Source of the DNA: Anaerolineae bacterium
GTDB lineage: Bacteria > Chloroflexota > Anaerolineae > Anaerolineales > Villigracilaceae
Assembly: GCA_021324435.1 (NCBI GenBank)
Contig: JAJPIZ010000040.1
Location: 1 to 64,000 of the forward strand
DNA: 64,000 nt
Reading direction: 5' to 3'
The position numbers and the translations under genes are program-made. A model generated the notes under the pieces. The model saw only the letters and a list, made by a program, of their open reading frames with translations, ran no database searches and had not been told where the DNA came from. This document shows positions 1 through 64,000 of the stretch, in pieces. Position 1 is the first letter of the stretch; every line of letters begins with the position of its first letter.

Positions 1-992
1 ATGATAAAAAGCGGCGGATCGCCAAGCCCGGCGCGATGATTCGCAATCGCCGCGGCCAAGTGTGTTTTTCCAGTTGCATAATCGCCGGTTAGCACCAGCC
101 AGCCGCGCGGCTTTTGTGCATAGCTCTGGGCGGCTTCGTACGCGTCCTTCAAAGATTTAACGGCAGGTGCGGGCAGGTCTTCATCTTTGCGCAACGAGAA
201 ATGTTCGAAGGTTCGGCCTGAATGTAAATCAAGTGAGGACAGTTCAGGATGACCCGCGTCATCCATGGGGCGGCGGAAGTCGGGCGCGCTGATTTTTGTC
301 TGCGTGACCAGTTCCGGGTCCGCGAGACGCGAGCGGATGCGGGCTTCGATTTCGTCGAGGGCAAGATTAGTCGTCACGACTGTGGGCAGTTTATTGATGT
401 AACGATAGTTGACGATCTGGAATAGTTTTTCCTGCGCCCAGCCGGTTGCATTTTGAGTCCCGAAATCATCCAACACTAGAAGTTTCGCGTTGCGGATTTC
501 ATCGAAGCGTTCTTCAAAGGTCGTGTCTTCGCTGTCATATGAAAAGCGAAGTGTGTCCAGCAAATCCGGGACAGTCAAAAATAACGTGGGCACGCCCATG
601 CCGACCGCGTAATTCGCCACCGCCGCGGCCAGATGCGTTTTTCCACAACCATAACCTCCCAACAGCAAAAGCCAGCCATTCAGATTTTGCGAATAATGTT
701 TGGCTTGATTGAAAGCCATCTCAAGCGAGTTGGCCTGAATCTCGCCCAGGCCTTTGCGTCCGCGCGGCTTGAAGGTCTCAAAAGTCAGCTCTTTGAGTTC
801 ATCGAGGTGACTCAGCGCAAACAGCCGTTCGCGCACCGCATCGGTCACTTTGGCGCGGCGGCAGACGCAGACTTGCAATTTGCCAAAGTCGGGATGACCA
901 ACCGCTACATCCGCGCGTAAATATCCCACGCCGTGACAATGCGGGCAGTTCGGATCGCCGGGAAGATCGTGGTTATCCTCGGTCGCCGACAA
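1..992 (-). CDS. DnaI/DnaC-like helicase-loader ATPase with two tandem AAA+ domains (3' end outside window)
   Basis: Reading the minus strand from a TTG at 992 gives an uninterrupted frame of 330 codons to the window edge. An N-terminal zinc-knuckle pattern (C16, C19, C42, C44) is followed by Walker A GGYGCGKTH (112-120) and Walker B LLVLDDFG (171-178). After about 190 residues the pattern repeats: a TFEHF motif (first copy TFETF, about 71) leads to a second Walker A GDYATGKTH (303-311). Known role of the family: loading replicative helicase DnaB on DNA. The two copies are alike enough to suggest an internal duplication. It follows the DnaD-like gene with a 20-nt overlap, in one unit with dnaB. 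The TTG start is inferred because no ATG precedes the zinc motif and no clear ribosome site is seen; the product family is more certain than the start. Confidence 0.8.
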   Translation of the reverse strand, partial: MSATEDNHDLPGDPNCPHCHGVGYLRADVAVGHPDFGKLQVCVCRRAKVTDAVRERLFALSHLDELKELTFETFKPRGRKGLGEIQANSLEMAFNQAKHYSQNLNGWLLLLGGYGCGKTHLAAAVANYAVGMGVPTLFLTVPDLLDTLRFSYDSEDTTFEERFDEIRNAKLLVLDDFGTQNATGWAQEKLFQIVNYRYINKLPTVVTTNLALDEIEARIRSRLADPELVTQTKISAPDFRRPMDDAGHPELSSLDLHSGRTFEHFSLRKDEDLPAPAVKSLKDAYEAAQSYAQKPRGWLVLTGDYATGKTHLAAAIANHRAGLGDPPLFI

Positions 993-1629
993 ACTTTTTG
1001 ATCTTGTCTTCGACGTCGCGCTGACGAGATTTTTTATCGTCTCGTCTATCTTGCTTTTTGGCACGGCCCTCTTCCTTCCAGCGTTTCAATATCGCTTCAC
1101 AATATTTCCAATTCCGCTTGTTGTTTTTGACAGCCAGTTCAACTGCATCCGCAATCCACACGGCGGAATATATTTCTTCGGCATCCTTCAACGCATCCGC
1201 GATCAGCGGCGTGAGCGGACCGATGTTCTCTTCATACAGTTTGAACACATTCGGACGTTCCAGCGGCGCGGACATGATCTTTGCGGACTCGCGCCATTCA
1301 CCTTTTGCGAACGCTTCGGCGGCAGCGCGCCCGCGCGGCGAATTCAGAAAGTAAAACACATCCGCTTCATGCGTGGACTTGAGCAGGCTCCCTCGCTTCG
1401 CGGCCTTTTCCAATCCCGAAGCGACCTCGTCCGCCGCGAGACCCAAATCCTTTACGTCAAAATCCGTTTGACATAGTGCGCGGAATGGTCCATCCATGTG
1501 CTCGATGCGCCACAAAAAATACAGCGTCACTTTCAACTCGTCCGCGTCCGTGATCTCGTTCAATAGATGATGAAAGAACGAATCAGGAAAGCGGGTGAAG
1601 GTCTCAGAGTCGGTGAAGCCTTTGAACAT
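973..1629 (-). CDS. DnaD-domain replication/primosome protein
   Basis: A 218-residue protein, taking the ATG at 1629 (MFKGF), four bases after the dnaB stop; the frame is open further upstream but that part only mirrors dnaB. The C-terminal part has the DnaD/DnaB_2 pattern, with an acidic-aromatic helix IYSAVWIADAVELA (about 151-164), then NNKRNWKYCEAILKRW, and a highly basic tail KKQDRRDDKKSRQR. Known role of the family: primosome proteins that remodel DNA during helicase loading in Firmicutes-type initiation. Its place between dnaB and a DnaI-like ATPase supports that role here. It is likely translationally coupled with both neighbours. The family call rests on the C-terminal motif and context. 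Confidence 0.75.
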   Translation of the reverse strand: MFKGFTDSETFTRFPDSFFHHLLNEITDADELKVTLYFLWRIEHMDGPFRALCQTDFDVKDLGLAADEVASGLEKAAKRGSLLKSTHEADVFYFLNSPRGRAAAEAFAKGEWRESAKIMSAPLERPNVFKLYEENIGPLTPLIADALKDAEEIYSAVWIADAVELAVKNNKRNWKYCEAILKRWKEEGRAKKQDRRDDKKSRQRDVEDKIKKFVGDRG

Positions 1630-1633
1630 TTCG

Positions 1634-3007
1634 TTACTCGTTGGGATTGAACATCCTCGTCGCGGCGTTCTCGAACTTCGCCAGCGCACTGCGGAAGACC
1701 AGTTCCACGCTCCCAACCGGGCCGTTGCGATGCTTGGCAACGATGATCTCCGCCACATTCTGCTTGACCGTGTCCTTTTCGTATTGATCGGGACGATAGA
1801 TGAACATGACGATGTCCGCATCCTGTTCGAGCGAGCCGGACTCGCGCAGGTCCGAAAGCACGGGGCGTTTGTCGGAGCGTTGCTCCACAGCGCGAGACAA
1901 CTGCGCCGCGGCGATGACCGGCACATTCAACTCGCGCGCCAGCACTTTCATATTGCGCGATATGTACGACACTTCCTGCACGCGGTTCTCACTGCGCGTG
2001 TCGCCGCCCATCAATTGCAGATAATCCACAATCACGAGATCAAGATGATATTCAAGGTGCAGGCGGCGGCACTTCGTCCGCAATTGAAGCGGCGTGATGG
2101 CGGGCGTGTCGTCGAGGAAGATGTGCGTGTCAGACATGACCTCGATGGCGTGGGCAAAGAGCGGCCATTCATTCTCTGCCAACTTGCCCGTGCGCAGACG
2201 TTGCGAGTCAATGCCTGTTTCCTGCGCGATCAAACGCTGAACGACTTGTTCGTTCGACATTTCGAGCGAAAAGATCGCCACATGTTTTTTATGGGTCAAC
2301 GCGGCGTTCTTGGCAATCGAAAGCAGAAAACCGGTCTTGCCCTGGCCCGGTCGGCCCGCGATGATCAGCAAGTCGGAAGGTTGCAAGCCGCTCAACATTT
2401 TGTCGAGGTCAATGAAACCGGTCGGGACGCCGAAAATGTCCTCGTCGCGTTTGGCGAGGTCATCAATGCGGTCGTAGTAATCGCTCAATACGGCGGAGAT
2501 CGGTTGAAGGTCGTGTTTGAGGCGGCGTTCGCTCACGTTGAAGACCGCCTTCTCGGCCTCGTCCATCACATTTTCAACCGTCGAACTTTCATTGTACGCC
2601 AGTGAAGCAATCGAATTGGCGGCATGGATCATCTTGCGGCGAATCGAATGGCTCTCGACGATGCGGCCATATGATTCGGCGTTGAGCGATGTCGGCACTT
2701 GATTCACGAGCGCGGTCAGGTACGCCGGCCCGCCGATTTCCGCGAGCTGACCTTTGCGATCCAACTCTTCGCTGATCGTCAGCAGATCAATTGGGATGCG
2801 TTGCTCGTGCAGGCTGGTGAAGGCCTCCCAAATCCAGCGGTGGCGATGAATGTAAAAATCATCGGCCTGCAAAAATTGGGCGACGTCATAATAGACTTCG
2901 GGGTTAATCAGAACCGCCCCAACGACGGCTTCTTCGGCTTCTCGGCTGTGAGGAATGCTCGGCGCGGCGGGGGCGGTTGTCTCTTCAGGCGGCAGGAAAT
3001 CGGTCAT
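1634..3007 (-). CDS. dnaB: Replicative DNA helicase DnaB
   Basis: The 457-residue product has the full DnaB layout: an N-terminal helical domain (about 20-125), a linker, and a RecA-like C-terminal domain with Walker A GRPGQGKTG (218-226), the Walker B-like strand LVIVDYLQLM and the DADIVMF segment near the end. It unwinds DNA at the replication fork as a hexamer. Length is normal for the family and no intein is present. The ATG at 3007 overlaps the stop of the preceding nuclease-family gene by four bases, so the two are probably translationally coupled. Downstream are a DnaD-like protein and a DnaI-like loader, which makes this a compact helicase-loading operon. Confidence 0.95.
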   Translation of the reverse strand: MTDFLPPEETTAPAAPSIPHSREAEEAVVGAVLINPEVYYDVAQFLQADDFYIHRHRWIWEAFTSLHEQRIPIDLLTISEELDRKGQLAEIGGPAYLTALVNQVPTSLNAESYGRIVESHSIRRKMIHAANSIASLAYNESSTVENVMDEAEKAVFNVSERRLKHDLQPISAVLSDYYDRIDDLAKRDEDIFGVPTGFIDLDKMLSGLQPSDLLIIAGRPGQGKTGFLLSIAKNAALTHKKHVAIFSLEMSNEQVVQRLIAQETGIDSQRLRTGKLAENEWPLFAHAIEVMSDTHIFLDDTPAITPLQLRTKCRRLHLEYHLDLVIVDYLQLMGGDTRSENRVQEVSYISRNMKVLARELNVPVIAAAQLSRAVEQRSDKRPVLSDLRESGSLEQDADIVMFIYRPDQYEKDTVKQNVAEIIVAKHRNGPVGSVELVFRSALAKFENAATRMFNPNE

Positions 3008-3645
3008 TTCTTTTTGGGTTTGCTCGGTTTATCGGGTTTATCTGATTTGGGTTTAGCAGGTTTGTCGGACTTGCCTTCGTCGTCGGGCTTGTCTTTGTTT
3101 TTATCGTCGAGTTTATCGAGGTCAAGTTTGCCGAGGAAATCTTCAAAGACCGATAACCGCTCGGTGCTGACATCGCCGACAGGAGGAGCGGCCCGCGTCT
3201 GCGCGGGACTTTGAGCGGGCGCGCCTGTGGACGATTCCATATCGGCCTCGGGGGTGATCCCCGCGCCCTGCATCACCGATTCGTCCACCAGAATGGGGAC
3301 GTGAGCGCGCACAGCGAGGGCGATGGCGTCGGAGGGGCGCGAGTCTACGTTGACATCCTGTCCATTCACTTCGGCTACGATGTTGCCGTAGAAAATATCT
3401 TCCTTGAGTGAGATGATCTCGATGCGTTTGATCTTGGCGTTAAAGGTATTGAACACGGACTTCAACAGGTCGTGCGTGAGCGGGCGGTTCATTTCCACTT
3501 CCTGCAGGCCAACCGTAATCGCTTCTGCCTCGTAAGGCCCGACCCAGATGGGAAGGTAACGATCCGCACCCACTTCGCGCAGAATGACCAGTCTATGCGG
3601 CGACATCAGGTTTACACGGACACTATCAATCGTTACTTCTATCAT
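3004..3645 (-). CDS. Bifunctional nuclease family (BFN/DUF151) protein with basic low-complexity tail
   Basis: The 213-residue protein starts MIEVTIDSVRV after a good ribosome site (ggagcaaca-ATG). Residues 1-135 match the BFN/DUF151 domain, including the region LPIWVGPYEAEAI and the conserved RPSDAIALAVR segment. Residues about 140-213 are a low-complexity tail rich in Lys, Asp and Pro (KSDKP-type repeats), likely disordered. Nuclease activity was reported for plant and some bacterial members, but the role of bacterial homologues is poorly defined. It is the first gene of the replication block and overlaps dnaB by four bases. The domain call is firm; the function is not. Confidence 0.85.
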   Translation of the reverse strand: MIEVTIDSVRVNLMSPHRLVILREVGADRYLPIWVGPYEAEAITVGLQEVEMNRPLTHDLLKSVFNTFNAKIKRIEIISLKEDIFYGNIVAEVNGQDVNVDSRPSDAIALAVRAHVPILVDESVMQGAGITPEADMESSTGAPAQSPAQTRAAPPVGDVSTERLSVFEDFLGKLDLDKLDDKNKDKPDDEGKSDKPAKPKSDKPDKPSKPKKK

Positions 3646-3688
3646 TGTTGCTCCAATAAGAATTGTATTCTATCACACCTAAATTGAA

Positions 3689-3717
3689 AAGAACCGCCGA
3701 TTTTACCGGCGGTTCTT
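3689..3717 (-). terminator. Rho-independent terminator after the C45 hydrolase gene
   Basis: An 11-bp perfect stem (aagaaccgccg / cggcggttctt, 7-nt loop) lies just past the stop at 3728. On the minus strand it is followed by TTTTCAATTTA. Confidence 0.75.
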
Positions 3718-3727
3718 ACGTAGAGCA

Positions 3728-4840
3728 TCATGCGTTCAAATGATAGGTGTGATACGCGTTCTGGCAGGGATTGCCCCAGCAGATGTGCATCTCGCGGGCA
3801 GTGAGATCAATCACCAGCGCGTTGATGGTTTTCTCGCGGTCGAGCGGGTCGCTCCAGTTAACGGCGTGATTGCAGATCGAGTTGGGCAGATTGACATGAT
3901 CCTTTTGAATGGCCTGCAAGGACTTGATGGTATGCGAGGAGTTCTCACGTAAAAGACGATTGGCGCGGAAATAACGCACGCGCGACGAGATCAATTCTTC
4001 CGGGTCGCTTTCGATTTCCTTCATGTTCGGCGCGAGATAGTGATTGGTGTGGACGATGTAACCATCCGTGCCGTGATGGATTTCAAAGCGTTTGGCCGAG
4101 ATTTCGATGGAATACATCTCGCCGCTCTCGTGAGCGAGCAAGTGATTGTAGCCCGCGGCGCGGTGGGGGACGAGGGCGCGCCCGATGGCGCCGGAGATAC
4201 GGCGCGCGGCCAGCACGGCGCGCGCCACAACGAGCCGCGGAATGCCAATGCGCGAATCGGTCGGGTAGACCGAGTCTATGAGTTGGGCGATGCCGTACGC
4301 GTTGAAGCCCACATTGGGCAGAAGCCCGCCGTACGTCATGGCGAGGAACGGAGGTTCGTCTTTCGGTTTGGCCGAGATCACATACACGTCATCTTCGTCT
4401 TCGGGAACCCAGTCTTCGTTGTGCGCGGCGAGCACGTGACCATCCGCGGTGCGCGCTTCGTTCACTGCAAAACTGGTGCAACGCGTGAGATGCAAGGCGT
4501 CCATCGTGACTGCTTCCATGGCATTAAGCGTCATGATGTCGTCGAAAGGGACGTTGGCGCCCTCGGCCATGCCGCGCATTTCATCCACATATTGCGGGTA
4601 ACGTTCTTCAGCAAACGGCAAATATTTGCGCGCCTGGATCTGCGCGCCTTGCCACGTCAATTCCAACTGGTCATAGGATTGGTCAATCAAAACATGAGCG
4701 TTGGCGACACTATGTTGAATCTGTTCACGCCGCGCTTCCCCGATCTGGCATCCCAAATCACGGTGAGTACCTGAGACTTCGATTAGCGGCGGCGGGGCGT
4801 TGTGAACGGGGGTGTTGGGTATTTCAACTTTCGGTAACAT
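3728..4840 (-). CDS. C45 family Ntn-hydrolase (acyl-CoA:6-APA acyltransferase-like)
   Basis: The 370-residue protein starts at the ATG at 4840 (MLPKVEIP), supported by GGAGAAAAC just upstream; an ATG 13 codons earlier has no ribosome site. The family feature is an internal Cys exposed by self-cleavage: here CTSFAV (Cys121) followed by HNEDW (140-144), the pattern of peptidase family C45. The N-terminal half contains the usual G-x(3)-G / LNAMEA region. Known members cleave or transfer acyl groups on amides; the substrate here cannot be read from sequence. No signal peptide is visible, so it is probably cytoplasmic. It is transcribed alone, with its own terminator downstream. Confidence 0.82.
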   Translation of the reverse strand: MLPKVEIPNTPVHNAPPPLIEVSGTHRDLGCQIGEARREQIQHSVANAHVLIDQSYDQLELTWQGAQIQARKYLPFAEERYPQYVDEMRGMAEGANVPFDDIMTLNAMEAVTMDALHLTRCTSFAVNEARTADGHVLAAHNEDWVPEDEDDVYVISAKPKDEPPFLAMTYGGLLPNVGFNAYGIAQLIDSVYPTDSRIGIPRLVVARAVLAARRISGAIGRALVPHRAAGYNHLLAHESGEMYSIEISAKRFEIHHGTDGYIVHTNHYLAPNMKEIESDPEELISSRVRYFRANRLLRENSSHTIKSLQAIQKDHVNLPNSICNHAVNWSDPLDREKTINALVIDLTAREMHICWGNPCQNAYHTYHLNA

Positions 4841-4912
4841 GTTTTCTCCAAAATCAAACCCGCCCCGGCAAGTTTTCACCGAGGCGGGCTGATTATATCA
4901 TGGCGTTCATGC

Positions 4913-5013
4913 TGTCATTCTGAACGACCGCTTCGACTGCGCTCAGCGCAGGCTCCGGAAGTGAAGAATCCCGCCGCGAAGCGGCGGAGACTCTTCGCTA
5001 CGCTCAGGGTGAC
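4913..5013. repeat. REP-like element, TGTCATTCTGA...CAGGGTGAC family
   Basis: The element begins tgtcattctga and ends cgctcagggtgac, so its tips form an imperfect inverted repeat. The core (gaagaatc, aagcggcggagac, cttcgc) recurs at 19887-19989. Its right end supplies the TGA stop (5004-5006) and the last codons of the bactofilin-like gene. Confidence 0.7.
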
Positions 5014-6005
5014 GGAGGAACTTGTTCACTGGAGGCCGGTTTCAGGTCCGATGAAGAAGCGTTCTGGGCCTGGACGAGGAGCGGGCGCGTGCCGAAGAAG
5101 GTCATCACCACCGCGCCGAATCCGATCAGACCAACCAGCACGCCAACCATCCAGCCGACGCAAGGCACGAGATTGACTGTATTGATAACAACCATCAAAA
5201 GGAATGTCCCAGCGCCTGCGGAAAGTACCGGCGCCCACGTTTGATGGATTGCTTTTGTAAAGCGGTCGCCGACTTCCATGCCCAGCGCCACCATGCCAAA
5301 AACCCACGCCAGCGCCAGAACAATGACTCCAACCAGCGCAACAGGAAGCAGGATGATCGTCACGCCCAGAATGAGCAAAGTGACGGGAGCAATGATTGTA
5401 GTTAACAATCCAATGCTACCGGATACAAAAGGTTGCGAGACTAATGCCTGCGCCACGCGGTCGAGTTGAGGGTGCAGGAACATTGTCAACAACATGGCAA
5501 GCGCGGCCAGGCCAATCGCCTGCAGAAATATGCTTCCAATTTGCCAAAGCGGATTGACGTTGATTTCAAAGTTTGGCGTCGGCGGCGCGGCCGGGTTGGG
5601 AATCGTGATGATAGGCGGGGGCATGTTGGTGACCACGTTGCCGCCAATCTCCGCGCCCTCGGCGCGTTGGAGCGAACCGCCAACCGTCACGACATCGCCA
5701 GCCACCGAAGAATCTGTGCCCATCGAAACCAATCCACCGATCACAACTGCATCCCCGGTGGCCTGCCCATCGAGTTTGAGACTCCCGCCGATCACAACAA
5801 TATTGCCGTTCACCTTGGCGGCTTTCTCGATCACGGTCTCGCCGCCGATCACCACCAGATCACCGTCGAGCGAATCTCCACTTTTCAATGTGAAGTTCTC
5901 GCCGATGATCACGCGTCCTTCGCTCAAACCATTCCACGCGTGCGCGGCGCGGACGGGCCAAAGCAAAACTGCCAACAGCAAAAGGATAATCATCCATTTT
6001 TTCAT
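5004..6005 (-). CDS. Polymer-forming (bactofilin-like) membrane protein
   Basis: The 333-residue product begins with a signal peptide (about 1-23, ending AAHA). Residues 30-130 hold repeated short strands with the VVIGG pattern (DLVVIGG, NIVVIGG, DAVVIGG, DVVTVGG), as in the right-handed beta-helix of bactofilins and 'polymer-forming cytoskeletal' proteins. A Pro-rich linker (about 129-145) leads to about four hydrophobic helices (155-310). It is the third gene after an ECF sigma factor and its anti-sigma factor, so it may be the target or sensor of that system. The ribosome site AAGGAG is clear. The C-terminal PPSP and stop come from a repeat element, so the native end may have been altered. 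Confidence 0.7.
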   Translation of the reverse strand: MKKWMIILLLLAVLLWPVRAAHAWNGLSEGRVIIGENFTLKSGDSLDGDLVVIGGETVIEKAAKVNGNIVVIGGSLKLDGQATGDAVVIGGLVSMGTDSSVAGDVVTVGGSLQRAEGAEIGGNVVTNMPPPIITIPNPAAPPTPNFEINVNPLWQIGSIFLQAIGLAALAMLLTMFLHPQLDRVAQALVSQPFVSGSIGLLTTIIAPVTLLILGVTIILLPVALVGVIVLALAWVFGMVALGMEVGDRFTKAIHQTWAPVLSAGAGTFLLMVVINTVNLVPCVGWMVGVLVGLIGFGAVVMTFFGTRPLLVQAQNASSSDLKPASSEQVPPSP

Positions 6006-6008
6006 TGT

Positions 6009-6533
6009 TCACACTCCTTGCGGCGTTCGGGTAAAGCGCCGAATCGAAAACATCCACAATATAGTCAACCCGCTGACCACGGATAACAAAACAATCCAAC
6101 CGGAAGGCGAGATGAAGTTGGGCACGACGCGCAAGAGCACCCAGCCGGCCTCACTCCATGCTTGAATAGATGTCAATATGAAAAGGAAATAGCCCACGAC
6201 CGCGGTGATCCATTCTGCGGGTGAGCGCATCATTTCCTGGACCAATGGCCCTGCCAGCCAATACAGGAGCGCCACCCCGCCGATGACCAGCACCAGCGAC
6301 CCCATCACCTGACGCCATCTCTGTTCGCGCCGACGTTGTATCAACCGCGCTTGAAACCGCTCTGTAAAGCCTGCGGCAGGCGCGGCTTTCTGCGTGGAGT
6401 GCAAAGCCAGATTCGACTCAGCGATGGCTGTGCATGAAGTGCAGACTTGCAAATGAGATTGCAATTCACGTTTTTGTTCAGGTGTCAGAGGCTGGTCTTG
6501 CAAGAGCCAGTCTTCAAAAGGCCGGTGATTCAT
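6009..6533 (-). CDS. Zinc-finger (ZAS-type) anti-sigma factor, membrane anchored
   Basis: The 174-residue protein starts at the ATG at 6533 (MNHRPFEDW), preceded by AAAGGAGG; it overlaps the sigma gene by 20 nt. Residues about 29-36 carry HLQVCTSC, the HxxxCxxC signature of zinc-binding anti-sigma domains. Two hydrophobic helices follow (about 80-100 and 112-135), and a third near the C-terminus. Known role of the family: sequestering the cognate ECF sigma factor at the membrane until a signal arrives. The partner is almost certainly the sigma factor directly upstream. Confidence 0.85.
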   Translation of the reverse strand: MNHRPFEDWLLQDQPLTPEQKRELQSHLQVCTSCTAIAESNLALHSTQKAAPAAGFTERFQARLIQRRREQRWRQVMGSLVLVIGGVALLYWLAGPLVQEMMRSPAEWITAVVGYFLFILTSIQAWSEAGWVLLRVVPNFISPSGWIVLLSVVSGLTILWMFSIRRFTRTPQGV

Positions 6534-7113
6534 GAGGCCTCCTTTCATGTTTGGGCCTGGGCGTTTCTTCCTGCCACAAGCCTGCCAGTTCGCGCCTTGC
6601 CCGGTGCAGTCTGCTCTTCACCGCGCTGACCGTGAGATCGAGCGCCTCGGCGATCTCCGCTTCGGAATAATCTTCCCAATAGCGCAGAACGATGGCGGCG
6701 CGATCAACCGCATCCAGACGTTTGAGCAAACCCTGCATCCGCTGACGCTGTTCGCTGTGCACCGCTTCAGCCTCCGGGTTGGGCGCGTCCGCGTCCGGAA
6801 GTTCAAAGCCGCCTTCCTCCTCATCCTGATCAATGGACATCATTGCGAATCTGCGGCGGCGCAGACGGTCAATGCAATAGTGGGCGGCAATCGAGAGCAA
6901 CCACGTCGCAAACGGGCGCTTGCTGTCGTAGCGGTGCAGATGCTGAAACGCCCGCAGAAAGGTCTCCTGCGCGGCATCTTCCGCCGACTCGGGTTCGCCC
7001 AACATGCGATAGCACAAGTTATAGACGTGCGTTTGGTAGGCTTCGACCAGTTTTGTGAAAGCTTCGTCACTGCCTTGCTGGGCCTGGGTCACCCAGGCCA
7101 TTTCTTCGTTCAC
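6514..7113 (-). CDS. ECF-type RNA polymerase sigma factor
   Basis: The 199-residue protein has region 2 at about 20-90 (LVEAYQTHVYNLCYRMLG, then DAAQETFLRAF and FATWLLSIAAHYCIDRLRR) and region 4 at about 135-190 (AAIVLRYWEDYSEAEIAEAL, then VKSRLHRARREL). The linker between them is acidic. It heads a three-gene unit with a zinc anti-sigma factor and a bactofilin-like envelope protein. Autoregulation is likely by analogy with the family, but no promoter match was established. Confidence 0.93.
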   Translation of the reverse strand: MNEEMAWVTQAQQGSDEAFTKLVEAYQTHVYNLCYRMLGEPESAEDAAQETFLRAFQHLHRYDSKRPFATWLLSIAAHYCIDRLRRRRFAMMSIDQDEEEGGFELPDADAPNPEAEAVHSEQRQRMQGLLKRLDAVDRAAIVLRYWEDYSEAEIAEALDLTVSAVKSRLHRARRELAGLWQEETPRPKHERRPHESPAF

Positions 7114-7416
7114 GCCTTCTCCTTGAACTTTCTACTTCGTTTACGAGACAAAATGGAGAAAGTTGCACAACTCTCCTCGAGAACTTTACCACAAAGATAC
7201 CAAAACAAATACAGCCTGACCAAAGCGACTCTTTTACAAGTCTATTTGGGGACGCGGAAAAACGCGGATCTATCATTTTTTCCGCGTGAATCAGCGCTCG
7301 CCTGCACTGGTTCTTGAGTGTCCGCGTCCCATACAAGGTAAATGCGAGATACACATAACGCATCACCTGTATAATTGACCCGACTCATCCAAACTTGTGC
7401 CCGGGAGGGAACCGCC
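7114..7416. other. Divergent intergenic region with degenerate repeat
   Basis: A 300-bp gap between the minus-strand sigma gene and the plus-strand transporter. It contains two related blocks (gcggaaaaacgcggat near 7256 and ttttccgcgtgaatcagcg near 7280), which form an imperfect inverted repeat of the kind scattered through this genome. It must contain promoters for both genes, but I cannot assign -35/-10 boxes with confidence. No coding region is supported. Confidence 0.4.
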
Positions 7417-8910
7417 GTGAAGCCGCTTCACTGGTATGACTACATCACTTTGAACTTGTTCTGGTTCGGCTTGAACGTTCGCAACACGGCCATGGGTTCG
7501 ATCTTCATGCCGTATCTGGTGGGGTTGTTCGCGCCGGAGGCGGTCAAGAATTCTGCGCTGGGTGGGATGCGCGCCGCGGGACTCGTGATTGCCATGCTGG
7601 TGCAACCCGCCGCAGGTCTCTTGAGTGATCGGTCCACGTCGCGCTTTGGCCGTCGCAGGCCATTTATTTTGGCTGGTGCATTGTTTGATCTTTTATTTCT
7701 GGCGGTCATCGCATTGTCTTGGGATTATTGGTCACTGCTGATCGGCGTGCTCCTCATACAATTTTCCTCCAATATCTCGCACGGCCCCCTGCAGGGATTA
7801 ATTCCCGATCTCGTCCCGGACGATGAGCGGGGACGCGCTTCGGCGGCCAAAGCCATCTTTGAATTGCTTCCGTTAATTGTCGTCGGCTTGACCATTGCCA
7901 AAATGGTCGGCGCGGGGGAACTGGGCTGGGCGGTCTTTGCCACCGGCGCGACTCTGTTAGTGGCCGCGATCATTACAGTTCTTTTTGTAAAAGAAGAACC
8001 ATTGCGCGAGAAACCCGCCGCACCATTCTGGCCGCCGATGTTTCGCGTGCTGGGAATGTTGACTGGCATTGCAATCGGCGCATTGGCCGGAGTATTGGGC
8101 GGAGGTCTGCTTGGCGGATTAGCCGGATTGATTGCTTTGCCGTTTGCAGATAAAGCCACGGCGCTCGCGTGGGGAGTTGGCATCGGCGGCGCGGTCGCGA
8201 TGGTCGTCGCGGTGATTATTGGAGTGTGGGCGGGAGCGTTGGCGACACTTGGACAAGACGCGCGTCGCCGGTCATCCTTCACGTGGTGGATCGTCAACCG
8301 CTTGATGTTTCTGGCCGCGGCCACGTCGCTTCAAGGCTCCGTATTTTATTTTGTGATGTATGCTTTCAATCTCAGCAACGAAGATTCATCCGTGTTGACC
8401 GGCAATTTGACGACCGTGATCGGCGTTTTCATTTTGATTACTGCTCTCATCAGCGGCTGGCTTGCGGATCACATTGGCCGCAAGCGATTGGTTGGAATCA
8501 GCGGTATCACTGCGGCGGCCGGTAATTTTCTTTTGTTGAGCACGATCTGGGTTCCGAACTTGATGACGATTTACATCGCGGGGACGATTATTGGATTAGG
8601 GACGGGGTTATTCATGACCGCCAACTGGGCGCTCGGCACGGACCTCGTGCCGTCCGCCGAGGCGGGACGATACCTCGGCATCTCGAATCTGGCTGGCGCG
8701 GGCGCGGGGATTGTCGGCGCGGGCATCGGCGGCCTCATCGCCGATTATCTCAACGGGTATCGCCCCGGGCTGGGATATTTCGCGATCTTCGCCAGTTATG
8801 CGGTGCTGTTTGCATTGAGCGCGGTCAGTTTGATCGGCGTGCGCGAGGCGAAAAGTCAGAGGGAACAATCAGCGGCTATTTTAAAAATAGCCACAGATGA
8901 ACCCAGATAA
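7417..8910 (+). CDS. MFS transporter, SLC45/GPH-like sugar transporter
   Basis: The 497-residue protein starts at a GTG at 7417 (MKPLHWYDY), preceded by GGGAGGG; an upstream ATG lacks a ribosome site. About 12 hydrophobic helices are seen, with the MFS loop motif DRSTSRFGRRRPFI after helix 2 and a second copy DHIGRKRLVG after helix 8, the internal pseudo-symmetry of the superfamily. SLC45/GPH members are mostly sugar-cation symporters; the substrate is unknown here. It is a single gene. The last codons (ATDEPR and stop) are read from a repeat that begins ccacagatgaac, so the native C-terminus may have been replaced. Confidence 0.85.
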   Translation: MKPLHWYDYITLNLFWFGLNVRNTAMGSIFMPYLVGLFAPEAVKNSALGGMRAAGLVIAMLVQPAAGLLSDRSTSRFGRRRPFILAGALFDLLFLAVIALSWDYWSLLIGVLLIQFSSNISHGPLQGLIPDLVPDDERGRASAAKAIFELLPLIVVGLTIAKMVGAGELGWAVFATGATLLVAAIITVLFVKEEPLREKPAAPFWPPMFRVLGMLTGIAIGALAGVLGGGLLGGLAGLIALPFADKATALAWGVGIGGAVAMVVAVIIGVWAGALATLGQDARRRSSFTWWIVNRLMFLAAATSLQGSVFYFVMYAFNLSNEDSSVLTGNLTTVIGVFILITALISGWLADHIGRKRLVGISGITAAAGNFLLLSTIWVPNLMTIYIAGTIIGLGTGLFMTANWALGTDLVPSAEAGRYLGISNLAGAGAGIVGAGIGGLIADYLNGYRPGLGYFAIFASYAVLFALSAVSLIGVREAKSQREQSAAILKIATDEPR

Positions 8911-8983
8911 ACGCTGATGCTTGGTAAATAAACTCACGAGAACGTTCATCGGAAAGTCTGCGCCCATCCGTGTTTATCTGTGG
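8891..8983. repeat. Inverted repeat, CCACAGAT...ATCTGTGG family
   Basis: The left arm (ccacagatgaacccagataaa) and right arm (catccgtgtttatctgtgg, 8965-8983) are imperfect reverse complements flanking about 50 bp. The left arm contains the transporter stop codon. Confidence 0.65.
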
Positions 8984-8995
8984 TGAATCGAAATT

Positions 8996-9748
8996 TCAAT
9001 CTCCGAACTCTCCGCGCAGGCGGACTGGTAAGAGCGGCGCGATGTGTTTCATTATCATCTGTGCGGCTTGTTTATCTTTATCGTCCGCCGATAGATGATG
9101 CGGAATGGCTAATTCATAATTTTCCCCAAAATTCAAACAAAACTCTCCATCTGACTCGTAAACTCCCACCGGCGCAAACCGCAGACCCTGAGCGGCCAGC
9201 AGTAAAGCGAAACGCCCCACACCTGAAGCAGGCATGGTCAAACATCCGCCGATCTGATCGCCGCCCTCCGGCGCGAGGCCAATGATCGGATTCTTAGCGT
9301 GTCTCACATAATCCAACACGGCGCGCACAGACGCGGCGCGCGCTTCCACGTCGCGCGGACGCGGCGGCATGGGCGGCATCGTTGTGAATCCATAAACGCG
9401 TGCGCCGCGTTCCAGGACGAAACGTGAGATTACCATCCCGAGCGGCGCGTACCATTTGCCCGGATAAGTCAGTTCTCCGGTGATGATCCAGTGAATGTCC
9501 ATGGGCACTACTGCGGAAATGGCAAGCGCCATCCACGGCGCGAAAAAACCGGGGCGGTAATAATGATTGACCGTGATGACACACGGTCCGTTTTGCGGGA
9601 TGTTTTCTTTGCCGAAGATGTGGGGCGGTGGATCAATTCTCGAAACGACGGCCAGCGCGTCGTCCCGAAAGACGCGGCGGCGCAAAAGAAGCGCGTCGCG
9701 GATGAGACCGGCGAGTTTATTCTTTGGGATCGAATAATTCGGGTACAT
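8996..9748 (-). CDS. 1-acyl-glycerol-3-phosphate acyltransferase-like (PlsC family)
   Basis: The 250-residue protein shows the PlsC pattern: NHYYRPGFF (61-69) in place of the usual NHxxxxD block, and APEGG (159-163) as motif III. The usual Asp of motif I is not present (NHYYRPG), so activity or substrate may differ from a standard lysophosphatidate acyltransferase. It probably transfers an acyl chain at the inner membrane face. It is separated from the downstream solute-binding gene by a 40-bp gap with a small palindrome (gaacgttcgaac...gttcaag). Confidence 0.7.
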   Translation of the reverse strand: MYPNYSIPKNKLAGLIRDALLLRRRVFRDDALAVVSRIDPPPHIFGKENIPQNGPCVITVNHYYRPGFFAPWMALAISAVVPMDIHWIITGELTYPGKWYAPLGMVISRFVLERGARVYGFTTMPPMPPRPRDVEARAASVRAVLDYVRHAKNPIIGLAPEGGDQIGGCLTMPASGVGRFALLLAAQGLRFAPVGVYESDGEFCLNFGENYELAIPHHLSADDKDKQAAQMIMKHIAPLLPVRLRGEFGD

Positions 9749-9787
9749 GGAACGTTCGAACTTTCAACGTTCAAGCCTTCAACAAAA

Positions 9788-11170
9788 TTATTTGCTTAAA
9801 TCCCTCGACGTCGATTCCATAATCGCTAAAATTTTCGCCACCTCGCCCGCGGGCGTGTTCACGCGGAACATGGCGTCGAACCCATCGCCCAGCATCACAC
9901 GGACTTTGCGCCACGACGCCAACTGCGGCTGGATCTGCGCCTGCGGCAAAAGGTCAACGGCCGCGGCCCATTGCGGGTGACTGTTTTTGTAATCGCCCAA
10001 CAGGTCGAGTGCGGAATTTCGCAGAGGAAATAGGCCGGTGACTTCGACCCATTTCTTTTGATTCTCCCGCGAGAGCATCCAGCGCACAAACAGCCACGAA
10101 GCCAATTGTTGTTCGGGTGTGGATTTCAACACGATGTAGGATGAACCATAAACAACCAATCCGGTTTGAACATCGCCGGGGAAACTCAGCGCGGTCCATT
10201 CATCAGGATTGCTTGACGCGCCCATGGCGCGCATATAGTCAGATAAATCTTCGAGGCTGGCGGTGGCAAATAATGCTTTTCGATTCGCAAACGCGGATGG
10301 CAAATCTGCATCCGGGCCGGCGGTCCACGCGCAACCGTCGTCGTAGAGTTGCTTTACGAAAGTGAGCGCGGCGATGTTCTTCGGGGTCAGGAAACGATAA
10401 TCATTGCCCTCGAGCACGCCGCCGCCGAACGCCATCAACCACGAAAGCGCGGTCATCGAATTCGTATCCACCAGCCAGCCGCCCTGACCGTCGTTGCTTT
10501 TATCGTTATCTGTCAACATGGATTGATGCGCGCGGCAGGCTTGCTGGCGGAAGTCCTCCGCGTTGACAGGCGCCGCGTCGAACCCAAGCTGGCGCGCCCA
10601 GCTCACGTCATAAAGAAGGAAGCGGGCTGAACGTTCGGCGGGAACGCCCAATCGCTTTCCGCCGAACGAATCCTGATTCCAGAAAACGGATGGAAAATCC
10701 TTCACATCATCGTTTGTGAATCCATATTGCGGGTCGTTCACATATTGCGTGAGGTCTACGACGAGTCCGCTTGTATCCCAATCCAGCGCGTGTTCGGGAA
10801 ATGCAATCGCCACCTGAGGCCTGTTCGGCGTGAGCAGGGAAGTGGAGACACTTTCATAAAGTTGTGTGTAGTTCGACTGGCTTGTAGATTGAACGACAAT
10901 GCCCCATTCGTTGGTTTGATTGAACTCTTTGACTTGTGACTCAAATAGATTCGATTCGACTCCGAACCACGGATGCCAGACTTGAATCGTCACGCCCTTC
11001 AACGCTTCTTTCGGGACCCCGAGCGTGCCTGCCGCATCGGGCGTGGACGTAGGCCGCGGCGTTTGTGTCGCGTCGACTGATGGCGTTTCTGTTAAACTTT
11101 CAACCGGCGCGGGCTGACACGCCGCGAGAAAAACCAGCAGGAGAAGTGAAACCCCGCCGCGAAAGTTCAT
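9788..11170 (-). CDS. ABC transporter solute-binding lipoprotein (extracellular family 1)
   Basis: The 460-residue protein has a lipoprotein signal with lipobox LAAC (Cys18), a Thr/Pro-rich spacer (about 22-48), and a family-1 solute-binding domain: the start VTIQVWHPW resembles carbohydrate-binding proteins, and aromatic residues are frequent. No permease or ATPase gene is adjacent, so it may serve a transporter encoded elsewhere or act as an orphan receptor. Its ATG overlaps the stop of the site-2 protease gene by four bases, so the pair is cotranscribed and probably coupled. Confidence 0.85.
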   Translation of the reverse strand: MNFRGGVSLLLLVFLAACQPAPVESLTETPSVDATQTPRPTSTPDAAGTLGVPKEALKGVTIQVWHPWFGVESNLFESQVKEFNQTNEWGIVVQSTSQSNYTQLYESVSTSLLTPNRPQVAIAFPEHALDWDTSGLVVDLTQYVNDPQYGFTNDDVKDFPSVFWNQDSFGGKRLGVPAERSARFLLYDVSWARQLGFDAAPVNAEDFRQQACRAHQSMLTDNDKSNDGQGGWLVDTNSMTALSWLMAFGGGVLEGNDYRFLTPKNIAALTFVKQLYDDGCAWTAGPDADLPSAFANRKALFATASLEDLSDYMRAMGASSNPDEWTALSFPGDVQTGLVVYGSSYIVLKSTPEQQLASWLFVRWMLSRENQKKWVEVTGLFPLRNSALDLLGDYKNSHPQWAAAVDLLPQAQIQPQLASWRKVRVMLGDGFDAMFRVNTPAGEVAKILAIMESTSRDLSK

Positions 11171-12360
11171 CGTATGCCGAAGACCGCAAAGGGGACCGGG
11201 CTAAACGTGAGAATGAAAATGACGATCACCAGCGCGGCGACCCAGCGTCGCTTGGCATCGAGTTGTGTGATCTGATCGAGCGGTTCGGCGTGGACGCGTC
11301 CGAGCCAGAGGAGGAGCACAGCCCAGATCCACCAGCCGTTCCAGAAGATTCCCATGAGCAATAACGCGCCGAAGATAACGGGAAAGGCCTTGGCGGCTTT
11401 ATCGCCAAAAAGTGAATAGATCACGTGCCCGCCATCCAGTGTGCCGGCGGGGACGAGATTCAGCGCAGTGACCAGCAATCCGGCCCAGCCTGCGAAGGCA
11501 ATCGGATGAATCAGCACGTCCGTCGCGCCGAAGGGAGCGGGCTGGCCTGTGAAGAAGTAACGAAGCCAATAAAGTGCAAGCGGCATGCCGTGTGTGGTCG
11601 CGGGCGCGGGAAGAAGTTTGCCAAACATGATGTATTTGGCTAAGAGATACAACAGAGAGTTGCCCTCCTGTTGAATCATCCCTTCAGTCGGATTAATCAC
11701 CGATACGTGTGAAATGGAGAGTCCAAAAAACAGTACGGGAATTGCGATGACAATCCCGGCCAGCGGACCGGCCACGCCGATGTCGAACAGCACACGTTTA
11801 TTTTTTGGCGTGCCCTGCATAACGATGGCCGCGCCCATTGTTCCCAAAGGGCTGAACGGAAGCGGAATGAAATACGGCAGCGTCGCGGGAGTCTTGTGAT
11901 AGCGGCTCATCAGGTAATGACCAAATTCGTGAGCGACCAAGATTCCAAGCAGGCTCAAGGCAAACGGCCAGCCTGTGAAAATGCTTTTGAGCAAGGCCAG
12001 GATTTGTCCCATTGTGTCGCTTGGCATAGGCCCTTCAGGTTGTGCGCCTGCCAGCATGACGCTGAACACAGTCAGAATGAAGAGAATGATATTGACCGAT
12101 GCCCGCGTCGGCCGCGGCTCCGGCTTTTTAGGTACAAGATAAATGATCTGCTGACCTTTTTCCTGTCGGAAGAGCGGCGTGATGTCATATGGCTGTAACT
12201 GCTCGGCAAGCTGATCATAGGCCGCGGCGGAGTCTTCGCCGATCAATTGGCCGCGATAGCGCGCGATCAATCCGCGCGCCGGGTCGCCGAGAGTTACATC
12301 TTCAATGCGGAAGATGCGAGAGACAAAATGATTCAACGTTTCAGTTTCTGGGATGGGCAT
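11167..12360 (-). CDS. Site-2 protease family membrane metalloprotease (M50)
   Basis: The 397-residue protein has an N-terminal soluble part (1-85) and at least six hydrophobic helices. The zinc motif HEFGH lies at 144-148 and the third ligand motif NLVPAGTLDGGH at 301-312, both typical of M50 peptidases that cut substrates within the membrane. Members with this extra N-terminal domain are common in plants, cyanobacteria and Chloroflexota (EGY1-like). The substrate is unknown. Overlap with the downstream lipoprotein gene suggests coupled expression. Confidence 0.88.
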   Translation of the reverse strand: MPIPETETLNHFVSRIFRIEDVTLGDPARGLIARYRGQLIGEDSAAAYDQLAEQLQPYDITPLFRQEKGQQIIYLVPKKPEPRPTRASVNIILFILTVFSVMLAGAQPEGPMPSDTMGQILALLKSIFTGWPFALSLLGILVAHEFGHYLMSRYHKTPATLPYFIPLPFSPLGTMGAAIVMQGTPKNKRVLFDIGVAGPLAGIVIAIPVLFFGLSISHVSVINPTEGMIQQEGNSLLYLLAKYIMFGKLLPAPATTHGMPLALYWLRYFFTGQPAPFGATDVLIHPIAFAGWAGLLVTALNLVPAGTLDGGHVIYSLFGDKAAKAFPVIFGALLLMGIFWNGWWIWAVLLLWLGRVHAEPLDQITQLDAKRRWVAALVIVIFILTFSPVPFAVFGIR

Positions 12361-12453
12361 TGGTACCTCTGTGTGACTTTAGACCGTGGGCAATGGGCGA
12401 TAAGTGATGATGGGCTTTTATGGTTTGGTCTATCGTCTATGGCCGTCTGCGAG

Positions 12454-12547
12454 CGGGAGTGGATGGGAGTCGAACCCACCGCGGCCCGCAACGCGACCCG
12501 CCACAGGTTTTGAAGACCAGGAAGCCCGCCGGGACTTAACCACTCCC
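12454..12547 (-). tRNA. selC: tRNA-Sec (anticodon TCA)
   Basis: The minus strand folds as a 94-nt selenocysteine tRNA. It has an 8-bp acceptor stem (GGGAGTGG / CCACTCCC) with discriminator G, a 5-bp T stem (GTGGG / CCCAT with TTCGACT loop), an extended variable arm (about 24 nt) and anticodon loop CTTCAAA, giving TCA (12511-12513). The 8+5 arrangement and anticodon are diagnostic. The anticodon stem has one T-T mismatch. No CCA is encoded. selA, selB or selD are not in this window. Confidence 0.93.
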
Positions 12548-12594
12548 ACGAGCAAGCATAATCGAAGGGGTGAGGATTGACAAGTGAAGGTATT

Positions 12595-12960
12595 TTATAA
12601 AGTGGGAAACGAAATGGAAGGTTGTGTGGGAATTTGATGGAGAAAAGAAATCACCTGTGGCAAAAAGACAAGGCCCAGTGCAATGATACATAACACAGCC
12701 ATGGCGGTCAACGTTCCAATCGCCGTGCCGATCACAGCGAATGGACGACCGTTCTCTCCACTGGAACGGATCTGCCGCAGGGAATTAATTCCCGTTGCCA
12801 ATGCGGCGAGACCGAACAGCGCAGCAGTCGGATAGCAGACGAATCCCGTCAGCGGAATCGGAACGACTGCGCCGCAGAAAGAAAGCAGAGTCAGAATCGC
12901 CGCGATCAAACTGATCACAGCATTTCGATTGGTTGGAATGGTTGGAGGAGATTCAATCAA
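12595..12960 (-). CDS. Small DUF4190-like membrane protein
   Basis: A 121-residue protein with two or three hydrophobic helices (about 13-36, 41-60 and 75-105). The loop GFVCYPTAALFGLAALATGINSLRQIR, then GRPFAVIGTAIGTL, has the shape of DUF4190 proteins (two helices with a conserved G-x-A-I-G-T-x-L turn). Function unknown. It lies between the Sec and Pro tRNAs. Confidence 0.55.
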   Translation of the reverse strand: MIESPPTIPTNRNAVISLIAAILTLLSFCGAVVPIPLTGFVCYPTAALFGLAALATGINSLRQIRSSGENGRPFAVIGTAIGTLTAMAVLCIIALGLVFLPQVISFLHQIPTQPSISFPTL

Positions 12961-12970
12961 GTTGATTATT

Positions 12971-13002
12971 CAAAAAGACCCCAAAGGTTTTGAAACCTTA
13001 GG
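12971..13002 (-). terminator. Terminator downstream of tRNA-Pro and its tail repeats
   Basis: On the minus strand a 10-bp stem with one mismatch (cctaaggttt / aaacctttgg) is followed by GGTCTTTTTG. Confidence 0.65.
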
Positions 13003-13013
13003 AGTCTATCTTG

Positions 13014-13262
<249 letters not shown>

Positions 13263-13318
13263 ACGAATTGCAGGCGGTATTATAGTCGTATTCAATGATT
13301 CTGACAACGAACGTCACA

Positions 13319-13741
13319 CTACCAGCCTCGAAGGGAAGTGGGCGTGACACGAATCGCGACTGAATACTCGCGGCTGAATTCTTCAGGCGTGTTGCCCAGG
13401 CCCGCAATGCCAGTCTTGTATTTTTTCAAATACGCGGGCAATTTATGCGCGGGCGGCGCGCTTTGGTCAATGAAGGCCTCGCCGATGATGACAATCACCC
13501 CTTCATCTGCGCGTTCATCCCCTGCATTGAAGTGCATGGCAACTTTTGGATGTTGTGAAATGTGCTTGAGTTTGTATGCTTTGGCCTGGCTGAAGATGAG
13601 AAAAGAATCCTTGTCCCAGATGAACCACACGGGGCGGGGCTGAGGCGTGAGGTCCGAGCCGACCGTGGTCAGCCACACAAAATACTCTTCATTGAGATGC
13701 CGCTTGACGACGCGTCCAAACTTTGAAGTGAAATCAATCAT
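13319..13741 (-). CDS. Pyridoxamine 5'-phosphate oxidase-fold (F420/FMN-type) protein
   Basis: The 140-residue protein starts at the ATG at 13741 (MIDFTSKFG) after TTGGAGGATGCA; upstream in-frame codons lie on the divergent gene. The segments [39 protein letters not shown] and VAMHFNA match the split beta-barrel of the PNPOx-like superfamily, most like the TIGR03667 group often annotated as F420-dependent. It probably binds a flavin or F420 and reduces a small molecule; no direct evidence of substrate. It is divergent from the rRNA methyltransferase. Confidence 0.75.
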
Positions 13742-13790
13742 TGCATCCTCCAATCGCTGAACGGATGATACCATGTGATACACTTTTGCT

Positions 13791-15026
13791 ATGCCCGCTT
13801 TGATTCTCAAACCCGGACGCGAAAAATCGTTGCTCCGCCGCCATCCGTGGATTTTTTCCGGCGCGGTAGATCGCGTCGATGAAAACATCGCATCCGGCGG
13901 GACCGTGGATGTGCTCTCCTCAAAAGGAGATTTCCTCGCCCGCGCCTTTTACTCCCCTCACTCGCAAATCCGCGCCCGTGTGTGGACTTTCAACGACGAA
14001 GTTATCAATGCTGATTTCTTCCGCGCACGAATCAAATCTGCAATCCACTCACGCGACACATGGAACCTGGCACATGAAACTGACTCACTTCGTTTGATCT
14101 ACGCCGAATCCGATGGTCTCCCCGGTTTGATCGTTGACCGTTACAGCGATGTGATTGTGCTTCAATCTCTCACGTCTGGCTCAGAATTTTGGAAAGACAC
14201 GATTGCCGATCTTCTGGTTGAAGAAACAGGACTGAAAAATATCTACGAACGCTCCGACGCCGACGTGCGTGAACTGGAGGGATTGCCGCCGCGTAGCGGC
14301 GTTCTTCGAAATTCGATAATTCGAGAATCGGGATCAGAGCCGAATTTCGAATCTCGAATATCTAATATCGTCATTCACGAACATGGCTTGAAATTCCTCG
14401 TCAACTTTGCGGAGGGACACAAGACCGGCTTCTACCTCGACCAGCGCGCCAACCGTCAGCGCGTGCGCGAATTGGCAAAGGATCGGGATGTGCTGGATTG
14501 CTTCTGCTACACCGGCGGATTTACGGTCAATGCCCTGAGCGGGGGAGCGAAGTCTGTCGTCTCAGTGGATGCGTCTGCCGACGCGCTGGCTTTGTCCAAG
14601 GAAAACGTCGCGCTCAATCATCTGCTTGTTGAACGTCATTCGGTCATCGAAGGCGATGTCTTTCAAGTCTTGCGCAAGTTTCGCGACGAAGGCCGCTCGT
14701 TTGACATGATCGTGCTTGACCCGCCCAAGTTCGCGCCAACCGCCGCGCAAGCGGAAAAGGCTTCGCGCGGCTATAAAGACATTAATCTGCTGGCGTTCAA
14801 ACTTCTGCGGCCAAACGGAATCCTGGTCACGTTCTCCTGCTCCGGCGGTGTGGACGCGGCCCTCTTTCAAAAAATCGTCGCGGGTGCCGCGCTGGATGCT
14901 GGCGTGGACGCGCAAATCATTCAGCATTTGTCACAGGATGTGGATCACCCCGTCTCGTTGTGTTTTCCTGAAGGTGCGTATCTCAAAGGGTTGGTGTGCT
15001 ATAAACCTTTGCAGGTTTTGGAATAG
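13791..15026 (+). CDS. rlmI: RlmI-like 23S rRNA (cytosine-C5) methyltransferase
   Basis: The 411-residue protein has an N-terminal PUA domain (about 3-75, with RRHPWIFSGAV), a central RlmI EEHEA-like domain, and a Rossmann methyltransferase domain with CFCYTGGF (237-244) and DPPKF (310-314). RlmI methylates C1962 of 23S rRNA in E. coli; the same target is assumed. Odd feature: residues about 173-192, between EGLPPRSGVLR and IVIHEHGLKF, are encoded by an AT-rich imperfect inverted repeat (14309-14368) not expected in the family, apparently an in-frame insertion. It is divergent from the flavin-fold gene. Confidence 0.88.
   Translation: MPALILKPGREKSLLRRHPWIFSGAVDRVDENIASGGTVDVLSSKGDFLARAFYSPHSQIRARVWTFNDEVINADFFRARIKSAIHSRDTWNLAHETDSLRLIYAESDGLPGLIVDRYSDVIVLQSLTSGSEFWKDTIADLLVEETGLKNIYERSDADVRELEGLPPRSGVLRNSIIRESGSEPNFESRISNIVIHEHGLKFLVNFAEGHKTGFYLDQRANRQRVRELAKDRDVLDCFCYTGGFTVNALSGGAKSVVSVDASADALALSKENVALNHLLVERHSVIEGDVFQVLRKFRDEGRSFDMIVLDPPKFAPTAAQAEKASRGYKDINLLAFKLLRPNGILVTFSCSGGVDAALFQKIVAGAALDAGVDAQIIQHLSQDVDHPVSLCFPEGAYLKGLVCYKPLQVLE
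14309..14368. repeat. Imperfect inverted repeat within rlmI
   Basis: The arms attcgataattcgagaatcggg and ccgaatttcgaatctcgaat are near reverse complements. The frame is kept, adding about 20 residues (NSIIRES...ESRISN). Confidence 0.6.
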
Positions 15027-15049
15027 GGTTTCTTGATATAATTTCTGCA

Positions 15050-15712
15050 ATGAGTCGTACACGTAGTAATGAGGAATGGTTAAATGATTTGAAGAGCAAA
15101 GGTGCCGCGCAGGAAAGCGCCATTGCTGACCTGCGAGGTATTTTGTTGCGGGCTGTTTTGTATTTATTCAATCGCAATCTCGGTGATCTCGGTGGCTTGG
15201 CTCGGGATGATGCCCTAAAGCTGGCCGAGGATTGCGCGCAGGAAGCCCTGATTGCAGTCTTGAATCACCTGTCGGATTTTCGCGGCGATAGCAAATTCAC
15301 CACATGGGCATATAAATTCGCCGTCAATATTGGGTTGACGGCCGCCCGCCACGAGCGCTGGAAAGATGTCTCACTTGATCAGCTGTCCATCGCCGAGGAT
15401 GACGGGATTTCTGAATGGTTGATGCAAGATAAGTCACCCTCGCTTGGCCCAGACCAATCTGCCTTGCAGAATGAGGTTCGCAGAGCCATTCGAGAAGTGA
15501 TTGAGCGCGACCTGACCGACAAACAACGTCGGGTCCTGCTATTGATGGTCTTCAATGAAGTTCCCATGGACGAAGTCGTACAGCAACTGGATACAAATCG
15601 GAACGCGATCTACAAATTGCTTCACGATGCCCGCCGCAAACTCAAAAGCGGTTTACAGTCGCGAGGCTTTGAGGTTGGCGAGACGCTGGCTTTGTTTAGT
15701 TCAAAAGGGTAA
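15050..15712 (+). CDS. Sigma-70 family RNA polymerase sigma factor
   Basis: The 220-residue protein has region 2 at about 30-115 (DCAQEALIAVLNHL, FTTWAYKFAVNIGL) and region 4 at about 150-200 (LTDKQRRVLLLMVFNEVPMDEVVQQL, NRNAIYKLLHDARRKL). It differs clearly from the ECF factor at 6514. The next gene encodes a small zinc anti-sigma candidate, so this is a second sigma/anti-sigma pair in the window. No ribosome site stands out. The ATG follows the methyltransferase stop by 23 nt, so it may be cotranscribed with it. Confidence 0.9.
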   Translation: MSRTRSNEEWLNDLKSKGAAQESAIADLRGILLRAVLYLFNRNLGDLGGLARDDALKLAEDCAQEALIAVLNHLSDFRGDSKFTTWAYKFAVNIGLTAARHERWKDVSLDQLSIAEDDGISEWLMQDKSPSLGPDQSALQNEVRRAIREVIERDLTDKQRRVLLLMVFNEVPMDEVVQQLDTNRNAIYKLLHDARRKLKSGLQSRGFEVGETLALFSSKG

Positions 15713-15752
15713 GATTCCGTCAGGTTGTGCAACGAATGTTTGAGGAGTAGTT

Positions 15753-16010
15753 ATGAATCGTGAGCGCTTTGATGCTTGGCTTCGAAATATCTACGAAACT
15801 CAGGATGTGGAAATTTCCTGCACTGAGTGCTTCGACCTGATTTCCCAATTTGTAGAATTGGAGACATCTGGCCAGGATGCCTCGGCTGAATTGTCACAAG
15901 TTAAACAACACTTGTATCAATGCCGCGCCTGCCATGACGAATATGAGATGTTACGCGATCTGGCACGCTTCGAGAATGAGGGTGGACCGCCACTGCTGGA
16001 TGATCTGTAA
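15753..16010 (+). CDS. Small zinc-finger anti-sigma-like protein
   Basis: An 85-residue cytoplasmic protein with no membrane helix. It carries HLYQCRAC (about 52-59), the HxxxCxxC signature of the ZAS/zf-HC2 fold, and an extra CxxC (CTEC, 23-26) nearer the N-terminus. Its position 40 bp after a sigma gene argues that it restrains that factor. Lack of a membrane anchor suggests a soluble, perhaps redox-sensing, anti-sigma factor. A GAGGAG ribosome site precedes the ATG. It is followed by a terminator. Confidence 0.75.
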   Translation: MNRERFDAWLRNIYETQDVEISCTECFDLISQFVELETSGQDASAELSQVKQHLYQCRACHDEYEMLRDLARFENEGGPPLLDDL

Positions 16011-16043
16011 AGTTCAATTCGTTAGATTCCTCACATTGATCAT

Positions 16044-16075
16044 AGGCGCCTTCCAAAAATTGGAGGCGCCTTTTG
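16044..16075 (+). terminator. Rho-independent terminator after the sigma/anti-sigma pair
   Basis: The inverted repeat aggcgccttcca / tggaggcgcct (one bulge) is followed by TTTTGTTA. Confidence 0.75.
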
Positions 16076-16077
16076 TT

Positions 16078-16319
16078 AAGTAAGATGCACCGCCTTTCTG
16101 ATACTAATAGGCATAAAGTTAGATCCTAAAGCAGATGTTTATTCTGGAAGGAGGCGATTCCTGTCAATAAAAGCCCCATCAAATCCAGGGCGCGGCGGTT
16201 CCGATAAACCACCGCGCCTGCGACAGCCGAGACTTCTCAAAATCATGGCCGCACCCTTGTTTTACCATATAGGTTAATTGTATTCAAGGATGCGGCAATC
16301 CAAAAAGGAGAACCTGACT
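16078..16319 (+). other. Leader/intergenic region upstream of the duplicated lipoprotein
   Basis: About 240 bp without a supported gene. A GC-rich hairpin (gcgcggcggtt ... aaccaccgcgc, about 16188-16217) lies in the middle; it could be a structured leader or remnant terminator. An AT-rich stretch (ttttaccatataggttaattg, about 16260-16280) probably holds the promoter for the lipoprotein gene. The ribosome site AAAAGGAG is at 16303-16310. Confidence 0.4.
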
Positions 16320-17588
16320 ATGAAAATGTTCCGATCGAAATTCTTTACTTTAATCGCCGTCTTCGCGATTGCCGCTCAATTGCTGGCCGCTTGTGCCCCA
16401 GCGCCCTCAGCTCCAACACAGACGCCGACTATGGCACATCAACCATCGGGAAACACGCCATCTCCCGCGCCCTCCTCCATCGAATCCACCACTGGGATTG
16501 ATCCACTTGTCTTTCGACAGGAAGTCCGCAAACTTTGGGAGGATCATATTATTTGGACGCGTATTTACATCATGGATGTCGCGGCGGGCTTGCCTGAGGC
16601 AAATGCCACTGCTCAGCGTTTATTGCAAAATCAGGTTGATATTGGCAACGCAATCAAGCCATTCTATGGTGATCAGGCTGGCGAGCAATTGACGTCTTTG
16701 CTCAAAAACCACATCCTGACCGCCGCTGATCTTCTTGCGGCCGCCAAGGCTGGCGACAACGCTAAATTCGAGGATGCCAATAAACGCTGGTACGACAATG
16801 CCAACCAAATTGCTGACTTTCTGAACAAGGCCAACCCCAATAACTGGCCGCTGGCCGATATGCAATCCATGATGAAATCTCATCTCGACCTGACATTGGC
16901 AGAAGCTACTGCCCGCCTCAAAGGTGATTGGTCCGGTGATGTGACCGCGTACGATGAGGTCCACGATGAGATTCTCCAGATGGCTGATATGCTCGCCGAC
17001 GGAATCATCCAACAATTCCCGGATAAGTTCGCTTCGATGAATGCTTCTCAACAGAAAGTTGAACTCACTCTGGCAATGGACAAACTGTGGGAAGATCACA
17101 TTACATGGACACGCATCTACATCATCAGTGTCACCGCTGGTTTGCCGGATGCCGACACCGTGGCGAAACGCCTGTTGCAGAATCAGGTGGACATTGGCAA
17201 CGCCATCAAGCCATTTTATGGCGATCAGGCTGGTGAACAATTGACTTCTCTGCTCAACGATCACATTTTGACCGCCGCTGATCTTCTTGTCGCCGCCAAG
17301 TCCGGCGACAACGCTAAATTCGAGGATGCTAGCAAACGCTGGTACGACAATGCCAACCAAATTGCTGATTTCCTGAATAAAGCCAATCCCGATAACTGGC
17401 CGTTGAGCGACATGCAGTCCATGATGAAGTCGCATCTTGATCTTACGCTGGAGGAAGCAACTGCCCGACTCAAGGGAGATTGGTCAGGCGATATCGCGGC
17501 ATACGACAAAGTCCATGACGAGATTCTCCAGATGGCAAGCATGCTCACGGGAGGCATCATCATGCAGTTCCCGGATAAGTTCAAATAA
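16320..17588 (+). CDS. Lipoprotein of two tandem homologous helical domains
   Basis: The 422-residue protein starts at ATG 16320 (MKMFRSK) after AAAAGGAG. A lipoprotein signal ends in LAAC (Cys25), then a Pro/Ser/Thr linker (26-60). Two near-identical domains follow (about 65-237 and 247-422). Each has KLWEDHI-WTRIYI at its start, QNQVDIGNAIKPFYGDQAGE in the middle and QFPDKF at its end. The DNA copies are also very similar, so the duplication looks recent. Single-domain relatives occur in Firmicutes and are sometimes mislabelled acetylglutamate kinase; no function is established. The pattern suggests helical bundles outside the cell, perhaps ligand- or metal-binding through conserved Trp, His and Asp residues (inference). 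Confidence 0.8.
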   Translation: MKMFRSKFFTLIAVFAIAAQLLAACAPAPSAPTQTPTMAHQPSGNTPSPAPSSIESTTGIDPLVFRQEVRKLWEDHIIWTRIYIMDVAAGLPEANATAQRLLQNQVDIGNAIKPFYGDQAGEQLTSLLKNHILTAADLLAAAKAGDNAKFEDANKRWYDNANQIADFLNKANPNNWPLADMQSMMKSHLDLTLAEATARLKGDWSGDVTAYDEVHDEILQMADMLADGIIQQFPDKFASMNASQQKVELTLAMDKLWEDHITWTRIYIISVTAGLPDADTVAKRLLQNQVDIGNAIKPFYGDQAGEQLTSLLNDHILTAADLLVAAKSGDNAKFEDASKRWYDNANQIADFLNKANPDNWPLSDMQSMMKSHLDLTLEEATARLKGDWSGDIAAYDKVHDEILQMASMLTGGIIMQFPDKFK

Positions 17589-17600
17589 GGTATTGCTCTT

Positions 17601-17642
17601 CGACGGAAACGCTCCCCCGTTCTCGGAGAAGCGTTTCCGTCG
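17601..17642 (+). terminator. Hairpin terminator candidate after lipoprotein gene
   Basis: A 13-bp perfect stem (cgacggaaacgct / agcgtttccgtcg) starts 13 bases past the stop; the following run is not T-rich. Confidence 0.55.
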
Positions 17643-17756
17643 GTAAGAAATGATACTGTTTTGAGACTAATGAAATAGGGATGCAAATCTGACATCACGC
17701 CATCCCTTTTGAGAAGGAGTTAATGGAATATATTTTACAAAAAGCAGGAGACAATA

Positions 17757-18416
17757 ATGAGCTTGTTTGAGAACATCAATGCTATTGAATATCGGGCGGC
17801 CGTAGAAGTACAGAGGCGTAAGATTTCTGATGTGCAGATTCGTAAGTTTGAAGGCTATGCCGCAGAAATTTTCTCTGCATTTGGTCTGGATTTGGACACA
17901 TCTGCAACAAAGGACACGCCTAAACGGTTTATTAAGGCCCTCTTTGACGCTACTGAAGGCTATGATGGCGATCCAAAGTTGCTGAAAGTCTTTGATACAG
18001 AATGCCGGGGCGAACCTGACTGTCGCTTAAGTCAGGTTCTCGAGGGTCCAATCCCGTTCTTTGCGCTCTGCGAGCATCATGCCCTTCCATTTTATGGTAA
18101 AGCTTATGTCGGTTACATTGCACACGAAAATATCATAGGCATTTCCAAATTGACCCGCCTGGTGAGATTCTTTTCTAAACGCTTTTCCGTCCAGGAACGG
18201 ATTGGTCAGCAAATCGCAGATTCTTTGGAAACCATTCTACATCCCCACGGTGTGGCTGTTTTTCTTGAGGCTCATCATCTCTGCATGGAAATGCGAGGGG
18301 TACGGGAAACAGCTCCGATGACGCGCACTACTGTCTGGCGTGGAAATTACGCTGAAGATGCATCTCTGCGGTCCGAATTCTTTATGGCTTGTGGATTGCA
18401 ACGAAACGAAAAATAA
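17757..18416 (+). CDS. folE: GTP cyclohydrolase I
   Basis: The 219-residue protein carries the type I signature: PFFALCEHHALPFYGKAYVGY with zinc ligands Cys105, His108 and Cys176 (HHLCMEMRG), plus GISKLTRLVRFFSKRFSVQERIG. It converts GTP to 7,8-dihydroneopterin triphosphate, the first step of folate and pterin synthesis. Length is normal. The ribosome site AGGAGACAATA-ATG is good. It sits before an FAD oxidoreductase gene 70 bp downstream; no other pterin genes are in the window. Confidence 0.95.
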   Translation: MSLFENINAIEYRAAVEVQRRKISDVQIRKFEGYAAEIFSAFGLDLDTSATKDTPKRFIKALFDATEGYDGDPKLLKVFDTECRGEPDCRLSQVLEGPIPFFALCEHHALPFYGKAYVGYIAHENIIGISKLTRLVRFFSKRFSVQERIGQQIADSLETILHPHGVAVFLEAHHLCMEMRGVRETAPMTRTTVWRGNYAEDASLRSEFFMACGLQRNEK

Positions 18417-18484
18417 GTGGTATAAAAAGAATCGTCATTGATCCTTGGATGTAGGTCTTTGCCGGATATGAAAGGAAAAGAGTT

Positions 18485-19663
18485 ATGGAACACTATAAAT
18501 ATCTAATCGTTGGAGGCGGCATGACGGCGGATGCCGCCGTGCGCGGCATCCGTGAGATTGATCCAAATGTATCCATCGGAATGATTGGCAATGAGGTCGA
18601 AATGCCTTATGCTCGCCCGCCGCTTTCGAAAGGCATGTGGAAGGGCCGTCCGATTGAGAAGATATGGCGCGGCACAGAGAAACTCAATGTCCAATTTTAT
18701 CTGGGCCGTCGCGTGACAAGACTCGACGCCGCCCGAAGGTATCTCCAGGATGATCAGGGTGACGAATACACTTACGATAGACTCCTGCTGGCTACCGGCG
18801 GTTCGCCGATGCGCCTGGATTTTGGCGGTGATGACATCATTTATTTCCGTACCCTTCGTGATTATCAGCGATTGCGCTCACTGGTTGAGCAAGGTAAACA
18901 GTTCCTTGTGATCGGCGCGGGATTCATCGGCACGGAAATTGCCGCCGCCATTTCAATGCAAGGCAAACAGGTCAGCATGGTCTTTTTGGAAAATTCAATT
19001 GGCGAGAAAATCTATCCGCCTGATCTTTCGCAGTTTATTACTGATTTCTATCGTCAGAAGGGGGTGGACCTCATATCCGCGGACACAGTTGATACGTTCG
19101 AGAAATCGGGCAACCGCTTCAAGGTCCGGACCCGACGCGGGCGTACCCTTGAAGTAGATGGAATCGTAGCGGGCTTGGGGATCATCCCCAATGTGGAACT
19201 TGCAAACTCTGCCGGTCTGAAAATTGGAAACGGCATTATTGTAGATGACCATCTGCGGACTTCCGTTCCCAACATCTTCGCGGCGGGCGATGTGGCGATG
19301 TTCCCGCATAAGATTTTGGGTAAGATGATTCGCGTGGAGCATGAAGATAACGCGCTGAGGATGGGCAAGCAGGCCGGGCGCAACATGGCCGGCGCGGATG
19401 AGGCCTATACTCACGCGCCTTATTTTTATTCGGACATGTTTGAGCTTGGATACGAAGCGGTGGGCGAGTTGAGCAGTAAACTCGAAACATTCGCCGATTG
19501 GCAGGAGCCTTTCAAAAAAGGCGTGATCTATTATTTGGACAATGGCCGCGTGCGCGGCGTGCTGTTGTGGAATGTGTGGGACAAGTTGAAAGAAGCCACG
19601 GCGTTGTTGGAAGAGACCGGGCCGTTTACGCACGATGATTTGAAGGGAAGGATTACTGGATGA
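18485..19663 (+). CDS. FAD-dependent NAD(P)H oxidoreductase (AIF/ferredoxin-reductase-like)
   Basis: The 392-residue protein has two Rossmann dinucleotide folds: IVGGGMTAD at the N-terminus (8-16, FAD) and VIGAGFIGTE near 142-151 (NAD(P)H), plus the FAD-contact motif VPNIFAAGDVAMF (about 260-272). The pattern MPYARPPLSKG near the start is typical of ferredoxin reductase/AIF-like enzymes. No CxxxxC redox disulfide of thioredoxin reductases is seen. The electron acceptor is unknown. The ribosome site GAAAGGAAAAG precedes the ATG. Confidence 0.85.
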   Translation: MEHYKYLIVGGGMTADAAVRGIREIDPNVSIGMIGNEVEMPYARPPLSKGMWKGRPIEKIWRGTEKLNVQFYLGRRVTRLDAARRYLQDDQGDEYTYDRLLLATGGSPMRLDFGGDDIIYFRTLRDYQRLRSLVEQGKQFLVIGAGFIGTEIAAAISMQGKQVSMVFLENSIGEKIYPPDLSQFITDFYRQKGVDLISADTVDTFEKSGNRFKVRTRRGRTLEVDGIVAGLGIIPNVELANSAGLKIGNGIIVDDHLRTSVPNIFAAGDVAMFPHKILGKMIRVEHEDNALRMGKQAGRNMAGADEAYTHAPYFYSDMFELGYEAVGELSSKLETFADWQEPFKKGVIYYLDNGRVRGVLLWNVWDKLKEATALLEETGPFTHDDLKGRITG

Positions 19664-19692
19664 TCTGCGCGAGCGCGCCGCGCCTGCTTTGA

Positions 19693-19863
19693 TTATCTTT
19701 CAGTGAATCGTTTGCTGATCAAATGAAAGAAACAATTCCCAACTGTCAACTCCACCGGCGCGAAGCCGCGTTGACTCAACTGCCGCTGAATGGTCAATAG
19801 ATCGTAATAGACTTTGACGATGTTGAAGATGGGCCCATCTTGCGCCGTTCGCTGTAGGTAATG
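19693..19863 (-). pseudogene. C-terminal remnant of a SAM-dependent methyltransferase
   Basis: On the minus strand a 56-residue stretch without a start reads DGPIFNIVKVYYDLL, then LSQRGFAPVELTVGNCFFHLISKR and a stop (19693-19695). This resembles the usual end of small class I methyltransferases (F-x-I-v-K-v-y-y ... L...G). Upstream, an in-frame TGA at 19864-19866 and then a REP-like element (19887-19989) replace the rest of the gene. It is therefore a broken fragment, most likely truncated at the repeat. Confidence 0.6.
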
Positions 19864-19886
19864 TCAATTCGGGATAAGGAATCTCG

Positions 19887-19989
19887 TGTCATTCTGAGGG
19901 AGCAAAGCGACCGAAGAATCACTCCACAAAGCGGCGGAGACCCTTCGCCAGCCCCTTCACTTCGTTCAGGGCTTCGACTTCAGGGTGAC
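19887..19989. repeat. REP-like element, second copy of the TGTCATTCTGA family
   Basis: It starts tgtcattctgag and ends cagggtgac like the copy at 4913-5013, and shares gaagaatc and aagcggcggagac. It abuts a broken methyltransferase fragment. Confidence 0.7.
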
Positions 19990-20057
19990 GCGTTTCTCCT
20001 TGAGGATAATTTCTTATCCCGAATTCAGGTTGATTTAGAAGATTAAGCCGCAAGTGT

Positions 20058-20261
20058 TCATTTCTTCTCCTCGTCCCCCAAACTTGCAATCGCGCGTAAC
20101 AAACCGAAGATCAGCACACCGAGTTTGATGCCTTCTCCCGCGGTGATGGCGGTGGTGCGATCATCTTTCGCGGCGCGGCGGTTGAGGAGCATGGCCGCGA
20201 TCAATCCGGTGGCCGCGCCGATCAATGCACCAAGCAGTAAGGTTCTGCCTCTATTTTCCAT
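20058..20261 (-). CDS. Small YtxH-like membrane protein
   Basis: A 67-residue protein with a Gly/Ala-rich helix (about 7-26: LLLGALIGAATGLIAAMLL) followed by NRRAAKDD and a second helical part. The N-terminal glycine-zipper helix with a basic stop-transfer resembles YtxH-type small proteins. Function unknown. It lies six bases after the gene at 20268-20708 and is probably cotranscribed with it. Confidence 0.6.
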   Translation of the reverse strand: MENRGRTLLLGALIGAATGLIAAMLLNRRAAKDDRTTAITAGEGIKLGVLIFGLLRAIASLGDEEKK

Positions 20262-20267
20262 AGACGA

Positions 20268-20708
20268 TTAAATCCTTTCTCGCGCTTTGGCGATGTAGGC
20301 TTTGATGAGGGCTCCAAGTTCCTGGAACAGGAGCACGGGTCTGCGCGCCATGTCGCTGATACGTTTCGCGCCGCCTTCGATGCGGTAGAAAATTCTCTGC
20401 GCCTGATACGAATACGGTGGGATCAGGTTTATCACGTAGATGATCAAATAGATCAGTCCGCATAGAATGATGAACACGATCAACCCCGCGATCAGGACCG
20501 GCATGACCAGCCAAATCTCGGAGAGGGCCGCCCAGCGCGCCAGGTCGCTGGTTCCGGCGAACGCGGCGAGGTTGATCAGTACAATAATTCCAATCAGAAC
20601 AAGAGCGGTCAAAACAATGGGGAGCAGAATCTGAGTCCACACCTGCTTGCGATGTAATTGATAGGAGGGATGATCTGGTTGACGGCGGGGGAGCGGTGAG
20701 GGTTTCAT
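20268..20708 (-). CDS. Unknown two-helix membrane protein
   Basis: The 146-residue protein starts at the ATG at 20708 (MKPSPLPRR). Two long hydrophobic segments (about 29-55 and 65-95) are separated by a short loop, followed by a basic amphipathic tail (RIFYRIEGGAKRISDMARR). I do not recognise the family. It pairs with the small YtxH-like gene downstream; such pairs are often envelope-associated, but no function can be given. Confidence 0.6.
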   Translation of the reverse strand: MKPSPLPRRQPDHPSYQLHRKQVWTQILLPIVLTALVLIGIIVLINLAAFAGTSDLARWAALSEIWLVMPVLIAGLIVFIILCGLIYLIIYVINLIPPYSYQAQRIFYRIEGGAKRISDMARRPVLLFQELGALIKAYIAKARERI

Positions 20709-20728
20709 TGTTTGTATTTTAACATAAT

Positions 20729-20757
20729 GTAGGGGCACAGCGCCGCTGTGCCCCTAC
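20729..20757. repeat. Perfect 14-bp-arm palindrome GTAGGGGCACAGCG
   Basis: The arms gtaggggcacagcg and cgctgtgcccctac are separated by one base. It lies past the ftsZ stop and before the next minus-strand gene; it may serve as a terminator of the dcw cluster, though no long T run follows. Confidence 0.65.
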
Positions 20758-20785
20758 AATTTTCGTGTGGGCCCGACCGAATTTT

Positions 20786-21988
20786 TTACCGCCGATTTCT
20801 CAGGAACGTTGGAATATCCAAATCGTCGTTGCCGTAATTGGTGGACGGCGCGGGCTTGGAATCGGAGGCCGGTTTCAGGTCCGCGTTGACGCTGATCGAT
20901 TCGGAGGGCCGGATGAACGGCAGGTCGCTTTGGTTTTGACGAGGCGTCGAAGTGGACATCGTCCCAGAATGGGAAGCCGGCCTCTCGGTCCGCGTGCTGA
21001 GGCGCTCGAGAGCGCGTCGCGGCACACCGCTCCGTTCGAATCCAGTCGCGATGACCGTCACGCGTACTTCGTCGCCCATGTCCGGGTCAATCACCGCGCC
21101 GAAGATCAGGTTCACATCCGGGTGCGCGGTCTCGCGGATGATGGCCGCGGCCGCGTTGACCTCGAAGAGGGTCAGGTTCGGCCCGCCTGTGACGTTGAAG
21201 AGCACGCCGCGCGCGCCGTCAATTGTGATGTCAAGCAGTTGACTCGAGATGGCCTGCTCCGCGGCGAGTTTGGCGCGATCTTCGCCCGTGCCGCGTCCAA
21301 CAGCCATCAATGCCGCGCCGCCTTCGGACATGATCGTGCGCACGTCGGCGAAGTCGAGGTTGATCAGGCCGGGCACGGTGATAAGTTCGGAGATGCCCTG
21401 GATGCCCTGCCGCAAAACATCGTCGGCCATGCGGAACGCATCCTGCAGGCTGGACTTTTTATCTGAAAGTTGAAGCAGGCGGTCGTTCGGAATCGAGATG
21501 AGCGTGTGCGCGTGTTCTTTCATTTTGGTCACGCCCATTTCACCGGCCTGCGAACGGCGGCCGCCCTCAAAAGTGAACGGACGAGTCACCACGCCGATGG
21601 TCAGCGCGCCGCATTCCTTCGCGACTTGCGCGACGATGGGCGCCGCGCCGGTTCCGGTGCCGCCGCCCATGCCCGCGGTGACGAAGACCATGTCCGCGCC
21701 TTTGAGCACGTTGTACAGTTCATCGGCGGATTCTTCCGCGGCCTTGCGTCCGATCTCCGGGTCGCCGCCCGCGCCGAGCCCGCGCGTGAGTTTGTCGCCG
21801 AGGCGCACGCGCGTCGGGGCCTTTGAGAGGGTGAGGGCCTGGGCATCGGTATTGGCCGAAATAAATTCAACGCCTTCGATGCCTTCCTCGATCATGCGGT
21901 TGACCGCGTTCTGTCCACCGCCGCCCACGCCGATCACTTTGATGCGGGCGAAAGTCTCCACGGATTGATGTCGTTTCGTCGGGTCCAT
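20786..21988 (-). CDS. ftsZ: Cell division protein FtsZ
   Basis: The 400-residue protein starts at the ATG at 21988 ([10 protein letters not shown]) because GGAGGCACAA precedes it; the ATG four codons upstream lacks such a site. The GTPase signature GGGTGTG (108-114) follows the N-terminal [12 protein letters not shown], and NLDFADV and the T7-loop region are present. The C-terminal linker (about 325-385) is variable, and the tail [13 protein letters not shown] is the FtsA-binding peptide. FtsZ polymerises into the division ring. It is the last gene of the dcw cluster, 119 bp after ftsA, and probably has its own promoter. Confidence 0.97.
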
Positions 21989-22036
21989 TTGTGCCTCCAT
22001 AAGTCAGTACTTTGTTTTCTCTGTGTTGCTTCCTGG

Positions 22037-22068
22037 AGAACATGGCTGAAATTTTAACACCATGTTCT
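22037..22068 (-). promoter_or_regulatory. Inverted repeat upstream of ftsZ
   Basis: A 9-bp inverted repeat (agaacatgg ... ccatgttct) with a 14-bp AT-rich spacer lies 50-80 bp before the ftsZ start. Spacing suits an operator or promoter-overlapping site; the protein is unknown. Confidence 0.4.
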
Positions 22069-22107
22069 GGAAATCAAGAGTGTAGAAATGACCGCTTTCC
22101 TCGCCTA

Positions 22108-23349
22108 CTAAGGTAGTAGCCGTTTAATCCAATCTTTGACATTGTCGAGATTCACGTTTTTCTCTCCTTTTGCGAGGCGGCGCTTGCGCGCTCTGCCGAT
22201 GGCGATGTCGTGATTTTGCATGGTCACTGCCCAATGCAACAATCCGATGCTTGTGGAATACGCGGGCGAGTTCAATTTATCCACGAGGCCGACCAGATTC
22301 TCCGGTTGCGCGGTGCGGACCGGCATGCCCAGGACTTCATGCGCCACGCGTCGGATGCCCGGCAAGGCGCTGGTGCCTCCGGTCAAGACCATCCCCGCGG
22401 GGAGCAGGCCGTCATAGCCGGAGCGTTTGATCTCCTGCGCGATGAGGGCGAACATCTCCGCCGTGCGCGCTTCGATGATGTGCGCCAGATCCTGGCGGTT
22501 GATGCGCACCGGATGATCTTCACCGAACGGGCGGATGTTGAAAAATTCCTCGGCTCCAATCTCGGACCTCACAGCGTGTCCCTGTTGCTTCTTGACTTCC
22601 TCCGCCTGCGTGGGTGGAAGCCTCAAACCGTGTGCGATGTCCTGTGTGATGTGATTGCCGCCGACAGCCAGCACCATCGTGTGCCACACATCGCCATCTA
22701 CATAAATTGCCAAATCGGTTGTGCCGCCGCCGATGTCGCACACAGCCACTCCCATTTGTCGCTCCTGTTCCGTCAACACTACTTCCGCGGAAGCCAGCGG
22801 GTTCAATACAAAACTCTGAATGTCCACGCCTGCCGCGCCCACACATTGACGCAAATTGTCAACCGTTGCCGCCGCGGCAGTGATGATGTGCGCTTCCACT
22901 TCGAGACGATAGCCGTGCATCCCAACCGGCTGGCGGATGCCTTCCTGTCCGTCCACGCTGAAGCCGCGCTGGATGACGTGCACGATCTCGCGGTCATGTG
23001 GGATGGCAATCGCCCGCGCCTGATCCAATGCGCGCGCTACATCCGACGCGTCAATGATTCCGCCGGGGATGGCTACCGCGCCGCGGCTGTTGATCGAAGA
23101 CACATGCGCGCCCGCCAAACTCACCAACGCGGAGGTGATCTCCAGTCCCGAAGTCTGCTCGGCGCGTTGCACAGCATTCGTGATGGCTTTGGTGGCCGAG
23201 GCCAAATCCACAATCACACCTTTGCGGATTCCATCCGAAGGCTCGATACCCACGCCAATGATGCGAACCGACTTAGGCTCCTCCACCCGCCCCACCAGCG
23301 TGCAAACTTTTGTCGTGCCGACGTCAATGCCAACCAAAATCTCTTCCAT
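22108..23349 (-). CDS. ftsA: Cell division protein FtsA
   Basis: The 413-residue protein has the actin-like ATPase pattern: phosphate-1 IDVGTTKVCTLVG (8-20), the FtsA-specific 1C domain, phosphate-2 AVCDIGGGTTDLAIY (about 202-216) and adenosine motif LTGGTSALPG (about 332-341). The C-terminal tail (WIKRLLP) is the amphipathic membrane-targeting helix. It tethers FtsZ to the membrane. It starts one base after the ftsQ stop. Confidence 0.96.
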   Translation of the reverse strand: MEEILVGIDVGTTKVCTLVGRVEEPKSVRIIGVGIEPSDGIRKGVIVDLASATKAITNAVQRAEQTSGLEITSALVSLAGAHVSSINSRGAVAIPGGIIDASDVARALDQARAIAIPHDREIVHVIQRGFSVDGQEGIRQPVGMHGYRLEVEAHIITAAAATVDNLRQCVGAAGVDIQSFVLNPLASAEVVLTEQERQMGVAVCDIGGGTTDLAIYVDGDVWHTMVLAVGGNHITQDIAHGLRLPPTQAEEVKKQQGHAVRSEIGAEEFFNIRPFGEDHPVRINRQDLAHIIEARTAEMFALIAQEIKRSGYDGLLPAGMVLTGGTSALPGIRRVAHEVLGMPVRTAQPENLVGLVDKLNSPAYSTSIGLLHWAVTMQNHDIAIGRARKRRLAKGEKNVNLDNVKDWIKRLLP

Positions 23350-23350
23350 G

Positions 23351-24319
23351 TCACCGGCTCATTCTGTAATACGGGGCGTTCACGTATTGAACGCTGATGA
23401 ATGTGGGATAAATTCCATGCTGAGTTAATGAAGCGACCATTGCTTGATACACCTGCAATTTCAGAACCATGTCCTTTGCGTCTGTTCCGAAGAAGACCTG
23501 CCAGCCGCGATCATCGTTCCAGCCGAGGCCGTAAGCCGGATCGTAAATCATTGGTGTGCCCGCGGGAACGCTCGGCGCGAGAGTCTGGATGGCTTCGACC
23601 ATGTCCTGTGAAAGGAAGGGGACCGGAGAAAGCGGGTCATTCGCGGACGGGAGGCCGGGCGCGGGCGCCGCGATCGCCGCCACGCTGATGAGGTTTTCTG
23701 CCGCGCCGCGCGGGCGGAACGCGACTCCGTCCGCATCAATCCATGTGTAGCCGCCGTTCTGTTGCCACACGATGATCGGCTTCCGTTCGGTGACATTGAC
23801 GGTGAGAGCATTCGGCAAAGTCACGGCTATGTTGGCGGAGGCCAATTCAGGGTAATTGAGTCGGAGGCGGGTTTCCAAATCCAAAGGCGTCATGTTGAAG
23901 ACGGGTTGTCCTGCGACGTTGAGCACCGCGTTGATTTCCTCCGCGCTCAGTCGTTGATTGCCATTGACGGTCGCCGCGCTCACGCGAAATTCCGGCAATG
24001 TCCACATCAAATAAATTGCCACGCTGAACGCCAGCGAAAGGAAAAGTGAAAGCCAGCGCCAGCCGAAGTCCGTGCGCGGCATGCTGATGGCGGGCATTTG
24101 AACGTGGACGCCCGCCAGTGAGATCGAGGCTTGATAGCGGCGATTCACGTTTGGGTTCGCAGAACGTTTCGGCATCGCGTATCCCTGACTCTCGCGTGAT
24201 GTGACGGGAGGCAATGGCCGCGTGGCAAGCACGGAGGACTGCGTCAATCGTTTTTGTGATTGCTGTTTTCGTCTCATCCGGACTGTTTCGGCGCGGGTCA
24301 ATTCGCGTTTCTCACTCAT
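23351..24319 (-). CDS. ftsQ: Cell division protein FtsQ/DivIB
   Basis: The 322-residue bitopic protein has a long basic cytoplasmic N-terminus (1-80, rich in Arg, Lys and Gln), one membrane helix (about 93-112) and a POTRA domain after it (FRVSAATVNGNQRLSAEEINAVL), followed by the FtsQ domain. It belongs to the FtsQ-FtsL-FtsB connector that licences septal wall synthesis. Its start overlaps the ddl stop by eight bases. The N-terminus is longer than in most homologues. Confidence 0.92.
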   Translation of the reverse strand: MSEKRELTRAETVRMRRKQQSQKRLTQSSVLATRPLPPVTSRESQGYAMPKRSANPNVNRRYQASISLAGVHVQMPAISMPRTDFGWRWLSLFLSLAFSVAIYLMWTLPEFRVSAATVNGNQRLSAEEINAVLNVAGQPVFNMTPLDLETRLRLNYPELASANIAVTLPNALTVNVTERKPIIVWQQNGGYTWIDADGVAFRPRGAAENLISVAAIAAPAPGLPSANDPLSPVPFLSQDMVEAIQTLAPSVPAGTPMIYDPAYGLGWNDDRGWQVFFGTDAKDMVLKLQVYQAMVASLTQHGIYPTFISVQYVNAPYYRMSR

Positions 24320-25427
24320 GCTGGCTCCGAAAAGTGTGTAATGTGCGGTCGCGTTCGGCCTTGCGTTGCAAAGCCAGTTCGATCAAGCGATCCACCAGTT
24401 CAGAATAGGTCATGCCGCTGGCTTCCCAGAGTTTCGGATACATGCTGATCTTTGTGAAGCCGGGGATGGTGTTGATCTCGTTGAGATACACCTCGCCCGA
24501 ATCTTTATCGAGGAAGAAATCCACGCGCGCCATGCCCGAGCAGTCAATCGCTTTGTAAGCGCGCACTGCCAGCTCTTGAATGCGGGCCGTCGTCTCTTGC
24601 GGCAGGGGAGCGGGGATCAACAAACCGGACGTTCCATCCACGTACTTTGATTCGTACGAATAAAACTCGCGGCTCGGCAAAATTTCACCGGGCACCGAAG
24701 CGCGCGGCTCATCATTGCCCAGCACGCTGACCTCGATCTCGCGCGCATTCGCCACGCCGCGCTCGATCAGCACGCGGCGGTCATAGAGCGCGGCTTCCAT
24801 CAAGCCTTCCTGCAAATCGGAACGCGTGCGGCATTTCGTCACGCCCACCGATGAACCGAGATTGGCTGGCTTGGTGAACAGCGGATACGCGCTGACCTTC
24901 TCCGCCTTTGCGATGACTCCGTCCATGTCCTTTTCGATTTCCGAACGCAGGGCAATGATGGATGGGACAGTGGGCACACCAATCGAGCGCATAACTTCCT
25001 TGAACACGCCTTTGTCCATGCCGACCGACGAACCGGTCACGCCCGCGCCGACGTAGGCCGCGTCTGCCATTTCAAACAGGCCCTGAATGGTTCCGTCTTC
25101 GCCGAAGGTTCCATGCAGGACGGGAAAGAAAACATCAATGTCTGTAAATTTTACGTAATACGTATTGCGTATTACGTAAATCCCGCGCCATGATGGATCG
25201 GGCGAGATGATAACCGGTTCAAGGCCTTCGACCTTTCGGCTTTCAAACTTGCCAACTACATCGTCGCCACTCAGCCATTTGCCTTCATGTGTGATGCCAA
25301 TTTGAGTCACATCATATTTGGCCGGGTCGAGCACCGACAGCACCGAACGCGCGGACATCAGCGAGACCTCGTGCTCACCTGAGCGTCCGCCGAAAATCAC
25401 TGCCACGTGGAGTTTCTTCTTCATCAT
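24312..25427 (-). CDS. ddl: D-alanine--D-alanine ligase
   Basis: The 371-residue ATP-grasp enzyme starts at the ATG at 25427 (MMKKKLHVAV), downstream of GAGGAA. Signatures: FGGRSGEHEVSLMSA (12-26), FPVLHGTFGEDGTIQG (101-116), KPANLGSSVGV, and the C-terminal NEINTIPGFT. It joins two D-Ala residues for the peptidoglycan stem. Odd feature: residues 83-93 (IYVIRNTYYVK) are encoded by a 31-bp palindrome, an apparent in-frame repeat insertion in a variable loop before the conserved core; the reading frame is intact. Confidence 0.95.
   Translation of the reverse strand: MMKKKLHVAVIFGGRSGEHEVSLMSARSVLSVLDPAKYDVTQIGITHEGKWLSGDDVVGKFESRKVEGLEPVIISPDPSWRGIYVIRNTYYVKFTDIDVFFPVLHGTFGEDGTIQGLFEMADAAYVGAGVTGSSVGMDKGVFKEVMRSIGVPTVPSIIALRSEIEKDMDGVIAKAEKVSAYPLFTKPANLGSSVGVTKCRTRSDLQEGLMEAALYDRRVLIERGVANAREIEVSVLGNDEPRASVPGEILPSREFYSYESKYVDGTSGLLIPAPLPQETTARIQELAVRAYKAIDCSGMARVDFFLDKDSGEVYLNEINTIPGFTKISMYPKLWEASGMTYSELVDRLIELALQRKAERDRTLHTFRSQHE
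25150..25180. repeat. Perfect 13-bp-arm palindrome inside ddl
   Basis: The arms tttacgtaatacg and cgtattacgtaaa are separated by tattg. It lies fully in the ddl coding frame and adds about ten residues. Confidence 0.85.
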
Positions 25428-25465
25428 TCGATGCTGTTCCTCTTCACTATTCTCTGCTCTATCAC

Positions 25466-26383
25466 TTACCATTCGCCAACCAACTCAACTTCCAATTCCA
25501 ACGCGATTCCAAATTTCGTGAGCACGGTTTTCTGCACCAGTTCGATCAACGCGCGAATATCGCTGGCTTTCGTCTTGCCGTGGTTGACGAAAAAATTTCC
25601 GTGCACCGGGCTGATTTCAGCGTTGCCAATGCGTGTGCCTTTCAACCCCGCGGCTTCGATCAATCGTCCCGCATAATCGCCGGTTGGGTTCTTGAACATC
25701 GAACCCATCGAAGCCCCGGGCGGTTGCGTGGACTTGCGGCGTTCGCTGAATTCGGCGATTGTAGCAGAGACCGACTCTTTCGTCGCGTTTTTTAAACTCA
25801 ATTCTGCTGAAAGCACCATCGCTTTCACCTCGCCGCGTTTCAACACGCTGGTGCGATACCCGTATTCCATTTTTTCGGCGGGCCATTTCTCGCGGCCGCC
25901 CTCGGTCAATAACTCGGCCCAGATCAAATTGCCGGATATATCGCCGCCGAACGCGCCGGCGTTGCCATACACTGCCCCGCCGATCGTGCCGGGGACGGTC
26001 GCGGCCCATTCCAGTCCGCTCAGGCCTTTCGACGCGCAACGATTGGCGAGATTGCTGAACACGACTCCCGATTCAACCCAGACCCTGGGCCGGTCGCCGT
26101 TTTCAAAACGCACAGCCTTCGCCCGATTCAGAATCGTGATGCCGCGTACGCCCTTGTCACTGACCAGCACGTTCGATCCGCCGCCGAGGATGAAATAAGG
26201 CAGATGTTCCCTCCATATCAGCGCCATGATCTCAGCCAACTCATCCGCGGAATTCGCGGTGATCAAATAATCTGCCGGGCCGCCGATGCGCGCGGACGTA
26301 TACGGCGCAAGAGAGACATTCTCTTTCACCTTATCGCCGAACGCGGCGAGGAATATATCGAGGGGCATGGTCATGGTCTGCAT
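25466..26383 (-). CDS. murB: UDP-N-acetylenolpyruvoylglucosamine reductase
   Basis: The 305-residue flavoprotein has the FAD-binding segments APYTSARIGGPADYLI (about 26-41) and LGGGSNVLVSDKG (about 71-83), and the substrate/active-site region PGTIGGAVYGNAGAFGG (about 129-145). PPGASMGSMFKNP holds the catalytic Ser typical of MurB. It reduces the enolpyruvyl group to give UDP-MurNAc. Length suits type II MurB. It precedes ddl by 38 bp; a short palindrome (gaattacgcaattcgtaattc, 26392-26412) lies before it. Confidence 0.95.
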   Translation of the reverse strand: MQTMTMPLDIFLAAFGDKVKENVSLAPYTSARIGGPADYLITANSADELAEIMALIWREHLPYFILGGGSNVLVSDKGVRGITILNRAKAVRFENGDRPRVWVESGVVFSNLANRCASKGLSGLEWAATVPGTIGGAVYGNAGAFGGDISGNLIWAELLTEGGREKWPAEKMEYGYRTSVLKRGEVKAMVLSAELSLKNATKESVSATIAEFSERRKSTQPPGASMGSMFKNPTGDYAGRLIEAAGLKGTRIGNAEISPVHGNFFVNHGKTKASDIRALIELVQKTVLTKFGIALELEVELVGEW

Positions 26384-26411
26384 GTTTCTTATGAATTACG
26401 CAATTCGTAAT

Positions 26412-26690
26412 TCACGATTCTTGATTCAAATGTTCGATCAGTCTCACGATCAAGCGAACATCAACTTCCTCTTCAGCGATCTCCTCTTCCGTTTTGATCG
26501 AATGAAGAGTGGGCTTCGCGGCCGCGTTGAGGTGTCCGTCGTGGATGTGGACCAAAACCATCTTCAACGGCGGCATGCCCAAACCTGCCCTGCCGTCTCG
26601 CACCAGCGTGCCGCCGCTGTTCGCGGCACGAACGGTGAGCGTAGCCGAAGGGGTTGCAGATTGATACGTTCTCTTCTCTTCCTCTGTCAT
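26412..26690 (-). CDS. Unknown small acidic protein between murC and murB
   Basis: A 92-residue protein starting at the ATG at 26690 (MTEEEKRTYQS), preceded by GGAGGCAGAA exactly as at ftsZ. Middle segment PPLKMVLVHIHDGHLNAAAKP, then a Glu-rich C-terminus (TEEEIAEEEVDVRLIVRLIEHL). No signal peptide or membrane helix. I do not recognise it; it is not a standard dcw gene. The strong ribosome site and placement argue that it is real. Confidence 0.55.
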   Translation of the reverse strand: MTEEEKRTYQSATPSATLTVRAANSGGTLVRDGRAGLGMPPLKMVLVHIHDGHLNAAAKPTLHSIKTEEEIAEEEVDVRLIVRLIEHLNQES

Positions 26691-26706
26691 TTCTGCCTCC
26701 ATTCGT

Positions 26707-28086
26707 TCACAGTCCAGCCAGCACATTGGCGCTGACCCGGTCGGCGTCACCTGCGGAGAGCACGATCAATACATCGTTCTGCCGCAGGTTGCGAAGTAAA
26801 TAATCCGTGGTCTCTTCAAGCGAAGAGATAAAGCGCGCGGAAGGATGCGGCATGGCGCTAACCACTTCCGCGGAGGAGAAATTCTGTTTGGGCTCGCGTG
26901 ACGGATAGACTTCGGTCACGATGACCCGGTCGGCGTCTTTGAATGCGCGCGAAAATTCATGGAAGAGGGCCTGCGTGCGCGAATACGTGTGAGGTTGCCA
27001 CACAGCCCAAACTCGTTTGCCGGGATAGCGCGCGCGCGCCGCGGCCAGCGTCGCCTTGATCTCGGTAGGGTGGTGAGCATAATCGTCAATGACGGTGACG
27101 CCTCGCTTCTCGCCTTTGACCTCGAAGCGGCGGCCAGTTCCTGTGAATTTTCCAAGCGCCGCGGCCGCTTCTTTGAGTGAAAGCCCCAGCGTGGCAATCA
27201 CTGACAAAACCGCCAACGCGTTGCGAACGTTGTGTTCGCCGGGCACTTGAAGACCGACGTGAACCGATTCAAACTCACTGACGTTGCTGGTCACATCGAA
27301 GTCAAACCCTCCGCGTCCGTTGGGCTTGACCGCGCGCGCCTGCACCCAAACCGGCGCGTTGATGGTCATCTCGCTTTGCAGACTGTACGCGATCACATGG
27401 CGGCCAATCTTGCGCGCGTTGTTCATCAATGTCGCGGCTCCTGCATCTTCTATGCAGGCGATCAGCGTTCCATCATTGGGCAGAAGCGAGACGAACGACT
27501 CGAAAGCGGTCATCATGTCTTCAAAGGTCGGGTAGCAATCGGGGTGATCATGTTCGATGCTGGTCACCACTTCGATGCGCGGCTTGAGGCCGAGGAACAT
27601 GCGGTCGTATTCGTCGGCTTCGATGACGAACGAGTTGCCTTTTCCGGCGCGGGCGTTGACTCCGTAATTGTTCAACACGCCGCCGACGATAAAAGACGGA
27701 TCGCGTTTCAACTCGGAAAGCGCGAAAGCGATCATGGCAGTCGTGGTGGTCTTGCCGTGAGTCCCTGCGATGGCGATGCCGATTTTGTCCTCCATGAGTT
27801 TGCCGAGGAAGTCGGCGCGCTTGTAGACAGGGACCTTGGCTTGTTTGGCGGCAACGACTTCGACATTGTCATCGGTGACGGCGGAGGAACGCACCACCCA
27901 GTCCGCGCCTTTGATGTTGCGCGGGTGATGGCCGATGTAGATCGTCAGGCCGGCCGCTTGCAGGTCCGCGGCGAACGGGGTGAGGGCACGGTCCGAGCCG
28001 GTGACCGTGTATCCGCTTTCCTTGAGGAGCCGGGCGATGGCGGAAAGTCCCGAGCCGCCGATGCCGATGAAATGAACGTGAGTCAT
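26707..28086 (-). CDS. murC: UDP-N-acetylmuramate--L-alanine ligase
   Basis: The 459-residue Mur ligase shows the N-terminal UDP-binding loop HFIGIGGSGLSAIA (5-18), the ATP loop GTHGKTTTT (108-116), EADEYDRMFL in the central domain and the C-terminal motif DDYAHHPTEI. It adds L-Ala to UDP-MurNAc, the first amino-acid step of the stem peptide. Length is normal. It lies between the CvpA-like gene and an unknown small gene. Confidence 0.96.
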   Translation of the reverse strand: MTHVHFIGIGGSGLSAIARLLKESGYTVTGSDRALTPFAADLQAAGLTIYIGHHPRNIKGADWVVRSSAVTDDNVEVVAAKQAKVPVYKRADFLGKLMEDKIGIAIAGTHGKTTTTAMIAFALSELKRDPSFIVGGVLNNYGVNARAGKGNSFVIEADEYDRMFLGLKPRIEVVTSIEHDHPDCYPTFEDMMTAFESFVSLLPNDGTLIACIEDAGAATLMNNARKIGRHVIAYSLQSEMTINAPVWVQARAVKPNGRGGFDFDVTSNVSEFESVHVGLQVPGEHNVRNALAVLSVIATLGLSLKEAAAALGKFTGTGRRFEVKGEKRGVTVIDDYAHHPTEIKATLAAARARYPGKRVWAVWQPHTYSRTQALFHEFSRAFKDADRVIVTEVYPSREPKQNFSSAEVVSAMPHPSARFISSLEETTDYLLRNLRQNDVLIVLSAGDADRVSANVLAGL

Positions 28087-28088
28087 GT

Positions 28089-28116
28089 CAGTGTTCAGTA
28101 ATCAGTGTTCAGTAAT
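28089..28116. repeat. 14-bp tandem direct repeat
   Basis: cagtgttcagtaat occurs twice head to tail, with a third partial copy, between murC and the CvpA-like gene. Confidence 0.8.
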
Positions 28117-28120
28117 CAGT

Positions 28121-28648
28121 TTAGATGTAGACAACGATGACGAAGATAAAACAAAGAATGACGGCGAAATAGATGCCGGGCACACCGAGTAAATGGGGAG
28201 GCATATAGACCATCATGTTTTGAATGGTGGTTGCCAGCAGGCCGGTTGGCGCGCTGACCACATTTGGATACGGATACTGCGCCTGATCGAGATAAAACAG
28301 GATTGTGCCCACAACCAGATAGCCGTTGAACGCGCCGAGGATGAATCCGAACAGCGCGTCCTGCAAACGCTCGCGGGTAGCCTTGGCGGCCAGATGAGGC
28401 ACGAGGGCCACGGTTTGATACCCGAAGTAGACCAGCGCGATCACAACCAGCGTGCGAATCCAGAATAGCGATGTGCTGTTGTCCGGCAGGTCGCGCACGA
28501 TGGGGATGTAGGATTTCAAGAGCAGGTTCAAGGCCAGCGCGATGATTACGCTGAAGGCCACCAGCAGTTCCTTGGCCCAGCCGCGCATCATGCCGATCAC
28601 GCCGAATACCAGCGTGTACATCCAGAAGACGATCACGATGCTCATCAT
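28121..28648 (-). CDS. CvpA family membrane protein
   Basis: A 175-residue protein with about four hydrophobic helices (3-22, 27-45, 62-82 and 100-122), plus a C-terminal helix ending in VIVVYI. The pattern GMMRGWAKELLVAFSVIIALAL matches CvpA (colicin V production) family proteins. Their molecular role is unclear; links to envelope homeostasis are reported. Its ATG overlaps the murG stop, so it is coupled to murG translation. Insertion of a cvpA-like gene in the dcw cluster is unusual. Confidence 0.75.
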   Translation of the reverse strand: MMSIVIVFWMYTLVFGVIGMMRGWAKELLVAFSVIIALALNLLLKSYIPIVRDLPDNSTSLFWIRTLVVIALVYFGYQTVALVPHLAAKATRERLQDALFGFILGAFNGYLVVGTILFYLDQAQYPYPNVVSAPTGLLATTIQNMMVYMPPHLLGVPGIYFAVILCFIFVIVVYI

Positions 28649-29736
28649 AGGCGTTTTTCTCCCAGGGCAATGATTCGTTCGGCAATGGACTGCGCGGCCT
28701 GTGGGCGATTGAGCGACTTCATTGCCTTCTGCATGGCTTCGCGCTTGGATGGGTTATCGAGCAAATCCTTCACAACGGTCAATAATTCACCGGATATCAA
28801 TTCATCTTCGAGCATGACCGCCGCGCCGCGTTCAGCCAAATAATCCGCGTTGACTTTTTGATAGCGCCACGCGTGCGGATACGGGACGAGGATGGCGGGC
28901 AGACCAAAGAATGGAAACTCGCCCAAGGTGGATGCGCCGGCGCGCGCGATTACCAAATCCGCGGCGGCCAGCGCGGCGCCCATCTCTTCATGAAGATATG
29001 GATAGGCGTGATAACGCGTCCTTTGCGCGGACGTCAGGCCGGCCCTCGCTATTTCGACTGCTTCCCAATCCAATTGACCGGTGATGTGCACCACCTGAGT
29101 CATTTCCAGCAGAGCCGGCAGGTTGGGCACGATGACCTGATTGATCGAACGCGCGCCCTTGCTCCCGCCGACAATCAGCAGGACCGGTGAGTCGTCATCC
29201 AGTTTGAGGGCCGCGCGGCCTTTTTGTCGGGTCCACGCCCCCAGGTCCGCGCGAAGCGGGTAACCGGTCACGGTGATTTTTTGTGTAAAGTATTTTTGCG
29301 ATTCTTCCGTGGTGACCGCGATCACATCCGCAAAACGCGCCAGAGATCTCAACGCCAGACCGGGTTCGATATCCGGCACAAAAAGCAGAGTCGGAATCTT
29401 CCGCCCGGCAAAGGCCATCGGTCCAGCCACGTATCCGCCGGTGAAGAACAAAACATCTGGCTTGAACTCGCGCAGAATTTTCTGCGAAGCGGCCACGCCG
29501 CGCGATAGTTGAATCAAATTGCGCGGTAAAGCGCGCAGGCCCACGCCATGCAGGCCCGCGGCGGGAATCGTCGTGAAGGGAATGCCCTCGCGTTTCACCA
29601 GTTCAGTCTCCATGCCGCCTTCACCGCCAACCCACAGCGTTTCAACGCCCGGATGTTTGGCGTTCAGCGCCCGCAGAACGGCGAGGGCGGGGTACACGCC
29701 GCCGCCGGTTCCACCCGCGCAAATCAATAGCCGCAC
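28645..29736 (-). CDS. murG: UDP-N-acetylglucosamine--MurNAc-pentapeptide-lipid transferase
   Basis: The 363-residue GT28 enzyme starts best at a GTG at 29736 (MRLLICAGG), since GGAGGTCGTACA precedes it; an ATG eight codons upstream has no site. Motifs: CAGGTGGGVYPALAV (glycine loop 1), FTGGYVAGP (loop 2), VGGSKGARSIN (loop 3) and ARAGASTLGE in the C-terminal domain. It makes lipid II. The start lies 95 bases inside the 3' end of ftsW, an unusually long same-strand overlap. Confidence 0.95.
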   Translation of the reverse strand: MRLLICAGGTGGGVYPALAVLRALNAKHPGVETLWVGGEGGMETELVKREGIPFTTIPAAGLHGVGLRALPRNLIQLSRGVAASQKILREFKPDVLFFTGGYVAGPMAFAGRKIPTLLFVPDIEPGLALRSLARFADVIAVTTEESQKYFTQKITVTGYPLRADLGAWTRQKGRAALKLDDDSPVLLIVGGSKGARSINQVIVPNLPALLEMTQVVHITGQLDWEAVEIARAGLTSAQRTRYHAYPYLHEEMGAALAAADLVIARAGASTLGEFPFFGLPAILVPYPHAWRYQKVNADYLAERGAAVMLEDELISGELLTVVKDLLDNPSKREAMQKAMKSLNRPQAAQSIAERIIALGEKRL

Positions 29737-30904
29737 TGTACGACCTCCATTCTTCATCATTCACTGCTTCACCTCTCTGGCGAGAGATGTTCATCACGAT
29801 TCCGAGCGCGGCCAGAGATGAAACCAGATTCGAACCTCCCGCGCTGACAAATGGCAGAGCATTGCCTGCGAAGGGCAGAAGCCCAACCATGACCGCCATG
29901 TTGATGCTTGCTTCAAACCCAATCCAGGCCACCAGGCCGGTGGCAAGAATGGTTCCGAGCATATCCGGCGCGCGGCGGGCAATCACCAGACCGCGCCAGA
30001 CGATCATGGCGTACAGACCAATCAGGAACAACGCGCCGAACAAGCCAAGTTCCTCCACGATCACCGCGAAGATGCTGTCGGTGGGCGGGACGGGCAGACC
30101 GGTGAGTTTCGATTGCCCGCGTCCGATGCCCACGCCGAACCATCCGCCGTTGACCAGCGCCTCGAAGGAACGTTGCACGTGATACGAAGCCTGCGTCGGG
30201 TCTTTCAGCCCGGCGATGAAATCCGCGATGCGTTGATGGCCGGTCACGTTGATTTGCACGATCAACCATCCCGCGATCAGCGCCGCGGCCAATACGAGCG
30301 CGATTTGTTTCAAGTCCGCGCCTGCCAAAAAGAATAGCAAGCCTCCCATCAGGAAAACGGTCGCGGCCGCGCTCAAATCGGGTTGCTGATAGATCAAACC
30401 GCCGACCACCCCCAGAATGACTCCCAGCGGAATCAATCCCAGCGATATGTCATGCAGGAACTGTCGCTTGGCATGCAACCACACCGAAAGATATAAAATC
30501 GAAATCAGTTTGGCGAGTTCGGAGGGTTGATATGAACCCTGATACAAGGAACGCTTCGCGCCAAGGCGAATCTCGTTCATAAACAACACAGCCACCAGCA
30601 AGAGGATCGTCACGCCCATGGCGGGCACAATGAACTTGCGCCAGTTGTGATAATCAAACCGCGAGAGCACAAACATCGCGGCGAGTCCCAGGCCAAGCCA
30701 CATCAATTGACGCTCGAACATGTACATCGGTGAGCCATATTCGGTCAGCGAATAATCCCACGAAGCGGAGAACAACATCACCAGCCCGAAGATGATCAGC
30801 GCGATCGTCGCCACCAATAACGGCAGATCAAACCCGCGCCGCGACTTCGACTCAGGCTGTATGTCGTAATATGAATACCCGTTCAAGAAAGTTCCTGCAC
30901 CCAT
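29642..30904 (-). CDS. ftsW: Peptidoglycan glycosyltransferase FtsW (SEDS)
   Basis: A 420-residue protein with about ten membrane helices. SEDS motifs: LGAKRSLYQGSYQPSELAKL (about 130-149) and PPTDSIFAVIVEELGLFG (about 284-301), plus LPFVSAGGSNLV near the last helices. It polymerises septal glycan together with the class B PBP encoded upstream. The C-terminal tail (about 388-420) is Arg-rich (NRRRRVPRPRR) and cytoplasmic, and its last 31 codons overlap murG. It starts inside the last codons of murD. Confidence 0.95.
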   Translation of the reverse strand: MGAGTFLNGYSYYDIQPESKSRRGFDLPLLVATIALIIFGLVMLFSASWDYSLTEYGSPMYMFERQLMWLGLGLAAMFVLSRFDYHNWRKFIVPAMGVTILLLVAVLFMNEIRLGAKRSLYQGSYQPSELAKLISILYLSVWLHAKRQFLHDISLGLIPLGVILGVVGGLIYQQPDLSAAATVFLMGGLLFFLAGADLKQIALVLAAALIAGWLIVQINVTGHQRIADFIAGLKDPTQASYHVQRSFEALVNGGWFGVGIGRGQSKLTGLPVPPTDSIFAVIVEELGLFGALFLIGLYAMIVWRGLVIARRAPDMLGTILATGLVAWIGFEASINMAVMVGLLPFAGNALPFVSAGGSNLVSSLAALGIVMNISRQRGEAVNDEEWRSYSAAIDLRGWNRRRRVPRPRRSAGAERQTSGR

Positions 30905-32310
30905 ACTCTAAACTTCTCTCCTCGTTCTTCAAAATCCTTGAACTCATCGAAACTCGTGCCACCCGGCGAAAGCAGGATGACATCTCCGGATTCAGCAACT
31001 TCCGCGGCTTTGATGACCGCCTCATGCAGGTGCGCGACGCGATCCAGCGTGAACGGTCTTTCCGCGGACCGGTCAGCGGCCACCGCTTTTTGAATTTTTT
31101 CCGCCGCCTCGCCAAACACCACCACGTGATCCACGCGTTGGTGAATCAGATTCGCCAAATCCTCCCACGGCAGATCTTTATCGCGCCCGCCGAGCAGAAG
31201 CACGATGGGTTCATCGAAGGAATGAATGGCCGCCGCGGCGCGTTCGGGCGCGGTCGCAATCGAATCGTTGTACCAGCACGCGCCGCGCAGTTCGCGCACG
31301 AATTCAAGTCTGTGCGGAACACCGCGGAATTCCTCGGCGGCGGTCAACATGGCGTCAATCGGGAGTTTCGCGGCATGACCGATGGCGAAGGCGGCCAGCA
31401 CGTTCATCACATTGTGATCGCCGCGCAGTTGAACCTGCTCGCGGCGCAAAAGTGGAATATCCACGCGGTGATCGTAGAGATACAAAATGCCATCGTGGAA
31501 ATAGGTGCCTTCGGCGTCTTCGTCCATTTTGCTGAAGCCGAACGAATGCAATTTGCCTTTGACTTTGCCGCGCAGTCCCCATGCCCCCGCATCGTCGCGT
31601 CCGAGCACGGCAATGTCTTTCTCAGATTGGAACTCAAGGATGCGCGCTTTGGCGGCAGTGTACGCCTCCATCGTGCCGTGACGGTCAAGATGATTTGGCG
31701 TGATATTTAGAATCGCCGCGACGTTCGGAGAAATCGTCATCTGCTCCAGTTGAAACGAGGAAATTTCGAGAATGGCCAGATCATCTGGCTTCATATCATC
31801 CACGTAGTTAATCAATGGATCGCCGATGTTGCCGCCGACATAGGATGATGGACGGTGGACGGTGGACGATGTTTTGTCGTTTGTGGTCTGCGGTCTGTCG
31901 TCACCGTAGGCAAGTTTCGCCATCTGTCCAACCAGAGTCGTTGTCGTTGTTTTGCCTGCCGAGCCGGTGATACCGACCGTTTTGCAGGGCACGGCTTCCA
32001 TGAAAATTTGCGTATCGTTGGAAAGTTCGATGCCGCGCTTGATTGCCACGTCTACGATGGGGAGGTTGAGCGGAACACCGCCCGACAAACATACCATGTC
32101 CGCGCCGTCCAGCAATTCGGTTGGGTGGCCGCCCAAAGCCCATTGAATCGGCAGCCCGCTCAAGGTCTCGCGTGAGGCGGCGAGTTCGGCCTCTGAACGT
32201 TTATCGCTGAGAGTCACCGTCGCGCCGTGTTTGATCAGCCAGCGCGCCAAAGCCATGCCCTGTCGGGCGGCTCCGAGAATCACTACGCGCTTGCCGGTCC
32301 AATCTCTCAT
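30883..32310 (-). CDS. murD: UDP-N-acetylmuramoylalanine--D-glutamate ligase
   Basis: The 475-residue Mur ligase has the N-terminal VILGAARQGMALA, ATP loop GITGSAGKTTTTT (113-125), NITPNHLDRHGTMEAYTAAK and LLLGGRDKDLPW. It adds D-Glu to UDP-MurNAc-L-Ala. Odd feature: residues 136-157 (GDDRPQ...RPSSY), between the ATP loop helix and VGGNIGDPLI, are encoded by a simple-sequence repeat (31840-31905) with GGACGGTGGAC units, apparently an in-frame insertion. Its 3' end overlaps ftsW. Confidence 0.95.
   Translation of the reverse strand: MRDWTGKRVVILGAARQGMALARWLIKHGATVTLSDKRSEAELAASRETLSGLPIQWALGGHPTELLDGADMVCLSGGVPLNLPIVDVAIKRGIELSNDTQIFMEAVPCKTVGITGSAGKTTTTTLVGQMAKLAYGDDRPQTTNDKTSSTVHRPSSYVGGNIGDPLINYVDDMKPDDLAILEISSFQLEQMTISPNVAAILNITPNHLDRHGTMEAYTAAKARILEFQSEKDIAVLGRDDAGAWGLRGKVKGKLHSFGFSKMDEDAEGTYFHDGILYLYDHRVDIPLLRREQVQLRGDHNVMNVLAAFAIGHAAKLPIDAMLTAAEEFRGVPHRLEFVRELRGACWYNDSIATAPERAAAAIHSFDEPIVLLLGGRDKDLPWEDLANLIHQRVDHVVVFGEAAEKIQKAVAADRSAERPFTLDRVAHLHEAVIKAAEVAESGDVILLSPGGTSFDEFKDFEERGEKFRVWVQELS
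31840..31905. repeat. Low-complexity repeat inserted in murD
   Basis: The plus strand reads gatgatggacggtggacg, then ggtctgcggtctgtcgtc: short degenerate iterations of a kind otherwise seen in intergenic sequence (compare 12384-12445). The insertion keeps the murD frame. Confidence 0.6.
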
Positions 32311-32313
32311 GAG

Positions 32314-33312
32314 TTACACCAATGCCAATCCAACACCGATCATGGCGGCCATCAGGCCAATGAGCCAAAATCTCTGCACGACTTGAGTCTCGCTCCAACC
32401 CAGCAATTCGAAATGCAGATGGATGGGAGCCATTTTGAAAAAACGTTTGCCTTTCGTCCAGCGGAAGTACGCGATTTGAATCACAACGCTCAACGCTTCA
32501 CTGAGCGGAATGATGGCGATGACCGGCAGGACAACCCATTGACTTGTCATCAGCGCGACTACGGCCAGCGTGGAGCCAAGCGCCAGTGAGCCGGTATCGC
32601 CCATGATGAGTTCCGCGGGATGCACGTTGAACCATAAAAAACCGAACAGCGCGCCGGTCAGTGTGAAGCAGAAACGCGCCAGATACACTTGATGTTGATT
32701 CAAGGCGATCATGCCGTACGCGGCAAAAGCCGTCGCGGCGATCAAACCTGCAAGGCCGTCGAGTCCATCGGTAAAGTTGACTGCATTCGACATGCTGACG
32801 ATGATGAAGGCCGCGACGGGCACATACCACCAGCCTAATTCAAAGAAGCCTTTGATGCCGGGCACGAACATATCGGGCACGCCCAGCATGTATTTCAAAA
32901 CCCAGGCTGTGCCGAGAGCGAGAATCACCTGAAATAAAAACTTGGTGCGAGCGCGCATTCCCTCGCCTTTGCGTTTGCCGCGTATGCCTTCCCAGTCGTC
33001 CACCGCGCCGAGCACAGCATAACCTACCATCACGATCATCGGCACGAGCACCGAGCGCCCCACGCCGCTCTGCGTGAAACCGATCAACGCGACGGCATTC
33101 AGCAAACCTGTAAGCAATAAAACCGGCAGGATGAACATGACACCGCCCATGGTGGGCGTGCCCATTTTGACCGCGTGATGAGTCGGTTCCTCCACGCGGA
33201 TGATCTTTCCAATTCTGAAGTGGCGCAGAATGCGAAGAAGCGGTCCGCCCCAGATGACCGTCATCATAAACGCCAGCCCCGCCAGGCTCAATGCCAGAGC
33301 GACCTGTTTCAT
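32314..33312 (-). CDS. mraY: Phospho-N-acetylmuramoyl-pentapeptide transferase
   Basis: The 332-residue integral membrane enzyme has about ten helices. Key motifs: KMGTPTMGGVMFI (about 51-63), DDWEGIRGKRKGEG, NAVNFTDGLDGLAG (with the catalytic DGLDG) and GDTGSLALG, then the C-terminal PIHLHFELLGWSETQVVQRFW. It transfers phospho-MurNAc-pentapeptide to undecaprenyl phosphate to make lipid I. Its ATG overlaps the murF stop by four bases. Confidence 0.97.
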   Translation of the reverse strand: MKQVALALSLAGLAFMMTVIWGGPLLRILRHFRIGKIIRVEEPTHHAVKMGTPTMGGVMFILPVLLLTGLLNAVALIGFTQSGVGRSVLVPMIVMVGYAVLGAVDDWEGIRGKRKGEGMRARTKFLFQVILALGTAWVLKYMLGVPDMFVPGIKGFFELGWWYVPVAAFIIVSMSNAVNFTDGLDGLAGLIAATAFAAYGMIALNQHQVYLARFCFTLTGALFGFLWFNVHPAELIMGDTGSLALGSTLAVVALMTSQWVVLPVIAIIPLSEALSVVIQIAYFRWTKGKRFFKMAPIHLHFELLGWSETQVVQRFWLIGLMAAMIGVGLALV

Positions 33313-34373
33313 GAATGAACCTCCAATGTGGCAATGATGCGATCCATGCGCAGGCCGTGAGAGCCTTTGAGCAATGCGGTATCGCCGCTGGTCAGATTTT
33401 TCTGAAGCCAGTCGGTGACTGCCGCGCTATCTTCAAATTCAAAAATGCGGGACGGCTTCATTCCGGTACGGCGAGCCGCCTCAGCATAGATGTGGGCGCG
33501 TGGACCAAGCGTCACGAGTATATCCGCGACTTGCGCCGCGCGCAGTCCCACCATTTCATGTCCCTGCCTTTCGTATGGGCCGAGTTCGAGCATGTCGCCC
33601 AACACCGCGATCTTGCGTTTGCCTTCGAGTTCGTCCAACAAATTGATCGAAGCCAGCATTGATTCAGGTGAGGCGTTGTATGTATCATCCAACATCAGCG
33701 CGCCGGATTCAGATCGAACCGCGACCAATCGCAGTTGAGTGTGTCCCTGACTCAGGCCGTTCAAAATTTCCTGCCAATTCAATCCTTCGATCAAACCGAC
33801 CGCGGCGGCGCGTAACGCGGTCTCCACGGAATGTCGTCCGATCATGGGCACGCGGACGTGCAAAGTCTCATTTTTATAGTGCAGACGAAAGCGAATGCCG
33901 TCCAATCCGAGTCCTTCCACGTTATCAGCCCATAAGTCCGCTTCGTTGGAAAGCCCATAAAAGAAAACGCGCGCCTTGGTCTTCTCTTCCATTTTGCGCA
34001 CCCATGGATCATCGAAGTTCAGGATGGCCGTTCCCTCCGGCGCGGCAGGCAGGGCCTGCACGAGTTCAGATTTTCCAAGAAAAATATTTTCCTGTGAACC
34101 GGCACGCTCGGCATGAACCGTACCAATGTTGGTCACGACGCCGACTTGCGGCAGAGCGATGTCGCACAGAAAAGCAATTTCGCCGGGGACATAAAATCCC
34201 ATTTCGAGGACAGCCCGTTCATACCCTGACCCGAGGCGGAGAAGCGTTAAAGGAAGCCCGATCTCGTTGTTGAGGTTTCCCGGACTCCGCAGGGTGCGGT
34301 AGCGTTCGCTCAAGACTTGAGCCACCACTTCTTTGGTCGTGGACTTGCCTACACTGCCGGTGATGCCAATCAC
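33309..34373 (-). CDS. murF: MurF, central and C-terminal domains (downstream of an in-frame stop)
   Basis: From a GTG at 34373 this frame encodes 354 residues: ATP loop GITGSVGKSTTKE (3-15), AVLEMG, TNIGTVHAERAGS, NFDDPWV, LDDTYNASPESM and KGSHGLRMD, all typical of UDP-MurNAc-tripeptide--D-Ala-D-Ala ligase. The same frame continues upstream through 46 more sense codons to a TAA at 34515-34517, then into the N-terminal domain. The GTG is the only start-like codon in that interval and would begin right at the ATP-binding strand. So the gene is either split by a nonsense mutation or the TAA is a sequence error. Confidence 0.85.
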   Translation of the reverse strand: MIGITGSVGKSTTKEVVAQVLSERYRTLRSPGNLNNEIGLPLTLLRLGSGYERAVLEMGFYVPGEIAFLCDIALPQVGVVTNIGTVHAERAGSQENIFLGKSELVQALPAAPEGTAILNFDDPWVRKMEEKTKARVFFYGLSNEADLWADNVEGLGLDGIRFRLHYKNETLHVRVPMIGRHSVETALRAAAVGLIEGLNWQEILNGLSQGHTQLRLVAVRSESGALMLDDTYNASPESMLASINLLDELEGKRKIAVLGDMLELGPYERQGHEMVGLRAAQVADILVTLGPRAHIYAEAARRTGMKPSRIFEFEDSAAVTDWLQKNLTSGDTALLKGSHGLRMDRIIATLEVHS

Positions 34374-34514
34374 GCGCAGGTTCAGTCTGCGACGCCACCA
34401 GCGCGCGATCTGTTGCAGGGCCGCGGTGGTGTTCTCGACACGCAGACAGAGGGGAGGAGTGAGGTCAGGTTTGGATACAGCGGATAAACCGCCGCGCAGG
34501 TCGAGGGTCCGGAA

Positions 34515-34730
34515 TTAGGCGTCTACGTCGCGTTGAATTAAAGCAAAAGAAGCCCCGCGCTTGAACGCGTCGCCGAGGAAGTCATGCCCGTCCACGCGTT
34601 CGCCGGGAATCGCGACGAACAGCGAGCCGGGGATGACCTGCCGTGAGTCGATGGCCGCCTCGGTGATGACCGCGGCGGTGTCGAAACGATTATTGGTTAA
34701 CGCTTCGAGGACATCGGCAAGTGTGAGCAT
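34515..34730 (-). CDS. murF: MurF N-terminal domain fragment ending at an in-frame TAA
   Basis: 71 residues (MLTLADVLEAL ... RDVDA) with AAIDSRQVIPGSLFVAIPGERVDGHDFL, the UDP-binding domain of MurF. The ATG shares one base with the ftsI stop (TGATG), leaving no room for murE. After the TAA the frame goes straight on (FRTLDLRGG... CLRVENTTAALQQIA) into the rest of MurF; a single base change TAA to GAA would restore a 473-residue enzyme. Together with 33309-34373 it represents one gene. Confidence 0.8.
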   Translation of the reverse strand: MLTLADVLEALTNNRFDTAAVITEAAIDSRQVIPGSLFVAIPGERVDGHDFLGDAFKRGASFALIQRDVDA

Positions 34731-36478
34731 CAGTGTTGGGCAATTTGCATGCGGACGTTGTCGGGCGGAATGTTCAATAACACTACGGTTTTTTGAGCGA
34801 CTTCCTCAAAGACCGGCGCGGCTGTTTCGGAGCCCCAAATAGATGCGGATGGTTTTTCCAGCCAGACATAAATCATGAACTTTGGATCATCCACCGGTCC
34901 CCAGCCAATGAAGGATGCGTTGGTTACGCCGGCCTCGTAACCATAGTCGGTTGGGATTTGCGCGGTGCCGGTCTTGCCCGCGATGCGATAACCCGACACG
35001 AGCGCGTTCGATGATTCGTTTTCGAGCGAGACTGCAAGAATCTGGCTGAGGGTATGTGCGGTATCAGCCGAGATCGGCGAGCCTGCATATTGCGCGGGCA
35101 CGTTGTATTGGCGTCCATCGCGCACCATGGCGTACAACACATGCGGAGTTACCATACGCCCGTCATTCGCGACCGCCGAAGAAGCCATCATCAATTGGAT
35201 CGGCGTCACGGAAACACCCTGACCAAAGGCGTTGGTGGCGAGGTCAACGGGATACCAATCCGTGTCGCCCGGGACCTTGAGGCGGCCCGCCGCTTCGCCG
35301 GCCAAATCAACGCCTGTGAGATGACCCAGACCGAAACGATTCATGTACCCGTAAAACGTCTGCGCGCCCATTTGATTGGAAAGCCAGGCCATACAGATGT
35401 TGAGCGAATGCTGGAGACAACCCGTAATGTCTTGTTGTCCCCAGGCTTGATTGTCCCAGTTGCGAATCTTCCAGCCGCCGACCTCCACCTCACCGGTGTC
35501 AAGATAGGAACTTGTCGGTGTGGCCGCGCCGCTATCCAGTGCCGCGGCGACCGTGAGGACTTTGATAACGGAGCCTGGTTCGTACGGCATGGAAATGGCG
35601 CGATCAAATTCGCTGGCGTTCTGATAGACCGTGCCATAATTCCAGAATTGGTTCAAGTCCATGCGCGGGGAGGAGGCGAGCGCCAGAATTTCGCCCGTGC
35701 GCGGATCCATGACGACGATGGTTCCACTCTGTGCGCCATAGCGCGTCAGCGATTGATCGAGGATTTGTTCGACCGCGGCCTGCAGATCGCGGTTGATGGT
35801 CAATACGAGAGTCGTGCCGTTTGGCACGCGAGGAATATCCACGGCTTTGTTGGGATCGGTGGGAACCCACACTTGAATCGGATTCCCGGCCAACAACGTG
35901 TTGTATTTTTCTTCGACTCCGAAATACCCGCGGCCCTCGCGGTTGACAAAGCCCAGTAAATTGGATGCCAGCGAACCTTCGGGATAACTGCGTTGCGGAT
36001 GCGCTTTGAATTCCAGTCCCGCCAGCGCGCTGGTTTGACCCGGCGCGGTATTTTCGTCCGTGGTGAGTTTGAGTTGTTGCAATTGCGCGGCCTTGTCCGC
36101 GTCCACAAAATCAGCCAGCACTAGATATTCGATGCCGTCTGGAGGATTCATCATCTGATTGTAGAGATCATCGGGGTTCAATCCGAGTTGAACGCCGACT
36201 ACCAGCGCAATCGTGTGCTTGTCTTTGGCTTCTTTTAACTCTACGCCAACTTCATAAGAAGTTTTGTTCCCTGCCAACAGATGACCATTACGATCGTAAA
36301 TCTCGCCGCGCTCGGGATAAAACGTTTTAAGGACAGTCTGATAACCCGCCATTTGCTTGCGAAAGATGGCGGCCTCAGGGCTGTTCTGAATGCGGACGAT
36401 TTGCAAAATAATAGAAAGCCCAACAAAGCCCAATAGCCCGGCTAAAACCAGCGAACGCCAGGCATATTGTTGTCTCAT
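34730..36478 (-). CDS. ftsI: Class B penicillin-binding protein (FtsI/PBP2b-like transpeptidase)
   Basis: The 582-residue protein starts at the ATG at 36478 (MRQQYAWRSL), with GGAG seven bases before it and an ATGA overlap with the preceding gene. One N-terminal membrane helix (about 8-28), a PBP dimerisation domain (about 50-200), then the transpeptidase: active-site SVIK (303-306), SLN (358-360) and KTG (502-504). It cross-links septal peptidoglycan, partnered with FtsW. No C-terminal PASTA domains. Directly followed by murF with a one-base overlap. Confidence 0.95.
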   Translation of the reverse strand: MRQQYAWRSLVLAGLLGFVGLSIILQIVRIQNSPEAAIFRKQMAGYQTVLKTFYPERGEIYDRNGHLLAGNKTSYEVGVELKEAKDKHTIALVVGVQLGLNPDDLYNQMMNPPDGIEYLVLADFVDADKAAQLQQLKLTTDENTAPGQTSALAGLEFKAHPQRSYPEGSLASNLLGFVNREGRGYFGVEEKYNTLLAGNPIQVWVPTDPNKAVDIPRVPNGTTLVLTINRDLQAAVEQILDQSLTRYGAQSGTIVVMDPRTGEILALASSPRMDLNQFWNYGTVYQNASEFDRAISMPYEPGSVIKVLTVAAALDSGAATPTSSYLDTGEVEVGGWKIRNWDNQAWGQQDITGCLQHSLNICMAWLSNQMGAQTFYGYMNRFGLGHLTGVDLAGEAAGRLKVPGDTDWYPVDLATNAFGQGVSVTPIQLMMASSAVANDGRMVTPHVLYAMVRDGRQYNVPAQYAGSPISADTAHTLSQILAVSLENESSNALVSGYRIAGKTGTAQIPTDYGYEAGVTNASFIGWGPVDDPKFMIYVWLEKPSASIWGSETAAPVFEEVAQKTVVLLNIPPDNVRMQIAQH

Positions 36479-36966
36479 TGGGCGACTCCGATCAAAATGT
36501 TTGCGGAGGGAGCGCGCAGATGTTGATCGAGCCAATCAATCAGTGATTGAGTGTATTCAGGCGGAATGCTGGCTGCGCTCGGCGTCAGAGATGGGACAGA
36601 GGCCAGAATGCTTGGCTTGGGAGCCGAATAACCGGGAACGATGACATAATCCATCTGAGAAGAGTCGACCGGCAGGTAACCTAAAGTCTGCGCGCGTTGT
36701 TCCATCACACTGCTGGAAGTCAACTCGGCCAGCTTGGTCTGCAGGTCCGCGCTGTTGTGTTGGATGGCGATCATCTCGGCGCTCATATCCTGAATGGATC
36801 GGCCATAGATGGCGGCTTGCGCGGTTACATCCAGGTAAAGAGCGGCAACCATGGCGAGTCCCAGCACGCCCAGCAGGAAAGCGCCGATCCACTGGCGCTG
36901 AATTCTCCATGGCGCTTGCCGGTACGCATGAACGAAATAATTTACGGTGTAGTTTACGTTTTGCAT
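36475..36966 (-). CDS. FtsL-like bitopic division protein
   Basis: The 163-residue protein starts near the ATG at 36966 (MQNVNYTVNYF). It has a basic cytoplasmic part, one membrane helix (about 27-46), then a helical, likely coiled-coil segment (about 48-90: IYGRSIQDMSAEMIAIQ, DLQTKLAELTS), and a Pro/Ser-rich tail. Size, topology and position between rsmH and ftsI match FtsL, whose sequence is poorly conserved. The call rests on position and topology rather than sequence identity. The start region includes a short repeat (gaagtgagaagtg). Confidence 0.65.
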   Translation of the reverse strand: MQNVNYTVNYFVHAYRQAPWRIQRQWIGAFLLGVLGLAMVAALYLDVTAQAAIYGRSIQDMSAEMIAIQHNSADLQTKLAELTSSSVMEQRAQTLGYLPVDSSQMDYVIVPGYSAPKPSILASVPSLTPSAASIPPEYTQSLIDWLDQHLRAPSANILIGVAQ

Positions 36967-36967
36967 A

Positions 36968-37903
36968 TCACTTCTCACTTCTTATTTCTAGCTTCTCTGC
37001 GACTCGTAACTTTGCACTGCGCGCCCGAGGGTTTTGTTTGATTTCATCTTCATCGGGCGTGATGGGTTTGCGATTGACTTCTTTCAGCACAGCCTTGCGT
37101 TCGACTTCATAAATCTTTTCATACGGCGGATTGATCTGATCTTTGCTCTCACGACGAAAAAACTCTTTGACGATGCGATCCTCCAGCGAGTGAAAGGAGA
37201 TCACTGCCAGCCTCCCGCCGGACCTGAGAGCGGCTACCGCGTTCGGAAGCGCGCGCTCCAAGACTGACAGTTCATCATTGACCGCGATGCGTAACGCCTG
37301 AAACGTCCGTGTGGCGGGATGAACGCGGCTGTGTCGCGGGTAGGCCCGTTTCACGATGTCGGCCAGTTGTTTCGTCGTTGTGATCGGCCTGGCTTGGACG
37401 ATCATCTTCGCGATCTTTCTGGCGTGTGGCTCTTCACCATACTTGAAGAGCAGGTCCGCCAACTCGGCTTCGGGCGTGGTGTTTACCCATTGCGCGGCGG
37501 TCAGCCCGAGGTCCGGATTGAAGCGCATGTCCAGCGGCGCATCGGTTTGGAAGGAGAAGCCGCGCTGGGGCGTATCCAATTGCATCGAAGAGACTCCCAA
37601 GTCCAACACGATTCCATCCACCGAGTCCCAGCCGAGGCTGTGCATCACATCCAGCAGGGAGTCGTAGGAGGCCTGGACCAGAACGGCGCGCTCCCCGTAA
37701 GGAGCCAAGTTCTCACGGGCAAGCGTCAACGCTTGAGGGTCGAGATCGAGACCGAGCAGGCGTCCATCTGGCGCGCAGGCCTCCAAAACTCCGCGGGCGT
37801 GGCCGCCCGCTCCAAGTGTTCCATCAATGTAGCGGCCTGAACGTTTTGGCTGTAACGCGTGTATAATCTCTTTGTAAAGTACAGGCTTGTGCGGCGTGTT
37901 CAT
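36968..37903 (-). CDS. rsmH: 16S rRNA (cytosine1402-N4)-methyltransferase
   Basis: The 311-residue protein has HKPVLYKEIIHAL at the start, SAM-binding DGTLGAGGHARGVLE (about 23-37), DLGVSSMQLD, RGFSFQTDAPLDMR and the late motifs HPATRTFQALRIAVNDEL and ISFHSLEDRIVKEFF. It methylates C1402 of 16S rRNA. It is the second gene of the dcw cluster. The C-terminal residues EIRSEK are encoded by the short repeat agaaataagaagtgagaag, so the end may be repeat-derived. Confidence 0.96.
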   Translation of the reverse strand: MNTPHKPVLYKEIIHALQPKRSGRYIDGTLGAGGHARGVLEACAPDGRLLGLDLDPQALTLARENLAPYGERAVLVQASYDSLLDVMHSLGWDSVDGIVLDLGVSSMQLDTPQRGFSFQTDAPLDMRFNPDLGLTAAQWVNTTPEAELADLLFKYGEEPHARKIAKMIVQARPITTTKQLADIVKRAYPRHSRVHPATRTFQALRIAVNDELSVLERALPNAVAALRSGGRLAVISFHSLEDRIVKEFFRRESKDQINPPYEKIYEVERKAVLKEVNRKPITPDEDEIKQNPRARSAKLRVAEKLEIRSEK

Positions 37904-37910
37904 GGAAGCG

Positions 37911-37936
37911 GTAGTAACGACTTAAGTCGTTACTAC
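37911..37936. repeat. 26-bp perfect palindrome at the mraZ/rsmH junction
   Basis: gtagtaacgactt / aagtcgttactac with no spacer. The mraZ stop (TAG, 37933-37935) lies within it. It could fold as a hairpin between the two cistrons. Confidence 0.9.
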
Positions 37937-38376
37937 GTCTTAGACGAAGAAAGATTCAAGGCCGAGAAGCGCTGGTTGTTGGCATCCGTATCCTGGATTT
38001 GTTTCATTTGATCGTTCCAGGCGGAGGGCGTCCAGACTTCAAAATAATCGCCTTGTCCCGCCACAATCGCTTCACCATTGAGACCAACAAACTCGCGCAG
38101 GTTCTGCGGAACAAGCACGCGTCCGACTTTATCCACTTCAACGGGGTACGCATTGGCGAGGATCAATCTGCGTAAGAGTCGGGCGGTGGGATCGGCCAGG
38201 TTCATGGCATTGATGCGGTCATACACCTGTTTGAAATAAGTCTCGGTCAGCACCATCAAACAGCGATCGAAGCCCTGTGTGATGTATGCGCCGCCTTCCA
38301 GCAACTCACGAAAGCGCGCCGGAATCATCAGGCGGCCCTTATCATCGAGGTTGTGCTGGAACTGACCCAAGAACAT
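37933..38376 (-). CDS. mraZ: Transcriptional regulator MraZ
   Basis: The 147-residue protein consists of two SpoVT/AbrB-like halves: FLGQFQHNLDDKGRLMIPARFRELL (2-26) and EVDKVGRVLVPQNLREFVGL (about 80-99), each with the D-x-x-G-R-x-x-[IV]-P core. MraZ forms a ring and represses its own dcw promoter. It is the first gene of the cluster, with ribosome site AAAGGACAAG. Three box-like repeats lie upstream. The last codon and stop lie in a palindromic repeat. Confidence 0.96.
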   Translation of the reverse strand: MFLGQFQHNLDDKGRLMIPARFRELLEGGAYITQGFDRCLMVLTETYFKQVYDRINAMNLADPTARLLRRLILANAYPVEVDKVGRVLVPQNLREFVGLNGEAIVAGQGDYFEVWTPSAWNDQMKQIQDTDANNQRFSALNLSSSKT

Positions 38377-38405
38377 ATGTGCTACTTGTCCTTTAATGAT
38401 GCGAA

Positions 38406-38422
38406 CGCCGGGAAACCCGGCG
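38406..38422. repeat. Small palindrome in the mraZ leader
   Basis: cgccggg-aaa-cccggcg, a 7-bp perfect stem between the MraZ boxes and the mraZ ribosome site; a structured leader or repeat copy. Confidence 0.65.
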
Positions 38423-38480
38423 TCCTACCACTGTCTACCACTTTCTCCCACATTGTACATGAATTGTCGGGGGATTACAA
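38423..38480 (-). promoter_or_regulatory. dcw promoter with three MraZ-type boxes
   Basis: On the minus strand TTGTAA (38475-38480) and TACAAT (38452-38457) are separated by exactly 17 bp. Just downstream come GTGGGA, GTGGTA and GTGGTA with 10-bp spacing (38423-38451). Known MraZ operators in E. coli are three TGGGN-type direct repeats at the same helical spacing, so this is very likely the autoregulated start of the cluster. Confidence 0.75.
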
Positions 38481-38530
38481 GCCTGCGAATTCCAACTTGC
38501 GGAAAAGATAGGACTAAATGCCCATTTGTG

Positions 38531-39436
38531 ATGGATAAATCTGCCACTTTCTCCCTCCTCGAAGCGCCTCGCTGGCGTGATTATGAACTGCTTGATAGCG
38601 GCGATGGTTTAAAACTTGAACGATTCGATCCATATATCTTTGTCCGCCCTGAAGTGCAGGCCATGTGGAAGCAGTCGCTTTCTGAAAAGGAATGGGCATC
38701 CGCGCACGCGGTCTTTCAACCAACCAATGAAGAGAGTGGCGGTCACTGGATTGCGAAGAAAAAAATTCCGGAACGATGGGAGATGAACTATGACCTCAGC
38801 ATCGGGTCCCGTTTGCGATTTTGGGTGATGACGACCCCCGGCCGCCATCTCGGAGTCTTTCCCGAGGTCGCGTCACACTGGGACTTTATGGCGGATACTG
38901 TTCAAAAAGCGAATCATTCCTCGAAGGTTCTCAACCTATTCGGATACACGGGCCTGGCGTCGCTGGCCGCGGCCGCGGCGGGCGCGCAAGTGACTCACGT
39001 GGACGCATCGAAGAAATCTGTGAATTGGGCGCGCGAGAATCAGGAACTGTCGGGATTAAGCGATAAGCCCATCCGCTGGATCGTGGATGACGCGTTGAAA
39101 TTTGTCCAGCGCGAGGCGCGGCGCGGCGCAAAATATGATGGGATTATTCTCGACCCGCCGAAGTTTGGGCGCGGCCCGAAGGGCGAAGTGTGGGAAGTGT
39201 ACAAGTCCCTGCCTGATTTGCTTGAATCCTGTCGCGCGGTATTAAGCGATAAACCGTTGTTTATGATTGTTACGGTCTATGCAGTGAAAGCCTCGGCCAT
39301 TCACGTGGGTCAGACTTTGCAAGAGATCATGAAAAAATATAAGGGCAAAGTGGAGAGTGGAGAATTGGTGACCCGCGAAAAATCCGCGGGACGGCTCTTA
39401 TCACAGGCCGTGTTTGCACGATGGCAGGCAGAATAA
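38531..39436 (+). CDS. Class I SAM-dependent rRNA methyltransferase (RlmK/SMc-type)
   Basis: The 301-residue protein starts at ATG 38531 (MDKSATFSLLEAP); upstream in-frame codons lie in the divergent mraZ promoter. It has no PUA domain. The Rossmann fold has LNLFGYTGLASLAAAAAG (about 136-153), then VDASKKSVNWARENQ and the catalytic-region motif DPPKFGRGPKGE (about 210-221). This resembles RlmK/RlmI C-terminal methyltransferases acting on 23S rRNA; the exact base is not predictable. Divergent from mraZ; followed by a terminator. Confidence 0.82.
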   Translation: MDKSATFSLLEAPRWRDYELLDSGDGLKLERFDPYIFVRPEVQAMWKQSLSEKEWASAHAVFQPTNEESGGHWIAKKKIPERWEMNYDLSIGSRLRFWVMTTPGRHLGVFPEVASHWDFMADTVQKANHSSKVLNLFGYTGLASLAAAAAGAQVTHVDASKKSVNWARENQELSGLSDKPIRWIVDDALKFVQREARRGAKYDGIILDPPKFGRGPKGEVWEVYKSLPDLLESCRAVLSDKPLFMIVTVYAVKASAIHVGQTLQEIMKKYKGKVESGELVTREKSAGRLLSQAVFARWQAE

Positions 39437-39441
39437 AAACC

Positions 39442-39467
39442 CCGAGTTCATTTGAACTCGGAGTTTT
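39442..39467 (+). terminator. Bidirectional terminator between convergent genes
   Basis: Stem ccgagttc-attt-gaactcgg followed by AGTTTTCTT on the plus strand and by GGTTTTTATT on the minus strand, serving both the methyltransferase and the convergent gene. Confidence 0.8.
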
Positions 39468-39473
39468 CTTCGA

Positions 39474-40388
39474 TTAACCCTGTGATTCGCCGCCGCTATC
39501 GCTGGAAGCACTTTTGGACGAGGAACCTGAACCGGTTATTTTCTTCAAGATGTCATACCAGAATGATGATCCCTGCGAGACCGCCGCGGCTGTGATCGCC
39601 AGCCCCGTTAACTTCAACAAGCCATACTTCGCCATCTCCAGCGGCGTAGCTCCAGGGGGAAGCGTTTGAGTGTTCCACCAGCCGATTCGAATGGACAAAG
39701 AACCGAGTTGATTGAACAATGTGCTCAAATCCGGCGCGGCCCCCGATTGTTGCGCGACTGCCGCCGCCTGAGCCTGAGCGACAGCGCGCAATCCCGCGTC
39801 GGCCCATAGATCATTTGCCAGTTGGATCGAATCGGTGCCAAGTAATAATGTCAGGATGACGGAGAACACGATCACAAAGGCGCGGGCATTAGCCTTGAAC
39901 GTCGCCGCGGCTTGGTCCATCAACCCCGAAAAATACGCGTGAGTTCGCGATTTCAACTGATTAATGTTCGTGACGCCCTGATTGATCCAATTCAACATGG
40001 CCTGCTTGCCTTCGGAATCGGGAAGTTTGTTGATTAGGCTGGTCAATTCTTCGGCATTGAGGTCTTTTGCGCCGGTCAGCCCGGCCAGATCGAAGAAACC
40101 GTCCACCAACGTGGCCGTAGGTATTTTTTCAACCATTTTTTCTTCGCGGGCGCCAAACACATTCCACCAATTGGCATAGCGTATCGGCTTGAGCGCTTTG
40201 ATTTGCGGCATGTTGGTCAGGTCCACGGTTTTGTCGCCGGCGATTTTCTTCAGATATTTTTCCAGCGCGACGCCGCGCGTCTCCAATGATTCCATGACCA
40301 CCTGACTGATCGTGGAAACAATGGAACCCATAATGTAATAAACGAGAATGAGGCCGACGACGACCTCCAGGATTTGTGGAAACGACAT
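39474..40388 (-). CDS. Unknown membrane protein, two-helix family
   Basis: The 304-residue protein starts at the ATG at 40388 (MSFPQILEVV) after AAAAGGAGATCAT. An N-terminal helix (4-30), a charged cytoplasmic region, and a second helix (about 170-190: AFVIVFSVILTLLLGTDSIQLANDLWAD). A third hydrophobic segment lies near 260-280 and the tail is Ser/Gly-rich. The sequence around DSIQLANDLWADAGLR recalls a widespread uncharacterised family of similar layout in which a helix is followed by D-[TS]-[LI]-x-[IL]-A. Function unknown. Confidence 0.65.
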   Translation of the reverse strand: MSFPQILEVVVGLILVYYIMGSIVSTISQVVMESLETRGVALEKYLKKIAGDKTVDLTNMPQIKALKPIRYANWWNVFGAREEKMVEKIPTATLVDGFFDLAGLTGAKDLNAEELTSLINKLPDSEGKQAMLNWINQGVTNINQLKSRTHAYFSGLMDQAAATFKANARAFVIVFSVILTLLLGTDSIQLANDLWADAGLRAVAQAQAAAVAQQSGAAPDLSTLFNQLGSLSIRIGWWNTQTLPPGATPLEMAKYGLLKLTGLAITAAAVSQGSSFWYDILKKITGSGSSSKSASSDSGGESQG

Positions 40389-40540
40389 ATGATCTCCTTT
40401 TCTGATTGGTCGAAAAAATTTCCCGACGATGAAAGCACTTTGGGTGACATGCCGCTTCAAGGTCCGGTATGATGCGATTGACCTCGTGCGCGCAGTGTTC
40501 CTATTGTACTGCCTCTTTCCAAAAAGCCGGAATGGATTTC

Positions 40541-40576
40541 AATAAAAAAATCCCAAAGTGCTGCACTTTGGGATTT
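40541..40576 (-). terminator. Rho-independent terminator after the ATP-grasp gene
   Basis: 13-bp stem (aaatcccaaagtg / cactttgggattt, 3-nt loop) followed on the minus strand by TTTTTTTATTG. Confidence 0.88.
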
Positions 40577-40597
40577 AATGTTTGATGGAAAACCGCG

Positions 40598-41668
40598 TCA
40601 CGCGGGACGTTTGGCCGGCTCTCGTTTAATGGTCGAGCGTTTCGCCTGAGGCTTTACGACTTCCTGCTTGAGCATCTCGCGCTTGCTGACAATGGACGGC
40701 GCCACGCGCAGAACCTCGGCCTGCCGCTTCAAACCAGAGCGGATGATGAGATCCATGAAACCCTGATGGCCGATGGGATCATTCATCAATGAAAAGTCAG
40801 CAGAGCCAGGCTCGGAGGGCGGATAGAAGATACCGCAATTGGGGTTGATCTCGAGCATGTAGATTTCGCCGTCATGGCCGAGGCGGTAATCACAGCGCGC
40901 GTATCCACTGCCTTTGATGGCTTGGAAAACTTTGACGGTGTATTCCCGCAGGCGACGCTCATAATCCGGGTTATCCACGACCTTGACGCTCATCTTTTCG
41001 TATTCAACCCATTTCATATTGTAATGCTTGAAAGACTCGCCTTCCGGAAAGACAAACTCCACCGGCTTAAATGAAAGGGGATGAGCAGGATCATCCGGGT
41101 TTTCAGCAACCAGACAGGTGAACTCGCGTCCCTCAATGAATTCTTCAATGAGGGCACGGCCCTCGCTCTTCATCGTAATGGCGGCCTGCGTTTTGAGATC
41201 GTCAACGTTCGTGACGCGCGATTCTTTGCGAATGCCGTAACTGGCATAGCCGTGCGGCGGCTTGACCAGCATCGGGAAGCGCAGAGTGCGCGCGGCGCGT
41301 TCGACATCTGCCATGGATTTGGCGAATGTTGATGCAGGAGTGGGAACTCCGACGCGCGCCGCGGCGCGTTTCATTTCCTGACGGGTGGGATCAAAGCACG
41401 TAGAATCCGCGCCCGTGAACGCCGCGCCGAATTTTTCCAAAACCTTTACGAGTTGAATGCCTGAGACGGGTTCATCGGGTGTGCCATCGCAGAGATTGAT
41501 GAACACATCCACGCCATCATCCATCAATGATTGGATCTGACCCTCCACATCATGTTTTTGAATCACATGATGCCGCCACTTCCTGCCTTCGAGATGAGGC
41601 GAGGGATCATACGGCGGATCGTTCGGATCATTTACATCAGGCAAACTACTCAAAACGCAAATGTACAT
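40598..41668 (-). CDS. ATP-grasp ligase, D-Ala-D-Ala-ligase-like
   Basis: The 356-residue protein starts at the ATG at 41668 (MYICVLSSLPD) after AGAGAGAACGAA. The ATP-grasp core is clear: FPMLVKPPHGYASYGI (about 131-146), LIEEFIEGREFTCLV (about 172-186), and the metal-binding end GEIYMLEINPNCGIFYPP (about 274-291). It resembles ligases that join amino or carboxylic acids with ATP cleavage, but lacks neighbours that would reveal the substrate. The C-terminal tail (about 325-356) is strongly basic (KRSTIKREPAKRPA). It is a single gene with its own promoter and terminator. Confidence 0.8.
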   Translation of the reverse strand: MYICVLSSLPDVNDPNDPPYDPSPHLEGRKWRHHVIQKHDVEGQIQSLMDDGVDVFINLCDGTPDEPVSGIQLVKVLEKFGAAFTGADSTCFDPTRQEMKRAAARVGVPTPASTFAKSMADVERAARTLRFPMLVKPPHGYASYGIRKESRVTNVDDLKTQAAITMKSEGRALIEEFIEGREFTCLVAENPDDPAHPLSFKPVEFVFPEGESFKHYNMKWVEYEKMSVKVVDNPDYERRLREYTVKVFQAIKGSGYARCDYRLGHDGEIYMLEINPNCGIFYPPSEPGSADFSLMNDPIGHQGFMDLIIRSGLKRQAEVLRVAPSIVSKREMLKQEVVKPQAKRSTIKREPAKRPA

Positions 41669-41770
41669 TTCGTTCTCTCTTTGTTTGTTGTTGATCAACT
41701 TTTTCTTTTTTATATTGATGATGAACGATCAACTGCACACGCGATCATTATTTTTTTCACCATCATCGTT

Positions 41771-41799
41771 ATATTACCGCCATATATGGAAATATACAA
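41771..41799 (-). promoter_or_regulatory. Promoter candidate for the ATP-grasp gene
   Basis: Minus-strand TTGTAT (41794-41799), 17-bp spacer, TAATAT (41771-41776). The start codon is about 100 bases downstream. Confidence 0.5.
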
Positions 41800-41942
41800 G
41801 GTTTTTAACCTGTATTTGGGCATCAATTTTGCAAACTTTAAGGTCGGTTGAATCAGCGCGATTCGGGTTATTGACCGCCATAAAATTTTGATTCAACGTG
41901 ATGTCAGCAAATAATTTAGTCCAAAGTGAGATTGGCTCTGCT

Positions 41943-41983
41943 ATAAAAAGATTGACTCGATCGTTGTGTAAAGATCGAGTCAA
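41943..41983 (-). terminator. Rho-independent terminator after the ChbG-like gene
   Basis: 11-bp perfect stem (ttgactcgatc / gatcgagtcaa) followed on the minus strand by TCTTTTTATAG, 18 bases past the stop. Confidence 0.88.
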
Positions 41984-42001
41984 CAATCTTACGATTTCTT
42001 T

Positions 42002-42892
42002 TCAGCTTCTCATTGCTTCTCTGATCTGACGATAGCCAATGAGATGAAAGCCCTCATTTTTTATAAAGTTTTTGATTTCTTGAGTCATGAAAGTCTGATA
42101 GTTTGCAAGGCGTCCGCGCCAGTCAGGAGATATGGCGCGCGACTCGGGCGAATCAATGGATGGATGAATGATAAAGTGAGTAACCCCGGCGGGTGCATCG
42201 GCCAATAACTTCTTTACTTGTCCAACGTTATCTTCGGGGATATTTAGATCGAGGCCGGTCGCGTAATCTACCAGCATCGTGCCCTGTTCTTCGAGTTGAG
42301 CCGTGAGCATAACTAAAAATTCAGCGGTTACTTCGTCCATGCCGAGTCTTTTATATAAATCGGCATCGCCGCGCGGAATCAGCGGCGGGACTTGATATTC
42401 ATTGATCAATTGCAAATAAGCGGGAATGAATTTTACATGCGCGATCGCGCCCATGTGCGTATCAAGATGTGTGACATCCAGACCGAAATCCAAGGCACGT
42501 TTGACTTGTGCTCTCAATTCGACTAACGCGGAGTCCGGGTCGCCTCCTTCCTGGACCTCGGCATCGGTGCGCGGAAAATAGCCTTGTTTATCCATCAAGC
42601 CTGATCCTGCCTCCGCTGTCGAGATGGGACGCCAGCGATAGAATTCCCATTCGCTGGTGAGGACGAGATGCACACCCAAGTCCATTTTTGGATTCTTCTT
42701 TTGCATTTCCACCGCGGCAGGAAACCACGGACAGGGAACCATCACTGAGCCGGATGTGATCGTGCCGAACTCCCACAAATCCTGATAAGCCTGAACGTTG
42801 GCCTGGCACATGCCAATGTCATCCGCGTGGACGATGAGCAGGCGATCTTCTTCTGAGAAACCCAGTTTCTTGAGAACGGGGTTTGATTTCAT
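42002..42892 (-). CDS. ChbG/HpnK family carbohydrate deacetylase
   Basis: The 296-residue protein starts at the ATG at 42892 (MKSNPVLKKLG), after GGAGGAAAGTT. The family's metal and catalytic motifs are visible: HADDIGMC (about 22-29), DLGVHLVLTSEWEF (about 71-84) and THLDTHMGAIAH (about 141-152). Known members (YdjC/ChbG, HpnK) remove acetyl groups from sugars such as chitobiose. It is adjacent to a GH4 glycosidase on the same strand, so both may process an amino sugar or oligosaccharide (inference). Confidence 0.88.
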   Translation of the reverse strand: MKSNPVLKKLGFSEEDRLLIVHADDIGMCQANVQAYQDLWEFGTITSGSVMVPCPWFPAAVEMQKKNPKMDLGVHLVLTSEWEFYRWRPISTAEAGSGLMDKQGYFPRTDAEVQEGGDPDSALVELRAQVKRALDFGLDVTHLDTHMGAIAHVKFIPAYLQLINEYQVPPLIPRGDADLYKRLGMDEVTAEFLVMLTAQLEEQGTMLVDYATGLDLNIPEDNVGQVKKLLADAPAGVTHFIIHPSIDSPESRAISPDWRGRLANYQTFMTQEIKNFIKNEGFHLIGYRQIREAMRS

Positions 42893-42913
42893 AACTTTCC
42901 TCCACATGTTCTG

Positions 42914-42990
42914 TCATGTCGAGCGAAACATCTCAGTTCGTAAGGCCCTTCGACTTCCACTTCGTCTTAGTGCGTTCGCTCAGGGCAACA
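42914..42990. repeat. Degenerate REP-like element
   Basis: tgtcatgtcgagcgaaacatctc ... gcgttcgctcaggg: the tips resemble the TGTCATTCTGAGCG / CGCTCAGGGTGAC family. It fills the gap between the deacetylase and glycosidase genes. Confidence 0.5.
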
Positions 42991-42996
42991 GCATCG

Positions 42997-44391
42997 CTAT
43001 TTCCAAAACTGCGGCAGATATTCTTTGTAACTGATCAGATAATCATCTAAAATTTTTCTTGCCGCATCAATATCCGTGATGACCGGATCGAGCAGAAGAC
43101 ATTGCAAAGCCTTCTCGCGATTTCCTTCGACTGCCGCGTCTACACATAATTGAGCGACGGTTATCTCGCGGCGGCAGAGTTCCGCGATGGGATCAGGCAA
43201 CGCGCCGACGTGCACCGGGTGCACTCCCGCGCCATCCACCATGATCGGCGTTTCGACTGTCGCGCCGAGCGGCAAGTTAGAGATTTGTCCTTCGTTGGGT
43301 AAATTCGCCGCGAGATGATAATGTATGCCCGCCGCGGCGATGTTCTCGATCATTTCGAGCGCGCCTTCGGAATCGGTATCGAGTAAACTCTCGATGACCA
43401 TGTTGCCATTCGCCATTTCGTTCAAACGATCCAATTCGAACTCGCGCACCGCGGCAAACAAATCCCAATCGTAAAGTTTGATGTCATACTTTTCCCACGG
43501 CCTGGTTTGCGGATCGGACACCCACGGCAGATATTCACACAAATGTGTATCGCCGGGGACAGGGAACAAACCAAAGGCGGAGAAAATGTCCCTCGTGAGC
43601 GGCTCAAATTTCGGGTCCAATTCAAGGAAGCGTTGGCGTAAGAGCGGATAAAGATCATCGCCCGTTTTCCGGTCGCGGATGGAAAGAATCCAACTGAAGT
43701 GATTCAATCCCGCGGCGCGAATATCGAAGAGCGGCACGGCCTGCTTCTTGATCTGTTCCTGCGCGGCGGCCTGATCCACCGCGGCGTGCATGCCGGTGAG
43801 TTCGGGCGGCACTTGGATGCCATACTCTTTTGCGAGCGCCACGCCGACCATGGTGTAGCCGATAAAAATTTGATGACACAAACCCACTGCCTTGATTTTG
43901 CTGTGACGATTGACCGCATCGCAGATGCGAATCATTGGATTGGTGAAGTTGACGAACCACGCGTCGGGGCAAATCTCTTCCATGTCATGCGCGATTTCCA
44001 TCACCGGGCCAATGTTGCGCGCCGCGTGCGCGAAACCGCCGGGGCCGCCGTTCTCCGCGTACGGCTGACGCACGCCATACTTGATCGGGATTTCGAAATC
44101 TTTTCGCCACAAGCCCTCGCGCGCGCCGACTTCAATGGATGAGACGACAAACTGCGCGCCCTCCAATGCTTCTTTATGATGCGTATGCGCGCTGACGTGA
44201 AACCCCGCCTCCCACTCCGCGTTGAGGCGGTTCGCCAGACGATGGACGATGTCGAGGCTTTGAGCGTTTCGATCCACCAGCGCCAGCGATGAGCCGCGCA
44301 ATTTCTTCGAGCGCAGAATGGCCGAGAGGGTGTTCTCGCCGAACGAAGCGCTTCCCGCGCCGATGACGACGATTTTGGTTGGGAGGGGCAT
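42997..44391 (-). CDS. GH4 family NAD-dependent glycosidase
   Basis: The 464-residue protein begins with a Rossmann NAD motif KIVVIGAGSASFG (6-18), then SSIEVGAREGLWRKDFEIP, NFTNPMIRICDAVNR and GLCH (about 168-171), where Cys and the later His (AAGLNHFSW) are the metal ligands of family GH4. These enzymes hydrolyse alpha-glucosides or galactosides through an NAD-assisted redox mechanism. Anomeric and sugar specificity cannot be told. Length is normal. It neighbours the ChbG-like deacetylase. Confidence 0.9.
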   Translation of the reverse strand: MPLPTKIVVIGAGSASFGENTLSAILRSKKLRGSSLALVDRNAQSLDIVHRLANRLNAEWEAGFHVSAHTHHKEALEGAQFVVSSIEVGAREGLWRKDFEIPIKYGVRQPYAENGGPGGFAHAARNIGPVMEIAHDMEEICPDAWFVNFTNPMIRICDAVNRHSKIKAVGLCHQIFIGYTMVGVALAKEYGIQVPPELTGMHAAVDQAAAQEQIKKQAVPLFDIRAAGLNHFSWILSIRDRKTGDDLYPLLRQRFLELDPKFEPLTRDIFSAFGLFPVPGDTHLCEYLPWVSDPQTRPWEKYDIKLYDWDLFAAVREFELDRLNEMANGNMVIESLLDTDSEGALEMIENIAAAGIHYHLAANLPNEGQISNLPLGATVETPIMVDGAGVHPVHVGALPDPIAELCRREITVAQLCVDAAVEGNREKALQCLLLDPVITDIDAARKILDDYLISYKEYLPQFWK

Positions 44392-44441
44392 GAAGTTTTC
44401 CTTTGGATGATTGGATTGTTTGTATTTTACGTCAAATTAGA

Positions 44442-44473
44442 ATCAAACGCCCGAACACTTTTGTGCTCGGGCG
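44442..44473 (-). terminator. Rho-independent terminator after the export operon
   Basis: 11-bp stem with one G-T type mismatch (cgcccgaacac / gtgctcgggcg), minus-strand tail TTTGATTC; 20 bases past the adaptor stop. Confidence 0.8.
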
Positions 44474-44492
44474 TGATCGTTATTGCCTGTTG

Positions 44493-45278
44493 TTATTTTG
44501 TTTGTATCTCCACATCCACGCTCATGCCCCACAACAAACCTTGAGGCTGGGAATCCAATTCAATGGTGACTTTATAAACGACGTCTCCGCCAACTTTATC
44601 GGCCATCGGTGAAATGGCAATGACCTTGCCATCAAAAGTCTGGTTCAAGGCTTTGATGTTCACCTTTACGCCCTGGCCAATTTTCACATTCACGATGTCG
44701 CGTTCGCTCAGGTCGGTGGTTTCGATTTGCAGATGATTCAAATCGGCCAGCACGAGCACAACTTGTCCCGGCGTGGCTGTATCGCCTGCCGTCACGTTGA
44801 GCGCGGTAACTGTTCCGTCAAATGGAGCAACGAGGGTGGCCTGTGCCAGCGCGGCTTTGGCCGAGTCGAGCGCGCCTTGTGCGGCCTGCACTTGTCCCTG
44901 CGCGGCCTCGCGACGCTCGCGGACCTCGCCCTGACGCGTGAGCAGATCGAGGTTGGCTTGCGCGGCTTTGAGGTTGCCCTCTGCGCGCGTGACTTCGGCG
45001 GTCAATGCAGTCGTGTCGAGCGCGAGGAGCGCGTCGCCGGATTTCACTGCATCGCCCACTTTGACGTTCACGGTTTGGATGCGTCCGAGGAGAGTGAAGG
45101 CCATTTCGATATGTTGTGCTGGGATGACTTCGCCTGAGGCCGAGACTCCGCCGCTCAAGGCGGAGGCCGGTTGCGGGTTCAGCACGACCGTGGGAATGGC
45201 TGTGGGAGTTGAGACCGAGCCGCAAGCGGTCATTGTCAGTGTGAAGATTGTCAGTACGATGAGAAGTATTGTCTTCAT
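44493..45278 (-). CDS. HlyD/MacA-type periplasmic adaptor lipoprotein
   Basis: The 261-residue protein has a lipoprotein signal (MTAC, Cys19), a barrel-sandwich start (GEVIPAQHIEMAF, GRIQTVNVKVGDAVKSGDALLALD), an alpha-hairpin (about 90-140, rich in Ala, Gln and Glu) and the second half LVAPFDGTVTALNVTAGD. It links an exporter ATPase/permease to the outside. It is last in an operon with an ABC ATPase and two FtsX-type permeases. The alpha-hairpin is short, as fits a monoderm or an envelope without TolC. Confidence 0.88.
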   Translation of the reverse strand: MKTILLIVLTIFTLTMTACGSVSTPTAIPTVVLNPQPASALSGGVSASGEVIPAQHIEMAFTLLGRIQTVNVKVGDAVKSGDALLALDTTALTAEVTRAEGNLKAAQANLDLLTRQGEVRERREAAQGQVQAAQGALDSAKAALAQATLVAPFDGTVTALNVTAGDTATPGQVVLVLADLNHLQIETTDLSERDIVNVKIGQGVKVNIKALNQTFDGKVIAISPMADKVGGDVVYKVTIELDSQPQGLLWGMSVDVEIQTK

Positions 45279-45285
45279 TCCAGCC

Positions 45286-45978
45286 TCATGCCTTGGCTGA
45301 GTTGCCGTTTTCCACGATCATTCCATCGCGCAGGGTGACGACTCGATTTGCATATTTGATCACGCGGGGATCGTGTGTGGCGAAGACAAAGGTCACGCCG
45401 GTCTCCTTGTTGAGTTTCTGCATGATCTCCATCACCTGCTTGCCGTTCTCGGTGTCGAGATTCGCAGTGGGTTCGTCGGCCAGAATCATGCTGGGTCTGA
45501 TGGACAGTGCGCGCGCAACGGCCACGCGTTGTTGTTGTCCGCCGCTGAGTTGATCGGGGCGGTGATGGGCGCGGTCGCTGAGGCCAACCGCCTCGAGCAT
45601 TTCATTTACGCGCGCTTTGCGCTCAGCAGGTTTCATGCCGTTGAGCAGAAGAGGCAGTTCGACGTTTTCGTATGCCGTCAGCGTGGGGATGAGCGCGAAG
45701 AACTGAAAGATGAATCCAATGGTTCCTTTGCGCAGATCCGCCCGCTGGTCCCGATTGAGGCGGGTGGCATCTTTTCCATTGATGAAGACGCTTCCGCTCG
45801 TCGGCTGATCGAGCAGGCCGATCAATTGCAGGAGAGTCGTCTTGCCCGATCCCGATGGCCCGACCAAAGCCGTGAATTCTCCGCTCTCGATGGTTAAGTC
45901 CACACCGCGCAGGGCTTTGGTTTCCACCTCGCCGATCTTGAACGTGCGTGTTGCGTTGATAACTTTTGTAACTTCCAT
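45286..45978 (-). CDS. ABC transporter ATPase, MacB/LolD type
   Basis: The 230-residue ATPase starts at the ATG at 45978 (MEVTKVINA) after GGAGACTAAA. Walker [10 protein letters not shown] (40-48), Q-loop [18 protein letters not shown], signature LSGGQQQR (144-151) and Walker [13 protein letters not shown]. This subtype drives mechanotransmission by FtsX-like permeases rather than classic transport. It overlaps no gene, but starts two bases before the end of the permease upstream. Confidence 0.93.
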
Positions 45979-45979
45979 T

Positions 45980-47200
45980 TTAGTCTCCAATTCCATGTAA
46001 AGCTTCGACCGGCTCCATGCGCGCCGCCATCAAGGCGGGATAGAGCGAGGCAATCAGGGTAATGACATAGGTCGTGATGGTTAGTGTGACCGCGTCCTGG
46101 GGATTGAGATGAGCGTAGATCGTGTCGCCGATCATGATGCCTGTGACGCCAACGTTTCCGATGGGGAAACCGTACTTCTCTGCATAGGCTACGAACAGGC
46201 CGCCGAGGATCAATCCGCCGATCACGCCGCCTGTGGCGATGAGAAACGCTTCGGCCAGGAATTGAGCCATGATGCGGCCGCCCTTCATCCCGATGGCGGA
46301 CAAAATCCCGATTTCGCGCGTGCGCTCAAAGACCGCCATGACCAATGTGTTGGTCACAACGGTAGCCGTTATGGCGAGCACGATCAGATACAAAACAACC
46401 ATGTATGCGCTGGCGAACTTATTGAACTCCACGACCAGCGCGTTCATCGTCTGCCATGTCTCGATCTTGTAGCCGGAGGATTGCAAGGCGGCAGCCACCG
46501 CGTCGGATTGGTCGCGGTCTTTCAGCAGTACAAAGATGGTGCTGGCATGATTCTCGGTGTCAGTGATGGTCTGTGCCTTGGCCAGCGGCATGAAGATCGT
46601 GCCTTCGTCATACAGAAAGTTATTGGTGGTGTAAATCCCGCGGACGATGAAGTTCTGCTCATTCACGGAGCCGTTCGATGTATTCATTAATAGATTGACC
46701 TGGTCCCCGGTGTTTAGTTTGAATTTGTCGGCCAGCGGTTTGCCGATCACGATTCCTTCGCGGTCGTCTGCGCTGATAAATTCTCCAGCGATCAAGCCTT
46801 GACGAAATGGCTGATTCGCGTCCGAAGCCGGATCAATGCCGATGACTTGCACGCCTCGCGAATTGTCGCCGCGCGTGATGATGCCGCTGGCAAAAAGTCG
46901 CGGCGTGGCTAGTGCCACTTGTGGGAGGGAGGTCACCTGCGCCGCAATTTGATCGGGGTTTTGAATCAAATTCTCCCACTTCAGGCTGACTTTGTTCTCC
47001 TCATAGGTCGCGGCGCGAATTTGCAAGTGTCCGCTTTGAATCTTGAGTGAGTTTTCCAGAGCGCCGCGAATCTCGCCTGCAACGGTTGCGGCCATCAATA
47101 GCAATAAACTCACGCCGACGGCGACCGCCAGGGAGGAGAGAATTGTGCGGCGTCGGTTGCGTCCCAGATCGCGGAAGGCCATTTTGAAGATTTGTATCAT
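45980..47200 (-). CDS. FtsX/MacB-type ABC permease (second of two)
   Basis: The 406-residue protein has an N-terminal helix (about 17-42), a large extracytoplasmic MacB core (about 45-270), and three C-terminal helices (about 275-400), ending in [14 protein letters not shown], typical of the family (P-x-EAL). A paralogue lies directly upstream. The two presumably form a heterodimer with the ATPase to move lipids, lipoproteins or peptides. Confidence 0.92.
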
Positions 47201-47209
47201 TCCAGCCTC

Positions 47210-48439
47210 CTAGACGTAATGCAATGCTTCGGCTGGTTCGCGCCGAGATGCTTCGTTGGCGGGAATCCAGGCGGCCAGCGTGGAAATGATGATGACGGTC
47301 AGGGCGCGTGAAAGTAGATTGTTCAGTCCCAGCGTGGGATAGATGCGCGTGGTGACCAGCGCCATGTAGTCGGAGATCGAGGAGAACTGGCTGTAATCCA
47401 AACCCACGACTCCCAGGCTTCCATTTAACACCAGACCGATTGCGATGCCGGCCAGTACACCGACCACGCCGATCATCGCGCCTTCCAGAATGAACAAGGT
47501 GGCGATCTGTCGCGGTTTGAGTCCCATCGCGCCGAGCAGGCCAATCTCGCGGGTCCGTTCGTAAACGGCCATTAACAGCAGATTCAAAATGCCGATGCCT
47601 GCAATCGCGATGATGATTATTCCAAATACGTTCATCACCGCGCCTTTGCGATCTATTGCATTCTTGAGATCCGGGAAATTCTTATCCCAGGATTCGATCT
47701 CGTAGCCGGGCAGGGCCGGGGACAGCGCGGCGATGACACTTGGTTCCTCACCAAGTTTCTTCAGCGTGAGATCAACTTCCGTAGCCTGGTCCGGCAGTCC
47801 ATAGAGACTTTGTGCCTCGGCCAATGAAATATAGGCGGTGCTCTTTTCGGTTGTAGCAATGCCGATATTGTAAATACCGATCACGGTCATCGTGCGCTGG
47901 CGATTCTGTTTGTGGATGTCACTGCCGACCACAGTAATGCGGTCGCCGACTTGAATTTCCATGGCATCCGCCAGCGCTTTACCGACCAGAATCGAATCCT
48001 GATCACTGGCTGAAAGCCAATTTCCAGCGCTGATGTGATTCGCGATCAGGCTGACGGGTTTCTCTGCATCCGGGTCAATGCCTATGATGCTGATTGAAAA
48101 TGCGCCCTCCGGGCTGGTGGCCAATCCGCCGGTGATGATGCGCGGGGTGGCGGCCAGCACGTTCGGCTGGGCCAAGGCGGCCTGGATGACAGCGGATTCA
48201 TCTGCCAGAGGCAGGAGCGGGTTACTGTCAATTTTCTCGCGATAACCGGCCGCGTGGATCTGGATATTGCCGCCCAGCACGCGAATGGCATTACCGTAAA
48301 TGGCCTGATTAAATCCGTCAATGAGGCCGTCATACATCATCATCAGGGCCAGGCTGAATCCCATGGCCAGCATGATGATCACGGTTCGGCGGCGATGCCG
48401 CCAGATATTGCGCCATGCAAGGCGCAGATAGAGTTGCAT
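47210..48439 (-). CDS. FtsX/MacB-type ABC permease (first of two)
   Basis: The 409-residue permease has the same layout as its neighbour: N-terminal helix (about 17-40), periplasmic-like core (45-265), three C-terminal helices with YERTREIGLLGAMGLKPRQI (the coupling region), and a C-terminal ASRREPAEALHYV. Together with the downstream permease, ATPase and HlyD-type adaptor it forms a MacAB-like export complex. Confidence 0.92.
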   Translation of the reverse strand: MQLYLRLAWRNIWRHRRRTVIIMLAMGFSLALMMMYDGLIDGFNQAIYGNAIRVLGGNIQIHAAGYREKIDSNPLLPLADESAVIQAALAQPNVLAATPRIITGGLATSPEGAFSISIIGIDPDAEKPVSLIANHISAGNWLSASDQDSILVGKALADAMEIQVGDRITVVGSDIHKQNRQRTMTVIGIYNIGIATTEKSTAYISLAEAQSLYGLPDQATEVDLTLKKLGEEPSVIAALSPALPGYEIESWDKNFPDLKNAIDRKGAVMNVFGIIIIAIAGIGILNLLLMAVYERTREIGLLGAMGLKPRQIATLFILEGAMIGVVGVLAGIAIGLVLNGSLGVVGLDYSQFSSISDYMALVTTRIYPTLGLNNLLSRALTVIIISTLAAWIPANEASRREPAEALHYV

Positions 48440-48523
48440 TTCTAAACTCCTTTACTCCTGAACATCTGCTCATCGATTCTTGAGTGAAAAATTAAATTTC
48501 TCGCTCGGCTAACTATGAGCAGA

Positions 48524-49012
48524 TTATTGTCTCGCGCGCCATTGGGTCAGCGCGTCTTGATATACATTATGAATCAAGTCGGTCCACTCAATTGTTTTTT
48601 CGAGACGATTGCGTGCAGGGTCGCCGAACGGCAGGGCAGTCAAGCCCTGTTGGGCAAGCTTTTTCAAGAAAGCGATGCCTTCGAGTTCGACCACCATTGC
48701 TTTCTCCCAGGCCGCGGCGGGAAAGGCGTAGTAAGTAGTTCGGTCGCCGGGGAATGTAACCTTTTCTGCCAACGCGCTTGTAAGCAAGAGGCGAAAATTG
48801 GTGGATAGACTCCCTCGACTGACTTTGAGGATTGATGCAATCTCTTCTGCCGAAAGCGGTTCGTGAGCGATCAGTAACACGCCTAGAATTCGTCCGCCGA
48901 TGCGCGGGATGCCAAAACTCTCGAAGTACCTTCCCATGTTTTCAATGAAGTGCGTCAATTCCGGGCTGGGCTTCTTGAATTTGTTTCGGTGGGGAGGATC
49001 GGTGTTTTTCAT
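48524..49012 (-). CDS. GbsR/MarR-family transcriptional regulator
   Basis: The 162-residue protein has a winged helix: GRILGVLLIAHEPLSAEEIASILKVSRGSLSTNFRLL (about 40-76). The start HFIENMGRYFESFGIPRIGGRILG is characteristic of GbsR proteins, which bind small ligands and repress nearby genes. It lies 85 bp upstream of the export operon and is transcribed in the same direction, so it probably regulates it. The 115-bp gap upstream must hold the promoter. Confidence 0.85.
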   Translation of the reverse strand: MKNTDPPHRNKFKKPSPELTHFIENMGRYFESFGIPRIGGRILGVLLIAHEPLSAEEIASILKVSRGSLSTNFRLLLTSALAEKVTFPGDRTTYYAFPAAAWEKAMVVELEGIAFLKKLAQQGLTALPFGDPARNRLEKTIEWTDLIHNVYQDALTQWRARQ

Positions 49013-49127
49013 GGCTAACTCCGAGCGCTGGTTTTACCCCCGTTCAGTTATTTCAGTCAAGACTAAAATGAGTAAAATGGACGAAACTGTGACAAAGATC
49101 ATGCGGACGAAGAAAAGCGATTCCGAA

Positions 49128-49928
49128 CTACGCTTCTTTCTCCGCCGGAACCGGCTGAGGTCTAAACAGGCCGAATCTCGTTCCAAGCATTTTCAACACC
49201 AGCCCTGTCCGCCAAAACGCCACCGCGGCTAGTCCGTGCGCCAGCACTGCGAACAACGGCGGAGTCTGATTGGTGTAGTAGGTCCAGCATTCGCGTGTCG
49301 TTCCCCAGAATTCGAGGAAATATCCAAGCCCTGTTCCTGCGACAAATATAAGGAAGGTTTGGCGATAATCGGTGGGCGTTAAGATGAGAAGCGCACAGAA
49401 CAAAACAGCCAAAATTGTATATGACTTGTCAAATGTAGGCGCAACGAAGATCAGCATCAATGCAAAGAATAGCGTGAAGGTCAGCCAATAAAGGATTTGG
49501 TAGATTCGCCGATTTTCTTTTGGCAGAATAAAACCAAGTACGCGCGTGATGCGGTCAATGGACAACGTCGCGATCGGCCAGGCTGGAACAATCCACAGCG
49601 GCGGACGCTCGGCAGTGTAGTAGCGCCAAAGATTGGTTTGGGTGCCCCAGGCCTCGATCACGAGTCCGCCCACAGTCGCGACCAGAACGGTCAGCCCATC
49701 GCTTCGAAGATCGGCACGGGCCACGATAGTCACCGACATGAACAGGAAGATGCCGATTAACAGCCAGTCCATATAGAGCCACCATGAACCGCGCCAATCC
49801 ACGTACGCCAGATATTCTTCGGCCAGCGGCCACCAGATGTAAATAATGAGAAAAATGACAAGAAAAAATCCGCTGAGCAAAATGGTCGAAGACTTTGTCC
49901 AGCGGATGAGGGGAGGCATGCGGTGCAT
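49128..49928 (-). CDS. Multi-pass membrane protein of unknown function
   Basis: From ATG 49928 (MHRMPPLIRW) a 266-residue protein with about eight hydrophobic helices. Two segments resemble each other: EAWGTQTNLWRYYTAERPPLWIVPAWPIA and EFWGTTRECWTYYTNQTPPLFAVLAHGLA. They imply an internal duplication, with a conserved E-x-W-G-T and W-x-Y-Y-T motif. I cannot name a family. It is divergent from the ROK regulator gene. Confidence 0.6.
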   Translation of the reverse strand: MHRMPPLIRWTKSSTILLSGFFLVIFLIIYIWWPLAEEYLAYVDWRGSWWLYMDWLLIGIFLFMSVTIVARADLRSDGLTVLVATVGGLVIEAWGTQTNLWRYYTAERPPLWIVPAWPIATLSIDRITRVLGFILPKENRRIYQILYWLTFTLFFALMLIFVAPTFDKSYTILAVLFCALLILTPTDYRQTFLIFVAGTGLGYFLEFWGTTRECWTYYTNQTPPLFAVLAHGLAAVAFWRTGLVLKMLGTRFGLFRPQPVPAEKEA

Positions 49929-49978
49929 GAGCAGATTATATCTACTTTGAGCCCCCAAAAGGAAATATTTTTAGGTGA

Positions 49979-50006
49979 TTGACAAATTTTTCCAGTTCCA
50001 TATAAT
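49979..50006 (+). promoter_or_regulatory. Near-consensus sigma-70 promoter of the ROK gene
   Basis: TTGACA (49979-49984), 16-bp spacer, TATAAT (50001-50006), both perfect consensus boxes. Confidence 0.8.
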
Positions 50007-50010
50007 GTAA

Positions 50011-50035
50011 TTAGTTGGTTGCCACAACATACTAA
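50011..50035 (+). promoter_or_regulatory. Probable ROK-repressor operator
   Basis: A 25-bp imperfect inverted repeat TTAGT-TG-GTTG-CCA-CAAC-AT-ACTAA lies between the -10 box and the start codon. Its left ten bases recur inverted before the solute-binding gene (51329-51338). Confidence 0.7.
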
Positions 50036-50041
50036 CCCACG

Positions 50042-51280
50042 ATGGAATCCAAAAATACAGCCGATCAGGCCTTTGTTCGCGAGATGAACTTATCGTCTGT
50101 GCTTCGCTTGATTTTCAACGAGGCTCCATTGTCACGCGCCCAACTGGCCACCAAAACTGGGCTTAATAAATCCACAATCTCAAGCCTAGTGGAGGATTTG
50201 CTGGATCGCCAACTAATCCATGAGACCGGTATCAATTCAGCAGGCACTGGCAGACCAGCCACCTTGATCGAGATCAACCCCAAGGCCGGTTGTATTGTGG
50301 GAGTTGAATTGGGCGTTGATTTCGTTGCGGCTGTAGTGACCGACTTCATGGGCAGTATTCTCTGGCGCAAACAAGTTGGCGCGGACCCGGCCGCGGCGCA
50401 GGAGAAAACGCTGGATCAAACTCTGGCGCTTGTCCAGGAAGCCCTCGTTGCTTGCCGTGATGTCAACCTGCCGATCCTTGGCCTCGGTCTCGCCACGCCG
50501 GGAACGGTTGACTTGAACGATGGGGTTTTGATCTTTGCCCCGAACCTGCATTGGCATAATATTCCTCTGCGAAAAATTTTTTCAGAGCCTACAGGACTGA
50601 AAGTCTTTGTTGAGAACGATGCAAATGCCGCCGCGGTTGCCGAGCATTTATTTGGGACCGCCCGCCGACTTAAAGACTTCATCTTTGTGTTCGCGGGTAT
50701 CGGTTTGGGAGGAGGGTTGTTTCTCAACGGACAGTTGTATCGCGGCAAGAATGGCTACGCGGGTGAGATCGGGCATTCGCCGTTTGCAATGGCAGACTCC
50801 CTGCTTACACCATGTCATTGCGGGAACCGCGGTTGTTGGGAGACCTATGCAAATCAATACTCGATCATTCAACGCGTTCATGCGCGTTTGGAAGTGAAGC
50901 GGAGCAGCGTCATCCCGGCCTTGATGGCGGAACAGAACGCTCCGCTTTCCATTTCTCTCATTAAACTGGCCGCGGACTCAGGCGACCAGGAAGCCATTGA
51001 CTCCTTTGCCGAGGCCGGCGCCGCGATGGGACGCGGTTTTGCAGGATTGGTCAACATCTTCAATCCGGAAAAAGTGATTATGGGCGGACCGTTGAGTGTG
51101 GCAGGTGATTATCTTCTGCCTTCTCTCAAGCAAACGGTCAGCAAACATTCTCTGCCCGAGATCGTTCAGGAGGTAGAAGTAGGTCTTTCAGCCTTTGGTC
51201 GCGATGCAAGCCTGATCGGCGCGGCCGCGATTGTCGTTGATGATGTGCTTGCCAATCCGACACTTGTTGAAAGGAGGTGA
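50042..51280 (+). CDS. ROK family transcriptional regulator (XylR/NagC-like)
   Basis: The 412-residue protein has an N-terminal helix-turn-helix (about 30-55: LSRAQLATKTGLNKSTISSLV), then a ROK sugar-kinase-like domain with GVELGVDFVAAVVTD, ENDANAAAVAE and the zinc motif CHCGNRGCWE (258-267). Such proteins repress sugar genes and are released by the sugar. It heads the sugar uptake operon and likely controls itself and that operon through the shared operator half-site. Confidence 0.93.
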   Translation: MESKNTADQAFVREMNLSSVLRLIFNEAPLSRAQLATKTGLNKSTISSLVEDLLDRQLIHETGINSAGTGRPATLIEINPKAGCIVGVELGVDFVAAVVTDFMGSILWRKQVGADPAAAQEKTLDQTLALVQEALVACRDVNLPILGLGLATPGTVDLNDGVLIFAPNLHWHNIPLRKIFSEPTGLKVFVENDANAAAVAEHLFGTARRLKDFIFVFAGIGLGGGLFLNGQLYRGKNGYAGEIGHSPFAMADSLLTPCHCGNRGCWETYANQYSIIQRVHARLEVKRSSVIPALMAEQNAPLSISLIKLAADSGDQEAIDSFAEAGAAMGRGFAGLVNIFNPEKVIMGGPLSVAGDYLLPSLKQTVSKHSLPEIVQEVEVGLSAFGRDASLIGAAAIVVDDVLANPTLVERR

Positions 51281-51328
51281 TACGAAATACCGGTACTTGT
51301 GAATGTTTCGATACATGCGCTACTGTTT

Positions 51329-51338
51329 AACCAACTAA
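51329..51338 (+). promoter_or_regulatory. Second ROK operator half-site
   Basis: AACCAACTAA is the exact reverse complement of the ten bases at 50011-50020 (TTAGTTGGTT), 16 bases before the solute-binding gene start. Confidence 0.6.
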
Positions 51339-51354
51339 AAAGGAGAAGAACACC

Positions 51355-52650
51355 ATGTCTAAGAAAAACCTGTACAGCCTGTTAGCTGTACTCCTTGTGG
51401 CCGCCACAGTGCTTTCTGCGTGCGGCCCGAAGGCTACTCCGGCCCCTACCAGTACTCAGGTAGAAATTTTCTCCTGGTGGGTGGGTGGCGGCGAGGCCGC
51501 CGGCCTCGCGGCAATGCAAAAGGTTTTTGAAGCCAAATATCCGAGCATCAAATTTGTGAACGCGGCGGTTGCTGGCGGTTCGGGTACCAATGCTCGCGCG
51601 GTGTTGGCTACCCGCCTTTCGGCTGGCGATCCGCCTGATTCCTGGCAGGCCCACGCGGGTCAGGAAATCATTGGTACGTATGTGGCGGCTCATCAGGTTG
51701 CCCCATTGGATGACTTCTTCAAGTCAACCGGCTTTGGCAATGTTTTGCCCAAGACTCTGCTCCCGCTTATCTCGCAGGACGGACATCCTTACAGCGTGCC
51801 AGTCAATATCCATCGCTCGAACGTGATGTGGTACAACCCAAAGGTCTTGCAAGAGGCGGGTGTGACTGCGGTCCCAACAACCTGGGATGAGTTCTTCGCC
51901 GCTTGTGAAAAGATCAAAGCCGCAGGAAAGACCTGCCTGGCCCTCGGCCCCCAGTGGACTGCCATGCACCTGCTTGAGAACGTTATGATTGGCACCCTTG
52001 GCGCGGATGGTTGGAGCAAGCTCTGGCAACCTGGCGCCGACTGGACCAGTGCTGATGTGACCAAAGCGCTGGATAACTATGCCAAGGCGCTTTCCTATAC
52101 CAACAGCGATCACGCCAGCCTGACCGACTGGCAACCTGCCACCAAGCTGGTCACCGATGGCGATGCCGCTTTCAATATTATGGGTGACTGGGCTGATGGT
52201 TATCTTGAGAATCAGCCGCCTGATGGACTGGGACTGAAAGCTCATACTGATTTCGATTGGGCGCCGACTCCCGGCACGAAGGGCGTCTTTGTCTTCCTCT
52301 CCGATAGCTTCGTCCTGCCGGCCAACGCCAAGCACCCAGACGCGACCAATGCCTGGTTAACGGTGGCCGCTTCGAAGGAGGGTCAGGAAGCGTTCAATCC
52401 GGTCAAGGGTTCGATCTGCGCCCGCACGGACTGCGACCCCAAACTCTTCAATGAATATCTGCAATCCGCGATGAAAGACTGGAGCACCGATACGGTGGTC
52501 GGAAGTCTTACACACGGTGTGGTTGCGAATGATGCCTGGAAGGCCAAGATTGATACAGCCTTGGGACTCTTCCTTGCTGATCCAACCAAAGTCGCTGATT
52601 TCCAAGCCGCTCTCGCCGCGGCCTGCAAGTCGGATGGCGCATGCAAGTAG
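51355..52650 (+). CDS. Sugar ABC transporter solute-binding lipoprotein
   Basis: The 431-residue protein has a lipoprotein signal ending SAC (Cys23), a short Pro/Thr spacer, and a family-1 binding domain: EIFSWWVGGGEAAGLAAMQKVFEAKYP and many Trp/Tyr residues. GGGEAAGL and the pattern NIMGDWADGYLE resemble glucose/mannose-type binders of Thermus and Pseudomonas. It delivers a sugar to the two permeases downstream. The ATP-hydrolysing subunit is not in this operon and presumably is shared, as for many CUT1 transporters. Confidence 0.9.
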   Translation: MSKKNLYSLLAVLLVAATVLSACGPKATPAPTSTQVEIFSWWVGGGEAAGLAAMQKVFEAKYPSIKFVNAAVAGGSGTNARAVLATRLSAGDPPDSWQAHAGQEIIGTYVAAHQVAPLDDFFKSTGFGNVLPKTLLPLISQDGHPYSVPVNIHRSNVMWYNPKVLQEAGVTAVPTTWDEFFAACEKIKAAGKTCLALGPQWTAMHLLENVMIGTLGADGWSKLWQPGADWTSADVTKALDNYAKALSYTNSDHASLTDWQPATKLVTDGDAAFNIMGDWADGYLENQPPDGLGLKAHTDFDWAPTPGTKGVFVFLSDSFVLPANAKHPDATNAWLTVAASKEGQEAFNPVKGSICARTDCDPKLFNEYLQSAMKDWSTDTVVGSLTHGVVANDAWKAKIDTALGLFLADPTKVADFQAALAAACKSDGACK

Positions 52651-52668
52651 AATAAGAAACTGCCGTAA

Positions 52669-52705
52669 AAATGGGCGGCTCTTTAGAGCCGCCCATTTCG
52701 CCTTT
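52669..52705 (+). terminator. Intra-operon terminator after the solute-binding gene
   Basis: 13-bp perfect stem (aaatgggcggctc / gagccgcccattt, 4-nt loop). It lies between the binding-protein and permease genes and would give more binding protein than permease. Confidence 0.75.
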
Positions 52706-52733
52706 GAGATGTTGCAATTGTCGTCTCCTAAAC

Positions 52734-52762
52734 TTGACAGTTGCGCCCTCGGCCACTAAGAT
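52734..52762 (+). promoter_or_regulatory. Second promoter before the permease genes
   Basis: TTGACA (52734-52739), 17-bp spacer, TAAGAT (52757-52762), 40 bases before the permease start. Confidence 0.6.
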
Positions 52763-52801
52763 TGAAATTGATTTCTTTTTGGAAATTGAGGTAAAAATTC
52801 G

Positions 52802-53875
52802 ATGTCCCAGGGCTTTGTTTTGAACAGATCGCAACTTACTTTGGCGCTGGCCTTGATGGCTGTGGGCATCGTATCCATTTTCATCCTCAATGGCACAGAG
52901 CTTGACATCGCAGGAAAGAATTTCACCTCCATCGGGCTTTTGCTGGGAGGATTGCTCTTTTATTCAGGGATCCTTGTGATTGTGGGAATGTTCAAGAACG
53001 AGACATATCTTTCCGTGGCTTTGCTTCTTCCGTCTATTGTAGCAGTCGCCATTTTCGTTTATGGATTCATCGCCTGGTCTATTCGCGTCTCATTGAGCAA
53101 ATGGAAAGGACTCCTACCAGATTATACGTGGGTAGGGCTACAACAATACACCGATCTGTTTCATGATCCTCGCTTCTTGATTGATGTGCGGAACACTGGT
53201 GTGTTCACAGTCGGCTTCATTGCAGGCTGTCTCATCATTGGATTGGGGCTTGCCATCCTGCTCGACCAGCGTTTGAAAGGGGAGGCGCTCTTTCGCGGGA
53301 TTTTCCTGTTTCCAATGTCCATTTCGTTCATTGCCTCGGGTGTGGTTTGGGGATGGTTGATGAACCCGGCAACCGGGGATCGCATCACCGGAATCAATTT
53401 GATTTTTAAAATGTTGCATCTCGACTTTTTGATCAGCCTGTGGCAGACAACGCCTCCGCCATGGGGCATGGCCTTCACTGTGATTCCGGCAGTGTGGCAA
53501 CTTTCCGGTTTCACCATGGCGCTGTATCTTGGCGGCCTGCGCAGTATTTCGGAAGAAATCCGTGAGGCCGCGCGTGTGGACGGAGCGAGCGAATTCCAAA
53601 TCTATCGCTACATCATCCTGCCCCTGCTTCAGCCGGTGACATTGAGCGCGGTGATCATCCTGGGTCACATGTCTCTCAAAATTTTTGACTTGATCGTGGC
53701 AATTGGTCGAAAGGACCTGCGCCTCGACGTCCCGGGCATCTACATGTGGAACACAACGTTCGACGGGACCAATTACGCTCAAGGTGCGGCAATCGGGGTG
53801 TTGATGCTGATCAGCGTTGCGATTTTGGTCGTTCCTTATTTGATCTACAGTATGCGCACGGAGGCGGAACTGTGA
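52802..53875 (+). CDS. Sugar ABC transporter permease (MalF/UgpA-like)
   Basis: The 357-residue permease has about eight hydrophobic helices, two more than usual at the N-terminus (about 10-28 and 38-62). It carries the EAA loop EEIREAARVDGASEFQIYRYIILPLL (about 257-282), which contacts the ATPase. Its TGA overlaps the GTG start of the next permease. Substrate specificity follows the binding protein. Confidence 0.92.
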   Translation: MSQGFVLNRSQLTLALALMAVGIVSIFILNGTELDIAGKNFTSIGLLLGGLLFYSGILVIVGMFKNETYLSVALLLPSIVAVAIFVYGFIAWSIRVSLSKWKGLLPDYTWVGLQQYTDLFHDPRFLIDVRNTGVFTVGFIAGCLIIGLGLAILLDQRLKGEALFRGIFLFPMSISFIASGVVWGWLMNPATGDRITGINLIFKMLHLDFLISLWQTTPPPWGMAFTVIPAVWQLSGFTMALYLGGLRSISEEIREAARVDGASEFQIYRYIILPLLQPVTLSAVIILGHMSLKIFDLIVAIGRKDLRLDVPGIYMWNTTFDGTNYAQGAAIGVLMLISVAILVVPYLIYSMRTEAEL

Positions 53876-54696
53876 ACCGCCGCATTCTGCTCAATACTTT
53901 GTTCTATATAATCTTGATCGCATTCGCGATTGTTTTTCTTCTGCCCATTTACATGATGTTGCTGACCGGCATCAAGCCTCTAAACGAAGTGGACTTGAAG
54001 ACGATGTGGAATCTGCCTGAAAACGGAATTCACTTTGATAATTTTATAGCCGGTTATAAACAACTCGCGCCGAACTTGACCAATAGTCTTGTCATGGTGA
54101 TTCCCGAGGCCATTCTCTCTTCTCTACTCGGCTCGCTGAACGGTTATCTGCTTTCCAAATGGAAGTTTCGCGGCTCGAATTTGATCTTCAGTTTGGTGCT
54201 GTTCGGAATGTTCATTCCCTACCAAAGCATTCTGATTCCGCTGGTGAGATTCATGCAGTTCATCAAACTGTACGGAGATATTCCGGGCCTGGTGTTGGTG
54301 CACATCATTTACGGTATCCCAATCACAACCCTGATCTTTCGCAATTATTATGCAGGCATTGGAACGGAAATCCTCGAGGCGGGGCGCATTGACGGGGCCA
54401 GCCTGTTGGGACTCTATCGTTACATCATTTTTCCGCTCTCCGCCCCGAGTTTTGCCGTGGTCATCATATGGCAATTTACGCAAGCCTGGAATGAATTTCT
54501 GTTCGCGATCATCCTCACCAATCAGTCTCACTGGCCTGTCACGGTGGCGTTGAATAATCTGGCGGGCAGTCAGCTTGTGCAATGGAATGTGTTGATGGCC
54601 GCCACGTTGCTGGCCGCGCTTCCAACATTGTTGGTTTACATTTTCCTGGGGCGCTTCTTCCTGCGCGGCTTGATGGCCGGCGCGCTCAAAGGATGA
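53872..54696 (+). CDS. Sugar ABC transporter permease (MalG/UgpE-like)
   Basis: The 274-residue permease starts at a GTG at 53872 (MNRRILLNTL) in a GTGA overlap with the upstream stop, with GGAGGCGGAAC before it. Six helices and the EAA loop TEILEAGRIDGASLLGLYRYIIFPLSAP (about 165-192). The pair of permeases fits the CUT1 sugar-uptake class. A terminator hairpin follows. Confidence 0.93.
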   Translation: MNRRILLNTLFYIILIAFAIVFLLPIYMMLLTGIKPLNEVDLKTMWNLPENGIHFDNFIAGYKQLAPNLTNSLVMVIPEAILSSLLGSLNGYLLSKWKFRGSNLIFSLVLFGMFIPYQSILIPLVRFMQFIKLYGDIPGLVLVHIIYGIPITTLIFRNYYAGIGTEILEAGRIDGASLLGLYRYIIFPLSAPSFAVVIIWQFTQAWNEFLFAIILTNQSHWPVTVALNNLAGSQLVQWNVLMAATLLAALPTLLVYIFLGRFFLRGLMAGALKG

Positions 54697-54715
54697 ACCA
54701 TTGAAGACTTATTTG

Positions 54716-54747
54716 GAGACACGGAGTCATTCTCCGTGTCTCTTTGA
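54716..54747 (+). terminator. Terminator after the sugar permeases
   Basis: 11-bp stem gagacacggag / ctccgtgtctc followed by TTTGATT; 14 bases before the Gfo/Idh start, so it probably attenuates rather than ends the operon. Confidence 0.75.
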
Positions 54748-54760
54748 TTAAGGAGATGTG

Positions 54761-55744
54761 ATGGATAAGATACTCAATTGGGGACTCCTTTCGACGGCGC
54801 GCATTAACCGCGCTTTGATCCCCCCGCTCAACGCCTCCAAACGGACCCGTTTGCTGGGCGTGGCCTCGAGGGAACAATCCTCCGCTGATGCCTACGCGCG
54901 CGAATGGAACATTCCGCGCGCGTATGGAAGTTATGAGGCGCTGTTGAACGATCCTGAAATTGATGTCGTCTACAATCCATTGCCGAATCACATGCATGCA
55001 GAATGGGCCGTCAACGCCCTGCGCGCGGGCAAACATGTTTTGTGCGAGAAGCCGCTGGCTCTGACTCTCGACGAAGTGGACGCGATGATCGCGGCCTCCA
55101 AAGAGAGCGGCAAAATTGTGGCAGAAGCCTTGATGTATCGTCACCATCCACAGACGTTGAAGGTCAAAGAATTGGTGGATAGCGGCGCACTCGGCAAACT
55201 TCAATTGATCAAAGGTTGCTTCACATTTACGTTAACGCGTGAAGGCAATTATCGCTTCACAAAAGAAATGGGCGGAGGAAGCATTTGGGATGTGGGATGT
55301 TATCCCATTAGTTACGCGCGGATGATCGCGGGGGCGGAACCGCTCGAAGTGTTTGGCTGGCAGGTCGAGGGTCCGACGGGAATCGATGAGTCCTTCGTCG
55401 GGCAGATGCGCTTCCGGGATGGAATCCACATGCAGTTTGACTGTGGATTCAAATCTGTGCTGAGGACATACATCGAAATCATTGGCACAGAAGGCGTATT
55501 GAATGTTCCCGTCCCGTTCAAGCCCGGGAAGGACGAAAAGATTTTTCTCACGCGCCGCGAAAAGACCGAGACGATCCGAATCAAAGGGGAACCGCTTTAC
55601 ATGGGCGAAGTGGAAGATATGTGTGATGCAATTTTGCAGGGCGGGCCGCCGCGCGTCGGCTTGAATGATAGCCGCGGTAATGTCGCAACGATTTTGGCTC
55701 TGCTTGAGTCGGCGAGGTCCGGCAAGACGATACGGATGGTCTGA
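54761..55744 (+). CDS. Gfo/Idh/MocA family oxidoreductase
   Basis: The 327-residue protein starts at ATG 54761 (MDKILNWG) after AAGGAGATGTG. The N-terminal Rossmann domain has WGLLSTARINRALIPPL; EKPLALTLDEVDAMI (about 93-107) carries the conserved Glu-Lys-Pro of the active site; and GGGSIWDVGCYPISYARM (about 170-187) includes the catalytic region before His-type residues. It is an NAD(P)-dependent sugar or polyol dehydrogenase, probably acting on the sugar imported by this operon. Confidence 0.9.
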   Translation: MDKILNWGLLSTARINRALIPPLNASKRTRLLGVASREQSSADAYAREWNIPRAYGSYEALLNDPEIDVVYNPLPNHMHAEWAVNALRAGKHVLCEKPLALTLDEVDAMIAASKESGKIVAEALMYRHHPQTLKVKELVDSGALGKLQLIKGCFTFTLTREGNYRFTKEMGGGSIWDVGCYPISYARMIAGAEPLEVFGWQVEGPTGIDESFVGQMRFRDGIHMQFDCGFKSVLRTYIEIIGTEGVLNVPVPFKPGKDEKIFLTRREKTETIRIKGEPLYMGEVEDMCDAILQGGPPRVGLNDSRGNVATILALLESARSGKTIRMV

Positions 55745-55930
55745 TTCACAATACATCTGCTTGCATTTTTGTTGGGTTTTATATAGAATGAAGAAGGTCA
55801 ACATAGAATAACAATGCCGAATATAAAAACGGAATCATAATTTCTATTGAAGAGGAGGTGCGAAAAATTCCAGGTTTCCATATTCTCGGCCATGGCTGTG
55901 AATGTTCAATCCACTACGAGGAGAATGCAT

Positions 55931-58900
55931 ATGAATAAACATTGGCCTAACCTTTTTTCGATAGCATTGATTTTGGCATTGATCCTGAGTCTTGCGCCCG
56001 CGTTCAGTTTACCGGCGCGAGCTGTTTCAAGCGGGGTGGTCATCAGTCAGGTCTATGGCGGGGGAGGAAATTCCGGGGCGCCTTACACGAACGATTACAT
56101 AGAGTTGTTTAATCGAGGAACATCTGCAGTTTCATTGACCGGATGGTCTTTGCAATACACCAGCGCAACCGGCACAGGTTTGTTTGGTTCTTCGAGCACA
56201 CTGATCACGCCGCTATCCGGATCGCTGGCCCCCGGTCAATATCTTCTGGTTCAGGAAGCGCCGGGCACGAGTTGTAGCGGCGGTCCTTGTGGGTCGCCTC
56301 TGCCGGCGGTTGACCTGACGGACAGTTCACCCATCAACATGGCGGCAGGTGGCGGAAAAGTCGCTTTGGTTAATACAACGACGCCGCTGGGTTGCAATGG
56401 CAGTTCGACGCCTTGTACGCCCGCCGCGCTTGCAACGATTGTAGACCTCATTGGCTGGGACGGCGCCAACTATTTTGAAGGCGCTGGGGCGGGACCTGCA
56501 ACAGCTAATGGCACCTCGGCGATCAGACAGCAAAATGGATGTCAGGATACCGATAACAACTCAGCCGATTTCATTATTAGCAATCCTCCCAATCCGCGCA
56601 ATACCGCCTCGCCACTTTATATCTGCCCAACCGATGCCGCGCCTTACGTCGCCAGCACAGTTCCAGCCAATGGCGCGGTGGAAGTGCCGCTGAATAGCAA
56701 CATCACAATCACATTCAGCGAAACGGTCAATGTGGTGGGAAATTGGTTTGGACTTTCCTGCTCGACCAGCGGCGCTCATACCGCGACCGTCAGCGGTGGG
56801 CCGACATCCTTCACGTTGAATCCAAACTCAGACTTTGTGCCGGGTGAAGCCTGTACACTGACAGTCTACGCCGCAAACATAGCGGATCAAGATTTGATTG
56901 ATCCGCCTGATAACATGACCATTAACTTCACGGCGGGCTTCACCACGGTCGCGCCGCCACTGCCCATTGGCACAGTCAATGGCCCCGTGCTTGATTCGGA
57001 CAACGGCATTACTCACGTATCGCCGTATGTGGGCCAGACTGTAACGATTCAGGGCGTGATTTATGAAACGACTTTGCAAGCGATCAGCAATTCGTCAAAC
57101 ACTTATAAAGGTTTTTATATCCAGAATACCGCGGCAACCGCCGATGGAAACCCGAACACATCTGATGGACTCTTCGTGTTCATGAGCACGGCCAGCACCA
57201 TCAGCGGGCCGAGCGGTCCTTATACACCCGCGGTCGGTGATGAGATTGTGCTCTCCGGTAAGGTGAGCGAATTCTTCAATATGACTGAGTTGGTGAGTCC
57301 GCTTACTGTCAAATCTATTGTGCGCAATGGTGTGGATGTTGAGGCTGAAATTCCTCCGGTCGTGGCGGACCCGCAAGCGGGTCTCGCGGATGCGAACCGT
57401 TATTGGGAACGGCTTCAGGGAATGCGCGTGCAAGTTCCGCAAAACAGCATTGTTCTCGGCGGGCGCAATGTGTTCAATCCCGCAGATGCCGAAATTTGGG
57501 TGGCGAGTCCGGATAGCGCGATTGCACTGCGCGCTGATCCATACACGCGCCGCGCGTTCCGAGATGCGCATCCGCTTGATGACAATTACGATCCGACCAA
57601 TTGGGATGGCAACGGCTATCGCATCCTGATGGGAAGTTTAGGCATTAAGGGGACCGCAGGCAACGCTCAAGCCTTGATTGACCCGGCGCGCACGTTTGAT
57701 ACCGTGACCAATTCGCCTTCCGGCGGCCTCAATTACACTTTCAGCAAATATCGGATCGAAATTACCACGCAACCTGTTCTGAGCGAGGGCGTTGATCCAT
57801 CGGCCAATCATCCTCCTCAAGCATTCGATCGCGGCGCTGAATACAGCATCGCCGATTACAACCTGGAGAACCTCTACGACTATCGCGATAATCCCTTCTC
57901 CAATTGCGACTTTACAGGCAACTCGGGTTGTCCGAAAGTGGATCCGTTCCTGGCGGCCATCAATCCGCCCTACGATTATGTTCCAGCCAGTGACGCCGCA
58001 TATCAAGCGCGTCTAACCGATATCGCAACCCAGATCATCAACGATCTTCATGGTCCAGATATCCTCATGGTTCAGGAAGTTGAGAATCAGGATATATGCG
58101 CTGTGAGCGGTAGCGCGTTGACTTGCGGCACGACCGATAATGCGGATGGCAAGCCGGATGTATTGCAGGAACTCGCGCTCAAGATCGCGACGCTCGGAGG
58201 TCCGAATTATGATGCGGCTTTCGACCGGGACAGTTCGGACCTGCGCGGGATTGCCCCCTCATTCATGTATCGTACCGACCGCGTGGAACTCCTGCCTCCC
58301 GACGGCGACCCTGTTCTGGGAATGAGTCCTGTGATTGGCAGTTACACTCCTGTGCCATACGACAGCGATGTGTCGAATCCAAAGACCTTGAACGCCGTCT
58401 ACACTGGAACGGGGGCTTGCGAGACCTCGTGGGTTTTCCCGCGCGCTCCCGACATCGGCCTCTTCCGTGTCTACAACGTGAACATCGGCACGGGCAACTA
58501 TCGCGATGTTTATGTAATCAACAATCACTTCAAGAGCGGACCCAATACCTGTGTGGCGCATCGTACGGAACAAGCCAAATACAACGCGGCCCTCGTCGCC
58601 TACATTCAAGCGGCGAAACCGGACGCGCGCGTCATCGTCGGCGGAGACTTGAACGTTTATCCGCGGCCCGATGATCCATTTGCCCCGATTGATCAGCCTT
58701 CATCAAGCGATCAACTTGGTTCGCTCTATGATCCAAGCCTCGCGTTGAAAAACTTGTGGGAAGTGGAATTGGCTCAATCACCCGAGGCCGCGTACAGTTA
58801 CGTGTTTGTCGGCATGGCGCAGACGCTCGACCAGATGTTCGTCAATCAACCCGTGCTGGCAGAACTTCAGCAGGTCCATGCCGCGCATATCAATAGTGAT

Positions 58901-59593
58901 TTCGCAGCAGATTACCCCGGTGATGTGGCGCGCGGCACGAGCGACCATGACCCAACTGTCGCAACCTTTACCATAAATTATCCGCCGACTGTTGACGCAG
59001 GCGGACCTTATGCCGTCGGTGAAGGCGGTTCCACCACTTTGACCGCGGTTGGCGCGGATCCCGAAAATGGTCCGCTGACCTATGCCTGGGATTTGGATAA
59101 TGATGGCACGTTTGAGGTGTCCGGCCAGAGCGTGATATTTGATGCTACATTACTGACTGCACCAGCAACCTACACAGTAAGGGTCCAAGTGACCGATGAT
59201 GGCGGTCTCACCGCAGTGGATGCGGCGGTCGTCAAGGTGGTCTACAATTTCAACGGTTTCTTCCCGCCGGTTGGCAACTTGCCGGTTTTGAACACGGCGA
59301 AAGCTGGTCAGGCGATCCCCGTCAAATTCAGCTTGACTGGCGATCAAGGGCTGGACATCTTCGCGGCGGGCTATCCATCTTCTCAGCAAATCGCCTGCGA
59401 CTCAAATACCCCGCAAGGTGACATTGAAGAAACCATCACTGCCGGTTCTAGCAGTTTGACCTATGACCCAACGACCGACACATATATTTATGTCTGGAAG
59501 ACGGACAAGGCATGGGCCGGCACTTGCAGGCAGTTGACAGTCAAGTTGAACGATGGAACCATTCATCAGGCAAACTTCAAGTTTGGCAAATAG
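55931..59593 (+). CDS. Secreted ExeM/NucH-type multidomain nuclease
   Basis: The 1220-residue protein starts at ATG 55931 (MNKHWPNLF), after GAGGAGAATGCAT; a signal peptide ends near residue 31. Domains in order: lamin-tail (about 33-210, VVISQVYGGGGNSGAPY), Ig-like (about 236-336, VPANGAVEVPLNSNITITF), OB-like (about 343-470), endonuclease/exonuclease/phosphatase (about 638-1010, with ADYNLENLYDYRD, LMVQEVENQ, NNHFKSGPN, GGDLNVYP, SDHDPT), PKD (about 1018-1103) and a PxKF domain with FFPPVGNLPVLN (about 1105-1220). It likely degrades extracellular DNA. No GlyGly-CTERM or sorting motif is seen. Confidence 0.93.
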   Translation: MNKHWPNLFSIALILALILSLAPAFSLPARAVSSGVVISQVYGGGGNSGAPYTNDYIELFNRGTSAVSLTGWSLQYTSATGTGLFGSSSTLITPLSGSLAPGQYLLVQEAPGTSCSGGPCGSPLPAVDLTDSSPINMAAGGGKVALVNTTTPLGCNGSSTPCTPAALATIVDLIGWDGANYFEGAGAGPATANGTSAIRQQNGCQDTDNNSADFIISNPPNPRNTASPLYICPTDAAPYVASTVPANGAVEVPLNSNITITFSETVNVVGNWFGLSCSTSGAHTATVSGGPTSFTLNPNSDFVPGEACTLTVYAANIADQDLIDPPDNMTINFTAGFTTVAPPLPIGTVNGPVLDSDNGITHVSPYVGQTVTIQGVIYETTLQAISNSSNTYKGFYIQNTAATADGNPNTSDGLFVFMSTASTISGPSGPYTPAVGDEIVLSGKVSEFFNMTELVSPLTVKSIVRNGVDVEAEIPPVVADPQAGLADANRYWERLQGMRVQVPQNSIVLGGRNVFNPADAEIWVASPDSAIALRADPYTRRAFRDAHPLDDNYDPTNWDGNGYRILMGSLGIKGTAGNAQALIDPARTFDTVTNSPSGGLNYTFSKYRIEITTQPVLSEGVDPSANHPPQAFDRGAEYSIADYNLENLYDYRDNPFSNCDFTGNSGCPKVDPFLAAINPPYDYVPASDAAYQARLTDIATQIINDLHGPDILMVQEVENQDICAVSGSALTCGTTDNADGKPDVLQELALKIATLGGPNYDAAFDRDSSDLRGIAPSFMYRTDRVELLPPDGDPVLGMSPVIGSYTPVPYDSDVSNPKTLNAVYTGTGACETSWVFPRAPDIGLFRVYNVNIGTGNYRDVYVINNHFKSGPNTCVAHRTEQAKYNAALVAYIQAAKPDARVIVGGDLNVYPRPDDPFAPIDQPSSSDQLGSLYDPSLALKNLWEVELAQSPEAAYSYVFVGMAQTLDQMFVNQPVLAELQQVHAAHINSDFAADYPGDVARGTSDHDPTVATFTINYPPTVDAGGPYAVGEGGSTTLTAVGADPENGPLTYAWDLDNDGTFEVSGQSVIFDATLLTAPATYTVRVQVTDDGGLTAVDAAVVKVVYNFNGFFPPVGNLPVLNTAKAGQAIPVKFSLTGDQGLDIFAAGYPSSQQIACDSNTPQGDIEETITAGSSSLTYDPTTDTYIYVWKTDKAWAGTCRQLTVKLNDGTIHQANFKFGK

Positions 59594-59614
59594 ATAATCG
59601 AAGAGATAGCCAAG

Positions 59615-59650
59615 ACAACAGAGCGGAGCCGAAAGGTTCCGCTCTGTTGT
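59615..59650 (+). terminator. Strong hairpin after the nuclease gene
   Basis: 16-bp stem (acaacagagcggagcc / ggttccgctctgttgt) with GAAA loop; no long T run follows, so factor-independent strength is uncertain. Confidence 0.65.
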
Positions 59651-59734
59651 AGCCGGAAGATTGCGGAAATAAACGTCAACAAACCGGCAGAAAATTTGTT
59701 TGACTTTTATTTCAACCTCGTCTACACTTTCGCC

Positions 59735-60424
59735 ATGCTTGCGCGAGTGTATTCGTGTGCCGTAGTGGGTCTGGATGGTGTGATTGTCGAAGTGGAAGTG
59801 GATTACACCAACGGCCTGCCCGGAATGACCATCGTCGGTCTGCCCGACGCCGCTGTTCAAGAAAGCCGCGAACGCGTACAAACCGCGGTCAAGAACGCGG
59901 GTTTGCATTTTCCGCGTCATCGCATCGTGGTCAATCTCGCGCCAGCCTCCGTTCGCAAAGAAGGTCCCGCGTATGACCTGCCCATCGCGCTCGGCGTCAT
60001 CGTGTTGGCGGGCTTTCTTCCTCATCAGGCCATTGAAAATACGTTGGTGATTGGCGAACTCTCTCTGGATGGAATCGTCCGTCACACGCGCGGCGTTTTA
60101 CCGATGGCTGCTGCCGCGCGCGCCAATGGATACAAGCGGATGTTCGTTCCCGAGGTCGACGCGGCCGAAGCGGCTTTGATTCCAGATTTGGAAATCATCC
60201 CGGTTAAAACGCTTGCGGATCTTTACGACCATTTAGCGGGTCGCCGTTTAATCGAACCTTATCAGGCTGTGAGCGGTGAACTCGATCCGTTGTTTGTCCC
60301 CACAGATTTTAGCGAGATCAAAGGGCAGGAACATGTCAAGCGCGCCCTCGAGGTCGCCGCGGCAGGCGGGCATAATGTTCTGATGTTGCGTCCAATAAAC
60401 CACCAGCAGGTTCTGGCACATTAA
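59735..60424 (+). pseudogene. YifB/ComM family AAA ATPase, 5' part only; interrupted by an integrative element
   Basis: From ATG 59735 (MLARVYSCAV) the frame encodes the N-terminal lon-like domain of YifB/ComM (DYTNGLPGMTIVGLPDAAVQESRERV, HRIVVNLAPASVRKEGPAYDLPIALG) and reaches DFSEIKGQEHVKRALEVAAAGGHNVLM. At the point where GPPGxGKT should follow, it changes to LRPINHQQVLAH and stops. So 217 native residues remain of about 500; the Walker A, Walker B and C-terminal domains are gone from this window. YifB/ComM helps natural transformation in proteobacteria. The cut coincides with the left end of the recombinase-bearing element. Confidence 0.88.
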
Positions 60425-61982
60425 ACCAGCCATCAATTCCAACGTTTCCGTCAGGGTGGAGAAGAACCTTGAGATGCATCATTTCAAATAACTTACGTTT
60501 TTTCTCCAAGGTAATTTCCTGTTCGGCGAATAGCTCATCCACAATTTCTGAAGCGAAGTTCTCAAGCGCTTCCACGCTCGCCGGCTCAGGAATTTCAGCA
60601 ATTTCGTTTCTCAAAACTTCCAGATCATTTTCGATTGCCTTGATTTCCTCATCAATCTGGAGTTTTTGATCCAAATATTCAGTCTTCGACAACCCAATAT
60701 CAGGGTCCAAGTAGGCGTTGTTCAAGTTTTGCCTTTTCACCTTGGCTTTGACAAGGGCGCGATCCAGAGTCTCAATTTGACTTATTTTTCGTGATTGATT
60801 CTCTCTTTGTTGTTGTAGAGACTGTTCATATCCTTCCCGCAACGCCAACGGATTTAACAGAATCCCAAGAACTTTCTCCCAGACCACTGGTTCGAGAACA
60901 CGCGCTGAAATTTGCTTGTTCATGCAATGTCCGGCAATTTTACGGTGACGATAGGATTGGGCTTCATTTGGTCTGCGATGTTTTTTGCTTGGCTTTTGGG
61001 TTTGGGAAAGATAGGGTTTATCGCATTTTGAACAAAACACCATTCCGCTCAACAGATAGGTACGAGATGGGTGTTTTCTCATATAAGCCTTGTTGTGTTT
61101 CATGCGTTTTTTCACTTTTTCAAACGTTGCAAAATCAATTATGGGATCACATTCAATGCGAATCCAATCTTCGCGATCCCTATTTTCTAGTCTGGTGCCC
61201 ATGCGTTTATGCTTGTTGAAATAGTAATGTCCGATATATGCTGTATTCGTCAATATACGCCGGATGCTTGACTTGGCCCATTCCTGCCCAGCCCGGTATG
61301 GTCGAAACTCCCCTTCATTAAGGATGCGGACAATGTCCCGTATGGAGCGATTTTCCTCAGTGTACATATGGAATATGCTTTGTACAATTTCTGCCTGTTC
61401 AGGAATAATCGCCAGTCCACCTTTGGCATCAGGATCTGATTGATATCCCAGAGGTACAATCCCGGCTACCCATCTTCCACTTTCAGCTTTGGCTCTCTTG
61501 CCACGCATACAACGTTCGACTCTCTTTGCGTTTTCCCACTTGGCAAAAGTGGCATCCAAGTCTTTGCGTACTTCCCCTTCTGGAGTTTCTTCATAGGCGC
61601 CCAAGACAAACTCAACGCGCGCGCCACGCTTACTGAATTCACGTTCCAATGTCTGTCGAATATAGGGATCCCTGGCCAACCGGTCCAAGGCGTGTACGAT
61701 CAAAACATCGAAACCATATGTTTCGAGGTAATACAGCGTGGCATCCAAACTAGGGCGGGATAGTTCGCGCGATGTGTAGTCATCCACATAGGCAGGAATG
61801 GCTTCAGGATAATCGGGTGAAACATCCTTGCCGGTCTCCGGATCAATATACTGATTACCGACCAAAGCATAATTCTTTTTCCTGGCATACTTCAGACACT
61901 CAGCAATCTGGGATGGAATGGAAAAATTGTCGCGTTGCATATCCGTGGATACGCGGGCGTATATGGCGGCTCGTCGGCTCAT
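60336..61982 (-). CDS. Large serine recombinase (integrase)
   Basis: The 548-residue protein has a resolvase domain with nucleophile Ser12 in YARVSTDMQRDNFSI and the LIVHALDRLARDPYI block (about 94-108); a recombinase domain (about 150-275, VPLGYQSD, SIFHMYTEENRSIRDIVRILN); a zinc ribbon (CSKCDKPYL ... HCMN, about 317-350); and a long coiled coil (about 385-480). This is the layout of phiC31/TnpX-type recombinases that integrate and excise elements. It points toward the yifB junction. Its last 14 or so codons and stop (60336-60380) are host yifB sequence read antisense, so the C-terminus differs in the excised form. Confidence 0.93.
   Translation of the reverse strand: MSRRAAIYARVSTDMQRDNFSIPSQIAECLKYARKKNYALVGNQYIDPETGKDVSPDYPEAIPAYVDDYTSRELSRPSLDATLYYLETYGFDVLIVHALDRLARDPYIRQTLEREFSKRGARVEFVLGAYEETPEGEVRKDLDATFAKWENAKRVERCMRGKRAKAESGRWVAGIVPLGYQSDPDAKGGLAIIPEQAEIVQSIFHMYTEENRSIRDIVRILNEGEFRPYRAGQEWAKSSIRRILTNTAYIGHYYFNKHKRMGTRLENRDREDWIRIECDPIIDFATFEKVKKRMKHNKAYMRKHPSRTYLLSGMVFCSKCDKPYLSQTQKPSKKHRRPNEAQSYRHRKIAGHCMNKQISARVLEPVVWEKVLGILLNPLALREGYEQSLQQQRENQSRKISQIETLDRALVKAKVKRQNLNNAYLDPDIGLSKTEYLDQKLQIDEEIKAIENDLEVLRNEIAEIPEPASVEALENFASEIVDELFAEQEITLEKKRKLFEMMHLKVLLHPDGNVGIDGWFNVPEPAGGLLDATSEHYARLPRRPRGRA
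60378..60392. other. Left attachment junction of the element in yifB
   Basis: yifB homology ends around 60380-60390 (cataatgttctgatg | ttgcg). The serine-recombinase crossover core, usually 2-3 bp, should lie here; the partner site is beyond the right edge. Confidence 0.65.
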
Positions 61983-62022
61983 TGTAGTTCTCCTTAATGA
62001 TGGATCGATTCTGATCGGCGGG

Positions 62023-62047
62023 TGTCAGCCGGCCGGGTCGGCTGACA
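62023..62047 (-). terminator. Hairpin between the small gene and the recombinase
   Basis: 9-bp stem tgtcagccg / cggctgaca with 7-nt loop, in the gap of 79 bp between the two minus-strand genes; no T run. Confidence 0.45.
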
Positions 62048-62061
62048 TTTGAATCGTTTTG

Positions 62062-62301
62062 TTATGGCGCGTACAGAAAATCTTTCAATTCGAGGAAGAG
62101 ATCATTTCCCAGAATCTGGCACTGGTCGTTCACATCCAAACCAAAGCCGTTGATCAGGTCAGCCAGAACAAGCCCAATCTTCCCATCAGTTTCAAGCAGG
62201 CTTGCTCCATTTGTCGCTTCCTGCCATTCCAGCCGCAAGCGCGTCAACGTAGAAATGATCCTTGTGTGCGAGTCGGTTTGATCCATTGTTCTTTGCAGCA
62301 T
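62062..62301 (-). CDS. Small unknown protein next to the recombinase
   Basis: A 79-residue protein starting at the ATG at 62301 (MLQRTMDQTDSHTR), after AGGAGTAGTC. It is acidic toward the end, with no membrane helix (LEWQEATNGASLLETDGKIGLVLADLINGFGL). I do not recognise it. Such small genes beside recombinases can encode directionality factors; the nearby HTH protein is a better candidate for that role. Confidence 0.55.
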   Translation of the reverse strand: MLQRTMDQTDSHTRIISTLTRLRLEWQEATNGASLLETDGKIGLVLADLINGFGLDVNDQCQILGNDLFLELKDFLYAP

Positions 62302-62571
62302 GACTACTCCTATTGAATCGAGGGCGTTCCATCCTCTCCCGGCATGAGAAACGAAATCGCCCCAGTGGAATCCCACCAAGGGCGACGATAATGGGCTGAT
62401 ATAATGAAACCAGCCCTTCCCTCTGCCTATACCGGTGGGTTGGGTTAGGGTCGTGCATGTGTTCGCGCACATTCACGGCCCATTACAAACTGTATAATTA
62501 TCGTACTAATACGATAATTATACCATGCAAAAATGAGTTGTCAATTGGTTTCCTGCTACCCCGTAATCAAT
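62302..62571. other. Element regulatory region
   Basis: About 270 bp without a supported gene. It includes the 30-bp palindrome at 62493-62522 and an AT-rich stretch likely holding the promoter for the minus-strand genes. Confidence 0.5.
62493..62522. promoter_or_regulatory. Perfect 13-bp-arm palindromic operator
   Basis: tataattatcgta-ctaa-tacgataattata. Position between the HTH gene and the small gene/recombinase pair suggests a repressor or excisionase site. It also contains tataat in both directions. Confidence 0.75.
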
Positions 62572-62787
62572 CTATCGTCTTTTGGAATCGGGTTTGGGTT
62601 TTGCCCCGCGCCGTTCCCCCAGCTTCTCAACTTTTTTCACGTATTCTTCAAGGGAACGCCGGCTGACCTGCCAGGACAATCCCCATTTCCTGCCACGCAC
62701 TTTCTGAGAGCGAATTAACTGCCGAATGTAATCCGGATTGTAACCGCTTACGCGAGCCGCTTCATAGGTCGTCAACCAATCTTCCAT
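62572..62787 (-). CDS. Excisionase-like helix-turn-helix protein
   Basis: A 71-residue protein MEDWLTTYEAARVSGYNPDYIRQLIRS, the winged-helix layout of the MerR/excisionase (HTH_17) family: AAxxxGxxxxYIRQLIR is the recognition helix region. The C-terminal half is strongly basic (KVEKLGERRGAKPKPDSKRR). It probably binds the element's attachment or promoter DNA and may be the recombination directionality factor. Confidence 0.75.
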   Translation of the reverse strand: MEDWLTTYEAARVSGYNPDYIRQLIRSQKVRGRKWGLSWQVSRRSLEEYVKKVEKLGERRGAKPKPDSKRR

Positions 62788-62811
62788 AATCTGATCAATT
62801 CTCCAATTGGC

Positions 62812-62835
62812 AATTATAACTTTAATGATTATCGT
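62812..62835. promoter_or_regulatory. Half-sites related to the element operator
   Basis: aattataac (62812-62820) and attatcgt (62828-62835) share sequence with the arms of the 62493-62522 palindrome and sit between the divergent HTH and membrane-protein genes. Confidence 0.4.
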
Positions 62836-62896
62836 TAGGAAATTGTAAGCATTTTCACATAAAAAGTTTGTTTTTTTCTTTTACAATTGCCGCTCT

Positions 62897-63532
62897 ATGG
62901 CTGAAAATGTAACCAAACGCAGTCATATTCATCCCTTTTTTCGGGTCGTGCTGGTTTTCCTATTGATACTTTGCGGGGGTATGTTAGTGGCTTCAATCAA
63001 TTGGATTTTTCATAAAGTTCATTACAGCCTGGGGATGGAACTGGCTGAAGTCACGGTTGCCATCATTTCCATCTTTATCCTGATATTGATCCTGGTGGGC
63101 TTGCGCACTGGTCTGAGCATGGACCGCTTCCTTCGACGGAGAAGGTATGAGGCATGCAGGATCTATCAGACTTTCCGTCAGGTGCGATATTTTCTTTCGT
63201 GGCTGGGGTATGAGGACCTTCAATCCGAACATCAGGCAGTGATAGGAGTGGAAAATCAATCCCCCGAGGAAGTCCTGGCGCTTATTGACAGACCCATGCG
63301 TCGAGGCAGGACACCGACATACTCGCTGGATCGTTGGACCAAGGTGGTTTTGGCATGGGAGGGGCGCGATACGTGGCGTAATCCCATAACACTATCAGAA
63401 TTTCTGGCTGAGGAATTCGGAACCTATGCGGATGGCTCACCGCGCATCTCCGATAGCAGGTTTTATGAAATTCGAAAAATCATACTGAAGGATCTCCGGA
63501 AAAAAATGGATCAAAAGAAGGCTCCTCGATAG
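62897..63532 (+). CDS. Two-helix membrane protein of unknown function (element cargo)
   Basis: The 211-residue protein has two hydrophobic helices (about 14-34 and 48-68) with a short loop, then a soluble C-terminal part of about 140 residues rich in Arg and Lys (RFLRRRRYEACRIYQTFRQV, DRPMRRGRTPTYSLDRWTKVV). The motif WEGRDTWRNPITLSEFLAEEFG and SRFYEIRKIILKDL suggest a helical DNA- or protein-binding domain. I do not recognise the family. It is divergent from the HTH gene and followed by a strong terminator, so it is its own transcription unit. Confidence 0.65.
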   Translation: MAENVTKRSHIHPFFRVVLVFLLILCGGMLVASINWIFHKVHYSLGMELAEVTVAIISIFILILILVGLRTGLSMDRFLRRRRYEACRIYQTFRQVRYFLSWLGYEDLQSEHQAVIGVENQSPEEVLALIDRPMRRGRTPTYSLDRWTKVVLAWEGRDTWRNPITLSEFLAEEFGTYADGSPRISDSRFYEIRKIILKDLRKKMDQKKAPR

Positions 63533-63565
63533 AAATTGCGACAAAGAGGAGAGTCTTGTTCTGAC

Positions 63566-63590
63566 AGCCGCACATCCTGCGGCTTTTTTT
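63566..63590 (+). terminator. Rho-independent terminator after the membrane-protein gene
   Basis: 7-bp stem agccgca / tgcggct followed by seven T. Confidence 0.88.
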
Positions 63591-63915
63591 ATGCTGAATA
63601 AAACAGAGGTCAGGAGGATCGCCGACAGTATCAAGATTGTGTACAGGAGGCGATATTCAAATTAGCCGGGGGAGATTACAACGTTTACCTTTATCCCAAA
63701 CACGCGAAATGCAACCTGGGTTATATTTTGACGAACACCAGCAAAAAAACAACGAGGGAGGCAGCACCGAAGCCAGACAAATGGCGAATTGCCTCAAGGC
63801 GTCTCGTTGAGAACCGTCTTACCCTACTCGTTCAAAAGGCCTACTAAAGAAAAACGACGACACAGCCTTCTTCAAATTAATTGCCATCCTGTTCTTAAGG
63901 CCAACCAGTCAGGTT
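63591..63915. other. Region without a supported gene
   Basis: About 325 bp. One plus-strand frame from about 63602 to a TAA at about 63846 is open for some 80 codons (LAGGDYNVYLYPKH, KWRIASRRLVENRLTLLVQKAY) but has no normal start; it may be a decayed or frameshifted gene. A good ribosome site (aggagg at about 63646) has no ATG after it. Confidence 0.4.
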
Positions 63916-64000
63916 ATGTTGATCGAAATCCTTATTGGCATTCTTGTCGGCATCACTTTGGTGTTTTTCCCACTCTTGATCGGAATCGTAGCATTCTTCT
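63916..64000 (+). CDS. Start of a small hydrophobic protein (runs off window)
   Basis: From ATG 63916 the frame reads MLIEILIGILVGITLVFFPLL and stays open to the edge: one long hydrophobic helix. Too short for a family call; the ribosome site is weak (agg). Confidence 0.45.
   Translation, partial: MLIEILIGILVGITLVFFPLLIGIVAFF

Follow-up and report, generated by a model that had tools for sequence, protein, structure and literature searches.

A lone in-frame TAA in the single-copy murF of an Anaerolineae draft genome is most likely an artefact of the draft

The only murF gene found in the assembly of an Anaerolineae bacterium (GCA_021324435.1) lies on the minus strand of contig JAJPIZ010000040.1, at 33309–34730 of the window, the stretch of 64,000 nucleotides that was analysed, and is interrupted by one in-frame TAA at codon 72 (34517–34515). 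Taken at face value, this would be a wall-making bacterium living with a broken essential ligase, and a stop that was both real and fixed would indicate a split or recoded MurF. The stop is most likely a draft artefact and not new biology. With a probability of roughly 70%, the TAA is a single-base error or a minority allele in the draft consensus, and the organism's murF is ordinary, intact and present in a single copy; this reading is preferred because the remainder of murF shows signs of maintenance and the gene is intact in close relatives. The likely lesson is that when a draft shows one stop inside an essential gene of which it has a single copy, the reads need inspection before the stop is interpreted.

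The murF reading frame

The frame comprises 474 codons including its terminal TGA and is open but for codon 72, where the read-through translation runs from ALIQRDVDA across the stop into FRTLDLRGG. The original prediction had described a frame broken by a single TAA with family sequence on both sides, and both the translation and the matches to MurF models bear this out. Against TIGR01143, whose cut-off is 288.6 bits, the read-through frame scores 397.3 bits; the search flagged one TAA in it, and the Pfam domains Mur_ligase, Mur_ligase_M and Mur_ligase_C are all found. The 71-codon piece ahead of the stop (34518–34730, minus strand), which covers most of domain 1 of MurF (Mur_ligase, PF01225), and the 354-residue open reading frame behind it (33309–34373, minus strand) each match MurF models. 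The latter reaches 311.4 bits against TIGR01143 by itself, above the same cut-off of 288.6; it starts at a GTG and holds the middle and C-terminal domains without a match to Mur_ligase. In the DNA as assembled, the three-domain Mur ligase chain is therefore not uninterrupted, as the TAA cuts its first domain. The frame is not open by chance, because the same 1422-base frame is intact in the congeners G002, G004 and G005.

The gene resembles known MurF (TIGR01143) in sequence, domain order, P-loop and position between a penicillin-binding protein (PBP) gene and mraY, and differs from it in the internal TAA. The FtsI/SpoVD-like PBP gene upstream (34730–36535, minus strand) ends in a TGA that overlaps the murF ATG, and mraY downstream (32314–33312, minus strand) begins with an ATG that overlaps the murF TGA in the sequence ATGA.

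Codon 72 in related genomes

The murF genes of G002, G004 and G005, three of the five congeners, are intact, have the same length of 1422 bases as the window gene, are 77–78% identical to it in DNA and carry TCT (serine) at the position of codon 72. A genome scan gave 319 relatives; in the best 80 of them, which include two of these three congeners, the site is serine in 60 (TCT in 31, TCC in 16, TCA in 8 and TCG in 5), another residue in 15 and a gap in 5; none of the 80 has a stop there. The gaps include locus L085, which has Ns, an upstream frame change and out-of-frame stops elsewhere, and locus L129, whose contig ends before the site. A separate codon comparison, the one with the three intact congeners, omits loci L005, L029 and L030, which Ns, an interruption or a match to a gene other than murF made unreadable. 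GAA, which the original prediction had proposed as the codon that would restore the frame, is found in no member of the set of 80, in which the site is typically serine. The sole serine codon in this set that lies one base from TAA is TCA; TCT is two bases away.

A family-model search of 298 genomes gave no stop among the best matches listed other than that of the window, although interrupted genes get lower scores and could be missing from such a list. The murF of two further congeners is interrupted in other ways, in G003 (contig C229, 9618–10425) by a break between two matched pieces and in G001 (contig C198) by Ns with a frame change (loci L005 and L085). Both interruptions look like draft-assembly faults, and the G003 break lies elsewhere in the gene than codon 72. 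A convincing murF match is absent from the drafts G017 and G024. The window murF also contains an ENIFLGK cluster that differs from the congeners yet is common to other relatives.

Constraint on the two halves of the gene

Pairwise dN/dS over the whole of murF is 0.068, 0.081 and 0.090 for pairs that include the window gene and 0.054, 0.058 and 0.077 for pairs of intact genes, values that come from three of the five congeners, with small counts and dS near saturation. The window values are thus slightly above those of the intact pairs and far below 1. By segment, window and intact pairs give 0.094–0.143 and 0.071–0.133 ahead of the stop, 0.108–0.284 and 0.115–0.222 over codons 73–119, and 0.052–0.071 and 0.041–0.054 after codon 119. 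Among 41 relatives chosen from the 75 readable ones of the best 80, 146 murF columns are invariant (11 ahead of the stop, 9 between the stop and the GTG, and 126 after it), and the window gene deviates at none of them. The maintained columns and low dN/dS speak against an old lesion, but not against a recent one. A decayed pseudogene was rejected on similar grounds, as the frame holds no further stop and dN/dS shows no clear relaxation, in a test that is blind to a very recent lesion.

Copy number

The assembly comprises 3.11 Mb in 51 contigs and is estimated to be 97.34% complete. In the search with TIGR01143, one murF scores over the cut-off in the whole of it, the window copy, and the next-best match, on contig C28, is murE. 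A second copy elsewhere, raised in the original prediction, was not found in this 97.34% complete assembly, in which the family model and the 71-residue piece returned murE, murD, murC and weak hits; the piece on its own retrieved itself, the N terminus of murE and two insignificant hits. Each of the congeners G002 (99% complete) and G005 (97%) gives a single full-length match to murF; the second family-model match in each is probably murE, as in the window genome. A plasmid-borne copy was sought and gave two short Streptomyces hits but no full copy, and no viral contig matched.

Restart sites and predicted structure

No in-frame ATG, GTG or TTG occurs in the 47 codons after the stop (codons 73–119; 34374–34514, minus strand). 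The first is the GTG at 34373, codon 120; the original prediction had named this start correctly and had put the loss at 46 residues, one fewer than the 47 codons counted here. The nearest conceivable restart is an in-frame CTG at codon 78 (34497–34499, minus strand), with a best Shine–Dalgarno match of 3/6, and the match is at most 4/6 at all nine restart candidates listed.

The structural model computed for the read-through MurF has a mean pLDDT of 86.0 and places codon 72 in a loop between strands at residues 62–65 and 75–77. The 47 codons that follow the stop encode a variable loop and the last strand (residues 94–97) and helix (residues 101–115) of domain 1, and codon 120 lies within the strand 119–124 that leads to the P-loop. 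According to the model, a product started at the GTG would be without the whole first domain, including strand 94–97 and helix 101–115. In an alignment with the structures of MurF from Escherichia coli (1gg4) and Pseudomonas aeruginosa (4cvk), most of the stretch that follows codon 72 is an insertion, and the window loop is longer than that of either. No report of a split or read-through bacterial MurF was found among the literature matches listed, at the level of titles and the openings of abstracts.

Stop codons and their decoding

Among 51 open reading frames picked from the window's list, which are not all confirmed genes, 17 end in TAA, 25 in TGA and 9 in TAG; mraY is one of those ending in TAA. 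Both release factor genes, prfA and prfB, are present in the genome. None of the 46 Rfam tRNA matches, all of which were read, has a UUA anticodon (genome 97% complete).

In the same genome, prfB (contig C3, 5175–6206, locus L230) has one in-frame TGA, presumably the site of the known frameshift by which release factor 2 regulates its own synthesis. That this TGA was flagged indicates that the search does detect internal stops. The murF stop resembles programmed recoding of the prfB kind in lying inside a conserved gene, but differs in that it is shared by none of the 80 best relatives (5 of them gaps) and in that no tRNA reading UAA was found.

A tRNA-Sec gene with a TCA anticodon (ARAGORN) is located at 12453–12547 of the window on the minus strand, and a selB match over the cut-off at 16625–18484 of contig C44, so that selenocysteine is probably used by this organism. 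SelB and tRNA-Sec decode UGA, not UAA.

Sequence quality of the draft

Open reading frames of the congeners were compared with the window (G004, 35 genes and 12,802 aligned residues; G005, 22 genes; G002, 28 genes), and a stop was counted if the gene had at least 50% identity over at least 80 aligned residues and the 25 residues on each side of the stop were at least 40% identical. Inside the window genes compared with the three congeners, the murF TAA alone passed this filter, and in contig C28 (18 genes, 8,319 residues) no stop passed, so errors appear to be infrequent here, and a generally poor assembly is unsupported by the scan of window and C28 genes. Two further stops also passed but were dismissed: one at 34889 (G002 on the window) lies in the upstream extension of a long G002 reading frame, outside murF, and one at 54449 in G004 coordinates lies just ahead of the frame of the G004 gene. 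The filter removed two stops ahead of the PBP start in the G005 comparison, several in upstream extensions, and three within a single gene of C28, the last of which came close to passing, with 36% identity on its left and 92% on its right. The reverse comparison gave one frame change, in a C28 open reading frame compared with G005.

A comparable lesion was observed in the draft of a relative, G009, whose murD (5056–6426 of locus L108, record VGNF01000063.1, which equals contig C63 of G009 in length) has a lone in-frame TAG before the motif GVPHRLE and apart from it aligns over its full length with the window murD at 65% identity. Assembly errors are described as a common cause of false internal stops in isolate genomes (PMC11017572, a study that does not assess metagenome-assembled ones). 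The window gene shares with the spurious-stop pseudogenes described there an isolated internal stop, an otherwise conserved gene and a draft genome; it differs in that those genomes are from isolates and in that the window's compared genes show no excess of stops.

Interpretation of the stop

The original prediction's option of an error, extended to a minority allele, is the best fit. The genome is a draft, probably a metagenome-assembled one, and the most economical origin of the TAA would be a serine TCA in the variable loop of domain 1 with one base changed. The species would formerly have had TCA at codon 72, and the reads or the population presumably carry an intact codon; a minority allele would be a dead or mixed-strain variant caught in the consensus. 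In support of such a fault, drafts of relatives show similar trouble in wall genes (murD of G009, and G003, G001, G017 and G024). Three points weigh on the other side: the sampled genes are otherwise clean, so that the fault would have to be a single miscall or minority allele and not part of an error-ridden draft; TCT, the commonest codon among the relatives and that of all three intact congeners, is two bases from TAA; and dN/dS of the window pairs is slightly raised.

A true and very recent nonsense mutation, lethal or nearly so and sustained by slight readthrough or in a declining clone, would leave identical traces; the clean contig speaks for it, and so does the undecayed remainder of murF, which is expected of such an event. 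It is nevertheless unlikely, with no second murF found and the gene described as essential in Staphylococcus aureus (PMC9603463). Essentiality is taken to hold in the window organism as well, and a lethal allele could scarcely be expected to end up as the consensus. The start–stop overlaps of the PBP gene, murF and mraY moreover suggest translational coupling, so that mraY, too, should suffer from the stop. That an intact second copy is hidden in the unassembled part of the genome seems very improbable: 51 contigs at 97.34% completeness leave some room for one, but G002 and G005 show a single full-length match each, and the stop-bearing copy shows no clear relaxation.

A naturally split MurF, in which the 71-residue piece and a C-terminal piece reinitiated at CTG 78 or GTG 120 associate into a working enzyme, draws some appeal from the position of the stop in a modelled loop, at the edge of an insertion missing from 4cvk and 1gg4, where a cut could be tolerated. 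This proposal, also among those of the original prediction, is judged improbable: the 47 codons without a conventional start, the poor Shine–Dalgarno matches at the nine candidates and the loss of strand 94–97 and helix 101–115 from the GTG product all stand against it, as does the lack of a stop at the site in the 80 relatives (5 gaps), and an evolved split is hard to square with a frame that is unbroken apart from one altered codon. Its specific form, with the cut in a domain 1 loop missing from E. coli and Pseudomonas, reinitiation at CTG 78 and two chains assembling into an active enzyme, is decidedly improbable. Readthrough or reassignment of UAA in this organism is scarcely credible; the frame does continue fully conserved past the stop, but TAA ends 17 of the 51 picked reading frames, including mraY, both release factors are encoded, no UUA-anticodon tRNA appears among the 46 matches, and the window and C28 genes that were compared show no further in-frame TAA between conserved flanks.

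The surrounding cell-wall gene cluster

The cluster around murF runs in the order mraZ, rsmH, a 167-residue open reading frame, the FtsI/SpoVD-like PBP gene, murF, mraY, murD, an ftsW-type gene and murG, and continues with a 175-residue open reading frame, murC, murB, the D-Ala-D-Ala ligase gene, a 322-residue open reading frame and ftsA; the three reading frames given by length are unnamed. The presence in the genome of murE, mraY, murD, murG, murC, murB and D-Ala-D-Ala ligase indicates that the wall pathway is kept. The 167-residue frame (36475–36978, minus strand), between rsmH and the PBP gene, matches no NCBIfam or Pfam family under the limits applied; it is conserved at 67% identity in G002 and G004 and occupies the usual position of ftsL.
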